This document shows positions 1 through 64,000 of a DNA stretch of 64,000 nt, piece after piece. The number at the start of each line of letters is the position of its first letter. Position 1 is the first letter of the stretch. The notes under the pieces were generated by a model. That model worked only from the letters and a program-made list of their open reading frames with translations, was not told where the DNA came from and did not search any database. Source of the DNA: Paracyclopina nana (Eukaryota > Arthropoda > Copepoda > Cyclopoida > Cyclopettidae); assembly GCA_019096065.1 (NCBI GenBank), contig JAGUCH010000005.1, forward strand, positions 5,890,001 to 5,954,000, written 5' to 3'. The position numbers and the translations under genes are program-made.

Positions 1-123
1 CCTCAAAAAGTATAAAAAAAAATCCTATAAATTTGATTTCACTTTCATGCTACTCAATTTGAGATTTTTGAAAACTATCTAAGTGCATAATGTATAAAAA
101 TGATTTTCAAGTGTATTTATCTT

Positions 124-138
124 ACATGAACACCACAT
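124..138. repeat. Right end of a MITE cut by the window edge
   Basis: The bases ACATGAACACCACAT match the inward-reversed terminus of the abundant ATGTGGTGTTCATCTAC inverted-repeat family seen throughout this window. No matching left end lies between base 1 and here, so the element probably begins outside the window. Confidence 0.45.
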
Positions 139-921
139 AAGGCTTGTTTCCAACTTACTACGTGACAAAACAAGCCAATACTCAAATCACATCTGTATAT
201 ATACAGCAAATCTATGATCCCAGCAGTAATAGAAAATCGTGTGCAATGAATGATAATACACCATCAATTTGTTGCATTTTTGTGACATCATGCACTACAA
301 AACTCATTGTGAACTCATTGTGTACTCTATGCAGCAAAATATCCAACCCTAAACCCGAGCATACAAAATACTTGATTCAGTTGTTACTGGAAAAAAAGGC
401 ACAGTGGGGGTGAGGTGTTTTCAAAGCCCCCTGAACTCAATTGAGATATCTGCTGTATGTATACTATACACAGTGGAACAAACGGGGAGCGGTGGCGCGC
501 AGTTTATGTTGCACAGTGGCCGAGTGTGCGCGCATATGTTGGAATGAATGACTCATCACGACGACTCGACTCTCGAGTTTCAGACGCCGCCAAAATCTGC
601 CTCAAAATGTCGGAATAATCTCTTGCCTTCGACATTGATCAATTGCATGAGCTTTGAGGGAAACGCAGTGCCAAATCCGACTTCAAGGATCATCATGCTT
701 CAATTCGTGTTTGCAGACTAATTCGTGGGGCATCGGGGGATCATGTAATGTCCAACAGCCATAATGGTATGCCCACGACTCTGGGTGAGGTTTTGAGGGC
801 AGAAATCGTAATTGGATGCATGTGACCATGATCATCATCATCTTTGTGGGTGTCAGTCCCAAATAGCCCCAATATTTGGCCTTAAGTTCCAACTGAGGGC
901 TATTAAAGGCCTAAGTATATA

Positions 922-1089
922 ATGTGGTGTTCACCTACTCTCTAAATTAGCACGTGGTCAAATAATTCACTTTTTTGACAAAATGACATTTTTGTATAAT
1001 GATAAACCTAATTTTTTACCTTCTTTTATGCAGCTTTCATACAAAGGTGAAAATTGAAAAAAGTGTGCATTTGCAGATGAACACCACAT
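922..1089. repeat. MITE, ATGTGGTGTTC family
   Basis: The left end ATGTGGTGTTCACCTAC (922-938) and the right end GCAGATGAACACCACAT (1073-1089) are inverted copies of each other. The element is 168 bp, AT-rich inside and has no coding capacity. The flanks give no unambiguous target duplication. Confidence 0.75.
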
Positions 1090-2050
1090 TTACTATTATA
1101 GTGCCTATAATAGTTAAAACCCACACATGAGCACATGAGAATAGAAAAGGTTACGCATTTTTTGTTTTCTTTCTTTGCTGAGGAGCTTGGTGTGAATTTG
1201 CGTTATTTATTGCTTTATTATTCAGGATTTCCAATTTCTATTGTTGTGTTATGACAAAAGTGAGCATAAATCAGCTTATCCCAAAGCCGCCTGAAATTCT
1301 GAGCCGTATTTCCCATGATATACAACATTCAAAGAAAGGCTTAATTTTTGTTATGGTAAATTCGAATTCTTTGTAAGAGGAAAGTCTCTTTTTTAAAAGT
1401 TTGATTCATTGCTTTGTCTTCAGAGGACGAAATCGTCACGCTACGTAATTTGTTTACCTTGACACAGATCAGCCTTGACTCCTTACTCACAGATTATCTT
1501 TTGGTCTACTTACAAGAAAATTGCTGCAATTCATGGCAAATTATGTCTTCTTCCTTAATTGCATCTTCTAGCCTCCAAAAAGGGAATGCTTATAAAAATA
1601 GATGTAAGCTCGTTTTTATTACGTCAATTTTCAATTTCAACCTGTTTGTCAAGATCGCAACATTCCTCAATCACCCAACCTTGGAATATTTTAAAATGCC
1701 TAATTCCGATTTACATACTGAATGATATGCCAAAAATCCTTCAAAAAATACCAAGATCAAACCTTGACCTGCTGCCTAATGCTAAGGTCAATATGAATAA
1801 GTGGGAGTCAAATTAAAAATCAGTGTAAGCAAAACTGAACAATGCTGAGATTAGCTGATACTTTTCCACATCAAAATCAGAGCTGAGATTCAGCATTTGA
1901 ATGCTGAGTAAATGCCACTTTGCTTGATCAATCACATCACACCAAAAATAATCAGCTCAGAGTTGGAATCAACAATTTCTCAGTTCAGCTGAGTCTTTCT
2001 TAAAATCACTGAGAAGCCTATTTTGGAAAAAATGCAGACATAAAAAATAT

Positions 2051-2133
2051 AAAAACTACTGAGATCAAAATGTAAAAACTGCTGAGATCAAAATGTAAAA
2101 ACTGCTGAGATCAAAATGTAAAAACTGCTGGGA
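2051..2133. repeat. 23-bp tandem repeat, about 3.6 copies
   Basis: The unit AAAAACTGCTGAGATCAAAA plus TGT repeats at 2051, 2074 and 2097, with a partial fourth copy from 2120. The copies are nearly identical (one ACT/GCT difference in the first), so the array is recent. The preceding 200 bp carry many dispersed CTGAG motifs that may be older copies. Confidence 0.85.
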
Positions 2134-2628
2134 CTCAGTAAGGATAGACGTAGTAAAAATACGCTTAGTTGCTGTGAGCTTTTCTGAGGTCATGAGGCTT
2201 AAAAGGCAAGTGTGCTTGCTAGTAATTGACGTCAGCCGTCATATAGGCAAATCAATGCACAACAACAACGAAGCGACGCTTAACATCATCAGCTGTTTCT
2301 TGGCAACGTCGTCGACCTCCTTGTTGTTGTCCCTTCGAAGTCGATGCGATGGCGAAAGCCCAAAAATACAGAGAGAAATGCGGAAGGAGAAGAAAGCATT
2401 TTCCCATCTATTTCCTCTTATTTTAGCATATCATCATCATCATCAGTTGGTGTCACTTCTCTATACATGTAGTTTTTGTACTGAAAACACACTATGACTA
2501 CACATATATGCATACGAACTAATGATTATAAATTATAAATCTGACAATTAGTACATTATATGCTTCTTCTTCTTCCTCAATTTTGTAGCGTGTCGTCTCT
2601 ATATATATTATGTGGATATGCAAATTCT

Positions 2629-4444
2629 TCAGACACTGCAGCCATTCAAGGCTGGCGTGGAGTAGAGGCCGTCGACGGCCTTCACGGCCTCGTTGGAGGC
2701 CGGAGGCTGCGAGCTGCTCCACACTTGGTCGACAAAGCTCTGATTTAAATTTTTCTTGTCTTTGGTATGACTGACTTCGTCCCTGAGCACCTGCTCAAAC
2801 TCCCAAAGCTGGCCCATGAAGTTGAGGTTGGGCGAGATGATGGATCGTTTCCTCTTGACGAACTTGTAGGCGTCCGCCATGTTGGCCATGTTGTGCTTCA
2901 TGAGGTAAGCCACGGCGATGGTGGGGCTGCGGCTGATGCCGGCCTGGCAGTGCACCAGCACCCCCGTCCCGGCCTCCTTGGCCTCGTCGATGAACTCGAA
3001 GGCCTCCTCGAAGAACTGGCGCAAATTCTGCACCCCGTTGTCCGCGGCCTCGAGGTGCTTGTAGCGGAAATTGGTGGGGAGCGCGGCGGAGGCCGGCTTG
3101 GCGGTCACGTTGAGGATGTAGCGGATGTTCAGCCTCTGGAGGACGGAGAGGTCGGACGCGTCGCGCATGTTGCCCAGGAACAGGTGGGGCAGCACCTGGG
3201 TCGCGGGGTGGTTCTCGATGTCTTTGCTGTCGCTCATCTCCGACGGCGACGGCAACTCGGGCAGCAGCTTCGAGGCCGCCATCATCTGCTTCTGGCTGCT
3301 CATCAGGTGATCCTCGCAGAGGCCACGGTGCGCCACCTTTAAAATCAATTCGAGGCTCTTAGTATACAAAGCACATATAGTTTATATAGAGTAATTAGGC
3401 GTCCAAGGCTCTCCGCCTCGGGTAATTCGAGCGAGCTTGTAAAATTGCTTATTTTCGAATTTTCTAAATGAAAACGGGTTAAGCTACCTGAAAGTCAGTC
3501 AAGCCGCCGAGGAGCATGATGGGCTCGCGGTTGTCCTCGACGAGGGCGTTCATCACGAGGAACAGGGTGTGGCTGCAGGGCAGGTTTTCGAGGCTGTCCG
3601 AGCTCTCGTCGTAGACGTAGACCTCGCGCCACGACCGCTTCTTCAGCAGCTCCTTGCCCTCCTTGGTGGTGGCCAAATCCGCGAGCGTGGCCTTGCCCTG
3701 CTGCAGCCTTTTCCGGTTGAAGCGGTCGCAGCAGTTGACGTTGATGGCGCCGCGGATGTGGTTCACGTTGTAGGCGATGAACGGCCGGCAGTCGATGAGT
3801 ATAAAGTTCTTTTTGGACGCGAGAGCGGCGGAGGCCGCCATGGCCTCCATCCTCGCCGCGAGGCTGTTGGCCTCGATGGTCCTCGCGCTCTTCAGCATGA
3901 TGGTGCGCTGCAGCGTGGAGCTCTCGCTGCACGGCGACGTGGGCAGGGACACGGACCCCGCCCCCGCGGGCTGGGGCGGGGCCAGGTTCACGTGGTTGCC
4001 ACCGCCGCCGCTGGTAGCCATCAGCTTGCTCCGCTTGGACGGGTGCAGGCTGGGCGTGACGGAGGGCGGGCTCTCGAGGGTGGGCGTGCAGGGCACGCCC
4101 ATCACCCTCCCGGCCACGCCCCCCAGAGGCTCCGAGAACGAGCGCTGGAAGCTGAGCTTGAGCGCCTCTCTGCGCTGCTGCGCGTTCAACGCGACGCTCG
4201 CGTTCGACGCCGTGGAGATCATGATGCTGCCAACGGCCTCCAATGGCCTCTTTTTCAACTTCTTGAGGAGCTGAGGCTGCTGGTGCTGAGGGTGCTGAGG
4301 CTGCTGAGGAGCTGCTGCTGCGAGTGGGCACTGCTGCAGCACTTTGACGGACATTAAAAAATGCGGCTGATGTTGACTAGTTGCAAAAATGTTGAGATCA
4401 CGCGGACTGAGCCATGATATGCGATGCGTCGCGTCCGATGTCAA
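2629..4444 (-). CDS. DUSP10: MAP kinase phosphatase, DUSP10/MKP5 (puckered) type
   Basis: Exons 4444-3488 and 3336-2629, phase 0, give 554 residues; donor CAG|GTAGCT, acceptor TTTTAAAG. An internal ATG at 4354 (residue 31) is an alternative start. Residues 1-210 are low-complexity (Q, P, A and S rich). Residues 211-319 form a rhodanese/CDC25-like MAPK-binding domain with FILIDCRPF and the basic docking motif NRKRLQQGK. Residues 366-510 form the dual-specificity phosphatase domain with the P-loop HCQAGISR (Cys449, Arg455) and the DUSP10-typical AYKFVKRKR and [10 protein letters not shown]. In this family the enzyme dephosphorylates JNK and p38; the Drosophila counterpart puckered is a JNK feedback inhibitor. 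The domain order, linker (GGLTDFQ then LCEDHL) and active-site region fit DUSP10 better than other DUSPs. The first exon is CpG-rich. Exon joins are inferred but the phases agree. Confidence 0.93.
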
Positions 4445-4600
4445 TCAATGAACTGACTAGAGGAAATAGTAGGCTATTTGGAGTGCTTAGTGCGCAGTCT
4501 CGCTTTCTCATCACTACTACTACTGACTGCTCTGCCCGATCCAGGCCTAAGCGTTGCAACTCGCGAAGCGCAACGCGGCCCCGAACGCCACGGAGTCTGA

Positions 4601-4622
4601 TGACGTCACGCGCGATGACTCA
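4601..4622. promoter_or_regulatory. CRE (TGACGTCA) and AP-1 (TGACTCA) sites
   Basis: A perfect CRE/ATF site at 4601-4608 is followed by a perfect AP-1 site at 4616-4622, 160-180 bp upstream of the phosphatase ATG. AP-1 (Jun/Fos) and ATF factors are outputs of JNK, the expected target kinase of this phosphatase, so a feedback role is plausible. Confidence 0.5.
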
Positions 4623-4655
4623 TACATTGCTCCATAAGCTGCGCAACGCTCCATG

Positions 4656-4662
4656 CTATATA
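4656..4662 (-). promoter_or_regulatory. Possible TATA box of the DUSP10-like gene
   Basis: Read on the minus strand this is TATATAG, preceded by an ATTGG (inverted CCAAT) box. It lies about 210 bp upstream of the first ATG at 4444, placing a start near 4625-4632. Position and sequence are the only support. Confidence 0.35.
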
Positions 4663-4833
4663 CCAATGAGGGAGCGAAGCAGATGCGCCGCCCTAACCTA
4701 ACCTGACCTAACTGCAACACCGTTAGACGTCCACGGACGCAAAGTGCATTTTTCTGCCCTTTTTTCCTCCACTGCACTGCCAAATGCAGAAACCTGATTT
4801 TTTACATTTAGTGTAGTATGTACTTGAAAAGGA

Positions 4834-4852
4834 TGAGTCATGATTTGACTCA
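4834..4852. promoter_or_regulatory. Pair of AP-1 sites
   Basis: TGAGTCA at 4834-4840 and TGACTCA at 4846-4852, spaced 12 bp start to start, lie about 400 bp upstream of the phosphatase ATG. Further TGAGTCA copies occur at 5037-5043 and 5346-5352, making five AP-1 consensus sites in about 740 bp. Confidence 0.45.
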
Positions 4853-5492
4853 TGTGTGAGGAGGGTGAAAATTCTCAGGGATGAAAGACAAGTGTCTGGA
4901 TTGGGCTGCTTTGCAAGCAGGGCGGAAGAAGATCGCTAGCTGCAAAGGGAAAGCAGTTTTGTGAAAAAGTGCCAAAAATGGCTATATTTGTACTGCTACT
5001 AATGCATTGCACTTTTATAGTACATGTAGTAAATTATGAGTCATGCTAGATACTCCCCACTTACTATATAAAGGAGAACAAAGTCAATATTTAGGACAAA
5101 GGTCGTACACTGAGCTATGCTTTATCTGGAGCAACATGAACAGCAATGATAAAGAAGTGAGCAAAAAATGCCGGCTTTTTCACGTAATAAGCAAAGAGAG
5201 GTCAAACCGATTTGGATTGAACCATCATTTGCTGATAAAAACAGTCATTTAGATCACGATCTTTTACCATTCGTCATGCATTATTTATGGTGAAAAAACG
5301 AGAATTTTTAATGATGATGAAATGTGCTCACCTATGACACAAAAATGAGTCATTTTTGGAAGCTAAGCAGTACACTGAAGACACACACATAAAACCTTGC
5401 ATACTTCAATGTAATTCCTGAATTCCTGAAATGGTCGGCGAAATGTCTTTGCAATGCCAAATCGGGACAAGAGATGACTTATTCCAGATAAC
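4853..5492. other. Intergenic between DUSP10-like and GTPase genes
   Basis: No coding signal. The stretch contains the two distal AP-1 sites at 5037 and 5346 and otherwise plain AT-rich sequence. Confidence 0.6.
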
Positions 5493-5498
5493 TTTATT
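5493..5498 (-). terminator. Poly(A) signal AATAAA overlapping the GTPase stop codon
   Basis: On the minus strand the gene ends GCGTAATAAAGT, so the stop codon TAA (5499-5497) overlaps the AATAAA hexamer. If it is used, the 3' untranslated region would be only about 15-30 nt. Confidence 0.45.
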
Positions 5499-8400
5499 AC
5501 GCTGACATGCAGCAATGATTGCGGAAAAATTTCAAAGGCCCCTGGGCCAAAAGGCCTTCGTTTGCATGGGCCAAACCATCCACCTCGTCAGAGGGCAAAT
5601 CAAGGCCAATTCTCACGGCCTCGTGAAACGCGTGGTCCACGTTCTCCCCATCTTTGAGGGCACTCGTTTCGACATAACCATCAAGGCCTTCACTGGACAC
5701 GAGCTTGCGGATCGACTTGAGCGACACCTACGCAAAAATCATGCATTCAACTATATAGCTACTCTATATTTTAATGACCATACAAAATCAAACTTGTTCT
5801 CGTGCCTTTTTTTACAACTTCACAAAATGTGATGCCGAGAAGGGGAAAAAGTTGAATCAGCACAACTGGATATGTATCAAATTGAAACGCTAGCTTTTTT
5901 GCGATTGCGGTGATTCATGAAAATTCAAGCGTTGGAGGGCGCCACGTGTTTCCGGTTTGTTGTTGTTGTTATGGAAAAAACACGTGGTCTAGGCGAAACA
6001 ATAACAAACTTACTTCTCTGTCCCTCATGCTGCCCCTTTTCGGATTCGTTTTGCCCCTGCGGTCACTCTTGGTGCCCACCAAGAGGATTTTGGCTGTTGG
6101 CTCTTCCCCTCGGACCTCTGGAATCCAAATGCTCTTCAAGTTCCTGAAGGTCACCTTGTCCACCACTGAGAAGCACATCATGAAGCAATTTGTGTTCCTG
6201 AAGCTCAAAACTCTCAGCTGAGCAAAATCCTCTTGGCCAGCAGTGTCCATGATGTCCATTTGGACAACCTTAAAAATGAGGCTTTGAAACTAGTAGTTTG
6301 TGAAATATTCAAAGGCCAATTTTAACTCAAATGCACTTGTGAATACATAGTGGAATATTCCACTCTCAACTCTGCCTTATGCGAAACTTTCCTAAAATTA
6401 GCTCATACTCAAGTATTATGAGTTGGGCTTTTAAGGGGAACCTCGTAGCTAAAATTACTATTCAATTGTAGGAAGGCACTTATTCGATTATTAGTTTAAT
6501 TCTAATTTTGTGCTCTTTTTTTTGCTGGAATAAATAAATGAGAAAATTGGGCTTATCTACAAAAAGTCCCGTCTTTGTTGACTTTGTGGGAGAAAATTGC
6601 TGAAACTTTCAAAAAGCGAGTCCATCAATTTTTTTGATGCCTAAAAATATTCGGATAAAGTAGCAGCAAAATGGCAAAATTCTAATTGCTCTTATTCATC
6701 ATAAGATGCTTATAGTATAACTGTCTAATTTGTACTTTTGCTAATAATCTCTGAGGAGAAGAAATCTGCGGATCATAACCGTCAACTGTGTCTTCCTCCA
6801 TTCATTCATTCATTGCTTCCAAGATGATGAAGATGGAAGTCGATGGTCCGAGAAAAATGCCCGCCAGAGTAGTATTAACGCTTTTATCCCAAAAACTACT
6901 TTTCCTCCTCCTTAAGAGAAGCTGGATAAGTCTAGTAGTCCTCGTCGTCGTTTTTGTCGTCAATTGGCTTTGTCCCAAAAAAATCCGCGTCGTTGAGTCT
7001 CATGCAGAACACATGACGATGACTCATGCACCAAATATGAGCCAGAAAGGCACTTTATGGGACGTTTTTCCGCTAAAGCAGCTGCTAATTCAAGGTGCAA
7101 AATATATATCGAATTTTTGAGAAGGTAGCAAAGAAGAAGAAAGCTCGCTTTTTTCTTCAGCCAAGAAAACAATTATTGAGTTAATTGAGATTTTTCCAAT
7201 TAGAAGATTTGACGTCAGTTAGCTCGTGATTGCCACAAGCAGCTATTTTACTTTGTATCTTGATGAGCACTGTAATAAAAGAGTCATTTTATAGTGGCAC
7301 AAAGCGAGGTAGGATGACTAATAGAGCATTTTTTATGCATCACCTAATGTGGTGTTCATCTACTACATGTACTTAAATTGTTCATTTACAACTTCTACAA
7401 CTATATAGAAATGCAAGCTCAAGCTACTCAATTGGCATTCTTGAATATTTCCAGTAGAGACCAAAATTGATGCCAGAGATGAACACCACATTAAGGTGGG
7501 TAAAACCATTTATGCAGCTCGGACAGCCTTTTTGGGACACTAAAGTAGGTGGTAGATGCTTTGTCATGAAACCGAATATGGAGCCCTAAAAATGGGGCTA
7601 CTTCCGATATGTCAAAAGATAGCAGTGGTATCATACATGAAAAAGCGAATATTCAAAGCAAAGGAACAATATAGAGTCAAGTGCTTCAGCACCAGGATTT
7701 AGGTTGCGTGGGCGTGGGTTGGGTCAAAATTATCACGCACATGTGACATGCATGCCCCTAAATAATGGCACAATTTACAAGTTTTGGCTGTAGTCATATT
7801 AGTGTAGCAGTTTTACCTATTTAGCTTTAATGGCGCATAGCATAAATAGTTTCAATTTTTTATGACCACTCACGATATCATCACTTTTTTGTGGCCTCGT
7901 CATATTTCAAGTATGTCGGCTTTCCAAAGCAATATAATGATTCACACATTCTGCGAAAATGGCTCTTCCTGTCAAAGAAACTTAGTCATTTTTAGATTGA
8001 ATAAAATAAACAGAAGATAAATTCTCTATGCAGAAATTAGTTTTTCTCTTCATTAAATTAAAATTGTGTAATTGTAGCTTATTTGCGTAGTTCCTCTTTC
8101 ATGAATGCAGATGAATCAATTTTCCCCTTTCTTTCTTTCTCCCTTTGTGCTGCCAAAATGATTCATGGGAGATCGCCAACCATGCATGATGATGACAGGA
8201 TTAGTCACCAACACGCTCACTCATCTTATTGCCTACATCCGGCTAAATTAAGCCGCCTTTATTTATGTCAACTCCTCAATCGGAACGATTGTGTTTCTCC
8301 CCACACGCAACCTTTCTTCAAAAATATGGCAATTGGAAAAAAGGCAGAATTAAGTGGCAAATTCGTCCAAAAAGCCACTAGGGCTTGTTTGAGAAACTCG

Positions 8401-8677
8401 CATAATTTTGCCTACTAGCTTTTGCAGCTGATAAAAATGAGAAAAACAATCATGTTGCATAATTGAGTGATAACGCGGAATTTAGTTAAATTAAGGCACT
8501 ACTCACTCGTCCTCTTAAGGTGATTGTCTCTGCGTGATTTTCGAATATTGTGGGCTCGTAATCCTCAGGGTACTTTTTGTACGCAAAAGTGTTGCAAAGG
8601 CACGTCTTTCCAACTGAGCCATCGCCCACGATAACGATTTTGGCTCGTTCTGGGGCAACAGAATTCGTTTTTGACAT
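5497..8677 (-). CDS. Divergent Rho-family small GTPase with CAAX box
   Basis: Exons 8677-8507, 6268-6014 and 5727-5497, all phase 0, give 218 residues. Nucleotide-binding motifs are in order: P-loop GDGSVGKT (residues 18-25), switch I YEPTIF, switch II DTAGQEDF, base-binding TKSD (Rho proteins usually have TKLD or NKKD) and ETSAL. The DTAGQED motif, the spacing between TKSD and ETSAL and the SFRNTN..MMCFSV strand place it in the Rho family rather than Ras or Rab. The C-terminus HCCMSA ends in a CAAX box (CMSA, X=Ala, suggesting farnesylation) with an adjacent Cys, so it is probably membrane-anchored. There is no polybasic stretch. It is clearly diverged from RhoA, Rac and Cdc42, so I assign no subfamily. 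Donors are GTGAGT and GTAAGT. Confidence 0.88.
6269..8506. other. First intron of the GTPase gene
   Basis: This 2.2-kb intron contains one MITE (7346-7492) and otherwise no recognisable exon. Open frames at 6788-7120 (plus) and 8083-8418 (plus) have no recognisable domain. Confidence 0.6.
7346..7492. repeat. MITE, ATGTGGTGTTC family
   Basis: The termini AATGTGGTGTTCATCTAC and GAGATGAACACCACATT are inverted and enclose 147 bp. The element lies in intron 1 of the GTPase gene and is non-coding. Confidence 0.75.
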
Positions 8678-9160
8678 GTCTCCCTTTTATTAAGTGTACT
8701 ACACTGAACAAAGCAATTGCTTAAATGAGGAGAATTTTCTAACAGTGCATTATCAAGTATCCTCATTTCCGCAGCCAAAAGTAGCATATTGAGTGCATTT
8801 CTTGAGAATTCCAGCATTTATCAAATTCCTCCTCCAACTTCAACTACAATCATAGTATGTCAAAATATGGCATTTTCATGCCAAAAAATGGCGTTGTTCG
8901 TAAATTCGCACTATATTTCAGAAAATCTCACAGCAACGTCTCGCACCACAAAAATGGCAATATCACAGTTAATAATAACTAAACACTAAAATTGAAGAGT
9001 AATAAATAGAATAAGAGTGTCAACACAAAAACTGATGCTTGCAAAGCCAATTCAGCACGATGTTTTAAAATGCTATGCTAAATCTCGATTTTTTGCAGTT
9101 CCGTTCCATGATAGATCGAGATTCGCGAAAAGGCTTCAAAATGCAAAAATTTTGCGAAAA
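8678..9160. other. Intergenic between GTPase 5' end and Spätzle-like 3' end
   Basis: AT-rich sequence with no coding signal. It should contain the GTPase promoter and the Spätzle-like 3' UTR, but I find no clear TATA box or AATAAA. Confidence 0.5.
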
Positions 9161-9991
9161 TCACTCGGTTTTGTGGGGCAACACTGGATGGGCCACGGGG
9201 ATATGCTGAGGAATGTGGCAAGAGCAAGCTGAGGGCAGCTTGTAGGTATCAATGAAAAATCCACGGTATGGATCGCAAGGGTCAAAAGAGAGCATTCGGT
9301 GGTAGGTGTACTTTTGCGTGCACTTGGATCCGTAGCAGGGAGCCAAAAGTCTGCAGGCCGAGTCCGGAGTGAGGCAAGCTTCCAATCGAGTCGTTTGAGT
9401 GTAGTTGTAATGTCCATAGGAGTAGTCATGTGGAATATGCTGGAGAATCACCCTCCAGAAGCCTTCAACGTTGACAGCCCTGCGGATCTTGACGTAATCC
9501 ACCTGGCTGGGGCAGAGGTAGCCCTCAGGGCCAATCCAGTGGCTGGCATCGTAGGGGCTTGGCCCCTTGGAGGCTCCAGTGTAGTAATTGTAGTCGAAGG
9601 CAAATTCCTGGTAGCCAGCTATGTAATCGACGAGGTCGTCAGCTGACTGGTCAGCAATGTCCGAATACTTCTTCAAGAAAATGGGATCTTGGCTGATCTT
9701 CTCGGCAATCTCGAACTCCGGGTAATCCGGATCTTCCAGGCAGAAGGGGACATCGGTGTGGAGTGCGCACACTGGCGGAGCCTTGGGATCACAGTAGCCT
9801 CCATATGGAGGATGATGAGGTGGAGGATGGTGTGGAGGCCCATGAGGATGAGAGGCCATTGCTAATGCCAATGGAATTAGGGCAGTAACCTGAACATAGT
9901 AAATAAGTTATTTTCCAAAAAATCTCTCAATTTCGAATATAGGAAGATTTTAAAGGTAAATTCTGATGAAACTTACAATTTTGGCTGCCAT
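9161..9991 (-). CDS. Spätzle-like secreted cystine-knot ligand
   Basis: A 15-nt first coding exon (9991-9977) encoding MAAKI splices in phase 0 to exon 9889-9161, giving 247 residues. The join completes a signal peptide (MAAKIVTALIPLALAMA). A His/Pro-rich stretch follows. The proregion has CLEDPDYPEFEI, typical of Spätzle paralogs. The C-terminal domain carries eight cysteines (131, 177, 184, 190, 195, 210, 227, 229) in Spätzle order, with hallmarks GFWRVI, TQTTRLEACL, KYTYHRMLSFD and FIDTYKLPSACSCH. Family members are Toll-receptor ligands activated by proteolysis. No obvious furin RxxR site precedes the knot. It looks nearer the Spz3/4/6-type paralogs than Spz1, but I cannot fix the paralog. 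Confidence 0.92.
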
Positions 9992-10714
9992 GATATGATG
10001 CAAGTTAAATGATTAATGAGGGATTTTCTTAGTATATGTGAGAGGTGCTGCTGTGAGATTATTCCTGTACGAACTGCGGTGGAAGTGCGAGTGCCACGAA
10101 GATTTATACGTTTCATTCACTGATCATGACCATGAATTTGGTCATATTGAGAAGATTCTCTGATTTTTTCGCGCGTCAGCTTCCAAAAATCCTCCTGATC
10201 CTCGCGGAATTCCTGGATATGGCATATATTGTTTGTCAACACTGTATATATGCTAGAATAATAAAAAATTTGCGCTTTAACGACCACCAATGCCAATTAT
10301 TTTGCAAATAAATAATGCAGGGGTCCATGCAGAAAATTGACTGTTTTCAATGCATGAAAAAATTGACTTTTATTTGCTGAAAACCGATCGGAGATTTGTG
10401 AACCAGGATTTTCCCACACTCAATTGCATCATAAGTGTTATTTACAGCTATTATTATGAATCTTGTGTTTATTCGGTATTTTTCTAGCATAATTAGACAC
10501 AAGGGCATACGCCAAATAATAATTATTTTTAATTGTGATAAAATAGCTATCAGTTTCCTGATTTCTGTCTAATCACCTGCAACCAAAAATGATGGATAAA
10601 AATTGCACACACACATCAGTAATTGCGTTTATTCCAATTTGTTGTTACACTTGATAAATTAGCAAATTACAGCGTATATAGATTGCTGTGGCACCCGGAA
10701 GGCAAAAAATCCGT
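9992..10714. other. Intergenic between Spätzle-like and CRELD genes
   Basis: It contains the Spätzle-like promoter and AT-rich sequence. Nothing else is recognised. Confidence 0.55.
10102..10108 (-). promoter_or_regulatory. TATA box of the Spätzle-like gene
   Basis: Minus strand TATAAAT lies 111 bp upstream of the ATG at 9991, predicting a start near 10075 and an 85-nt leader. Confidence 0.5.
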
Positions 10715-10720
10715 TTTATT
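10715..10720 (-). terminator. Poly(A) signal of the CRELD gene
   Basis: AATAAA on the minus strand lies about 25 nt beyond the stop codon at 10745. Confidence 0.6.
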
Positions 10721-10744
10721 GAGAGAGGTGACTTTTGTTTTCAA

Positions 10745-11803
10745 TTATCCTGCTAAAACAGGCTGCAAGTCACCATTCATGTTTTGCAAGTAATATTCAG
10801 TGATGGAAATGTACAGGGCAATCACCAGTCCCAAGGTGCCAGCAACCAATGTGGACTTTTGGAAAATGATGACAGTGGCAATGCTGAGTCCTCCATAGGT
10901 GAAGTAACGAGCATTGGAGATGCTGAAGACTTTGCCAGATTCGTCTTTGGTGCAGGCTCGATTATTGCCAGTGCGTAAGTATCCATCAGCACATTCAGTG
11001 CAGCTTTCAGGTCCTTCATCGTGGCATTTTTTGCAGGCAGGATCACAATTCATGCATCGAAAGCTGCCCTCCAAATTCAAGCAAAATTGACTGGTCAAGC
11101 AGCTAGTTTTCGAAGCTCCAGCCTTGCACTCGTCAATGTCCTGGCATCCGGATTCAGCATGCATCACGAATCCGGATTTGCAGGCCAGACACTTGGTTGG
11201 TCCAGCTCCGGTGCACTCGCCAAGACAGGATTGGTGGCAAGGTGAGCACAAAGTCTTGTACTCATCTTGGTAGCTCACGTAGTGGCTGGTTGAGCAGGTT
11301 TGGCAGCTGTCCCCCGCAAATCCGGAATCACATTGGCACTCCCCGTTGCCTTTCCTCGTTCCGGATCCTTTGCACTTCCCATTGCCAGAGCAGATCTTCC
11401 CATTGGTGCCAACCTTGCTGCAGGCCTCACATTGAGGCCCAAAGTGATCCTGAGGACAGCACAACTTGAGCTGCTGGTTGCACAGCCAATCCTTGAGATC
11501 TTCATCCTTATTTCTTTTGGAGTGCCATGCCTTGAGCAAGGTGGACCAATTCACTTTGTTGGCTCGGCACTGGTTCTCACCTCTGGTCACATCTGAGCAA
11601 GTTTTGGCCATAATGTCATCAAAGCCCAATTCTGGCTTGGACTGGTGCGAGGCCAGAAACGAATTCACTAGAGTATTGCAAGAGCCGCATGGAGGCAAAA
11701 TCACTGAAGAGGCTTTCCCCTCGTTGTCCTTCTTCACCTCCTCTTGGCAATTTGAGTCTGAAAGAACGAGGCAAATGAGGAAGACCAGCCCAAGAGGATC
11801 CAT
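10745..11803 (-). CDS. CRELD: CRELD: cysteine-rich with EGF-like domains, membrane form
   Basis: An intronless frame of 352 residues. Residues 1-19 form a signal peptide. Residues 35-115 form the CRELD N-terminal Cys-rich domain (PPCGSC, WLCNQQLKLCCP). Residues 117-170 hold EGF-like repeats (HFGPQCEACSK, GFAGDSCQTC). Furin-like Cys repeats occur at 186-220 and 252-285. A calcium-binding EGF module spans 222-250 (DIDECKAG to NLEGSFRC). Two hydrophobic segments near the C-terminus (about 302-315 and 318-338) resemble the paired membrane spans of CRELD1 rather than the soluble CRELD2. CRELD proteins are ER-associated; CRELD1 has been linked to calcineurin signalling and receptor assembly. The initiator ATG at 11803 is the first in frame and gives the signal peptide. 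Confidence 0.93.
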   Translation of the reverse strand: MDPLGLVFLICLVLSDSNCQEEVKKDNEGKASSVILPPCGSCNTLVNSFLASHQSKPELGFDDIMAKTCSDVTRGENQCRANKVNWSTLLKAWHSKRNKDEDLKDWLCNQQLKLCCPQDHFGPQCEACSKVGTNGKICSGNGKCKGSGTRKGNGECQCDSGFAGDSCQTCSTSHYVSYQDEYKTLCSPCHQSCLGECTGAGPTKCLACKSGFVMHAESGCQDIDECKAGASKTSCLTSQFCLNLEGSFRCMNCDPACKKCHDEGPESCTECADGYLRTGNNRACTKDESGKVFSISNARYFTYGGLSIATVIIFQKSTLVAGTLGLVIALYISITEYYLQNMNGDLQPVLAG

Positions 11804-14485
11804 GTTTTTGTTGGAGCCGGCTTAGGCATTTAGAAAGCTACTTTCTTTTCATGGTGCCAAAGTGAAAGCTCTCAATTTGTGGAAGAATTTCTCGCAACCT
11901 TCTCGAGCTTTCTCTTATTCAGCCGACTGCTTCTGTGGAAGTTGTTTTTGTTATAATAGCAGTGGTGGCAACTTGCTGCTAATCTCATTACACATCCAAT
12001 TGATTGTAGACACAAAAAGAGACATGGAAACTGTCAGCATTGGCCGACATCATCCCTAATATTGTGTGGTGGAAGAAGACTTGTGGATCAATATCTATGC
12101 TATTATATTCCCAGTCTAACGTCATTCCGCATTCGTTGATCCATATCATCCAAATAATCGAATGCATTCACATGCATCACCACAGAAGAGCCAATGGTCA
12201 TTATCATCATCATGCTTTGGCATCCACCAACAGCCTCTCCACTGCAAAAGCCACCTAGTTTATATTTTGGATGATTATTTCTCCTTTCTCCTCATTGAAA
12301 CAAAAATTCACTAGTTCAAAAACGTAAATCTAATTAAAAAATTCCAACTTTATGTCATAATTGGAGAATGTAAAGCTTTTTTATTGGCAGTATTTTTACA
12401 AAAAAACTTTTTTACAAGGATCAACAGATCAACAGTGGAGGTTTTTGGCTTCCAGCTGATGCTGCCATCATCATCATCATCCATGAATGGCTTTGAAGTA
12501 GGAAAAGTGGCATGCTTTGAGTAAAGAAAGCCCTTTGGAAAAAGTGCCACAATATGTGGGTCACATATTTGGAAAGGCTTTCAAAAGCCCACCAAAGCGG
12601 AACTTCTACGGTGCAATTTCAATCTGCTACGCATTAGTGCACAAGATGGCCTCATATTATGGCGCAATGGAGTCAATTTTCGCTGGAAATTCAAGCTGAA
12701 GCCTCAATTTTGGTGGCACAGCACTCGCACATCGACTCCCTCCTTCGATCCGGCATTCATCGCAAATTGGAAATGTAAACAAAGGAATGTTTGCTTTTCC
12801 AGTTTGCTATTTAAGGAGGAATCAGCAAAAATGTGGAGCAACTTGGCCCCAATCATCACTGGGAGCAACACAATGGCATTGGACTGGTGCCAAAAAATAC
12901 ACATGGGATCCGCCAGTCTGTTTTGGATAGCTAGCATCTTCAAATGAGTGATCAGTACCAATGAAGCTTCTCCTGTTGAATTGGTAAGCTTTCGCATAAT
13001 ATGGGACCATAATTTGCAATCATTACTTTGCATTTAGTATGTTTAAAAGTTTTCCAACTTGGGCTCTGATGATTGTATGTTCTTCGTTCACTAGGTCGAT
13101 TTTTATGGAGCCTTAAGGGATATACCACTAGTATACCCATCGTACATACCCTACCAGTCCAGAGTGCACCTAGCCTGAGCATAAATTTCAATTACCAACT
13201 AGATACCATGTTACTACATAGTACAATGTAGTATAGCAACTTCTACTGCTTCGGCGGTCGAGTGAAAGCTCGCTCCCCAAGTAATGGCTATACTATGTAT
13301 ATAGGTAAACAATGTGGGCTTTTTTCGTACACTTCAGGCATCTTGAGGATCGGGATTTGCAATCAGGGCATCATTTTTGGCAGTTAAGGCAAAACTAGTT
13401 TATGTGCAATACTTCGTGCATATGGCGCAATAAAGGCCTAGTTCACATAAATTGCACAACTTTTAAATGCTTTTTAGGCAAAATATCCCAGATACCTTCT
13501 CAGTAACTGAATATTTTGATGTAAAATCAGGAGATCCAATTTTGACGCAAAATAAAAAATGTAGTACTACATATATAACAGGTGAACCAGGCCTTTCAAG
13601 TGTGTAGTACATGCTAAATGTAGATGTGCGTAGTTGTTATAATACAACTTCCCCCAAGCTAAGAATATAGCATTACAAAGCCATTTTCCATCTGGATATT
13701 GCTCCTCGTGCTGCTAGCCAACTCTGCACAGTGAAAATTAGTTTGCCAATAGAAAATTGGACGTTTCAACTTTTGCTGCTTCACTTCTACTTTTAAAAAC
13801 TGTACATATATACGCTGCAGCGCAGCTCAATTTCCATAACAAAGAAATTGAGCTGCTTCGTCCTAAAATTGATCGAAGAACCAAGAGGAAAAGTTTCACG
13901 AAAAGCTGGCAAAAGCTGGCAAAAGTTTGACTTCAGTATGTCATATACATAGCAAATGTGCACTAAAAAAGGGTTTCTTTTCTGCGAGTTGAAACAATGG
14001 CTTTTTGCCCTGAATGAACGAATACTGACCTGGATGGAGTTAAGTGATATATGTAGGACCATTATTCAAATCATGTTGTTTAGCCAGTTTCCTCCTTTAT
14101 ACAGCAGTACTATCATAACAAGACCACCCCAAAAAACATGTTATACTGGATCATTACTGCCTTATGGCTTCCGACACGATCATCAATTCAATGGTGTATT
14201 GGTGGTGGCCATTTCGATCCTGCGCTATACAGATGTGGCAAAGTTTGCCCCTAACTGCTGAAAGATTTATGCTGCATGGAAACTTTTCTTGGCATCTGAG
14301 GAAGGCCAGAAAGTGGCACTTTTTGCCCTACAACTGTAGAATATACTAGTACTCTGGCCACCATGCCTGCTATTTGACATTTTCTGTCTTGTCAACGTAA
14401 AATTTGGAAGCACTGACAAAAGCTTTCACGTGAGAGAGAGCTGGTATAGCACAACACTACATATATAGGTAGGTGGATGTAGCTA

Positions 14486-14744
14486 AATGTGACGTTCATC
14501 TACACCGACTAAAATGTAAAAAATACTATAAAAAGCTTTAAAAAAAGTAACCAGTCAAAAAAAGGTTTCTTCAGATCATTACTGTAAAGGGGGTCAGTTA
14601 ACTCAAAAAAGGAGCTACTAAAAACGATTGTTCCTTTTTGAGTTAACGGCCCCCTTATATCGAAAAGCTCTCAAAAACCCTTGATTCAAATGGTAGGATA
14701 TTTCGTGAAATGTTTCAAAGTCGAATTTAGATGAGCGCTGCATT
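14486..14744. repeat. MITE with internal hairpin
   Basis: The ends AATGTGACGTTCATCTACACC and (inverted) TTAGATGAGCGCTGCATT are diverged members of the main MITE terminus family. The 259-bp element encloses a separate hairpin at 14587-14658. Confidence 0.6.
14587..14658. repeat. Hairpin with 25-nt arms
   Basis: The arms 14587-14613 (AAGGGGGTCAGTTAACTC...) and 14632-14658 (...GAGTTAACGGCCCCCTT) are inverted copies with a few differences around an 18-nt loop. The core CCTTTTT-AGTTAACGG recurs at 41189-41205 inside another foldback element. Confidence 0.7.
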
Positions 14745-17472
14745 GGTGGGAAAGTCGTGAAAGAGGAAGAAGGGGTCGTGTGTGGTTCCTAAGGCTCCAA
14801 AAGTTGTCAGAATCCATAGATATAGCTTCAGAGTTGAACCAGCTAGCCGAGAGAGCTTGGGCTAGCTGCTAATGCTTGACTCAATTAAAGAAAGCAATTT
14901 GAGGATATTGTGCTATTTAGCAGCCATGGCCGAGTTTATCCTGTCCAAAAATTGGGCACATGTGTAAAAACTAATTTCATTGCATCATCTCCAGCAAAAA
15001 GAAAGCCCACAAACTACTACGGGTGACACATCAAAAAAGCCCTCGTTTTCCTACCAAAAATAGCGTGTAACAATCGAGATCCATGATTTAATTCAATTTT
15101 TGTACCACGAAAAATTAGCCCGACCACGCCCAGTGTGTACGTATGTGATGTAGGCTGTCACATTCCAGATAGTCAAGTAGGAGCAGAGGAAAGACCCATA
15201 TCGCTGTAGCTAATTCTGCAGTAGTCATAAACGCGCAAAAGGCCAGCCTTGGTAGTGCTATGCTACCATAGTAAATTATCTGCTGCCGCAGCTAAGGCTG
15301 CTATCAACGCTTTTCCAAGTGTGGGGACACAAATTAACATCGTACCTCATTACTGCCAAGCTACCCAAGTTCCCCTTTTTAATTGCAAGCTGTAAAAAGT
15401 GTAGTAAATGTGAAAGCCATGACCGCGCTCTGAGGCTTGTGTAATCAGCATAAATTACCAGCAACTCAATTTATCGGCAGCTAGATGGGATGCCTAGTAA
15501 GAATTAGGGGAATATACTATTCACCCTTACCTTACCAAAGGTGGATGTAATTATTTTCCCGATAAAAATGGTTATGAATACCCCATAATTTATTATAATA
15601 CAGCATATACTACGTTTGTATTGCAATTTCTCTGATGGATCCTAGTACTATTTGCACAATGGGTGCATTATTTCACCCCGAAAAGACAGGTTCTGCCAGC
15701 ATAATAATTATGTAGAGTGTCTTTCTCATTTGAAATTAAGCCCTGTCGGAATATTAGCAGAGATCTGTGTGCATACACAGCAGCATTTGAGACACAGATA
15801 ATGGCCTGGATAAAGCCTCATATTCGAATTCCTTTTGACCAAATTAGCATGTCGGATAGGGTATAGTGCTGCTACTCCACAGTTGGGGCTCAGCTGGAAA
15901 CCCAATATTATTGGCACCAAGTAGAAGACGAAGAAGAAGAGTATATAGTGGTTGCACGTGGCTGAAAAAGACAGCTAGCTGCTATAGTGGTAGTATAATG
16001 GTTGTTGATGGCTCTTTGACCTCGCAGCACCAGAACGCTGCTTGTTGATGATGACAATAGGAGTTGAAAGGAATTGTTCAAGCTGGCCAGAAAATGGGGC
16101 ACAACAGATCAGTATTTATCAGTATGCTCAGTAGTGAAAAGATCAAAGCTTTCATTTATACACATGATGCCAGGACTAAAAAGTTGATGCGGGCGCTTGG
16201 AAAGCTGCAGCAGCAGCTTTTGTTGAATTAGTAGTGAAGAGACCTGGCGAAACTTTGTTCCATAAGAGAATTAGATTCCATTTCCCTTGGGGTATTCACA
16301 CACAACATGAGAGAGCGTATCCTACTGGTATACTATATATATGCTGTATGCGGAATACATATAGGAGCAGTAGTAGTAAGCTTACTTTTGCTTTCACAAC
16401 TGTCCTCTCTCCTGCTTACTTCCCACACCATTCATCCTGGACAACAACAACAATGCTGCTATTGCTTGCGGCATATAAGACCATTAGCAAGTCTTCACAG
16501 CAGTCTTACATTAAAGTGTTGCTGAAAATTAAAATGTAGCAGCTGCTATGGCAGTTGAAATGCTTTTTCCATCAACAATTCATGGGTCAGTAATTTTGAT
16601 GGTGGCCATGTATGCTCAATCTTGCAAACTTCTCCCCAGGCAGCCATTAAAACCCTTCTGAAAGGCCAAGCTTTCTCAGTCACAGCAAAATGTGTATGTG
16701 GAAGAAAAGAGAAAGCTTTGTTGAGATCAATTAAAAAGCAGTTTTGAAAATGGAAACACCAGGTGCTACTATTTGTGATGTATGAAGTAGCTCGGCTCAA
16801 CTTGCTCAGCTGTTTGTGCAGAAAAGGAAACTTCAGTCCAATTTGTCATTTTGCTGAGGGGAAATTAAATTCCACGAGCGAGCGTGTGTGTGACCCTATG
16901 CATGCATCAAACATTTTTCGTCTCTGCGAGCTGAGAAATTTGGAAGTGTGTTCCGCCAAATACCAAAGTAGAAAGGCCTCTTTGAAGAAGATGATGGTTG
17001 GCTTTTGGAACAACCTTTGTTGTGTGTATCTTTCGGGGGCAATATCAAAAGTCTTTGATCGTGGTAACTCAGCTCCAATATTTGGCCACTGCCAACCAAC
17101 TAACGGCTAGCTATATAGCTCGTGGGCATGAAAACTACACACAATATACCACCACTGTACTCTATATACCACCAGCTTTTAATTATCACGGAAAGTAGAA
17201 TATACAATGGGTGCATGTATGGAAAGTTGCGGAAAATCAATCTGCAGAATATAGCAGCTAAATAGTACTATATATTGGATTGATGCACTATACACACATA
17301 TGTGTGTGTGTACACATGGAAGAACAATGAGCCTTTTCTTTAATATAGCAGTAGCATATAGAAGTGTCCTCTTCATCTCTGAATAGTTCCAGGTCATGCA
17401 CCAGATGTGACGTCTGGCGTGCAAATGAGGTCCCATGATGCATCTGCTGCTGGTTTATACTTACACTCTATA

Positions 17473-18450
17473 ATGCCCTGTTCATCTGCAGCATTAAAGA
17501 GCTGGACTTACACTATAGATGCCTCTAGGGTTGACTAAACTAATGTAAGTAGCCATCTACATTTTTTAAGTTGCAGCTTTTTATATGTAGTTCTAGTCCA
17601 CCCTAACTGAGCTTTACTTGTGTTAGTATAGACTAAACCATAATAGGTCTGGAAGCTGAGCTCTAAACTGACATAGATTTAGCCAACCCTAGCTAGCCTG
17701 CTCTTAACTCGTTTTACGCGCTCGCCCGATTCTTACGCCAAATCAGCTGGTTTCACGCGCGGACTTTTGATAATCTTTGTAGTAATGCTCGAATAAATTG
17801 CCTGGAAAAGCTACCACTGCACAGTAGGGTCACTCCTAATAAAAAAGTCGCATCATTGAAAAGTACGTAAAAATGCACCATAACTTTAAGAAATCCAAAA
17901 ATTGGCATTTTCTTGATAAATTCCCTTCTAAATCATATGAAAGTCATTTTAAAGCCAGAAAAATTTAAATAAATTAGGTTTTTAGGCAGCCAATTGCCTA
18001 AATTGATCAAAAACATACCAATTTTAATAAAAATAGCTACAAGTTTGGTTTGCAAAAACTCCGCCATATCTCATAAGAATGTGGATATATGAACACAACA
18101 TGGGTACTAAATTATTCCAAGGTGTCCTTCTGAAGTTTTTTGGAAAGCATCTTTGAGGAATGCTGAGGTCCAAGGGATCTAGGCACATATAATTTTTTTC
18201 TGATTTTCGTGCAGCCTTTTGAGACAGATTTTCATAGACAAAATCTGAGTTTGATAAAATAAAATCTCCAAAGATAACATTTTAGTAGCCCAAAAACATC
18301 ATGGAAGTCAATTTTGAAGTGTTAGCATCAATCTAGAGCCGATTTAGTGATGGACTTTTTCGCTTAAGTTTCAGAGAAAACGATGCGACTTTTTTGTTAG
18401 GAGTGACCCTTCTGTGCACTGATTTTAATTGTAGTAGATGAACAGGGCAC
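17473..18450. repeat. Non-autonomous element (ATGCCCTGTTCATCT ends) split by a second transposon
   Basis: The left end ATGCCCTGTTCATCTGCAG (17473-17491) and the right end GTAGATGAACAGGGCAC (18434-18450) are inverted. The internal segment TTGACTAAACTAATG and the CCAACCCTAGCTAGCCTG region recur in the element at 35236-36086, so both belong to one subfamily. The 597-bp element at 17820-18416 interrupts it. Confidence 0.6.
17820..18416. mobile_element. 597-bp DNA transposon/MITE with CACAG ends, 5-bp TSD CACTG
   Basis: The terminal inverted repeats start CACAGTAGGGTCACTCCTAA on the left; the right end, reverse complemented, starts CACAGAAGGGTCACTCCTAA. They match at all but two or three of about 35 positions. 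The flanks carry a perfect 5-bp duplication CACTG (17815-17819 and 18417-18421). The inside has no transposase. End motif, size and TSD length match the element at 26545-27163. Confidence 0.8.
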
Positions 18451-20232
18451 AGCTTCATAATAGTTTTTTCCCAACTAAATGCAAAATGCAATGTGTGACG
18501 CGAGGCAATCGGCTGTCAAAACCATTCTTCTCAAACTGTCAATCGTTTTCACGCGTCATTGTGCTGTCAGCTATTGGCAGATTTTTGCCAACAGCAGCTG
18601 AGACATAGAGAAGAGCCTAATCTGGCACAAACGATCTTCTCCAATCTAGTAGTCCTCAGATGCGAGCGAGTGAGTGACGGCTAAAGCCAAGGCAAGCTGA
18701 CAAATTACATGCCTGCTTCTAGATCACCGAGTTGGGTAATATATCTATAGCAATAAAAGACTAATAGCATATTGGCAGTGCCGCGCGCGCATCCAGGAAT
18801 AGCTTCTTAATATTATTTTCTCATAGAATGACAAGCATGACTTTCATCAACTTTGATGATCAATTTTCCAAAGCTTTGACATTCAGGCCCTGCTCATATA
18901 TAAGCACTTGAGGAAAATGCAGACCCCCAAAAAACTCTGAAAATCTTTAGCCAAGTTTACATTTTTAAAAAGGGTATAGTAATATGAGAACGAAAGAAAG
19001 TGCAACAAACCTTCTAGGTATGACTCAGCATATTTCTCTATACTTTATTGTTCTTGCATAAGAAGAAGCATCCTCAAAAAAGGGTTGACATAGAATGCGG
19101 CTGTTGATGTTTTTCGAAAGTTTTCAAGCGCCAACCAGCTCCATATAGCTAGCTGCTTAAAATGCATAAATTCGGGATAGAATTTCCAGGGAGAAGAGCT
19201 GTTATGCTTCAACTTCAGCAGCCGATAAAGCATAAGAAGATGGAACGGGTCGAAGTCAAGCCAATTAGGTTTAGGTTGAGTGAATAACACTGTTGAAGGG
19301 AGTTCAAAGTTATTGGGTTTTCTCTCCAGACCCAATAATATCATCACAAGCAACTTATTTCCGCCAAAGCTTGGGTAAGGGACCCTACCTTTCAAAAGCG
19401 TTGGAACTTTTTTCAAGCCATTTGCCCTAATTAATTCAGCACGCAACACATAATAACAACAACAACATCGCGCCTGATAAATAAACAAATGCTCTGCAAA
19501 CAAAGCCAGCTTCCAGCTTTGCTTCTCAGTGTTTTTTTTCAAGATTTTCCTTTCCAAATTCAATTCATGCAAATTAAGGGGGGAAAGCACACTGTGCAAA
19601 AGCAATTTTATCCAGATAAGCATATGGAGGAAAAGAGAGCCTTGCCATAAAAAAGCAACAAGCAAGAAGACCAATTGAACAATTTGTAAATGGTCTGGCA
19701 CTTTTTGCCCTCACACTTCATGTGACAGAATGAGCTCACAATCACATCCACTACTGTATATAAACTACTGCTATAGTAGTGTACTGAGAAAGTGGAAAAA
19801 TGGAGGAGCTTTGTTGCCCGAGGGCCCGAACAAAAAAAGGAGGTCTTATTTCTCCAGCCCAACTGACCCTTTATCTCGATGAGCAGAGACAGCTTCAATC
19901 TTGTCCACCAGTGTGGCCACATTTTTCACCAGATGACCACCTCGCGGTGTGTGTAAGTTGGAGCTGCAAAAAACTTGATGGAAAAATGAGAAAATCCTTT
20001 TTCCCATATCGCACGCATTGCGGAACATTGAGCAACTTTTCTCATGCCTGTCGCACTCGTTCTTGATGTACGAACCGTCGTCAGGAGTTCCTAAGTGCAC
20101 AACTTTGCCTAGTGGAGAAAAAAGGAGGAAAAGCGGAAATTTTCCTTCACAGCAGCTTCAGCCAGACCGTTTTAAAATGCGACAGCTAAGCACAATTAAG
20201 TAGGATTAATGACTTAATGCACTTTATGATGT

Positions 20233-20370
20233 TGTGGTGTTCATCTACTGCCATCAGCTAAATTTTTGGCTAATTTATTAACATGATACGTATTTGCCTT
20301 TATGAAAGCTGTGATATGAATTAGCGGGGGAGGAGTTTTTAATTTTTGGTGATAGATGAAGATTGCATTA
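20233..20370. repeat. Probable diverged MITE, ATGTGGTGTTC family
   Basis: The left terminus TGTGGTGTTCATCTAC is perfect at 20233-20248. The proposed right end around 20352-20370 (TAGATGAAGATTGCATTA) is degenerate. Confidence 0.4.
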
Positions 20371-22994
20371 ATCTAATGGATTTCTGCGAGTCAACTCATG
20401 ATTCTTTGTGCCAATAATGCTTTTTAGTTGAGTAGGGCTGGAAGAAGCTAGAGAAAAACTTTTTATCCACCAGTCATCTTTCTTTTGGCAGAACTTTGCT
20501 ACCATACCAATATATCGATGGATGCAAGAATGAATGCTAAGCTCCCTTTCCCCACATAATAAAGGCATGGTGCTAAAATGGGCATTTACTTCAATCTAAA
20601 GTTAGTCCACTGGCTCAAGTAGCCTCCACATATAATAGAAGCTGGTGAGCTTGCTATATAGGCGAGAATGGCATAGCCAACGGTGTAAAGTTTAGCAATT
20701 TGTGGCTTGAGAGAGTGAGTGAGAGAGGGATGGAGGCAAGGAAAAGTTTTCCTCTTTTTTCCGTTGTCACGACCAAGAAGCAGCCAGCAATGGCAATAGT
20801 ACAGCACCAGAACATGGCTGGTTGATGGAGCAAGCAGCCGAGAAATTGGCTTTGGCTGCTATAGTGCAAAAACTTCTCGCGGTCTGAGAATAATCATTCA
20901 ATATCGTGTGTTATTGCTTCTACCTCGACGGCTGAATTGCAGTCATGCACAAGTTTTCCCTTCGTGGAATGGGGATCGAATAGTTTTTCCTCACCCTATC
21001 TCCTCCTTATTTAGTGAGGTCTGTTGCCGTCGTCTATTTGGGTTCAATCTCCCAAGTGCGGCCTCGAGTGGATTGGCAGCTGAGGCTGCTTTCTCCTCTA
21101 TTCCAGCCCGGCTTTCCAAACCACTTTGAACGCCAAGAGGAGCAAAAGCAAAGGTGAAATTATGAATGAAAGCATCATCTTGCAGATGAACTTCAGCTAT
21201 GTAATAAACCTGAGATTAGAGTGAAAGCTCCGGTCTGCTTTGGGGACAAAAACGAATTCGTCGTTGATGCAGTTGGGACTTCCATAGGATTGTGGCACCA
21301 GCTGTCGCTCGATGAGCTCGTTCGTTCCTTCCCCATCCATCCGTCCATGCATCCACAGTGGTACTCACTGTGCGGCACACACCGGGGCTTTCCACCTCAA
21401 AAGCCCTTTCTTGGAAATAGTTTCAATTAGCTTGGCTTCATATTTATCGGCAAATTATGAAATGCTTGAGTTTGCAGCATTTTTTTTGGGTGGGGAAAAA
21501 GTGGGGGGTTTTATGGGTGCGCCCAAAGTACACACAGTGGCCGCCGCCGAAGGGACTTTACTACAAGCTTTCTCTTTGTAGTCGTCGTCGCGGGCAGGAC
21601 AGCCCAGTGTGTATACCATAGTGGCAGCTTTTGGAGGATGGAAGCTTGAGCATCAGTCGAGCGGCGAAGCTTTCTCCTCCCGCATCTTGTGATCCATGGA
21701 GAGCAAGGTTTTCACCTCTTGTTGGTACCACCAGCGTACCATACTAGAAAGAAGAGAAGCCGCGGCTGTGGAAGCTTCAGCAGCAGCAGAAACAGCTCTT
21801 GAAGGTGGATGATGCCTCTTCTCGTCCACGCCCAGATCAACAGTCTGACTCTGGCAGTGGCTCTGGTGGGTCGCATTGCTCAGCCGAAATTTGAAGAAGA
21901 AGTGAGACTTGGAGCCGACGTACACCACCAACATTTTGGAGCTGAAAATCTTCAGTTCATCCCACTCCTTGTCATTCACCTGTCCAGTGTTTTCGTTTAG
22001 CCAACCTTTGCCAATAACTGGACGGAGAACTGATAAGGGCTGGCGAGAGAGCGTTATTGCCACCAACTCTTCTTCCAACATTAAATTACTCAGCAGCTAG
22101 TAGCAGATGGATTTGGTACATACCGAAATCCATCGATTTTTTTGCCCCGTCGTCGCCATGCGCGCGCAAGTTGCGTGCATCTGCCATTTAATGGCTGCTA
22201 TTTTCAATTACATGCTTCTTTTTGGCATTCCCCAAAAAACGTATAGTATACTAAAAGACCCTTTTTCCCCCAGGAAAACCAACTGTGATCCGATTAGCTC
22301 TGACCACGAGGCAAACCCACTTAGATATATGTCTTAGCGTCTCCTGGTCTTGCAATTATATACACTGTAAAACTTGTTTTCTATTTCTTGCCAACTTCCG
22401 CATCAATTGCTTTTTATTTAGGTGGTTTTGCTCGTTTTTTCAGATTATAGTACTAAATACATAAAGCTTTAAGACGATGTACTATGTGCTGAAATCCTGA
22501 TGAGCCTGCCAAGATAACTACCAACTCTTCTTCCGCTGACGCCACTACAACTTCCACTGCTGCTTCAAAGGAGGAGAAGCTAAGGAAGAAGAAGAAGAAG
22601 AAGCTGAAGAAGAAGCTGTTCTTAAAGTGCATTTTCTTCTTGGCTGCAACTACAAAAAAGTTGTGCAAACAGACAGCAGCAAAATGTGGAGGAAGCAGAG
22701 TGGAATATTTGGATGTTATTGTTGCCATACATACTCTTTTGTTATTCCGAATATCCCGTTGAATATACACAACTATATGTATATTTATGTACTTTACAGT
22801 GTATAAATAAAAATATTCCAGGAATTGCTCGTCTCAAATGGTGATGTCATTTGTGTACCTTTTTTCTTTAGTGATAATATCCTGAATTTTTTTTTCCACG
22901 AATGAAAGATTGGGTGTTGACTTCATTGCATATCCTGCTAATTCCATTTCCTGATTCGCAGCCACCTCCTTTTGAGAACCAGTTTCATGCATAC

Positions 22995-23003
22995 TATATA
23001 AAT
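22995..23003 (+). promoter_or_regulatory. TATA box of the Kunitz gene
   Basis: TATATAAAT lies 116 bp upstream of the ATG at 23111, predicting a start near 23025. Confidence 0.5.
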
Positions 23004-23110
23004 ATATTCCCAGTTTTTTGTGGCAGGTTTTGATGTATAGACGCGCGAACGCATAAAGAGGCAAGCTGACTGACAGAATTGGCCAGATATCATTTTGCTG
23101 TGATTCAAGC

Positions 23111-26100
23111 ATGAACAGGTCATCATTTTTGGTGTTGCTCTCCTTGGCCTCGTGTGCTCAAGCTCTGCCCCAGAGCTTACACATAGGTAAGAAAAGGAAA
23201 TACAGCATTTAAATATTGTTATGCTAAGCAGTAAGGAAATGAAATTTCCGGACTGCTCATCATCTCAAGTCCCCCTTTCATCCTTTCTTTTGGAGCGTCA
23301 CGACAACAATCCTTTTTTCTGATTACACTTCTCTCCAGAGTTGTGACATCGCGTATACACATGATGTATATAAGCGCTGCGTATAAACTTGACGTTTTTC
23401 CCCGTGGTAGCCGAGCTCATTAGCTACATTGGCTGAGATGATCGATGTCAGACATTTCAGTTCTCCCTTGGGACTTGAAATCATTAACGCTTCATTGTTT
23501 CCTCTACGAAAAGAAATGGGGCGTTCATGTATATATATTGAAAATTGAATCTGAATCGAATATAGCATTGGCATGAAATCAGCACTGAGCCTTGCTAAGC
23601 TTGAAAAATATGAGAGAACGAGCTAGGTTCATTTTCTGCATTTTCATATAGATGACGAGCACATGGAGTAATAATATGCCATTTTTTGCACCTTCTCTCC
23701 TACGCAAACAGTTAATGGTCAGTCAGAAGTTGAGCAAAAAGCTGAGGATCAGCAGCAGCAGCTGCCATTTGTTGTGGTAGCAGCCAACAACGACAACGAC
23801 GAGACTGCTGAGAAATCTCTCGACGAGGGAAATGATGAAGGTACAGTGATTCCCACCAAAGGACAGAGCCTCTTCAAGCTTTTGTCGAGGGAAGACCAGG
23901 CACGAGAGGACATTCAAGTGATTAGAGGAGAAGATAACGAGGGAGAAGAAGACCACTCACTCGTACCAACTAATGAATCAGGTCAACAGACATTATTCAA
24001 ACAGTTGGCAAAGCGGAGGAAGCAGGCTGAGGACGCTGAGGATTCGGAGGCTGTCGTGGTGGAGGCCAATGAGGACCAGCCTCTACTAAAGGACATTCCC
24101 AGGGACAATTCAGGCAGAAATGAGGCTGGATTCAGGCTGCCCACAGCTCAAGGAGGAAATCTTCCTTCAGCCTCAGGAAGAGCTCAACCAGGATCACCAC
24201 AGCTTCCTTCCAGTGGCGATGGTGATGATGATGTGGTCGTGGTTGAGGCTGGAGATGATGAGCCTTCCAACTGGTCAGACATTCCCAGGGACAATTCAGG
24301 CTTTAAGCAGGCTGGCTTCAGGCTGCCTTTGCCAGATGAGACCGAAGAGGACGAGTACAGCGACGTGGAGGTCACCGAGGCTGAGCGCAACAGTGAGAGG
24401 CTGCCCAAGAAAATAGCTGACGAGGCCTCAGGACTGAGCAGCATCGACCCAGACCAGCCAGACTGCAATGCGCCCAAAGATGCAGGAAACTGCCAGAATA
24501 GCGTCAACTACTTCTATTACGAGCCTAAGGATAACGCTTGTCACGCTTTCGAATACACCGGCTGCGGAGGCAACACAAACAGGCAAGTCATTTATGCACC
24601 GAAATAGCCCCCAAAAAAAGGAGTAATAGGAGAAAGCAGCTCATTTGGCATATGCTATAAGCAAGGAAATTATTTTCTTCTTAGCCCGCATGATAAATGA
24701 ATTTCTCATGTTGCTGTAGCGTTGCATCATGGTATATGGTGGCTTTCTCCCCTTATATGTATAGTATGTACATTGTTTCTGCTGCCATCAGGATTGTAGA
24801 ATCACAAACTTTCGCACCACCACCATAGTACTGTTACGTAGGTTCTGTGGAAGAAGAGAAAGCTGGAAAGAAGAAAATCACATGCTGCTCCCTCCCACTA
24901 CGTAGAGTTATTGAATAAGAAGGGATCCTTGTGGATTTGAGCAAAGCTCCTGCATGGCCAACAACCTTCTTTTCTTCTGTATATATCATGGCAGCAGCCA
25001 GAGGAAAAAGTTTCAGATTTTCCTTGCTGCTGCCCACAAATCACGGTGATTACATGGAAGTTTTATGAGCGAGAAGCCTTTACATGGTTCCACCATTAAC
25101 TGTGGAATAGTATACCATTTAGTATGGTATATGGTATATTTTTAGAAAGCAAAATAGCATCTCATGAGCTGCTGTGCTTTTTCACTTAGCAGCCTCCTTC
25201 TTCTTCTGCTTCTTGTTGCTATTATAGACGAAAATGGTTTTGTGTGGCAACAGGACGTTTTTATGGCCTTTGCAGCCATAAAGACTGAAGGTATCATTCA
25301 AGTGGAGGATCACCGTTGAAGCAACATTGGCTGGCAATACATTTGCCATCTCTGCTACTAGCTGCTGTGGCAGTAATAGTGGGCGCTCGTGCGAGAAAAT
25401 GCAATTGCTTTCTTTATTCATCAAGGTTCACGAGATACGGCTACGCTTCCACATATATCTGTATAAAATAAGCGTGTGTTTCCTGAGCACGAAATTAATG
25501 CTTTCTCCTAGCTGCAATAATGCTAGTATATGCAGAGAAGTAGCACTTATTGCTGCAGAAAGAGGGAATTCAACAAGTTTATCATCCATCTCTGGTCTTG
25601 ACATGTTTCAAGTCACTACCAACCATCAGAAAGTAGTTCACGGGGCAGAAAGAGAAGGGAAAGCATATATGTGGTATCATAAATTTTCTTCTGCTTTACC
25701 TCCAGGTTCCTGGCTGAATTTGACTGTATCAAAAAGTGCAAAGACCCCAGCATTCCTGACCCTGTGAAGCCCAAGAAGATTGTTGAGAACAATACGACTA
25801 CTACCACAACTACTTCCACAACAACTCCTCAAAGTAGTACAAATACCTCCACAGTTTGCCCGACCTCAGCCCCCATTTGCGAGGATGGATGCAGCCTCAA
25901 GAAGGAGGACAATAATGAGGGTGCCTGCTTGCTATGTGACTGTGATAAAAAAGGTACAAAGGCTGATGAGAAGGAAAGTTGTTGTTGGTGAAGGGGAGCT
26001 ATGTACTGTGTATGCTACGACAAGAGGCGGAGGAGAGGACCACAGGCTTAATTTAAGCTGATTTCCTCTCCCGGCTGCTTCAACCCAACAAGCGTCTCAA

Positions 26101-28944
26101 GCATAGAGCAACTTCTTGATACTTCTATGTGGTGTTCATCTGCTTTGTGAAACTTTTCACTTGCAAGCTAAACTTCTTTGAGATAATTTTGCTTTGCGTC
26201 AAAAGATTCCATTTTTGTGGTGAATCGTTGCTTCCAAACCAAAGAACTCACAAATGAGAGTTGATTGTCATCTTTCAATTTTGTTTTCAGCTTCCAAAAC
26301 TGAAATCAAATGCAATAGGAATAAGCTTCTTATCGACAAGATTTTCTTTGTGGTAGCCAATGAACACCAAACTTGAGTAGCATTGGGATTTGAAAAGCTG
26401 TGGCTCAATTTTAGGTTTTGGCGCAAGTTTTTGGAAAATTTGCTATTTTTTAGCTAACAAACTCCAGATGAAATTTGAATTTTGAGTTTGATTTCAGTTC
26501 CGAAAACTGAAAACAGAGGCCATTGGAAAAAGCTCCATACGTCGCACAGTGGGCCACGGAGACCCTTATTTCTCCATTTCAGCTAAATTATGAAATCCAG
26601 TTTCAAACACTTTTTTATCTTATAATAGTTCCTATGGGTTCTTGGTGATCAGAATTGGCCATTTAAAAGGCTCTAAATTCAATTCGATTTGTGAATTGAA
26701 GATCATGTTTGAGAAGCATCCTGATTTTGATAAAAAAATCTAAGAAAAAAGAAATGTCAAAAAGTGGCTACAAGCTTTTACTGTTCCATTAGAACTATGA
26801 TTTTTTTGTTGAAGCCTTTAATTAGAGTTAGTTTAAGTATTTTAGGCCACAAGAGAACAGGATTTCATTTAAAATAAGTGTCAAAATTGACCCAAAAAGA
26901 TGACTCTTCTATTTCCATGTAAAACTAAACCAAATATTAGCAGAACTTATTATGTCCAAGGTTGTCCAACCTATAACACTGTCAAATTAGAGAAAAAGTA
27001 ATATGAACAGGGTTGGATTGCAAAAAAAGTGCGTGGATGTGCGTAAGACTTTGCTAGAAAGAGTCAAAAGTTCGAGTTTTACAGTCATTTGGCTTTGCTA
27101 ATGCACTGCCGATTTGACGAAAAATCAGAAATGGAGGAAAATGCTTCAACGGGACCCACTGTGCGTCGACTAGATTTATTAGCAAAATGTTGTGACTACA
27201 AGCCCAAATGTTGAATTTTTTGCTGAAAAATTCCATTTTGGTAAATTATTGTTTTCAAGCCAACAAATGTGCAAACGAGACGAGTTGTCATCTTGCAATG
27301 GTGATTTCAGTTCCCATAACTGAAATAAAATGGTGAATTGTTGCTTACAAACCAATGAGCTCACAAATGAGAATTGATTGTCATCTTTCAATTTTGGTTT
27401 CAGTTTCCAAAACTGAAATCAAATGCAATAGGAATAAGCTTCATGTCGACAAGATTTTTTTAGAAGTTGTCGATGAACACCTCACTAGAGTTGCATATGG
27501 ATATGAAAAGTTGTTGCTCAAAAAGTCTCCTGATGAGGAGCAGCATCAGCACAATACTCAAGGTCTTCCCTAAGGAGAAGAGATTCTCAAAACATGCAAG
27601 ACCATCCTCTATATATATGGTGGAGTAGTAACAAAGAGAATAGACTTGATAGAATGTGTACACACACGTTGCCCTAGTGGTAGGAATGAATGTCCCCAAT
27701 TCTTTTATCCCTGGAAGATGGCACATAGTAGACATGGTGGCTGCTGCTTTCATCTCTTGCTGATATATTCCTTACATTTGCGACGATGACAACAAGACCA
27801 CCATTATCATCCATCTTCTTGACCCTTCCACTTGCCTCTCTCTCGCAAAGAGATCCCAAGTTTTAATGAGGTTGACAAGCAAGAGCAGCAGCGTGCAGCA
27901 CGCGAGCTAGCAGCTTGCCATGTTCTATACAGTACTTCCCCCTTTTTCTTGGCTGATTTGACAAAAACCCGCATTTTTTCTCAATGCTGCCATAAATATT
28001 GGCCAGCACACAGACTCTCTTTCTGTGCACTTTTTCCACCAGCACCATTCAGTAGTCGGGTGCAGCGGGTTTAATGCAATATACTTTCAATATGAAATGC
28101 ATCACCCTGGAGCTGGTATATAGCCAGTAAGGTTGGCAAACTTGCCAGACACAATGCTAAAAACTGCACCTCAACCAGCACATCATCCAGATCTCGAAAT
28201 CTGAGAATTGGCCAAAACTTTTGTACGTAGTTCATTATGAGGATTTCATCAATTCATTTGGACCTTCAACACAATTTTCTAAGTTTTTTACACAGAGCTG
28301 AATTTTTGTCAATCAAAAGAACTGTTCACACACCATGGCCCTAGCTAAAGGTTTTTTTTCAATTTAAGTTTCCGAAGCTCAAATAGAATGTTAACAGCTA
28401 AAAGAGTGTCAACAGGACAGGTTGTGGGTTTTTTTTGTAATGCAGATGAACGAGACATAAAAGTGTGTATTGTAGTAATTTATGGGCAGGAGTTCGAAAT
28501 GCACCAGTCAAGCTCCATACTGAGCTTGAGGCCATATCTTTGCGCATTGAGGCTGCTGCTGCATTGGTTGTTGTTGGAGGTGACCTCGTTTTTTCCAATC
28601 GCTCCTCTCATCCTCGAGCCGTAACAGCAGCAGCAGCAGCGGCCTCACGTGAGAGCTGAGGCTGCTGGCCACTTAAACACACTTGTAGATGGATTAGAGC
28701 ACGGATGTTTTTGCTGCTTTCCCTTTACTTTTTTCTCCTTCCAGAGGAAGATGTCTCTCGATGCTTGGAGGCTCCGAAAACGGGGCTATGTAAGGCAAAC
28801 TTGAAGTATTGGTACTACAATGCTGATCGACAGGCATGCGAGGAATTCACTTATGGAGGCTGCGAGACTGGATCCTCGCCCAACAAATTTCGAACCGAGG
28901 CTTTGTGCGAGGCTGCCTGCTCAGGAGTAACCAGACCTGCTTAG
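23111..28944 (+). CDS. Secreted Kunitz - antistasin-like - Kunitz protein with acidic N-terminus
   Basis: Exons 23111-23186, 23712-24582, 25706-25953 and 28745-28944 (phases 1, 2, 1) give 464 residues. The signal peptide is MNRSSFLVLLSLASCAQA. Residues 26-275 are acidic and low-complexity, with two copies of a 17-residue motif (DIPRDNSGRNEAGFRLP at 153-169, DIPRDNSGFKQAGFRLP at 215-231) and paired LFKLL/LFKQL segments. Kunitz domain 1 (Cys277-Cys327, six Cys, GCGGN) has Gln at the P1 position after the second Cys, so it may not be a trypsin inhibitor. A Thr/Ser-rich linker and an antistasin-like Cys cluster (CPTSAPICEDGC ... CLLCDC) follow. Kunitz domain 2 (Cys405-Cys457) has P1 Lys and an expanded GGCETGSSPNKF loop. 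It is likely an extracellular serine-protease inhibitor. Intron 2 uses a GC donor (AG|GCAAGT); this is the only choice that completes Kunitz 1. Confidence 0.87.
24583..25705 (+). other. GC-AG intron inside Kunitz domain 1
   Basis: The donor AACAG|GCAAGT at 24582/24583 joins the acceptor CTCCAG at 25705. The join makes NRFLAEFDCIKKC, which supplies the last two cysteines of the Kunitz fold. Read-through would stop at 24605-24607. I see no other element in this intron. Confidence 0.8.
26127..26371. repeat. MITE, ATGTGGTGTTC family, in intron 3 of the Kunitz gene
   Basis: The left end ATGTGGTGTTCATCTGC (26127-26143) pairs with the right end CCAATGAACACCAAAC (26358-26373). The inner part contains the shared hairpin motif TTTCAGCTTCCAAAACTGAAA. 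Confidence 0.6.
26218..26415. repeat. Direct repeat, copy 1
   Basis: About 195 bp matching 27329-27522 at roughly 80 percent by eye, including CACAAATGAGA, TTGATTGTCATCTTTCAATT and ACTGAAATCAAATGCAATAG. The two copies lie either side of the 619-bp transposon at 26545-27163. Confidence 0.75.
26545..27163. mobile_element. 619-bp DNA transposon/MITE with CACAGTG ends, 5-bp TSD CGTCG
   Basis: The left end is CACAGTGGGCCACGG; the right end, reverse complemented, is CACAGTGGGTCCCGT. A further inner match (CTCCATTTC) lies about 30 bp in from each end. A perfect 5-bp duplication CGTCG flanks it (26540-26544 and 27164-27168). No coding capacity. The CACAGTG terminus and GC-rich 5-bp target resemble the Transib/RAG superfamily, but without a transposase this is only a suggestion. 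Confidence 0.75.
27329..27522. repeat. Direct repeat, copy 2
   Basis: Partner of 26218-26415. Just upstream (27228-27328) lies a more diverged tandem copy of the same roughly 100-bp unit, each with the palindromic core TTTCAGTT...AACTGAAA. Confidence 0.75.
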
Positions 28945-30005
28945 AGGCCACCACCAAACAGGGACCAAGAAAGATGACGATATTTTAAATAATTTATGTG
29001 TCATCACTTTTGTGTGTTGTGGACACAAAAGTGAAAGCTGCTTGCGTCACGTCATATTCCCTTAGATGACTCATACCCCTACCAAACTTTAATTGTTTTT
29101 TTCTGTAAATACACTTATACATGATTTCACAAAAACAGAACAGCATATGCTGTCCAAGAAGACCCAATTTTGATGATAGGCTTCTATAGTATGTCTATAC
29201 TAACCCCAGTAGTTGCAGGGCAGTTTACCTACATGTTATGGTGTACTTAAATTACTACTTCTACCAGAGAGGAAAAAGTAGGTCAGATAAGAAACTTATG
29301 GGGAGCAGCAGCAGCAATGAATGCAAAATATTTTTCCTTCCACCACCGACCACAAAACCTAATCAGGCTCCATTTTGGGGTGCTGCTCCTTCTACCAACC
29401 AAAGTAGAGATTACCAATGTGGTGCTCATCTGCACGAAAAAACCAATAAAAAAGCTCCTTCTTTCTGCATTTTTTATAAGCTCTGAACGCTGTAAAACGT
29501 AAAATCGAGCCTCATTTTTGCCAACAATAATCAATTTAAGGCTAGATGAGCCCCACATCCTGTGTCGAGCACAAGAGAAAAATTGCTTTCATTCTGGCTT
29601 GCATCAAGATGCTATCAGCAAATCCCTTCGTCGATTTCATGTCCTCCTCCGGTGGGGCTTAGTACAACAGCCTAGTTTTTTATATAGTGTAGTAGAGCAC
29701 ATCTGCGACAGTTGGCACCAGCAGCTGCCATCACTTTTGAGACAAGTTATCGGGAAAATCACGAGCCCTAGCTCCTGCTTTCTTTCACTTCGCTAAGCCA
29801 CGTGTTGATGTGACGTGAAATTGTCAAGTGTCAATTTTGACCGGGACTGCGAAGAAAGAGAAAGCCCTCTGTTTTTTGCCCTGACGTTAATAATTCAGCG
29901 TCCAAGGGGACCAAGATCCATCAAGACCGACCATTTACAGTGGAAAGTCACCCAAGGAAAAGTGCTGCTAATATTTTACTAACACAATCCTTCATCTTTG
30001 TCATC
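28945..30005. other. Intergenic between Kunitz and calexcitin-like genes
   Basis: It contains one MITE (29416-29558). No further exon is recognised, and no canonical AATAAA lies close behind the Kunitz stop codon. Confidence 0.55.
29416..29558. repeat. MITE, ATGTGGTGCTCATCTGC variant
   Basis: The ends AATGTGGTGCTCATCTGC and TAGATGAGCCCCACAT are inverted and enclose 143 bp. Both ends share the compensating variant GTGCTC/GAGCCC, so they diverged together. Confidence 0.7.
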
Positions 30006-33000
30006 ATGGGAAACGTGCAGCAACGTGGAAAAGCCGACAAGCTCACAAAGTTCCAAAGGGAGAAGCTCAAATACGATTTCTTCACTTTCTTTGGTACGTC
30101 CTCACAGCACAATTGATCAATTCCTAGCAGCTCAACTCGTATTAAATTCGTTTTTCCCCATCTAAACTCGTTTCACCGCAACTAGTCTGTAGCTAGAAGG
30201 CAGATATTGGTTTGACACTGCCAAGAGCTCTTTGACTTTCTTTTGTTGGTGTGCCAATTCGAGAGTGACACAGTAGTTGTATATACTATAGCTATAGCTA
30301 GTTGTTGCTCAAAAGGAGATCGAATTGGGGATGAAAGGAAGCCAGGCTGAAACGTGCAATATTTATGGCTCAAAGAGAATAAGAAGTGATGCTACTACTT
30401 CTACGGTGTACCATGCTACTACAGTAGTGTAGGATAGCTGGTGTGGTTGGTTGGAAGCTAGCAAACATTGTCGTCGTCGTCGTCGTGATTTAGATTGCAG
30501 CAAACATCAAAGCTCCCCGTAAATCAGAATATCTCTGTGCTTACACACTGCAGACCTCAATAACGATGGTTGCCTAACCTACAAAGACTTCCTTTGGGCG
30601 AAAGACAAGATCTGCTACATGAGCGGCTGGAAGATCGACAGCCCCAAATACAAAATCACCGAGGCTCTCTTTGCTGAGATCTGGGACAGCCTTGAGCTCA
30701 TTGCTGATGTCGATAAGGATGGCAAAATCACCAAAACGGAGTGGGTAATGATTTTGCAAAAGGTCGTTCTCATGATCATTTTGACGGGTTGCTGAGAAGC
30801 TAAGTTTCTCTGTGGGCTTATTTTTAAAAGGGCAAATTAAATTGGCTCAGTTTTCAGCTGTCACGCTATTTCAAGTTAGGACAATAGAACATGAGAACGA
30901 CCTAGATGCAACATAGTATATATAGGGATGGCAGAACCGTAGAAATGATTTGGCTAACTGGATTACAATTGCAGCTAATGATGTGGACAACCTACAAAAA
31001 GGAGATCATGGAGAGGGAGAAGGAGGAAAAGGACTTTCTCAAAAAGTACTATCACCATTCCCATAAGCAGCATGCTAACCCTGCTGACCTCAAAAGTGAA
31101 TTGGAGCCAATTCCTAAGAAGCCAGATTCCATCATCCACCGTCAAAGTGTTGACGATGATTGGCCTGTGGAAGTATGATTTTACGTTTTTCTACTATATA
31201 CTAAGCTACTTCTGGGTTAGCTAATATTGACATTCCTTGAATATTTGCTGAAACAAAAAGAGCTTAAACAAGTGCTGTGCTCAAACATAGTAATTTCTCA
31301 AGTGCGCCATATATCTATAATATCCCAGTGATACACAAAGAAATAGCGCAGAGAAGAGGCTTCCATTCATTTTTGTTGATTTATCGACATAGCAATAATA
31401 TCTTTGACATCAGCACAAAAGCTACTATTATGTTATAAATGCGAGTTAAAGTGCTTTCGACATACTGACCCAATTGGGCTTTTTCTGGCCGAAATTGCGA
31501 GCATTTTTCATGATGGTATCTAATAAGACGAGGAAAATAAGCGTGTTTTTGCGGAACCTTTTTTCCAGCTTGATTCGGATGAAGAGCCACTGTCCATCAT
31601 CATGGAAAGAAAGAAAGCAGCTGATGAGAAAAAAGAAGAGCAGTCCCCCGAGGCCAAGGAGGAAGAAGAAATGGCGAGGGAAGAAGATATTGCACAACCG
31701 ACAATATTGGAGCAATTTGCCGCTGACAAGACCAATTTCGAGAACACCAAGCTGCCTAAATGGCTGTACAAATACTTGGTTTTCAGATTTAACCTTCTGG
31801 ACAGAACAGGCAGGTGGCTTTTATTGAGATTACCTTCCATGCTTCCTGCAAGCTACGAGGGAAAAGCCCAGCGTGCAGCTGAGCTTTTTTTCTGCCTTTT
31901 CATGCATAATTCATCTTGGTTAAGATACAAAAAATAGTCATTTGAGGCCATATAGTGTAGTCATGGTGATGATACTTTGTATGCTAAAACTCCTGAGCTT
32001 GAGGAACATGGTCTCTATTTTATATATACTGTATATATGGTGAAGGATCCTGGCCTTTTTCATCGTGAAAGGGCAAGATTTGGCAAAAATCCGACAGCTC
32101 AGGGCCAGATGTTGTTAGATGCAATGACATGCGATCCTGGGCACAAAAAAAGAAATACAACTGTATATGAAGATATATATTATAGATCATTGGCCTTGGT
32201 CATTAATTAAGGTTTTTTCCATATATACGTATATCCCAGGCTGAGATTGAAGGCAGCATTTTTTTTGCAAAAACAAGCAACTTAGTGAACGCTTATAGTT
32301 TATTGGGTCACAATAAATTGATGTAGCACAAATAAATTCACGTAGCTAGCTGTATTGAAATTGAATTTCCCTCTTTTCAGGTGACAGCGTAATCGATCAC
32401 GAGGAATTTGAATACGTCTTGTCGGAGTTCGGTGTCAGTGAGAAAACAGCCAGACAGGCTTTCACCATTTTCACCCAGGTTTGTGCATAAACATTTTCGC
32501 ATCATCCATTTAATTCTCGTTAAAGTGGATGATGCTCTCCTGATAAATGATCCCTTCTGTACCATACGTATATTAGCTTAAATTGCGGAAAGCTGAGCTT
32601 TTTTAATTAATTCCACAGAGTTCTATAAATGTAGCAGAAAGCACTCAAGTTATTTAGTTGAAGAGAGCAACAATTCTCAACCTTTCCCTAGAGCATTTGT
32701 CCATTTTTCACCGAAATTGGCCAATATTTTAGCATGAAGGCAAGAGGGGAGATCTACATATTCATTACTTTGAATTAGCTCCACTTCTCAGTAACCAGTT
32801 GAGCCAAGTAGTATCGATTGCCATTTTTTCCAGCAGTTGCTAAGAGGCCTTGTAACACACTTTTCTATCTTTTTTCTGGGTTTATACTTAAGTCCTGGCA
32901 GCAGAAAAAAGGAAGGAGCTAGGCTACACAATATAGTATATAGGATAGCAGTCCTTTTGATGAAGCCTAATGGTCCAAAGAGGATTGTCCATGAAAAAAT

Positions 33001-36000
33001 GGAAGTGGCTCTATACAGAAGTAACTTGACAAAACTAGGGCTATTGTGCGAGAGAAATTACCCTATGTAGTAGTACTATTATTGCTGCATGGGAAGAAAT
33101 ATGCTCTTCTCACACTCTACATATCCCTATCATCCATCATGTTGGCTAGGGAGTTCAATTTTCGTGGGTGTGTGATGTGGCCAAGCTCTCCAATTTGCCC
33201 ACAACGTACGTACCACCATCTATAAAATATTGGGGGCATTTTTTCTAAGGGGAAAAATGAGAGGTTTTTTGGTCTGCTGCCATTGTTTTCTCATGCATGG
33301 CAGGAGAAGTGAGAAATGGACTCAAGAACGAGTGCGTGTTTTTAATGGCTGCCTTAATGATCTCTCAGGGATCCAGCATGCTTCTCCTCGTGCAGGCAAT
33401 TTTAATAGCTATGCAGAGTGAATTAGAATCGTTCCTCGATCTTCGCAGCTTAAGTAGTAACAGCACCTACTACTTTTTGAGAATTCCACGTTGTAGCAGC
33501 TATATAGGGAAGTTTCTAATGGTAAAAGCCATAATGGTTTTCTTGCAGTCATTTTCTTTCTGGTCATGTCCTCCTCCTCTTCTTCCTTCTTCTCGTGTGT
33601 GCAGCAGCTTCTTCCCCCATTGTCGTAGTCCGAAAGCAATGCAGCCATTACAGTTTTATTTCTTTTGAGCACTTTGCCTGTTTTATTGATTGGGAGCAAG
33701 TGAAGGTGTTGCATTGAGGCATACGCTTTCTACTTTGTTTTTACATCGTGTATCCACAAGCTCTTTTTTGGAAAATCTAGATGAAAGCAATTTTTTTCCT
33801 CTTCGGTTTGATTTCAGTTTTTGGAACTGAAAGCAAGATGGAAAGCTGAATATCAGTTCTCATTTTCAAGTTCGTTGCTTACGTAACAACATTTCACTTA
33901 AACACAAAAAATACGCACTTTGCAATATGTAATTGAGATTTTATATATTCAATGCCTAAACAATGTACTATAGTCTAAGGATTGATGTTGAGAAAGAGCA
34001 TAAGCATGTCCTTGTCTGTCAAGTGGATGTCAATATTTGTTGATGATGCATTTGATCGCTTGGCAGCCTTCCATAATGCATACTTTTCATACACATTAAT
34101 TGCAATGATCATAGATTTTGCATTTCACAATTATCGCAATGTAAAGACTTGTTTTTACTCTTCACTTTAAAGATTTTCTAGAAAAATAAATGTGTCGCAG
34201 TAAAATCGACTAACTTGAAAATGAGTCTTGAAATCTAGCTTGCCATTTGATTTTCTGTTCCAAAAACTGAATTGAAACCTCAGAGGAAAAAAATTCATTT
34301 CATGCACATTGTAGATGAGCGGTGCGAATGAATGCAAGTATATGAGCAAGGCCAAAATGAAGAGTAATGCAGAAAAAGGCCATAGCTTTACCATACTCTC
34401 AGTGTTGAAGAGCTTCTCGATGGTAATGAATCAACATCAATCAGGGTTCATTTTGCACGTTTCCTCCCACACTTCACCTTCACCGTCTCTTTCTTCCACA
34501 ATTTTTAAGTGCTTGAGTAGTCTCCAAGGAAGAGAGAAAGCTGCTATATCGTGGTCGTCACCAACGATTGCCTTGATTGGCACGAAAACACTGTACTGCT
34601 TCCACTGGAAGAAGAAGAAAAAGGCTGTATATACTTATATTGCTTCAATGATTGTGGAAATGAAAAACAGTCGTCCACAGTACATCGACGCAACGAGTTG
34701 TCATATCTCCACGATTTTCTCTCGTAAGTTGCCCATTGTAGGCCATGGAAAGCAGAAAATCTATTCCAATTGGGATAATGAGCAACAGCCAGCTGTTGCA
34801 CTTAAACTTTATGTGCATTGATTCAGCTTTCAAATAATTGAAATTTTGCAACGACTTTCCATTGTCAATGCCATAAATCCTGTGCACTACCCCCAATATA
34901 TTACGTCAACTTAAACAATAGCTGTGTATATACTATATATATGGAGCATGGTGCACATCCTCTCCTGAGAATACTTTAAGAGCAACGTGAGCTTCAAAAG
35001 GTCCCCTTTTTACTCTCCTCTACGGTGCTTTCTATTGTAGTAGAGCATGTATTCTATATGTAGTCTGCAAAATCAGTTGCATATACACGTTGTGCACCAC
35101 GACTGCAAATATTGGCTAAATCTCACAGAAATGGAAATAGTTGTGCACAATTCATCATCGTATTTGCACACACCCTAATTTTACCATTTTAGGCCTAATT
35201 TCGAGAGCATGCAGTTCGTGTTTGATAGCACTTTTATGCCCTGTTCATCTGCTCCACTGTTTCGAAACTTTCTTTTCTTACCTATCAAAAAAATTGTTTC
35301 AATTCCACGAATTTAGGGTAGCTGTCGTAGCTTGAAACTAATGACGAGAAATGCCGATCAGTTAGGATTGACTAAACTGATGCAACTTTGGGAAGAATCC
35401 CACAGAATTGGAGACCTTGAAGAATGTTTTAGTCAGCCCTAGCAGGCAGGCTAACTTGCTTACGCTTGGACAGGCTAAACCAACGCAATTCTCGAAAGTT
35501 AGCCATTAAAGGAAGTAAAATAATCAATGATTTCACCTACCCTAGCTACTATCTCGTGGCATTACTTGGCTCTCGCAAGCTCGAGCCCGCAAAAATGCCA
35601 CTCGATTTCTACTTTACAAAATTTGCTCAGCTATTTTATTAGCTTGTTTTATAAATTGTTTACATATATAAATAGATAATATCAACGGTATCATGGATAA
35701 GTCATAACGCAATACATTATCCAAAAAGCTCTAATGCTGTGTTCATCTACCAAGGAAATTTTTTCCTTCCGTTAAATTGCGTTTTTCTTAAGCCTCCTAC
35801 TTCAGAACTGATCATTTTTACTCACTTTTCATAGCTTCAATTAGACCACTTTTCCGACCTCTTTTGGTCATATGAGCTAGAAGTATTTTGATTAATCAGA
35901 AGTACGAAAACTTAAGCATTTCGTTTAAGGCTGTCGTAAGATTTTAAGGAAACGAGGCATAGATGAACACCCTATAAGATTGAATGGCCTAAAGTGGGCA

Positions 36001-39000
36001 AGGAAAAATCCAAAAATCCTTAAAATCCAAAAAACGACATTTTTTCATTACGACTGACAGGTTTAGAGGTTGCTGATGAACAGGACAATAGTAGTAGCAG
36101 TGCAAAAGCAGTCGTTTTGTTGCTTGGCCTTCAAAAGGTTGTAACTGGCTTCGATGTTAGCTGGCAAGGAGACAAAACTCTGGTGGTTCCGGCCTACAAG
36201 TTGTTTTTCTTATGCTACCAAGGTCTATACACAACTACTCAAGGCCTCGTCGACCTTCGAGACGGAAAAGAAAAACAATCGGACCCACCGAAGTAGCATT
36301 AGAAAGCTCCAGTCTGGCTGTCCAAATGCAGATATGTACTGTTTATATATTAGGAAAACCACCAGCACAGCAGCAGAAGTAATTGGATTTTCCATCAGCT
36401 GCGTCTAATATAATAATAAGTTTATGATAATTTTCCGCGTTCAGAGTCCATGTATACTGTTACACATCCTATGCTAGAATGCTACAATGCACGGCTGCAA
36501 TCAATAGAATAATCATGTAGTACTACAACACTATTGTAAGTTACTATAGCACTACAAACGCAAACTCACTATTGGGGCCAAGTAGATGCAAAAAGTTTGC
36601 CACCATCTTTGAATAAGTGTACCACTTGGAATCCTGATCAAGCTCACCCATTTTGCCTGAGTATTTGTCAAGTTTTTTATGGCTATACTTAGGGTATTTT
36701 AAATACCAAAATCCTGGCAATACGCCAAGCCGTTTCTTATAGTAAAAAAGGGCTTTTATTATTTGTATTCTAGAAGTAGTAAAGACAAACCTTTTTTTGG
36801 CATGATCACGCTTCTTCCAACTTCAGCAGTCTGCCATGCTCTGAAGACAGAAGAATAAGGTAGTAGAAAAGTGCAGAATACCGAGCAAAATGTCTGGAGT
36901 GGCCGGAAGTATGACGTGCGGTGTGGGCGTTTTGGGGCCCTCGGGCATCGTGATGGACACCTCGAAAGCCATGGCTGTCTTGGGCTTTTCCCCCTCTCAA
37001 ACGTTTGAGACGACGAGCACCGAGGAGATCAATCGGGCTTTCATGTTCAAGATGCATTTAATCATGTCCAATTCAAACAAGAAGAACTTCAATCCGCGCA
37101 TGAAGGAGTCACGACGCCTGGAGCTGCGAAAAATCAACGAAGCCTTGCAGTTTTTGACAAAAAAACGCACCAAAAACGAGTCGATCGACGAGTGGAAGAG
37201 AGGTGGACGAAAAAGCAATATTGTTGCCAAGGCAATTAGTGCCCTGACAATAGAAGATGGATCCATAATCAGCATTAATGCCTACAGAGAAAAGTTGTTC
37301 GAGGCGCAAATGCTCAAGGAAATGGAATCGAAAAGAGCTCGAGCCCTCGCTGATGAACTAATGGCCAACTTGGAGGGAGAGAAGCCCAAGTCCTCTGCAT
37401 CATCTGGGTCCTTCATAGCTCTTAGAAGCCTTAATGTTCATTAAGCAATTAAGGCCTGGATCAGCTGGTTATTTCACCGCAATTTTGAGCGCCGTAATTG
37501 CGATGCAATTGTCAACATAACAGCGATCCGCTGGTAATTGTAATCCAATTTTTGCTACGTGCAAAAATTACTTCTTTAGCGGGTTTAAAGTAAAACTTTA
37601 AGACCAAAATTCAAAAATGGGATCATTAGAGCTTGAATTATCAAACTCAGGCTCATTATCTTCCGCGTCTTTGATCGTAGCATGGTTGCGGTTGTTATCG
37701 GTTCTTATTATTCAAAGACGTTTTATTCAAAGCTCTTATAAACATTTTTTTCATTTTTTAGCCCTAAAATACTGATATCAAAAATCTTCCGCTAGATGGC
37801 CTTCGTTTATCTTTTGATAGTGTTAGCAAGATATGAACATTCAATGAAAAAGTACAAGCCAGATAGTTTGGGTTCAAAAAACTGCCTCTAGATGGCACTT
37901 TCTTAATTTATTTCAGAGTTGCCAGATGTGTAAATTAGTTTTTCACCAAAACCTCCTGGAAAGAGCCATAAAGGGAAATTTTAAAGATTTTTTGAGCCAA
38001 ACTGGTAACTTTAATTCACCTCAGTGTAATTGAGCTAATGGAGGCAATTAAAATGCTTGTACTCTAGCTAAAAGTACTTTGTCTCCCCGTTTTGCATGGT
38101 AAGCTAATTATTATCCTTAGCAAGTTTCTTCTTCTTTGGGTCATGGGGAAAAAACCCAGCTTGTGCACTATATAAAGAAGTCAGGTTAGGAAGGAAGCTG
38201 CAAAAATCCAATTACCCACTCGCGTTGAAGGAGCTATGAACGACTCTGAGTGCAATTAGTAGCTCTATAAAAAGACGCAGCAAAAAAGCAAATGGGTCAA
38301 CTTCATCAGCTGGTGAAGCTGCCACAACACCAAATGCTGTTGAAGATGCTGCTACCAGCGCCCCAAGCTTGAAAAAGCAGCAAAGTCGAGCAAATCTGAG
38401 CGGAAAGAGACACTCAACAACCTACGCAACCTCGAGTGATGTGAGTCGAACCTCTTCATCTCAGTCAACTTCCACGAGCAGCTCTTCTTCCAAAAGCAGC
38501 ACCACCACCAAGAAAAAGACTTCCAAATCGAAGTATCTTTCTTCCACTGAGAGGAAATTGGCTCAGCAAAACTTGCAAAGCACCTATACAAGATCAACCG
38601 GAGACTTGACAGCTGATGATGATTTTGCTCTGGTGAGGAGTGGGCTGCTCCTCAACCAGACTGATGAGTTTCTCATTGGCAACCTCAATGACTCCTCGGA
38701 CTCGTTGACTTCCAAGTGAAGTTATAGTTGATGGTAACATTTCTTTTTCAACTAAAAATGATCAACTTTGCACCATGGAAGATGCATGCTTTCCATGTAG
38801 GCATCTTGTGACCACGTGGTTTTTGTGCTCAATGTAAACAAGGGCAACCAGCGCACTCTGGCGGGCGAAATCTAAGCAAAAATGTTATTTTTGTCAAATT
38901 GACTCGTTAAAAAAAGTCAGCAGGTGGAACCTCATAAATATTGGAGAGCCCTAGCTTTCTAGCTGCCATCCTCTCGTATATAAAAGCCAGTTTTTTATGC

Positions 39001-40950
39001 GAGTAATGTGATATGCTCTGAAAAAATTGGCCGCATAGCTTTCCTTCTTAGCTATTTGGTGGTAATTTCTTTTTGGGGGAAATCAGCACAATGAACAAGA
39101 ACTGGTCGTTATTTCGCGAGGACTGAGCAACAAACTCATTACTCTAATGCCTTCTTTTGCCATAGGCAAGACTTAGCTTGGTCTTGGTTAATGTGTTGCT
39201 TCCCTTTGAAAGTTCTTGACATCCTCGTCGCGTTCTAGCACCACTTGCATGTTGAAACGAAAAAGGACAGCAGCTGCCTAAAACTTCCACAACCCTCTTA
39301 AACTTGGGTAATAATGATGGAAGTAGTAGTAGTAGTGAAAAACGAAAGCAGCTATGTAAGTTGAAGGGGAAATTGAGGTGATGTGTTGCACCTGAACCCA
39401 CACTTCCAAAATTGACATATTGCTCCATTAAAAAATTATGCCAAGCTTTGCTATCTTGTTACTGTCGTGTTTGAAGAAACTGTGTATCTGCCACTCATTG
39501 GCTTCCACCTTTTGAGTATGCGAAAAATGCTGGCTTCGTATTACCAGAGTAGTTGTAGTAGCATTTCGACTGATAAGCATGTTAAGTTGTAAAGTACCGC
39601 CTCTCTTTTGTGGTGCTCATCTCTGCTCTAAGAATGTTAAGAATCTAAACTCAAGCAATGAGAATTTGATCAAATCTTAACTTGACAGGTTGACAAAAAA
39701 ATTTAAAAAGTGAGAGCAAATTGGAATAAATTCAGTTTATTAAAATTCATTTATAACCAACAAACATAAAGATACTAATGATTAGAATTCCAAAAACTAA
39801 CAAATTTGCCCATGAAAAAGCAGCTCGACCTCCTACTGATTTTTTTTGAAGCTCACAAAAGATTAAATCAATTTTGACCTATAGTAGATGAACGCCACAT
39901 TAAGCTCCAGAAACTTGCAGTAGGGGCTGAGAAAAAAGTTGTCTTCTTGAATTGTCTTCCTTGTAGGCATGACCAGAATGCCAAAGTGAATAAGAAAACG
40001 TTCCTTTTCCTGCAAAGAGATTTATACAGACTATTATGTATGCATCACAATAGTTTTTCCTCCACGCTCGTCAGATGGCGCTTAATAAAAAACAAACCAA
40101 GTGTGAGAGGCAATTTTTAACTATTTCGTGCCTGGAATTTCAAGCTGCAAGTGTAGCAGCAATGAGCAGCAGCAGCTGGTGTGTCAGATATATGACAGCA
40201 CCTCAAAATGAATCACTCGATAATTTTCGCCACCAGATGGCGCTACACGCGTACCTACGTGGCACTCCATATTTTTCCCTGAGCTGAAAATGGATGAAAG
40301 TTGGGGTCTACTCTATAGCAAAGTAGGTGATCATCATGTATGCAGAGTCGAGTCCCTGCAAGCGTATACGTGTAGCAAGAGAAAGCTCATCCCAAGGGGG
40401 CATCGTGCCATAAAAGCATATTTTGGGATATGCCATGTTATGAAGTATCAAAGCATTTATTTCCCATTTTATTTTCATGTATTCATTCAGCATACAAAAC
40501 TGAGCCCAATTCACATAAAATAACAAACTGTTAGCTATGTCATTTTGATTTTTCTAGTATATGTACTGTACAAGTGAACTAAAATTGGCTTTCTCCTTTT
40601 TATCCTAGAACAATACGTTGGAGCTGGATTTTGATTACTTTGTCTGCCTTTGTGAGCAATATTATTTATCTGATGACCCGTCCGACTTGGGTAACTTCAT
40701 CAATGGCAAGCTCGAATTCGAGACCAGCGAAGAGATCAACTCTGACGAGAGTGAGCACGAAGATCCTGGTCTGGTGGATCACAGAGCCAACTCTTCCACG
40801 AGCATCCACAGCATGGATGATGATTTGAGGGAGCCAAACGCAGCTGAGCTGAAGAAATCCAAGAGTGTCATTAGACTGCATGAGCACACCAGCAAAAGTC
40901 CTGTCAAAAGGATTTGCCAGTCCACTTTAGAATGCTGCTGCATTCTATAG
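30006..40950 (+). CDS. Calexcitin-like EF-hand protein with large insertion and lipid-anchor signals
   Basis: Exons 30006-30093, 30554-30744, 30975-31172, 31569-31809, 32381-32478 and 40609-40950 give 385 residues. EF-hand loops are DLNNDGCLTYKD (30-41), DVDKDGKITKTE (81-92) and DRTGDSVIDHEE (237-248). The last two exons complete the calexcitin/sarcoplasmic Ca-binding fold (ARQAF ... YYLSDDPSDLGNFINGKL). Between EF2 and EF3 sits an insertion of about 110 residues rich in Lys, Glu and His that known calexcitins lack. The N-terminus MGN fits N-myristoylation; the C-terminus CCCIL ends in a CAAX box (CCIL). Calexcitins are neuronal Ca2+/GTP-binding sensors. Intron 4 needs a GC donor (ACAG|GCAGGT); intron 5 is 8.1 kb. 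Exon 6 is assigned by phase and protein alignment across that gap, so transcript support would be welcome. Confidence 0.85.
31810..32380 (+). other. GC-AG intron inside EF-hand 3
   Basis: The donor AACAG|GCAGGT at 31809/31810 and acceptor TTTTCAG at 32380 restore a perfect EF loop (D-x-T-x-D-x-V-I-D-x-x-E). The nearby GT alternative (GCAG|GTGGCT) would create a stop codon at the junction. Confidence 0.75.
32479..35235. other. First part of the 8.1-kb calexcitin intron
   Basis: No exon is recognised. Copies of the palindromic TTTCAGTT/AACTGAAA motif occur near 33811-33835 and 34250-34275, and a lone MITE right end (GTAGATGAGCGG) near 34312. Confidence 0.5.
35236..36086. repeat. 851-bp non-autonomous element, ATGCCCTGTTCATCT ends
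   Basis: The left end ATGCCCTGTTCATCTGCTCC and right end GCTGATGAACAGGACAAT are inverted. Internal sequence (TTGACTAAACTGATG and the following segment) matches the element at 17473-18450. A second MITE lies inside it at 35733-35976. Confidence 0.6.
35733..35976. repeat. MITE nested in the 35236-36086 element
   Basis: The ends AATGCTGTGTTCATCTACC and TAGATGAACACCCTAT are inverted copies in the main terminus family. The element must have inserted after its host. Confidence 0.55.
36890..37444 (+). CDS. Intronless J-domain-like protein nested in calexcitin intron 5
   Basis: An open frame of 184 codons starts at an ATG in good context (GCAAAATGTC). Residues 27-90 read like a J domain: AMAVLGFSPS, then EEINRAFMFKMH, then RKINEALQFLTKK, matching helices I-III of DnaJ proteins. 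The HPD motif between helices II and III is absent (MSNSNKKN instead), so Hsp70 stimulation is not expected. The C-terminal part is basic then Ser-rich (SSASSGSF). Composition and codon use look coding. It lies on the same strand as its host gene, inside the intron, without introns of its own, so it may be a retrocopy or an independent nested gene. Family placement is tentative. Confidence 0.55.
   Translation: MSGVAGSMTCGVGVLGPSGIVMDTSKAMAVLGFSPSQTFETTSTEEINRAFMFKMHLIMSNSNKKNFNPRMKESRRLELRKINEALQFLTKKRTKNESIDEWKRGGRKSNIVAKAISALTIEDGSIISINAYREKLFEAQMLKEMESKRARALADELMANLEGEKPKSSASSGSFIALRSLNVH
38169..38177 (+). promoter_or_regulatory. TATA box in front of the Ser-rich frame
   Basis: TATATAAAG predicts transcription from about 38199, 40 bp before the first ATG (38236). 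This supports an independent transcription unit within the calexcitin intron. Confidence 0.45.
38240..38719 (+). CDS. Ser/Lys-rich open frame without an in-frame ATG
   Basis: The frame is open for 159 codons and ends TSK. It is basic and Ser/Thr-rich in its first two thirds (KKKTSKSK, a run of Ser), with a more ordered C-terminus (STGDLTADDDFALVRSGLLL). No ATG occurs in this frame. The only nearby ATG (38236) opens a 7-codon frame offset by one base. So the start is a missing upstream exon, a non-AUG codon or a one-base error in the sequence. No family is recognised. Codon composition and the upstream TATA box favour a real gene. Confidence 0.4.
   Translation, partial: TTLSAISSSIKRRSKKANGSTSSAGEAATTPNAVEDAATSAPSLKKQQSRANLSGKRHSTTYATSSDVSRTSSSQSTSTSSSSSKSSTTTKKKTSKSKYLSSTERKLAQQNLQSTYTRSTGDLTADDDFALVRSGLLLNQTDEFLIGNLNDSSDSLTSK
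38720..40608. other. Last part of the calexcitin intron
   Basis: It contains the MITE at 39609-39901. No other exon is recognised before the 40609 acceptor. Confidence 0.55.
39609..39901. repeat. MITE, about 293 bp
   Basis: The ends TGTGGTGCTCATCT and AGTAGATGAACGCCACAT are inverted. The interior is AT-rich with no coding capacity. Confidence 0.65.
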
Positions 40951-41712
40951 CCACTATATGTAAATGCTGATACTTGCTTAATTTTGAAAATCAGATTATT
41001 ACTTTTGGTGGTGCTGAGCTTCATTCTTCTGTAGCATTGAAAAGCATTATTTTTCTATGTATAAAATACACACTGCAGCTTATTCCATGCTTTGAACAAT
41101 CTGTCCCCACCAAACAAATCGAGGCTTTCAGAGCTCTCTTCAGGAGGGGCGCGTTACTCCAAAAAGGAAATGCATCTGAGTGAAGGATCCTTTTTCAGTT
41201 AACGGTTGCAGCCTCGATTTGTTTGGTGGGGATATTCCATAATGGCCACTACATTTTCTTGCGTGTGTATGTGGAGTTTTGTCACGTAGTATAATACAGC
41301 AGCTCGTGAAAAAATGAAATAAATAGACCTTAGCCAATGTGTAATGGAGTAACGCAGTAGAAATCTATTAAATCCGAAACAATGGAGCCATCTGGATTGA
41401 AAAATGTGTCCGAAAAGTAGGTTTGTGCTGCGGTGTGGTGGGTCCATCCTCCTCAATCCTTTATTTGTCCCAAGGTGGCCATTTTTGCGGGAAAAGGACA
41501 TTCATTTTTATGGACTGGTGGCACAAATCCTCAGATCCGTTCCACATAAAGTAATATTCCAATAAAAAAAAGAAAGCCATTCCAATTGTGTGCAACAACA
41601 ACCAAATTTATTTTACAGTTCGCAACTTGTTTTGAATACTATTATGTTTTTATAGGTGCTAATAAGTGACAGATATGATGGGGCTTTCTTTTTCCTGTGC
41701 GCAGAAATTGTC
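40951..41712. other. Intergenic between calexcitin-like and four-span genes (convergent)
   Basis: The two genes converge here. The stretch holds a foldback element (41104-41232) and an AATAAA on the minus strand (41607-41612) that could end the four-span transcript about 100 nt beyond its stop codon. Confidence 0.55.
41104..41232. repeat. 129-bp foldback element with perfect 22-bp ends
   Basis: The 22-bp end at 41104-41125 begins TCCCCACCAAACAAATCGAG; its exact reverse complement is 41211-41232. The interior also folds (AAAAAGGA at 41161 against TCCTTTTT at 41188). The inner CCTTTTTCAGTTAACGG resembles the hairpin at 14587-14658. Confidence 0.85.
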
Positions 41713-43294
41713 TCATTCGTTGAGTTCAAGATTTTTGGCCTTGATGTCTTGGGCTTGAATGGGACTCTTGGCTCCACTTTTGATGGAGGCAATGTCGTCA
41801 AGGGACTCTTTTGTTGTATGCTCAGACATATTGTCGTATGGGCTCTCCATGTCATCTTCATCGTAAGCCACAAAAGGCTGAACCTGGTGGCTGGGGCTGT
41901 CAACCTTGTGCAAATTGCCAATTTCGTCGATTTCGCGGAGCAATTGAAAGTAGCTCACCACGCAGAGCCAAATGTAGTAGGAAAATACTGGAAAAAGTAT
42001 TTAGAGCCTCATTCAGAAAACTTTACGTTACTTAACTTAAAAGTGGCTATAATTCTCTGAATTAAGTTTGATTTCTTTAGCATCTAGTGTCTGATTCAGA
42101 GAATTGTTGAAATAGTATTGAATTTTCTGAATCAGACTTTATTTATAATGGATAATTGGTTATTTATAGTGAGAGATCCGGATCCGGATTTCTATCCAGT
42201 GAAATGTCTAGTATACTTTTGGAAAGCTAAGGTTGGTTGTTTTAGATGCTGCCTCTGAATTAATTAGTGAATTTGTGCCAAGAATTAAGATTAATAATTG
42301 AAGAGTTTTTTTAATGGGTCCAATTAAAAGATGACGTCATTGTACACTAATGGTGAGCACTACTATTCAAAACACCTATTGAATAATTCAGTTTTGCAGC
42401 CATTTTTTCATGGCATAAAATGGGGTAAAATAGGTGGGAACTCGATGCTACACAGTATACTTTACGAGGCCATTCACGAGTTTTTATGATGCATTATGCT
42501 GCAAATTAATTAATGGATGGGGCCACGAAAAAGCTTTCGTTCATCATTTCCCCCCTCGCATTATTACGATCATTATCAGCCTGGTTTTCGTTCAAAAAGT
42601 GGCAAAAACAGAAGGAGCATGTTATATAGCATAATTTACCTAAAGTTGCTCCAGCAATTATTCCAGATGCGATGATATAACTGGTATCATCATCTGCGCC
42701 CATATTTAATGCCCACACCACAATAACCGCAATGACGAGAATTAATTTCACGAGCAGTCGAGCGAATTCCAAAATTAACCAGGGCAAAATGGGCCAACGA
42801 GAACCCTGGAAAAAATATGCACTCGTTCCACTCTTCCAAGACTTTTTTATTTGTACCTTTGATGTGCCAAAAAGTGCAACGAGGGCAAATACGAGGAAAA
42901 CTGCGAGGACAACAATGCCAATTATAGCCCATGTTTTAATATCTGCAATTTCATTAAAAGAATAATGATTAAAAAAAGGTATTGATTATATGCTGTTGAG
43001 CTTACCATATTGGAGGTCATATGACGAAGAGCACCACCAGCTGTCTTTATTGGTGCTAGCCTTGCAATCATAGCCAGTGACGATATTTTCCTTGTACCAA
43101 GTCACAACACTTTCATCTCCAACTTTGATGCTCAAGAAAACGATGCCAGCGATGTAAGCGACCTGAAAAAAGAGTCGTATTATAATTTTGTTATAGCCCT
43201 TTAAAATCAACTGTTTTACAATGTAGAGGAGGAGGACTGCCAAAGTTCCGGATCTTGTGGATAAGCATCCACAGCAAACTTTCATAACCGCCAT
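41713..43294 (-). CDS. Four-transmembrane arthropod-type protein
   Basis: Exons 43294-43220, 43162-43006, 42942-42857, 42805-42640 and 41987-41713 (phases 0, 1, 0, 1) give 252 residues. The N-terminus MKVCCGCLSTRSGTLA leads into membrane span 1 (about 17-37). A short extracellular loop with Cys58 and Cys69 follows, then spans 2 (81-103), 3 (114-138) and 4 (147-170), and an 80-residue acidic cytoplasmic tail. The CCGC..TRSG start and the WPILPWLI motif before span 3 resemble a family of insect tetraspan proteins (DUF4728/pasiflora-like), but that placement is from memory and tentative. Intron 3 is only 51 nt, a multiple of three, with no stop codon. Confidence 0.8.
42806..42856 (-). other. 51-nt intron, possible exitron
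   Basis: It has a GTACAA donor and a TTTTTTCCAG acceptor. Retention would keep the frame and add 17 residues to the loop between spans 2 and 3. The spliced form fits the expected loop length better. Confidence 0.6.
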
Positions 43295-46200
43295 TTCTCA
43301 GCTGAGGTCGTCACATAATTATTTTGGCCAGTGGAATTGAAGAAATTCGTTGGTGAAGGCCACGAAGCAAGGCCAAGGTTCAATTATAACTGGAGTGTGG
43401 CGGTGGGACACCTCACTAAAGCGCCTCATTAGAATCGATTTTTTTCATGTACAATATGTTTAGTATAAAAAGAGGAGCAAAATTGGACTCCTTTCTAATT
43501 TGCCTAATGGCAATTTGTGTCAGTGGATTGATTTTGCGCGATCATAATAAATTTCACCTCCAATTATTCGATTATCGCGTCCGGATTCCCCGTTAATTTA
43601 TTGCAATGAGTAGAAAGTGCGAAGCTTTTCTCTCTTTTCTTTTATACATGAATTAATTAGATTTTGCAATTGCTTGTGGACGTTTATTTGCATTTTGTGC
43701 ATTTTTATACTATGACTCTGAAGAAACTGAAAAATTGCTCGTTGACTTTGTTTTTCATTTTCCTATTAATTTGAAGAAGCAAACTGGCTTGATTTAGTAA
43801 ATGAGCATTTCATGTTATATAAAAAAAGTCCACTATAAGTGGAAATGACTAAACTTTACGCATGAATTTATAGTAGTTGATCTAATGAGCCCCTTTTTTC
43901 TCTCTTTCTCCTCATTAAAAGTGCATTTTGGTCATTTCCACTATGACGATGACATTTCTTTTTTGCTTTGTCAAGCGCCCAAAATGACCCTCAAAATGCT
44001 TTCTAAATCACCTCTAAAAAGAACTACTAAAATCTATAGATATTCAAAACATTATTAATAGGAAACCTGGATATTTAAATAGATATTTCATGAATACCTC
44101 GCATTTGTGTTACAGTGGTAAATGGTCGCTAGGATACTCTAACTGTTTTCAACGGAACTCTTCAGCAGTGTTTGCTTATGTAGACACCTCAAAAGAGTTC
44201 CATACCAGAATACAAATCGATTAAAAGAGTGCTGCTCAAGCATGCATTGGCATTTAGAAAGGCCTGCAATTTTCATGAGTGGAAATTCGTTTTCATCGCA
44301 ACATTTCAGTATGGACAATCACGCAACCTTTAGAAGCAAAAAAATGCATTTAGAAAGCAGTTTTGCCCCTGCTTTCTACAAGCTGCCATGAAATGCCATG
44401 AACAGAAACATCATATGTAGTCAAGTAAAGCCACACATATTGATCATAAATAGCATGTCAATTGATATTGAATACAAGAAAGAGTAGTGATTTGCCTCAA
44501 ACTTGATTTTTGTTATTGTTTATTAATCAGCATTTGGACCCTCTACAATGTTTTTTCATCATCCTTAACTAGTAATATTTTAGACATTAAATACAGTATA
44601 GCAATTAGTTATTACATATCAGATATTTTTTTTTTCCATTGCTCATTGTTGTTGTTGTTGTTTTTCATGATAATAAAAGCAGCATCAGATTTTGTCGTAC
44701 AAATGATGGTATGCAAAAAGCATGAACAGAAAAATTCGAAAATTCGAAATTTCATCAAAAAATGCTGTTGCTTATGATTAGCTCGGATTAAAGGATAGAA
44801 AGAGAGAGAGTAAACTGACTAGCTTTTACAGCATGATATTAGGCTGAAAAATCCAAATTAAAAATATGGGCTATTATTTCGAATTAATTTTGCTGATTTC
44901 CGTTCCTAAAATGTCAACATCACAACAAATTCAAAAAGGTTTTTCATGGACAACAGCCTGCCTCTGTTGGAATTTTCAATAGTAGTTTGGACGGAGTATA
45001 GGAGGATTTCTTCCCTACTACAAGTGTGAACAATTTGCTCTAGCACAACATGATAGTATTTTTTTGATTGGTTTTTTGATTGGTTGATGTATACACACAT
45101 GTTGTATACTCTATTAGGGAGGAGGAGAGTAGAGGTTCATCATTGGGCAGCATGGCTGTTTACTTTTTTTTGCAAAACAAAATGGTGGTAATTCAAGCTG
45201 CAAATTCAGTATTTTACACATTGTTGAGTTAGAACCTTCCAATCAGCTATGTTTATCACATGTGTATTGACAATTTCCCCTGGCTGTGGTTACTTCATAA
45301 TTTTTTTTGCTGTCATGACCATAAACACATTTTTTTATCAATAAGGGAAATATGCCAAATATTTGTGCTAATCACATGCAAGCAGTATTTTGCTGTAATT
45401 GTTATAGCTCTTTAATGCATTGATGGTGATGTAATTTGTAAAGAGCATTTCATTTTTACTGCAAGCTCATCTCACCCAAAAAGGTGTCTAAAATTGGATA
45501 AATGGAGGGATAGTACTTTTTTGTTTGTTTGTATGGGTGAAAAGAAACGTAAGTGATGTTATGTGTATGTTAAGTATATAAGAGCAATGGTGCTGATTCA
45601 AGTGATTTTCTCAATAGTTTTATGTACATAATTGATTATGATAAGTTGTGAGGGATTTTTTGCAGTACTACATGATTTTTTTGGTTTTTGCAGTTTTTCC
45701 ATGTGAGTTTGTAATGCTTTTCGTGGGGTGTTGATGTTTTTTGGTGTGGGTTTCAAATTGTCACATGACCATAATTATGATTAATTTTTTCAAAGATACT
45801 TTTTTTGCTATAATAGTGCACATTGATGTTGTTGTTTTTTTTTGTGGTGGTGCAAATGTAAGATAGCTATGTAGTGAAAAGCATGGGTGCCATTTTGTTT
45901 TTTTTTGGGAAATGATTCTAGACACTCATTTTTAAGTAGATATAATGCAGGCCACTTGGATGGATAGATATGTATAATTGTAAGGCTGATTGGATGATGT
46001 ACAAAACTTGAGAACTTCCGAAGTCGTCGACTCTTAAGTTTATTGCCTGACTTTTTTTATAACTTGACTTCTTCCCTTGGCTGCTGCTATTTTCTGGTCC
46101 GCGAGAAAAAGTTAAGCAATTCACCAAAAAAAGGGAAACATCTGAAAGTATCTTTGAGAGTTTTTCTTGTTGTCGTAGCACTAATCAACAAACATAATTA

Positions 46201-46610
46201 TTGTATATGTAACAAATCAAGTATTTTTTCTTATAGCTCTTTGGGTCGATCAGTTAATCTTTGGTTTATAGCTGTATATCCTAGCTTTAAAATGGCTTAA
46301 AGCAACACAACAATAATGGTTGAAAAAATGAAGGAGGAGGAGAGTTTTTCATAATAATAATAATAATAGGCCTAATTCTTAGTTTTCCTGAAGCAAATTA
46401 GATATTGCACCATGTCTTCATTCTCAATCAAATCAAATATAAAGAACTAGTTGAGTAATTGATAGCGGGATCCTCTTGAGAATTCTGAAAATATTCAAAT
46501 CTTCATTAGTGCTGAGATCAAGACTTGCTGAGTAAATGAATTACCTAAGTGCCCAGTGACTACTTGTCAACAAGCTCTGGGTTGATTTTCCGTCAAAAGT
46601 ATTTTGCTTT
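43295..46610. other. Intergenic / probable 3' UTR of the couch potato ortholog
   Basis: No exon is recognised. From about 44900 to 46600 the plus strand is strongly T- and G-rich (the sense strand of couch potato would be A- and C-rich), which suits a long 3' UTR. Minor features are an imperfect 12-bp inverted repeat (43838-43849 and 43931-43942) and an ATA microsatellite at 46352-46368. Confidence 0.4.
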
Positions 46611-49600
46611 CTAGAGAAACGACCTCACTGGCAACTGCTGCTGCAAAGCTGGATGGAGCAAGGCTTGCTGTTGCAGCTGAAGCTGTTGCTCAGCAGTGGC
46701 TCCGTAGGCCAAAGGGTGGGACCATAGCTCAGCAGCTCCGTGAATGAAGGCTGGACTCAGCGCTTCTGGAAAAAGCAAAGTATTCAGTAAGATACCCAAA
46801 TACAGCTGATGTTATCTGAGCCATCTCCAGGAAATTAAGCAGATTACGAGGAGTGAATGAAAATCATGTAGACCCATTTCAGTGAGTAAAGAAAATGTAT
46901 AATATTATAAAAAAATGTTAGGTGAAAGCCACAAATGCAATGACAAGAGTCCCCCTTTTTTGCGTAATTAGCTGTATTATTAGTACGCGTGCAGCAATTC
47001 ATTACTCGCGATACAACTAAAGGATATTTTGTGGTATAAGAAAAAGCTCCTCGTAGTCTTTGACTCCCCAAGAATATTCATAATATTATATTTAGTATGG
47101 GAAAAAAGAGTTGCTCACTTTCATAATCGTTCCATTTCTGCATCATCACCAGTTCTAGAAAGGGCGAGAAAAAGAGGGAAATGTATTACTCTCCAATTAT
47201 TCATATTAGAATATTCTTGGGCTATTTAGCAGCAAGCATTCTTTGATATATCGATCCCTATATATAGCACAGTTGAAAGTGCATATTCAAAATGTGTGCA
47301 TTTTTTGGAATGGTTTGCACAAATGAGTGAAAGTAGGAGCCAATTGCAGAAATACTTACGTCCGGTGAGCGGGTGCACAAGTGGGGCTTGTGAGACGGCT
47401 GCGGCCGCAGCCGCAGCCGCAGCTGAGGACGGCGATGGTTGTTTAGGCTTGCTAACCTTGGTGTTGCTCTTGGCAAACTCCAGCCTGATCGTCTGCGGCA
47501 AATCGGGGTCGAAACGGACACCTTGCTGCAACAACATCAAGGAAAGAATATCTCATGAAAGCTGAATCCACCAGGAAATTGGCCAGGAAGAGCTAAAGAC
47601 TTCTTTTTTTTTGCTCAAAAGTGGAGTTCACCGATACCAACTGCTACATCTGAGTACATATAGATGTACTACTAATAAAATACTTCAGTTATACGGATTT
47701 CTGTTCTTTAGATAGGTTAAACATAATTTCTAGAGACACACAGTTTGTATTTGAGACGGTAGTACATGCTCCTTTAAAGTATGTATTCTTCCGTATCTTA
47801 GCTTAAAACCAGCTTTTTTCAATTATTACTAAAGAAACAAGCTGTATCCAGACCAAGTCTCATGTACCACATATATTCGCACTAATAAGCGCATTCTATC
47901 TGTATCTGATCTTACGAATTTCAATTTCCCTCCGCGTTCAAAATTATTCTGAGCATACAGCAATAGGAACTAATAATCATGGACATGTATCTCAGTATTT
48001 TGAAATGTATCCAAGTAATGTAGTAAGCTTTCTGCATTTCAAAAGTGTATCAAGCACCAAATACAAGCTAAATGTATTTGACCTAATAACGGCTAAAAAG
48101 CGAGTCGTAGTCTAGTAATTTTCCAGGACGATATTGTCTGGATCGCGTGACCAAAGCCAGTATGAGTCACAAAACTGTCTACAGCTCGCACAGGACCAGT
48201 TCTAGCTGCTGTAATGGTATCAGAAAAACGACGACGACGACGAAGGTATAATCGCGGCGGGGGGAAAGTAGTCATAGTTGCTTTCTACTCCAGCTACGAC
48301 TGCGGCACGATTTCGCATGTTGTCGCATGGATTTTTAATGATCCAGGTTATTCCTAGATATATACACTGCTCTAAGGGAAAATCATTAATGGCCCTCGTG
48401 GCATGGACTAGTCTATATATTGGCCATGCCATTTCCCCATCAAAATTTCCCACCTCCGAAGCAGACAGCTTACTATATGTAATATAACTTGCTTTCTCCT
48501 TGAAGAAGAAGAAGAACAAAGCTGCAAACTCCATTGTTGGGACCTCATGAAAATTTAATCATGGCTCTCTTCCTCCACGGACGAATGGAATTTGGCTCGC
48601 TACGTCTACGACGACGGGTTAAGCTCTGAATTATTCACGGCTGACATTAAGAGGAAATCAGGTAGGCTCTGTGTATTTGATGAAACCATCGCGTGCTTCA
48701 ACGGCAATGGAGCAAGAAGAGACTTTCCACCACCATCATCATCATCATTGACAATTCTCTGGAAAGGCCATTTTCCAAATGTCCCTTGAAATGTCAACCG
48801 CGAGCGAAAGGTCGCGTGCACTTGGTTTATACCACAAAGATTTGGACTCTAAATACGCGTATCAATTGGCTCCAAAATTGAGAGAATTGTGAGAAGACCA
48901 AATAAAAAGAAGTATATGTGGAAAAGCATTTGCTCCACTTGCTTTTTTGCATTATTGCTGGTGAGTGAGAATGCAATTTGTTGCAATGCTTTTTGGGTGA
49001 ATACATATGACAGTCGCGTGCTGGTTAATTTTGAAGTTTTTAGAAGTACTTTTCAGCCTTAATTTTTGCAGTCAAATGTTGAGAGAGTGTTGTAAAAATT
49101 GTAATGAGTAGTCGGTGATGATGGTGGGTGGAATAAGACAAAAGGTGCGCCACGCCTCCAGACACGCCCACTTTCAAAATGCCATCAACGTTAGTTTTAA
49201 GTAGCAGAGAAGGTGAAACTCCGTTTTGTACTAGTTTTTAAGTGCTCTTAAATGTATAGAAGAAATGTAAGACTGCTGCTGCTTTTGCTGCTGCTGCTGC
49301 TGTCACTCTTTCTCTTTTCTTCTTATTGCAAAACTTTTTGAGCTCTTTTTGATGGCTTACCTGAAGGTCTTGCTTGGCAGCCTCGGCACCTGCGCGGGTA
49401 TTGAAGGTAACAAATCCAACAGGCTGGAAATGGAAAAAATCAATGAATGGCCAATTATGATAATTATACATGATTTGTGTATATCAAGCTTCACTGGCTA
49501 CAAGAATTGAAGGTTAACTTGCTGTTTACTCACCGATGACGTTTTGCCATTTTTACTGGTGACTTTGAGCAAGGATCCTTCGTAACCCTGTGAAAAATAA

Positions 49601-52600
49601 AGGGAAATTTTTCATTAAAAAGACACATTAGAAGGCTGGCTTCCATGAAGTGTCATGGGTGGATTGTCGTCACGATCCGATGCACACTACATAATTTGTA
49701 CACAGTTTACCAACAGGTAGCAAATGTAGAAGCTGCATTATTCGCAAAAGTAGCAATAATGACGTTTTACACAATGGCAGCTAGCTGATCCCAGTAGAGT
49801 TACTTTTGACGCCCTTTTGCTAAACAAAGCCACGTGATTATCCATTTTTTGACAGAGAAATCGATGACAAACCACAGATACACCTACATAACTTGATGTA
49901 TGTATGGATGAAGCCATTCAAGTGCGAACGTCTCCATTCTGGAACGTCATGCCAAAAATGAAGGCACAATTTGTTTATTCTTTGAAAAAATGTAAACACT
50001 CACGCGCTACAGCCGCGCGCAACTTGCCAAACGTAAACAAATCACGCGCAACCTTTCTTTATATTATAAAATATTTATTTGTATGTAGCACGAGAGCATA
50101 AAACCGTGCAAGTAAACTGAAAAACACATATAAATCGTATTTAAAAACATAACTGTGTGAGTGTTCTCGAAAATGAATAATGCTCAATTTCCCTCAAAGC
50201 TAAGTGTCAAAAGGCAATTACAAATTAAAAAACAAGGAAATATCTAGTGGTTGAACTTTATATTTTTCAAAAGCAGAAAAAGTCTCTACCTGCCAGGAAA
50301 ACTGCGCTATATGCGGGGATGATGATGATGCTGTGCTATATGCAGCATCCGGTTGAAATCCGCCTAAAAAGTGGTTTAAAATCCCCTAGCTCGGTTTGCG
50401 CTAGCTCCCATTTTTTGAAGCAAGTCTGCAATATCATGTGATGATCTATCTGTTTCGGAACCACCTGGCCCCGAGCTACGAAGCGTGTCGTCGACGGCCA
50501 CGCTAAACTATAGAGCAGCAGACAACAAGCTTCTCATTCATTTTGGGTGCAGTAATTTTTACCGGAAATAAGCCATTGTTCTTCTCTCCGCTACATTGCT
50601 ACCTTAGATTGCAATTTTGAACTATTTGTCAGGGCCATTTTTTTTTAAATTTATTTTGGGCTTACCTCATAAGCTCTGAAAAGGAGATACAGCTCTCGTG
50701 GCTTCGTGTCCATGGGAAGGCCACTGACGAAAAGGGTTCGAACCTGAAAGCAAAATTCAAATTGATGTCAACGAATATCATGGTTTTGGTTGGCTAGCCA
50801 CTTGTGAATTAGAAACTGTGTAACCTACATAGATTCCTAATTATACTACTGCACACATTATTTGTTGGGCTCTGAATTATGCAAACGAGTTGATGATGAT
50901 GATTGGGGAGCAGCAGGAGAAACTTTTTCCGCCATATTTTGCCATGCACTCAGATGTATTGGCAAACAAGAAAGCCAAGACAAACGTAGCTCGAAATGGA
51001 TGAATCTGACTGGAGAAAATTGCTAGCAGATGATCAGAGCACATTAATTGAGCACCACTCGTTTTGGAAGAGGATACTAGAAGAACTACTACGTACTAGC
51101 ATGGATTATGCATGAAACAACATCGATAGCAGTATCGGCAATCTATATGTATCTGAGACACTGATCCTTTTCTTGCATGACTTCCATGGTACTCTATTAG
51201 ATACCCTCTAGAATACCTTGGCTTTCTACTACCAATCGACCTCGAATTATGCATTATTCTGTCCTAATAGCACTGCTATCATACTAGTACATTTTCTCAT
51301 TAGCTCAAGAGGAGAGCTTTTCCATGTCCATAATAGCGGAGCTCATGACAAAAGATGCACACGCTCTCACATACATATAAGTGTGTATATCGTATGTTGC
51401 TCGAAACACCGAAACCCCACAATTCCAGCCACCAGACCAGGACGACGTGTTCCCGCATGCAAAAGGGCTCCTTTTACTGAGCAGCAGCCTCTGCGGAGGC
51501 CATCAATTACCAGGACTATATGGCCTCTACTCTATGTATCCATGGGCTGGCTTACTTCTGTAGCAACTGCATGTGAGATGACACAAGTGGGTTATTGTTT
51601 TCGCCATTTAATGTAATTTCTAATTATTGAATATTTCAGAGGGTTTTTTCGGAAAATAAATACAAAGCATTTTGGATAAAAAGTGTATAAATGGAAATGT
51701 CTTTGAAAATATTGATGAAGTTGATCTTCAGGGGCAGGAATAGCCAATATCAAAGATATTGGAGATTGGCATTATATAGTACATGTGTATTAGAAAAAGA
51801 AGTGGCTTCGTGAAATTAGGCTAGTCGACTTGCTCACCCTCAATTTCACGGCTCTCAACAAAGAAGAGCAACTACTGTAGCAGTTACTTGAGTGACCAAG
51901 CGAAATCTTTTCACACTGCAGTTGGTTTTCTTACTCCAAATCATTTTGTGTCCATTAATTCCATGATGATGCTTGATTAGCCACAAAAATTGCCTTTCTG
52001 ACCTTAGCAATTCCCAACATTATTTTTTCTCTCTGTTTTCATGGCAAGGACTTTGGGAATGTTCACACATTTTTTCATCATCCTGGACTTGGAAAATTAT
52101 TGGAAGCTTTGACCTTACATACTACATATAAATGACGAAAACGCGCGTGTGAACAGCATCGTCACAGCTAGCAGCTGCTAAAATCAAACTTGGAAGAAAA
52201 ATCACATGGAAATTCGTCTGGAAAACATGTGCACTGTTCTTTTCATGCGCACTTGTAAAGATATCAAATTCCACCACCACCACCACTGTGAGGAAAGGGG
52301 CAATTTTGCCAAGTTTACAGCTATTTACGATCATTCCCAACAACACTGCAGCTGTGTATCGATATCATCACGACTTAATTTTGGGCTGAGTTCACCTGCG
52401 ATGTTTGCTTTTTCAAACAGCAAACTCAAGCCATTTTATGATGATTTGTTCACATTTTCTGCCCCAATTTGGCTTGATTGCGTTGCAACAGATAATCATA
52501 TTGCACTTTCAAGCAATTTTTTAGATATTTTCATGCATGGTTATTTGTCCCAAGTTACAACTATAATATACTGATGAAGTTGTATTATATAAGCTGAGCG

Positions 52601-53561
52601 CCTTACTGAGGCTCATTATCTTCGGTGTCTGATTGTGGCTTTACGCGAGACCATAACCGAGAGTGTGGCAATTGGCTTAGCCTCTTCAGCATAGTTTATC
52701 GTGGTAAAGCCACGAAATTTAATCACAACATAAGAATCAGTAATCACCATGGCTGTATGGTTCGATGAAATCTCCTGGTGAGGCTTAGCCTTTTTCGCTA
52801 CTTAAAAAGATATATGGTAACGGTAATCAAAATCAAAAAGACATAAAAGATAATGAGCCTGAAATTTGGTCAAAATATCTAAGCAAAGAAACGAGCTAAA
52901 AATAGCTTGATGGTGCAATATGATTTCTTGTGAAAACACCATCAAGCCAATTTCGGCCAAAAAAATATGAACAAATCAGCAGAAAACGGCTTTGAGCCAG
53001 CATAACTATCACGAATAACGAACTAAATTGAGATTTCCCTACAAGACACTGAGCCTGTGTGCACATACAAAAGAGCCAAACAAATGAGGGGGGCGATCGA
53101 ATAACCAATTAGGGGGATCTCTCCTTGGCAACCTCAGCTAGTTAGTGTGTACAAAGCAGCCTCACCTCTTCTTCTCCCGAGGCCGTGTTCACCGAGTCCA
53201 TGCTCTGGCTCAAGTTGCTGCTGTTCTCCATCCTGGGGTAGCTCGCGGAGGACGGTGAGCCTCCGTTGTTCGAGGACGACGCGTTGCTGTTCCGCCTCTT
53301 TCGGCAGTTGTTCACCTGCTGCTGCACCGTCGTGGTGATGCTGGAGGCCGCCGAGGTCGTGGTGACGACGCTTGGGGTCAGGCCGGCTGCGGCTGCGACT
53401 GCGGCTGCGGCTTGGGCTGCTCGCGCGGCCTGAACGGCTGCAATGGCTGCCGAGGTCACGGAAGAGGCTGCTGAGGCCGCCGGCGTCGCACCAACTACAG
53501 AGGCTGCTGCGGCCGGGGACGACGAACTCAGGGCTGAGGAGGGAAACGTCGTGATCACTGT
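46611..53561 (-). CDS. cpo: Couch potato / RBPMS-family RNA-binding protein (5' end incomplete)
   Basis: Exons 53561-53166, 50743-50666, 49587-49534, 49423-49361, 47525-47360 and 46765-46611 join in consistent phase (0, 0, 0, 0, 1) to 303 codons. The first exon encodes an Ala/Ser/Thr-rich region, the basic [10 protein letters not shown] and ends NTASGEEE. The single RRM spans [18 protein letters not shown] to [15 protein letters not shown], almost identical to Drosophila couch potato and vertebrate RBPMS; RNP2 is LFVSGL and RNP1 is VGFVTF. The C-terminus keeps [13 protein letters not shown] and a Gln-rich tail. The protein binds CAC-containing RNAs as a dimer. No in-frame ATG precedes the first exon; its left edge looks like an acceptor (GGTGCAG), so a 5' exon is missing. 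A start at the internal ATG of RMENSSN is the alternative. Confidence 0.93.
50744..52424. other. Left part of the first cpo intron
   Basis: No exon or clear repeat is recognised here. Confidence 0.5.
52425..53000. repeat. Inverted repeat with arms of about 110 bp, in the first cpo intron
   Basis: The left arm 52425-52540 and right arm 52885-53000 are reverse complements at roughly 70-75 percent by eye; shared blocks include TGATTTGTTCA, AATTTGGCTTGAT and AATCATATTGCAC. A MITE (52609-52861) occupies the space between them. Confidence 0.65.
52609..52861. repeat. 253-bp MITE with AGGCTCATTATCTT ends
   Basis: Left AGGCTCATTATCTTCGGTGTC and right (inverted) AGGCTCATTATCTTTTATGTC match at 18 of 21 positions. 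A lone copy of this terminus (CAGGCTCATTATCTTCC) occurs at about 37647, inside the calexcitin intron. Confidence 0.7.
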
Positions 53562-55353
53562 CTGCACCAGGAGGATTGGCCGTCCTCCGATGTAGAGTCA
53601 GACCAGATCGTCCCAGTAACTTGAAGGGTATAACCGGCAGCAACGAGGCTTGATCTTGAAGGTATGTGCGCGTGGCGGAGGTTGGACACGGACTGATTGC
53701 AGCGGATGATGATGATGGACTTCCTCTCCACTCAGGTGAGTCGCATAGATAGATTTGGTTCCGAGTTGCGGCGCGCTACGTACGTAGCGTAGCGTAGTAG
53801 CAGGTATTAAATCTCGCGCGAGCGCGAGAAAGGTATATAACTCAGGTATACGACGAGGTTAACTTCTGTTTTTTCCACGGCCTTTCAGCTGATGACTCTG
53901 CTCACTGGCCTTTGAGGGCTTCTTTCCCTCCTCAAACAACAATTTGATACTGCTACTGCTGCAGCTATGGCAGCAGCTGAGCCGAAATAGCTGAATTACT
54001 AAACTTGGTCCCAGGCAGGCTCGACTTGAACGCCCGTGCTGTCATGAGAGGGCCTTCGGCTTTCTCCCAGCTTCACCTGGCCAAGCTGAGCTTCGAAGGC
54101 GCATGGCAAGCCAGCCTTAAAGGCTATTTACTGCTGCTGCTACGGTGGTGGAAGAAAGGTTGGCATGGAGATCCTTTCCACTATAACTTATAGTATTCCG
54201 CGCTCGCGCACCCTCAAGCCAAACTCCTGGTCCCCCCATGACACAAAACAAAGATGGCTCATGGCTTTCAGATTGCTGGGCCACTCAAGCTTTCACTGCA
54301 TACCGCAATATTATTTGTTTTCATTATTCCCACTTTTTTGTGAGAATTTCGCCTACGAACTTTAGGGCGTCTTTCTGCTTGGTTATTCTTTTTACCTAAG
54401 CTAAGCAAGCTGAGTTGGGCTATCCTGGAGGCTCATGCATATCTTTTATTAGTATATTGAGGTGATTGGAACCATTTTTTGCAAGTTACATAGCAATGGC
54501 AAATTTGGTGCCAATCATTGAGGCGATTACTGAAATCACTGAAATGCGAGGCTCCATAGTGTCTAGCTTAGCTTCCATTTTGATTTAATAGACAATAGAC
54601 AATTGAGTTTAAAATCTGAATTGAATATTCAGTAGATGAACGCAGCCATCTAAGCTGGCTTTTCTATTTATGACTTAAGCTCGAAAAACACATGTATGTT
54701 TGAACTTGCGTTGCAGAGTTGAAGCATGTTCAAAATTAGCTTCATCTAGTAATATTAGCATGTCGTGATGGCATGATCGAATTTTCGGTATTAGACAGAG
54801 ATCAGGCTTTCTTTGGATTAACTTCAAATATCTGTTCGAGCTTCTACTCTACTATAGTATAGGCTTTATGTTGGCTTATGATTCGGCCACTTTTGTAGCT
54901 AGCTTGCCACTTAAACTGATTATTCTACCTTGCTCCCTTTCCTTACATAGCATAGCTGCTCGTCTTTGCTTATGAAAAGTTCTCTTTATATGCTGAAGAA
55001 GAAGCTGGCCTGAATTATGCTCGAAACTTCCATAGGCAAACTTTCACAACTAGTATATTGGCCATTAAAGAAAATGGACCTAGTATGGAGGCTACTTTCA
55101 TGTAAAATGTGTCAACTTTGCTGCACTGAGGAAAAGTGCACTGATTCGTATACACAGTCTTTGAAATCCGATTCGCTATTTTTTGAGGCTTCTTCTTGAG
55201 CAAATGTGCAAGGAGAAGGGATTCGATTACCGATTACTTAATTTGCTCGATCCCAGGTCCGATTTCTTGACTTGTGGCCTGGCAGCTCAGGGAATTGATT
55301 ACCTTTACTAATGCCATTCATTGGCGTGAGCTAGAAGCCAATTTTTGCATTTG

Positions 55354-55491
55354 ATGTGCTGTTCATCTACGAAGAACAAAACTCACGTTAAATTACTTGA
55401 ATTTTGCTCTCCGAAATTGAAATTAATTTTTAAAGTGGATTTTAGCTAGACTAAAATGAAAAAATAAAGTAGTAGTAGATGAACGATACAT
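55354..55491. repeat. MITE, 138 bp
   Basis: The ends ATGTGCTGTTCATCTACG and AGTAGATGAACGATACAT are inverted members of the main terminus family. Confidence 0.6.
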
Positions 55492-57738
55492 GAATTTAAC
55501 GGAAAAGAAAGGACTGATTTATCTGCAACCCTTGAAAATAGCTCTGACTTTGCATGTCACGCACGCACAATTCAAAAAATCGCGTTTTTCTTGGATACTC
55601 CTCTAATCAATATATATAGAGGATTTTCCACAATTTTCACCACTCGCATAGCATACTCATGTTGTACAACAAAGGTGCAAAATGCAATTTTCTGCTGCTG
55701 CTGTTATTCTCCCTATGGGCTGAGGGGGATTAGCTTGGTCACATAATCCCCTAGGAAGTCAAATTATTGCAAAAAAAGTTCCTTTATTGGAAACAACAGC
55801 AGCAGCAGCAGCAACAACAACAACTTCAGAGCTGTAATATTGTAACAAAAAGCCGGCAAAAACATGTAATTCTCTCCAGGTGGGTTGACTATACACTGCT
55901 GTATATGTACTACTTCCCCCCATGATTGAACCATAAAATGCAAGATAATGGGCGCGCACTGCTATTATTGACTCTCGATCCATGTAATCAATTGCAGCTG
56001 AAGCAAAGTCACCTCAAACAAGAAGAATTGCAGATGAATTGTTCGTTGGGGAACAATATGATGGACAAATAATAGAGCCACAACTGCAACTACTGCATCA
56101 AACCATTATTAATAGTGTTCTTAGCTAGCTTATTCAATTATAATTCTGGAGGATCACTTTAAATATCTTGCATATTTTAGAGGTGAGGCAGAGTTGTAAA
56201 CATTTATGGCATACTAATATTATTGCTTCTTCCTGCACAAGGAGCAGCACAGAAAAAATGTAGAGAATACTTCAATAACCAAATTGCTTTTTTGTGGCTC
56301 TTTCTTTATTGATAGGCTTCTTTTCCGCTCTTATGGCCTTTTCCCAATTCATTGACGAAAAACTGCTTAAATCCAATACCTTTAAAAGCAGATTGATTTC
56401 ACGAGAAATAACCTTACCTTCAACTCCTTTGTAGGGGAAAAAATTAAGCTGCTTTTTGGCTAGAAATGGCTCTTAACTGCACGGGACTCGGCTGAACTTT
56501 GTTTTTGTTATTGTTTTTCAACTTTGTTTTGATTTGCGGCAGCGCGACCAGATGTCCGTAAAAGCCTAGCCGCAACTCTGGCGTTTTCTCCATCTGAATG
56601 TCTATAATACTGGAAAAGACACTTTAATGTGGAAACTGCTCAACTCCCAAGGCTCCAATGCACCATTTCCATCAATATGATTGCTTCTACCTTTTTTTTG
56701 CATTGAATCTTCTTTAATTTAATTTGAACCTCTTTGTGAGTGGAATCCTAGAGTGGAATTACATTTTGTAGGCTTTTCTAAGGGGCATGATGAATTGTGT
56801 CCCTTTGCCTGATTTTTATCAGAGAATTTTCCAAAAAAAACTTCATGCTATATGCTGTATTACTATTTTTGATGGCATCATGAGATAACCTCAGTGTTTT
56901 TACTTATTTTCCAAAACATGTGCATTTTTGGCCAGCCAAAAACAAAGGTAGAGAGACATTTTGCTTTTTCATGCTCATTTCTCCATTTTTCTTTTCTTTA
57001 AAGCAAAGATATGACTTTGGTTGCACGGCCAATTGCACATCAGAGCTACTGCAACACTCCAAGCGTGGCAAAAGCACATTCAGTGTTATAGCCAAAATTC
57101 CATAAAGTACAAAAGAAGCCAAAATGCATCCATGCTTAAAACCAAGTGCAACAATTGACTTGTTGCTTCCACCAACAATGGTCTAATTTCTAACAGGTTT
57201 GTTTTGGTCCAGTAAAGGTATTTTTGCCAGTTAGTCAAGTAAGGCAAAACAGCAGCATATAGCACAGTACATACAGTGAAAAGGGCAGGTGGTTTCCACT
57301 GCTTGGCTGCCCTCCATGGACAATAACCATCCTCTTTCCTACACTGAAAACTTGGCATGAGAAATTCAGTAGCTGAGAGGAAGTGTGGTTATTCTTTTTG
57401 AGCTCTTTTCTCAGTTGCCATCATCATCAACTGCAGCAGCAGCAGCATGATTGTTGCTAGCACCTGGATCCTCATCAACTATGGGGAGTCAAATTTGCTG
57501 CTGCTGCTGCTGCTGGCACAGCCCAAATTTGTGTCATTTGGATCCCCTGATGGTGATCATGATGGAAAAACAACGGCGGATGTGAAGTGAGGAAGCACCC
57601 GGTCAGTGGTTACAGACTGCAATAACCTCACGATAAAAACATGAAGCTTTTGGCCAATTAATTCGATTTTTTCATTTATGCAGTACTCAAGTTGGGAAAC
57701 TTTTGTGGGACATTGTAGGCTGTGCTATTCTGGCAACG

Positions 57739-58058
57739 GTCATCTCTAAATTAAGCCAAAAAAGTCATTTTTAGCAAAAACGCTCTGAAATCAATTTTGG
57801 GAGCAAAAACTGTAAATTGTAACTATAACGAGGAGAAATAATTATATGAACGTCACCTTAAAATTCATCTCTAAATTAAGGAGGAAAGGAAAAACAGAAT
57901 CAATTTTGGAAGCTATAACATGGGATAATTATGATATTGTAATGAGGAGAAATCATTAGATTAACGCCACATTTTTTTCTTAATAAGGTAGTGACATTTC
58001 ATAAGCGTTCAAAATTAATTAATAATAAGAAATATTTAATCATTAGATGAACGCCACA
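57739..58058. repeat. Tandemly duplicated element, about three units
   Basis: Two units of about 115-120 bp (starting 57740 and 57862, both with TCATCTCTAAATTAAG and AATCAATTTTGG and ending in an ATGAACG-type terminus) are followed by a shorter third unit ending TAGATGAACGCCACATC. The repeated termini belong to the main MITE family. Confidence 0.6.
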
Positions 58059-60651
58059 TCAAAGGTGGATAACTGCGCTCTGGTCGAGTGCTTTCCAGTC
58101 TATAGCGCAAGTTTCATAGCTATGCGGCCATAAAGTGTGCAATAAATGAGTTTAACTAGCATATCACTTTATTTTCACCTAGCTGCTGAGTATGCAGTAA
58201 GTGAGTCAAAAGTGGGTCAAGTTGACTCATTTTGCACCAATTGGAGGAACATGCTGTAATGAGACAGCTTTACGAGTGTGGAAGCTGTTGGAGGTCTTCA
58301 CCTACTACTTCCAGGTGAAAAATGAGTACTGTACAGTCCACTGTGGAATTAGCAGTTTTAGTAGTAGAGCATATTATTGTTTTGACGGATGTCCTGCATT
58401 AAATCATGCCAAGGTAGTATTATATTCCAGTTTCACCATGGAAAAACACATTGATAATCGTTTTTCGTTGCTAATACTACATTACGTAGTATATAGTATC
58501 ACCTTTTTTTGCTCATTGCCACCGTACTATTAATCATCCGCGCAGTTGCGCGGGTTTTGCGGAAAAACGCGGCAAAGAAGAATATGCGTGAAACTAAACA
58601 CATGAACTAATTGTTTTTCCGGACTATTAGCTACTGCTATTCATGCTAATATTGACAAAATTCACAAAAGTGAGAATGTTAGCTTCAGAGCTGAAATCGA
58701 TACCGTAGTAAACACCTACTTTACTCTAGTACTGTACATACTAATATTTATTTGTATTGAGCTGGGGAGGGGAAAATAGGGCCTTTAAATTGATGTGAGA
58801 TGAGCAAAAAACCCGAATGAATTCTATACTATGCTGAAGTAGGGTAAAATTGCCTGACTCACTATCTGAGGGTTGGAGGCTCGAATCCTAGCTATCCCTT
58901 TTCATTTAAAAGCTTAATTTGACCAAGTTTATGAAATTAAATAGTTTTTTGCCTTCCAAAAGTAGCATTTTGGTTCATAAAAAAATTGAATCCCCCAAAT
59001 TAAAAAAAACTGAACCACATTCGAAAACTGAATTATGACACGCTGAAATCGCGTCAGAGTATAAACTTTAGCTAATATCCTTTGCAAATGCAAATGCGCA
59101 CGCGAAAAGTAAGAGCCTTATATATTTTCCGATATCACTTCTTTTTTTAGAGCTCCTTTTACTCTAATAGTGGGAGGGTTTTTTCCGCCACTAACAACAA
59201 CGCTCATATTATATCGCATGAGAAACGCATATCTACCTTTGCTTGGCAGTGGTCGTCTGCTCTCTTATATAGTATATTTTCTGGCTCGTGAGAAGCAGAA
59301 AAAATGGGCAGCTGGAATTGTGTACTAAAAGTACCAAAGCAACCTGCTTTTGTTGGGAAAATTTTCTTAGCATGTGCCCGACTCGTGGCGGAAATCCTCC
59401 AGGCACTTCGATCTAGGCAACAACTGGAAAACAACGCATATATCCATCCATTTCACAAAGGAAATCTACAAGAAACAATTTCATCTCTGAGTGACTTCAA
59501 CTGCTCTTCTTAAAGATATGAATTTATTCAATTTATTCAGGAGTCATCCTTGAGTTTGACGCACTTTTTGAAGCCATTTAATGCTGACCAACAATAGCTA
59601 TTATTATGTGGTGAAGTCGCAGAAAAAACCTTGCTCCGCTTCCTTCTGGTACAAATTGGTTTTTTCCCTGGATATAAGTAATTTTCCTCTTTTTTAATAT
59701 CGGAAGATGTCATATACCTTCACCGTCATCCATCTTTAGAAGCTGATTAATCAGAAACCTTGCATACTACAGTATGTATTTACCTTTTCATGAAAGCCTG
59801 AGTGGGAAACCTTTCACGGTTAATTATTGAAGGCATTCAGCAGCTACAAGGGCCTCTTTTGTCAACATCATCAGTTACATTCTCATCATCATCATGATTA
59901 GAAAATTTCTATCTTGGCTTGGCCGGATGTGGCCAAAATGAATGAGTTCCTTTTGAGCTTTTCTCCAGCAGCAATTTTCCCATGGCTACTGCTGCACTAC
60001 TACTATATTGGCTGGTGTTTACATAAGTTTTCACACGATCCAAGCTGCATTTCTATTTAGTAATTGAGCTCCATTTCACTCTGCCAATGAATGACCCAAT
60101 GCAATTATGACCCAAAGCTCACTTTCTGAGCCTGAAAAAAATATACTCCAGATCATAATAAAACCCATTTATGACGACAGCCAAGCATGTGTGTAATGGT
60201 ACGGTAGCTACCTCTACAAGGGCGAATTTATTGTGTCAACAGCCGTAATAAATGGCTTGAGGTGCGCAATAAACGAGGCTGCGGCGGAATTGTCGCAACT
60301 CTGGAAAGGATCATAATGCCGAGTGGACGACAGGTAATTTTGGAACGCTTCACGAGCACCTTGCACTGCAAAGGTTGCGTGACTCGTAACTTAATTGTTC
60401 CGCGGGAAAAAAAGTGTAAATTGACCGTAGCCTCAAGACATTAATTCAGGCTTTTGTCACTGCTACTTTGGATGGCGCCACCGTCGTCGTAGAGGACGAA
60501 AATACTAGAAGTGGATTCTTTCGTGTTTTTAGCGTTTTGGCTTTTTTGAAGGCTAAATGGCGAAAATACAACAAATCTTGCGGATTAGTATTTCCAACAG
60601 CCATATAATTACTTATAATTACAATATCAGATTACATGGGAACAGTGGCGT

Positions 60652-60657
60652 TTTATT
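60652..60657 (-). terminator. Poly(A) signal of the AChBP-like gene
   Basis: AATAAA on the minus strand begins 7 nt after the TGA stop codon, implying a very short 3' UTR. Confidence 0.55.
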
Positions 60658-60663
60658 CGATTT

Positions 60664-62647
60664 TCAAGGTTTTTCCAGCTTATTATCAATGAATTTCTCA
60701 GTGAATTTGAATTGGAGATTGATGTTCAAATATGGGTACTTTTCTTCTCCATATATTTTTTCTGCCCTCTCGCAGCCTGTATCAATTATTTCAAGCTGAA
60801 AATAAAGTGACGGAGTTTTACAGGGAACAGAGAAAAATTATTATTTTTCTTACTCTGTTGCTCAAGATGGCCGACGTATCAGTGCAACTTCCAGACTCAG
60901 CATTCCAGCCTTCAATGTCAACACTTGTCTTGTCATGAGTCCAGCTTCCCATTGTCACTGTGCAGTTTTGGTCACCCCACGGCCAATTTTCATAGTTGAC
61001 ATTGCAGTGGGTCTAAATTTACAGATGCTACACATTCAAGTTTCAAATTTAATTAGCTTATTTTTTTCACCTTCATGATTGAGGGTGGGACAAACAGGAT
61101 GGATCCAGATGAGTTAATGACAACATTGACATTTTCTTCCCAAGAGGCAGAGATCCTTTGTGAGGGCTGTGCAGCATTGAACAAAGTGATATCAGGAATC
61201 CAGACCTGAAATCAGAGGACAGTTGATGATTTCTTAGTTGACCAAATATATTCATCGCCAACTAGCTCTTTAACATATTCTCAAGCTACGCTACACAAAG
61301 CTAACAAGTCGCTCTTCAGGCTCGTATCTTAGTAATAACTGAGCGGATTTGCACCAAATTCGGTAGACATCATGAGGATAACATTGGAAATGTCCATCAC
61401 AGATTTGGCTGAGATCCGAAGCCAGTTTATCTAGGTTGATTCTGTCTTGGCTTAAAGATAGCTGCCTAAAAAGAAGACCTTTAAAATGGCCTCTGGATAA
61501 CTGCCTCATATCTCTCACAAATTTGTCACGGACTATTGCCTTGTTCATGTATTAAGAATGCCTTAAGGTATGGAAAAAATTGTCTTTAGGAAAAGTGAAT
61601 CTGTTGCTGACTGCAACTCTACGAGTTCAGCTTGGGGTCAAGCAGCGTTTTTTATGGCAATTTTGGCTATTTTGTCTCATGGTTTTCAGCATATTTCAAA
61701 ACAAACTATCTTTCATCAGGTTTCTGTGATTAAATATGAAATTGAACTATTGATTTTGCTCAGATGGACTAAAATGTGGATCACTTAATATCCCAAATTA
61801 GATTTGTTTACTTCCAAGTTGGCTTAAAGTCGATCTGATTTTATTAGTATCAGCTGGCGCTTGTCGTAAGACAATTTTTCTCCTTGCCTTGAGGTGTTTT
61901 ACGTGCATTTTCCTAAGGAGTTTGGGGCGTACATGAACAGGACATACATGTATCTGTAGCCTAAATATGAAACTTGCCAAATACAGAATGAATCGGCTTA
62001 GTATTTTCTAGTTTGCAAGTCTCATATTAAGGGTGCAGCAATGATTCGTTTCAAAATTGGTTAACATGCGAGGCTGCTATTCAGAGGCCAGCCATTTTTG
62101 CCGTACTTTCTTGGTAGGCACCTAGCTTTTAGCAAGGCAGAATTAACCTCAATAAATCCGCATTAGATTTCAACGAAATATGTCATGGACATTTGATATG
62201 TTACCCTAGCTCATGACATCTACCGGATTACTTTTCTTCGCTTAACTTTAAAAATTGAAAATTTTCTAAACTAGAAATTCTTACAAACTTGGAATTGACG
62301 AGAAGCTTGGACGATCCTCCAAAGTCATCAGGATTCCAGGTGAGTCTGGAGTCATTCCAGGTAATCACAGACCACCCATTGACAGTCAAAATCTGCAAAT
62401 AATTATACCTTAGTTTAAAAAAATTAATGTAGCTGAAAGCAATTAATATGACATTTACCTCATCATGAAAGTCTAGCTTCAGGTCATTCACGTAAAGATT
62501 GACTTTAGTTGTAACCCGGTGATTGGGATTGACTTCTTTATCGTACCCATCAAAGAGGGCTTTTCTTAGGGCTGATTGAGGGCTGACTCCTTCATGGGCG
62601 ATGGCAAAGGCCAAAAGAATGGCCAAGTTGACGATGATAAGCTTCAT
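60664..62647 (-). CDS. Secreted acetylcholine-binding-protein-like Cys-loop ligand-binding domain
   Basis: Exons 62647-62459, 62392-62285, 61205-61071, 61012-60854 and 60795-60664, all phase 0, give 240 residues. The signal peptide is MKLIIVNLAILLAFAIA. Extracellular-domain landmarks of nicotinic receptors follow: loop D region NGWSVITWND and LTWNPDDFGG, loop A WIPDITLFNAA (Phe108 where receptors have Tyr), Cys loop Cys147-Cys161 with 13 residues between, loop B MGSW (Trp168), and strand LEIIDTG. The loop C region GCERAEKIYGEEKYPYL has a single Cys205, not the vicinal pair. The frame stops (EKP then TGA) right after the last beta strand, with no membrane spans, so the product should be a soluble pentamer-type binding protein like AChBP. 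Length also matches AChBPs. The TATA box and poly(A) signal are well placed. I found no further exons, but transcript data would settle that. Confidence 0.88.
61206..62284. other. Intron 2 of the AChBP-like gene
   Basis: A 1.1-kb intron. An open frame at 61548-61291 (minus, 85 codons) has no recognisable domain. A short inverted pair (TTGTTCATGTA at 61543 and TACATGAACA at 61930) may mark an eroded MITE. Confidence 0.45.
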
Positions 62648-62693
62648 TCTTGATGGCTCAGAAATGATTCTTCGGATCTTGCATTGCAGTGGG

Positions 62694-62701
62694 TTTATAT
62701 A
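62694..62701 (-). promoter_or_regulatory. TATA box of the AChBP-like gene
   Basis: Minus strand TATATAAA lies 47 bp upstream of the ATG (62647), giving a predicted leader of about 20 nt. Confidence 0.65.
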
Positions 62702-62865
62702 GGCAAAGGCAAAAGCCTGTTGGCATCTAGGGTTGGTAGAAAATAGGGAAAAATGCGTTAGACGACCTTCTCGTTTAAGATGATTTTTTTAAGGCACGCA
62801 CCGCTTCAAAAGAAGACTTAAATATGCCTCTAAAAAAGTAAGTTTCCAAATTTGCGTATAATATC

Positions 62866-62888
62866 TGATATTTTGTCAAAATATCAGA
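62866..62888. repeat. Short perfect palindrome
   Basis: CTGATATTTTG-T-CAAAATATCAG is a perfect inverted repeat, 33 bp before the large palindrome and sharing its ATATC/GATAT motif. Confidence 0.75.
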
Positions 62889-62920
62889 GCGAAATAGTGA
62901 GTAACGGAGAAATTTGAAAC

Positions 62921-63137
62921 CTTCGTAGGATGGCTTCTTGTGCCAAAAGACCGATTCCGTAGAAAAAAACTAAAAATTATTTGGGAAGCACCTGGAATTT
63001 GCAAATATCGCTCGATATTTTGATCATAATATCAAGCGATATTATGCTGATATTTGCAAATATCAGGTACTTCCCAAATAATTTTTAGTTTTTTTCTACG
63101 GAATCGGTCTTTTGGCACAAAAAGCCATCCTACGAAG
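62921..63137. repeat. 217-bp near-perfect palindrome (foldback)
   Basis: Arms 62921-63009 and 63049-63137 are 89 nt each and differ at four positions (about 95 percent identity), around a 39-nt loop rich in ATATC/GATAT. There is no coding capacity. It lies 220 bp upstream of the AChBP-like TATA box. It could be a young foldback transposon copy or a hairpin-RNA locus. Confidence 0.9.
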
Positions 63138-64000
63138 TTATTATGTTGATATACTATCACTTGTGAAAATTGGCCTTTTTAATGGAAGCTCTAGTGGACG
63201 TTGTGAGCATATACTAGCTTTGGGACATGCATTGTGACCTCAAATCTGTGGCTGAATTTGTGCTTAGATATGTGCTTGCTTTATTTAGATAAGAAGTAAG
63301 ATCATGCGAAATGAGTTATCAATTTGGCTCTTTAAAAATATTATTCAGTACAAAACGTTTTTGCCCTGATAATTGCCAGAAAAGCTAAAAGCAGCTCTGA
63401 TGAGTGAAGTACAAAAGAACGGGCTCCATTTTTATCTACTACACTTTTCTGGCAGTTGTTTTAACTTCTACACCTTTTGTAGAGTAGTATTATCTACTAC
63501 ACATTTTGAGGGTGAACTTTTTATGTTAGAAAGTCAAGTCATTTTAAGTTAGACACGCCAAGTTACTTTGTTGTAGGAGTTTATCCAATTATACCATCAG
63601 GTGTAGTTGTTGAAGTGCAATATCTTTAGTAGTGAAAAACACTAGACATGTAGTAGTTAAAGCATCTAGAAATTAGAAGATAAAATGTTTCCCCCAAAAG
63701 GAACACAAGTTCGTTACACAATTTCGCCTAGCATTGAGATAGAATTCAGGTAGGTTTGTCACGTTTTCTATGACCCGCGTAAAGTGCTGGATGTACGTAG
63801 TTCGCTGGCTGCCTTCTCGAGGCAGTGAAGTGACGTCACTGACTAAAGCCCGGCTCCAACAATGATGAAAATCAGTATAGTATGGAAACCTTACTTATAA
63901 GTAAAAGATGCAAAATCTTTTTTATAAGTATAGTAAATTATGCAACGAAAACCGGTTATTTCGCTCAACATTCACAAAAAGCAGCTACTTTGCTTGAAAT
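63138..64000. other. Intergenic right edge
   Basis: No gene is recognised. A perfect CRE (TGACGTCA) lies at 63831-63838 in a slightly GC-richer stretch that could belong to a gene outside the window. Confidence 0.5.

Follow-up and report, generated by a model that had tools for sequence, protein, structure and literature searches.

An AChBP-like gene without the vicinal cysteines of loop C, and its paralogues, in the copepod Paracyclopina nana

Acetylcholine-binding proteins (AChBPs) are the standard structural model of the binding sites of nicotinic receptors, targets of neonicotinoids and many toxins. The aromatic box of these sites is composed of the loop A Tyr, the loop B Trp, two Tyr residues of loop C, and the loop D Trp. 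The earlier sources of AChBPs were molluscs and one annelid, and a putative AChBP of the spider Cupiennius salei (CsAChBP), which has 246 residues with a start and a stop, was described in 2015; the same source gives 10-16 nicotinic acetylcholine receptor (nAChR) subunits for insects (PMC4569296). The disulfide of loop C has been called strictly conserved across the superfamily (PMC3423370), and the vicinal Cys residues of this loop are described as defining alpha subunits (PMC4569296, PMC2064938). In the snail Biomphalaria, BgAChBP1 carries Phe at a conserved pocket Tyr (Y92F), and the protection of the animal from phytotoxins has been proposed as a role of snail AChBP (PMC3423370). We read Y92 of BgAChBP1 as the loop A Tyr.

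In the present study, we analyzed a window of 64 kb from P. nana (contig C5, 5890001-5954000, within a 92-Mb assembly of 10 contigs), in which one member of an AChBP-like gene family is located. The copy in the window is referred to as gene A, and the other members as paralogues B, C, and D. Gene A is probably functional and would encode a soluble, secreted protein that consists of a single nicotinic-type ligand-binding domain (LBD); the genome has at least three intact AChBP-like copies, A included. The product of A would most likely be either a subunit of the non-alpha type or the binder of a ligand other than acetylcholine (ACh). Similar to CsAChBP, A is an arthropod Cys-loop protein without transmembrane (TM) spans; compared by description, the spider protein has a Cys-loop of 16 residues and all agonist-binding residues of the alpha type, whereas A has 13 residues and no Cys pair (PMC4569296). 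A putative AChBP in an arthropod, the novelty of which was implied in the sequence-only reading, has been in print since 2015 with the spider protein (PMC4569296), and the Tyr-to-Phe exchange is also already known, with Phe replacing a conserved pocket Tyr in BgAChBP1 (PMC3423370) as it does in A. Gene A adds to this one published arthropod case that we found, and the set of A, B, and D suggests that arthropods may have small families of genes for soluble receptor domains.

The gastropod AChBPs (Lymnaea, 1uv6; Aplysia, 2byn; Biomphalaria, BgAChBP1/2) have a soluble LBD and an aromatic pocket in common with A, whereas those of Lymnaea and Aplysia possess a Cys-loop of 12 residues and the vicinal Cys pair (CC) in loop C. 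Regarding nAChRs, the Cys-loop of human alpha-7 also has 13 residues and non-alpha subunits are described as being without CC (PMC2064938), while A differs from these receptors in the absence of a membrane domain, a stop where TM1 would begin, and other intron positions. A TM-less copy without CC beside intact sisters with CC was not found in the open-licence literature searched, as far as the accessible parts of these texts extend. A set in which the pocket is classical in two paralogues, while a close sister has lost its loop A Tyr and loop C Cys, represents a natural experiment on what these parts do, and the absence of the vicinal Cys from one of two sister copies is an interesting fact.

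Gene A occupies 62647-60664 of the minus strand, and its five exons, all in phase 0, join to 723 nt that encode 240 residues and end in TGA (Table 1). All four introns are bounded by GT/AG. The five in-phase exons and 240 residues of the sequence-only reading were reproduced. The gene is real, and, as far as the sequence can say, its stop is the true end. Its second intron measures 1079 nt vs 55 nt in B. Imperfect inverted arms in this intron (61375-61449 and 62133-62207, 75%) flank the dispersed repeat of approximately 410 bp listed in Table 1. Another repeat, a foldback element with 89-nt arms that are 96% complementary (62921-63137), lies approximately 220 bp upstream of the TATA box of A and is MITE-like; among the best 40 of 547 candidates, one half of it (~121 nt) was matched at 38 other places (89-91%), and nearly the whole element was matched once (81%).

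Table 1. Positions of gene A, its flanking signals, and the paralogues (window coordinates unless a contig is given).
Feature	Position	Strand	Content	Support
Exon 1 of A	62459..62647	-	signal-peptide-like start (hydrophobic residues 3-21), N-terminal helix, first strands	in-phase ORF, donor GTAAAT; 189 nt also in B and D
Exon 2 of A	62285..62392	-	loop D Trp (ITW) and the strands after it	GT/AG; 108 nt in A, B, C, and D
Exon 3 of A	61071..61205	-	loop A (WIPDITLFN; Phe108, Tyr in B and D), loop E	GT/AG; 135 nt in A, B, C, and D
Exon 4 of A	60854..61012	-	Cys-loop (Cys147, 13 residues, Cys161), loop B (GSWTHD), loop F	GT/AG; 159 nt, vs 156 in B and 159 in D
Exon 5 of A	60664..60795	-	loop C without vicinal Cys (IYGEEKYP), last strand, TGA at 60666-60664	AG border; loop C 3 residues shorter than in B and D
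TATA box TATATAAA, 5' of the start codon	62694..62701	-		motif match; GCCTATATAA common to A and B within the upstream alignment (z 8.3)
Poly(A) signal AATAAA	60652..60657	-		begins 7 nt past the stop of A; same place in B
Dispersed repeat, ~410 bp, in intron 2 of A	61537..61945			40 further matches at 89-92% identity, the best 40 of 580 candidates
Paralogue B	C3:3790032-3791001	-	exons of 189, 108, 135, 156, and 141 nt	introns of 55-68 nt
Paralogue D	C2:4959999-4960971	-	exons of 189, 108, 135, 159, and 162 nt	introns of 49-64 nt
Paralogue C	C2:12544014 onward		broken; frame lost, loop C region missing, TATA gone	~8 nt missing past the Cys-loop (by eye)

The predicted protein contains Neur_chan_LBD (E = 8.4e-40, residues 25-228, profile positions 2-212 of 216), the only Pfam family detected in it at E values up to 0.001, and the solved chains closest to it by sequence are nAChR subunits, with a beta-3 chain at the top (4.2e-28). 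The protein starts with a hydrophobic segment at residues 3-21 (Kyte-Doolittle 2.16 from residue 3), and no TM-like stretch was present in the remainder of A, where no 19-residue window starting after residue 25 exceeded a hydropathy of 1.32. A whole-genome search for Neur_chan_memb yielded 103 matches, none of which fell within the 64-kb window. On the strand of C5 that carries gene A, the closest match is at 5803140, approximately 148 kb from the gene, and a hydropathy scan of the open frames in the ~3.5-4 kb that follow A, B, and D revealed no receptor-like span. Of the marks of an AChBP, A has a complete nicotinic-type LBD without a membrane domain, a secretion signal as judged from the hydrophobic N-terminus, and, at the sequence level, the Cys-loop pair Cys147 and Cys161, which is predicted to form a disulfide across 13 residues. 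The four membrane spans that follow the LBD in a nicotinic receptor are absent, and a stop and AATAAA come right past the last strand. The signal peptide, the Cys-loop with its spacing of 13, the stop ahead of any membrane span, and the view of A as a complete secreted AChBP-like protein, as previously put forward, appear to hold on these data, and splicing into membrane-span exons, named earlier as a refuting observation, was not seen, with no membrane-span match within the window.

A comparison of the pocket of A with those of B, D, and Lymnaea AChBP showed that A has kept the Trp of loops B and D as well as the two Tyr of loop C. Four of the five residues of the aromatic box are therefore retained in A, with Phe108 replacing the loop A Tyr that is present in B and D; the aromatics of loops A, B, and D and the Phe of loop A had been correctly recognized from the DNA. 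This was not the case for loop C, which had been described as having one Cys instead of two: both vicinal Cys are absent from the tip of this loop in A and the loop is 3 residues shorter (IYGEEKYP vs TYDCCPDEVYP in B and EYECCPDESYP in D), whereas the pair is present in B, D, and Lymnaea. The residue taken earlier for the loop C Cys, Cys205, is matched in the alignment by Cys204 of B, a protein that has CC as well, and by a Tyr in D. Outside the Cys-loop, the Cys residues are 187 and 205 in A, 59, 186, and 204 plus the CC pair in B, and 59 and 187 plus the CC pair in D, from which we infer that a disulfide has been rewired from 59-187, which D would allow, to 187-205, which A would allow. Since the vicinal Cys, a defining feature, were looked for and are absent, A is filed as an AChBP-like variant and not as a strict AChBP.

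Gene A is one of four copies, of which A, B, and D are intact and C is broken. No fifth copy with an identity higher than 50% was present among the best-scored candidates (47 matches with A as the query and 45 with D). The identity of A is 63.2% to B (151/239) and 47.5% to D (114/240). Similar to A, B and D consist of five exons of matching lengths that encode one LBD without a TM-like stretch; unlike A, which is without all three, they have the loop A Tyr, the loop C CC, and Cys59. With the first two of these features they resemble alpha subunits, and at the level of sequence both carry the AChBP features that were tested. The TATA box and AATAAA are in the same places in A and B; D has a TATA box, and AATAAA was not seen in the 60 nt past its stop. 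Downstream of D (L023 5784 onward, reverse-complement coordinates), an open frame of 419 residues with several hydrophobic spans looks by eye like a GPCR and not like a Cys-loop receptor.

The order of descent among these copies depends on the sites considered. Fourfold sites are identical at 30/53 positions between A and B, 10/38 between A and D, and 14/48 between B and D, and in the 110 nt preceding the start codon, A can be aligned with B at z 8.3, with none of 500 simple shuffles being as good, whereas this stretch does not align for A-D (404/500 as good) or B-D (125/500). Protein trees pair B with D and place A outside (SH-aLRT 85/bootstrap 95 in one tree, bootstrap 99/SH-aLRT 90 in the other). 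With D as the outgroup, 44 amino acid changes were assigned to A, 14 to B, and 30 were ambiguous (binomial p 1e-4), and the protein of A has changed approximately three times as fast as that of B. Because A evolves fast, the silent sites and promoter, which pair A with B, were weighed above the protein trees; in our reading, A is a rapidly evolving sister of B, and the B-D grouping is explained by rate only. On this view, A would have lost Cys59, the Tyr of loop A, and CC as derived changes, and, since A has changed so much faster than B, its missing Cys look like a derived loss in a gene that is still open. The pairing of B with D in the protein trees would let the CC state of the family be read the opposite way.

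The protein of A would be secreted, to judge from its hydrophobic start, and would probably assemble as a pentamer in the manner of AChBP, with a small ligand held between its subunits. Its affinity for ACh is probably weakened or altered because the loop C disulfide is lost, while the Trp of loops B and D and the loop C Tyr stay. Most likely, A would either combine with the alpha-type B in mixed pentamers as a subunit of the non-alpha type, as analogy with receptors suggests, or act as a soluble binder of another ligand, and we regard these two readings as close in weight. Tentatively, A may form the complementary, non-alpha-type subunit of soluble pentamers in which B (or D) would provide the principal face, as suggested by analogy. 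The vicinal Cys that define alpha subunits (PMC4569296, PMC2064938) are missing from A, A retains the complementary-face Trp of loop D, and B, the copy nearest to A at silent sites, is of the alpha type and has a promoter like that of A; however, both loop C Tyr and the loop B Trp are also kept, so that A could form a principal face of its own. A broader proposal, in which duplication gave soluble AChBP subunits of the alpha and non-alpha types, with A being the latter and the alpha/beta split of nicotinic receptors repeated outside the membrane, is possible, although we consider it to be rather doubtful.

The other reading, which we likewise treat as a possibility of limited strength, is that of a homopentamer with a changed ligand, in which A may serve as a scavenger that binds a toxin, a different amine, or an alkaloid from plants or prey, and would buffer that ligand in the body fluid. 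The four retained residues of the aromatic box with Phe for the loop A Tyr are consistent with this, a similar exchange being described for BgAChBP1, and the proposed protection from phytotoxins in snails points in the same direction (PMC3423370), as do 16 A-derived changes in the 52 sites of loops D, E, and F. Over all binding loops, however, the enrichment was not significant: A-derived changes affected 21/98 binding-loop sites vs 21/123 others (p 0.49), in a test that left out the signal peptide and gapped columns, including the gaps of loop C, and used loop limits set by the analyst. Pocket-focused change in A is statistically unsupported on this count, and, with no clustering of these changes in the binding loops, we claim no selection on the pocket.

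Much less probable than a functional gene is one on its way to becoming a pseudogene, as C already is. The faster change of the protein of A relative to B (44 vs 14), its lost Cys, the repeat inserted in intron 2, and the presence of a broken fourth copy are in keeping with decay, and dN/dS does not by itself exclude it. Between A and B, dN/dS is 0.19 (dS 1.19, 239 codons; silent sites are saturated in A-D and B-D), and B-C, although C is broken, gives 0.28 over exons 1-3 (142 codons), so that a value below 1 is weak proof of function for A. A rough branch estimate, in which the A-B dN was split by the polarized counts with equal dS assumed, is 0.29 for A and 0.09 for B. On the other side, A contains zero stops over 240 codons, and its splice sites, TATA box, and poly(A) signal are intact at a dS of 1.19 from B, while neutral simulations of B with substitutions only almost never kept the frame at such distances (15, 0, and 1 of 2000 runs stop-free at 0.2, 0.4, and 0.6 changes/site). 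Pseudogene status, which is accepted for C, is held unlikely for A on its open frame, splice sites, and these simulations, and we take A to be constrained, but relaxed or adapting.

The relationship of the functional gene favored here to the receptors of the same genome was assessed in a tree of 29 rows, which comprised 22 own-genome LBDs (of 23 built), A, B, D, Lymnaea and Aplysia AChBP, human alpha-7, and Torpedo alpha. In this tree, the three copies A, B, and D are united in a single clade (bootstrap 100, SH-aLRT 99), which joins the own-genome receptor-like C5:5590, C9:357, and C9:5011 (bootstrap 81, SH-aLRT 94; weaker in the other tree). The free tree sets this clade apart from molluscan AChBP, and a tree holding both together was not rejected (p-AU 0.237); the long branches of the LBD tree make such deep placement unsafe. 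Placement as a truncated pseudogene of a neighboring receptor, the second refuting observation named earlier, was not obtained, since the tree groups A with two intact TM-less paralogues instead. The loop A exons of five receptor-like genes (C9:357, C9:5011, C5:5590, C5:3364, and C1:5528) seem to end right past the loop A Tyr/Phe-Asn, where an in-frame stop comes at once, whereas A, B, and D have no intron at that point and instead have one earlier, before the WIPD motif. The differing intron positions argue against an origin of A by the recent truncation of a receptor of the usual type, and a truncated receptor was rejected on the whole-genome TM search, the kept stop and poly(A) signal, and the intron positions. 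Membrane exons that were missed, with A being a full receptor or having an alternative short transcript, are extremely improbable. Six-frame searches can miss degenerate TM exons, as at C9:357, C9:5011, and C5:5590, but no receptor-like TM segment was present in the ~3.5-4 kb scanned downstream of A, B, and D, A and B share the stop and AATAAA, and the A/B/D family has no intron where the five receptor-like genes read seem to be split.

Across the genome, matches to the LBD and/or membrane domain formed 79 clusters (48 with both, 29 with the LBD only, and 2 with the TM domain only), which include anion channels, are not gene models, and give lower bounds for receptor loci. The 29 LBD-only clusters overstate the number of TM-less genes, as three of those read (C9:357103, C9:5011010, and C5:5590770) are receptor-like and have TM-like segments, visible by eye, that the Pfam membrane model missed; the LBD-only cluster at C1:5528 may be part of the one at C1:5539, which has both LBD and TM matches. 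A single-exon LBD at C2:8632000-8633002 (L024 4001-5003) has a signal-like N-terminus and a loop C without CC, also runs through the loop A position without an intron, and is followed by no TM-like receptor segment up to L024 7000; it is possibly a second, unrelated TM-less LBD gene.

Other frames of the window encode unrelated domains. On the minus strand, dual-specificity phosphatase (1.2e-38) and rhodanese (9.6e-9) domains are located in neighboring frames at 2632-4444, a pair that we take to resemble a MAP kinase phosphatase, and a frame at 9164-9907 contains a Spaetzle domain (1.7e-23), the strongest sign of an arthropod in the sequence itself. Searches for Blo-t-5 and PBP_GOBP yielded no matches, which is no evidence of their absence, and COX1 likewise gave none. 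On the plus strand, a Kunitz domain (5.4e-11) ends an open frame of 310 residues at 23675-24604.
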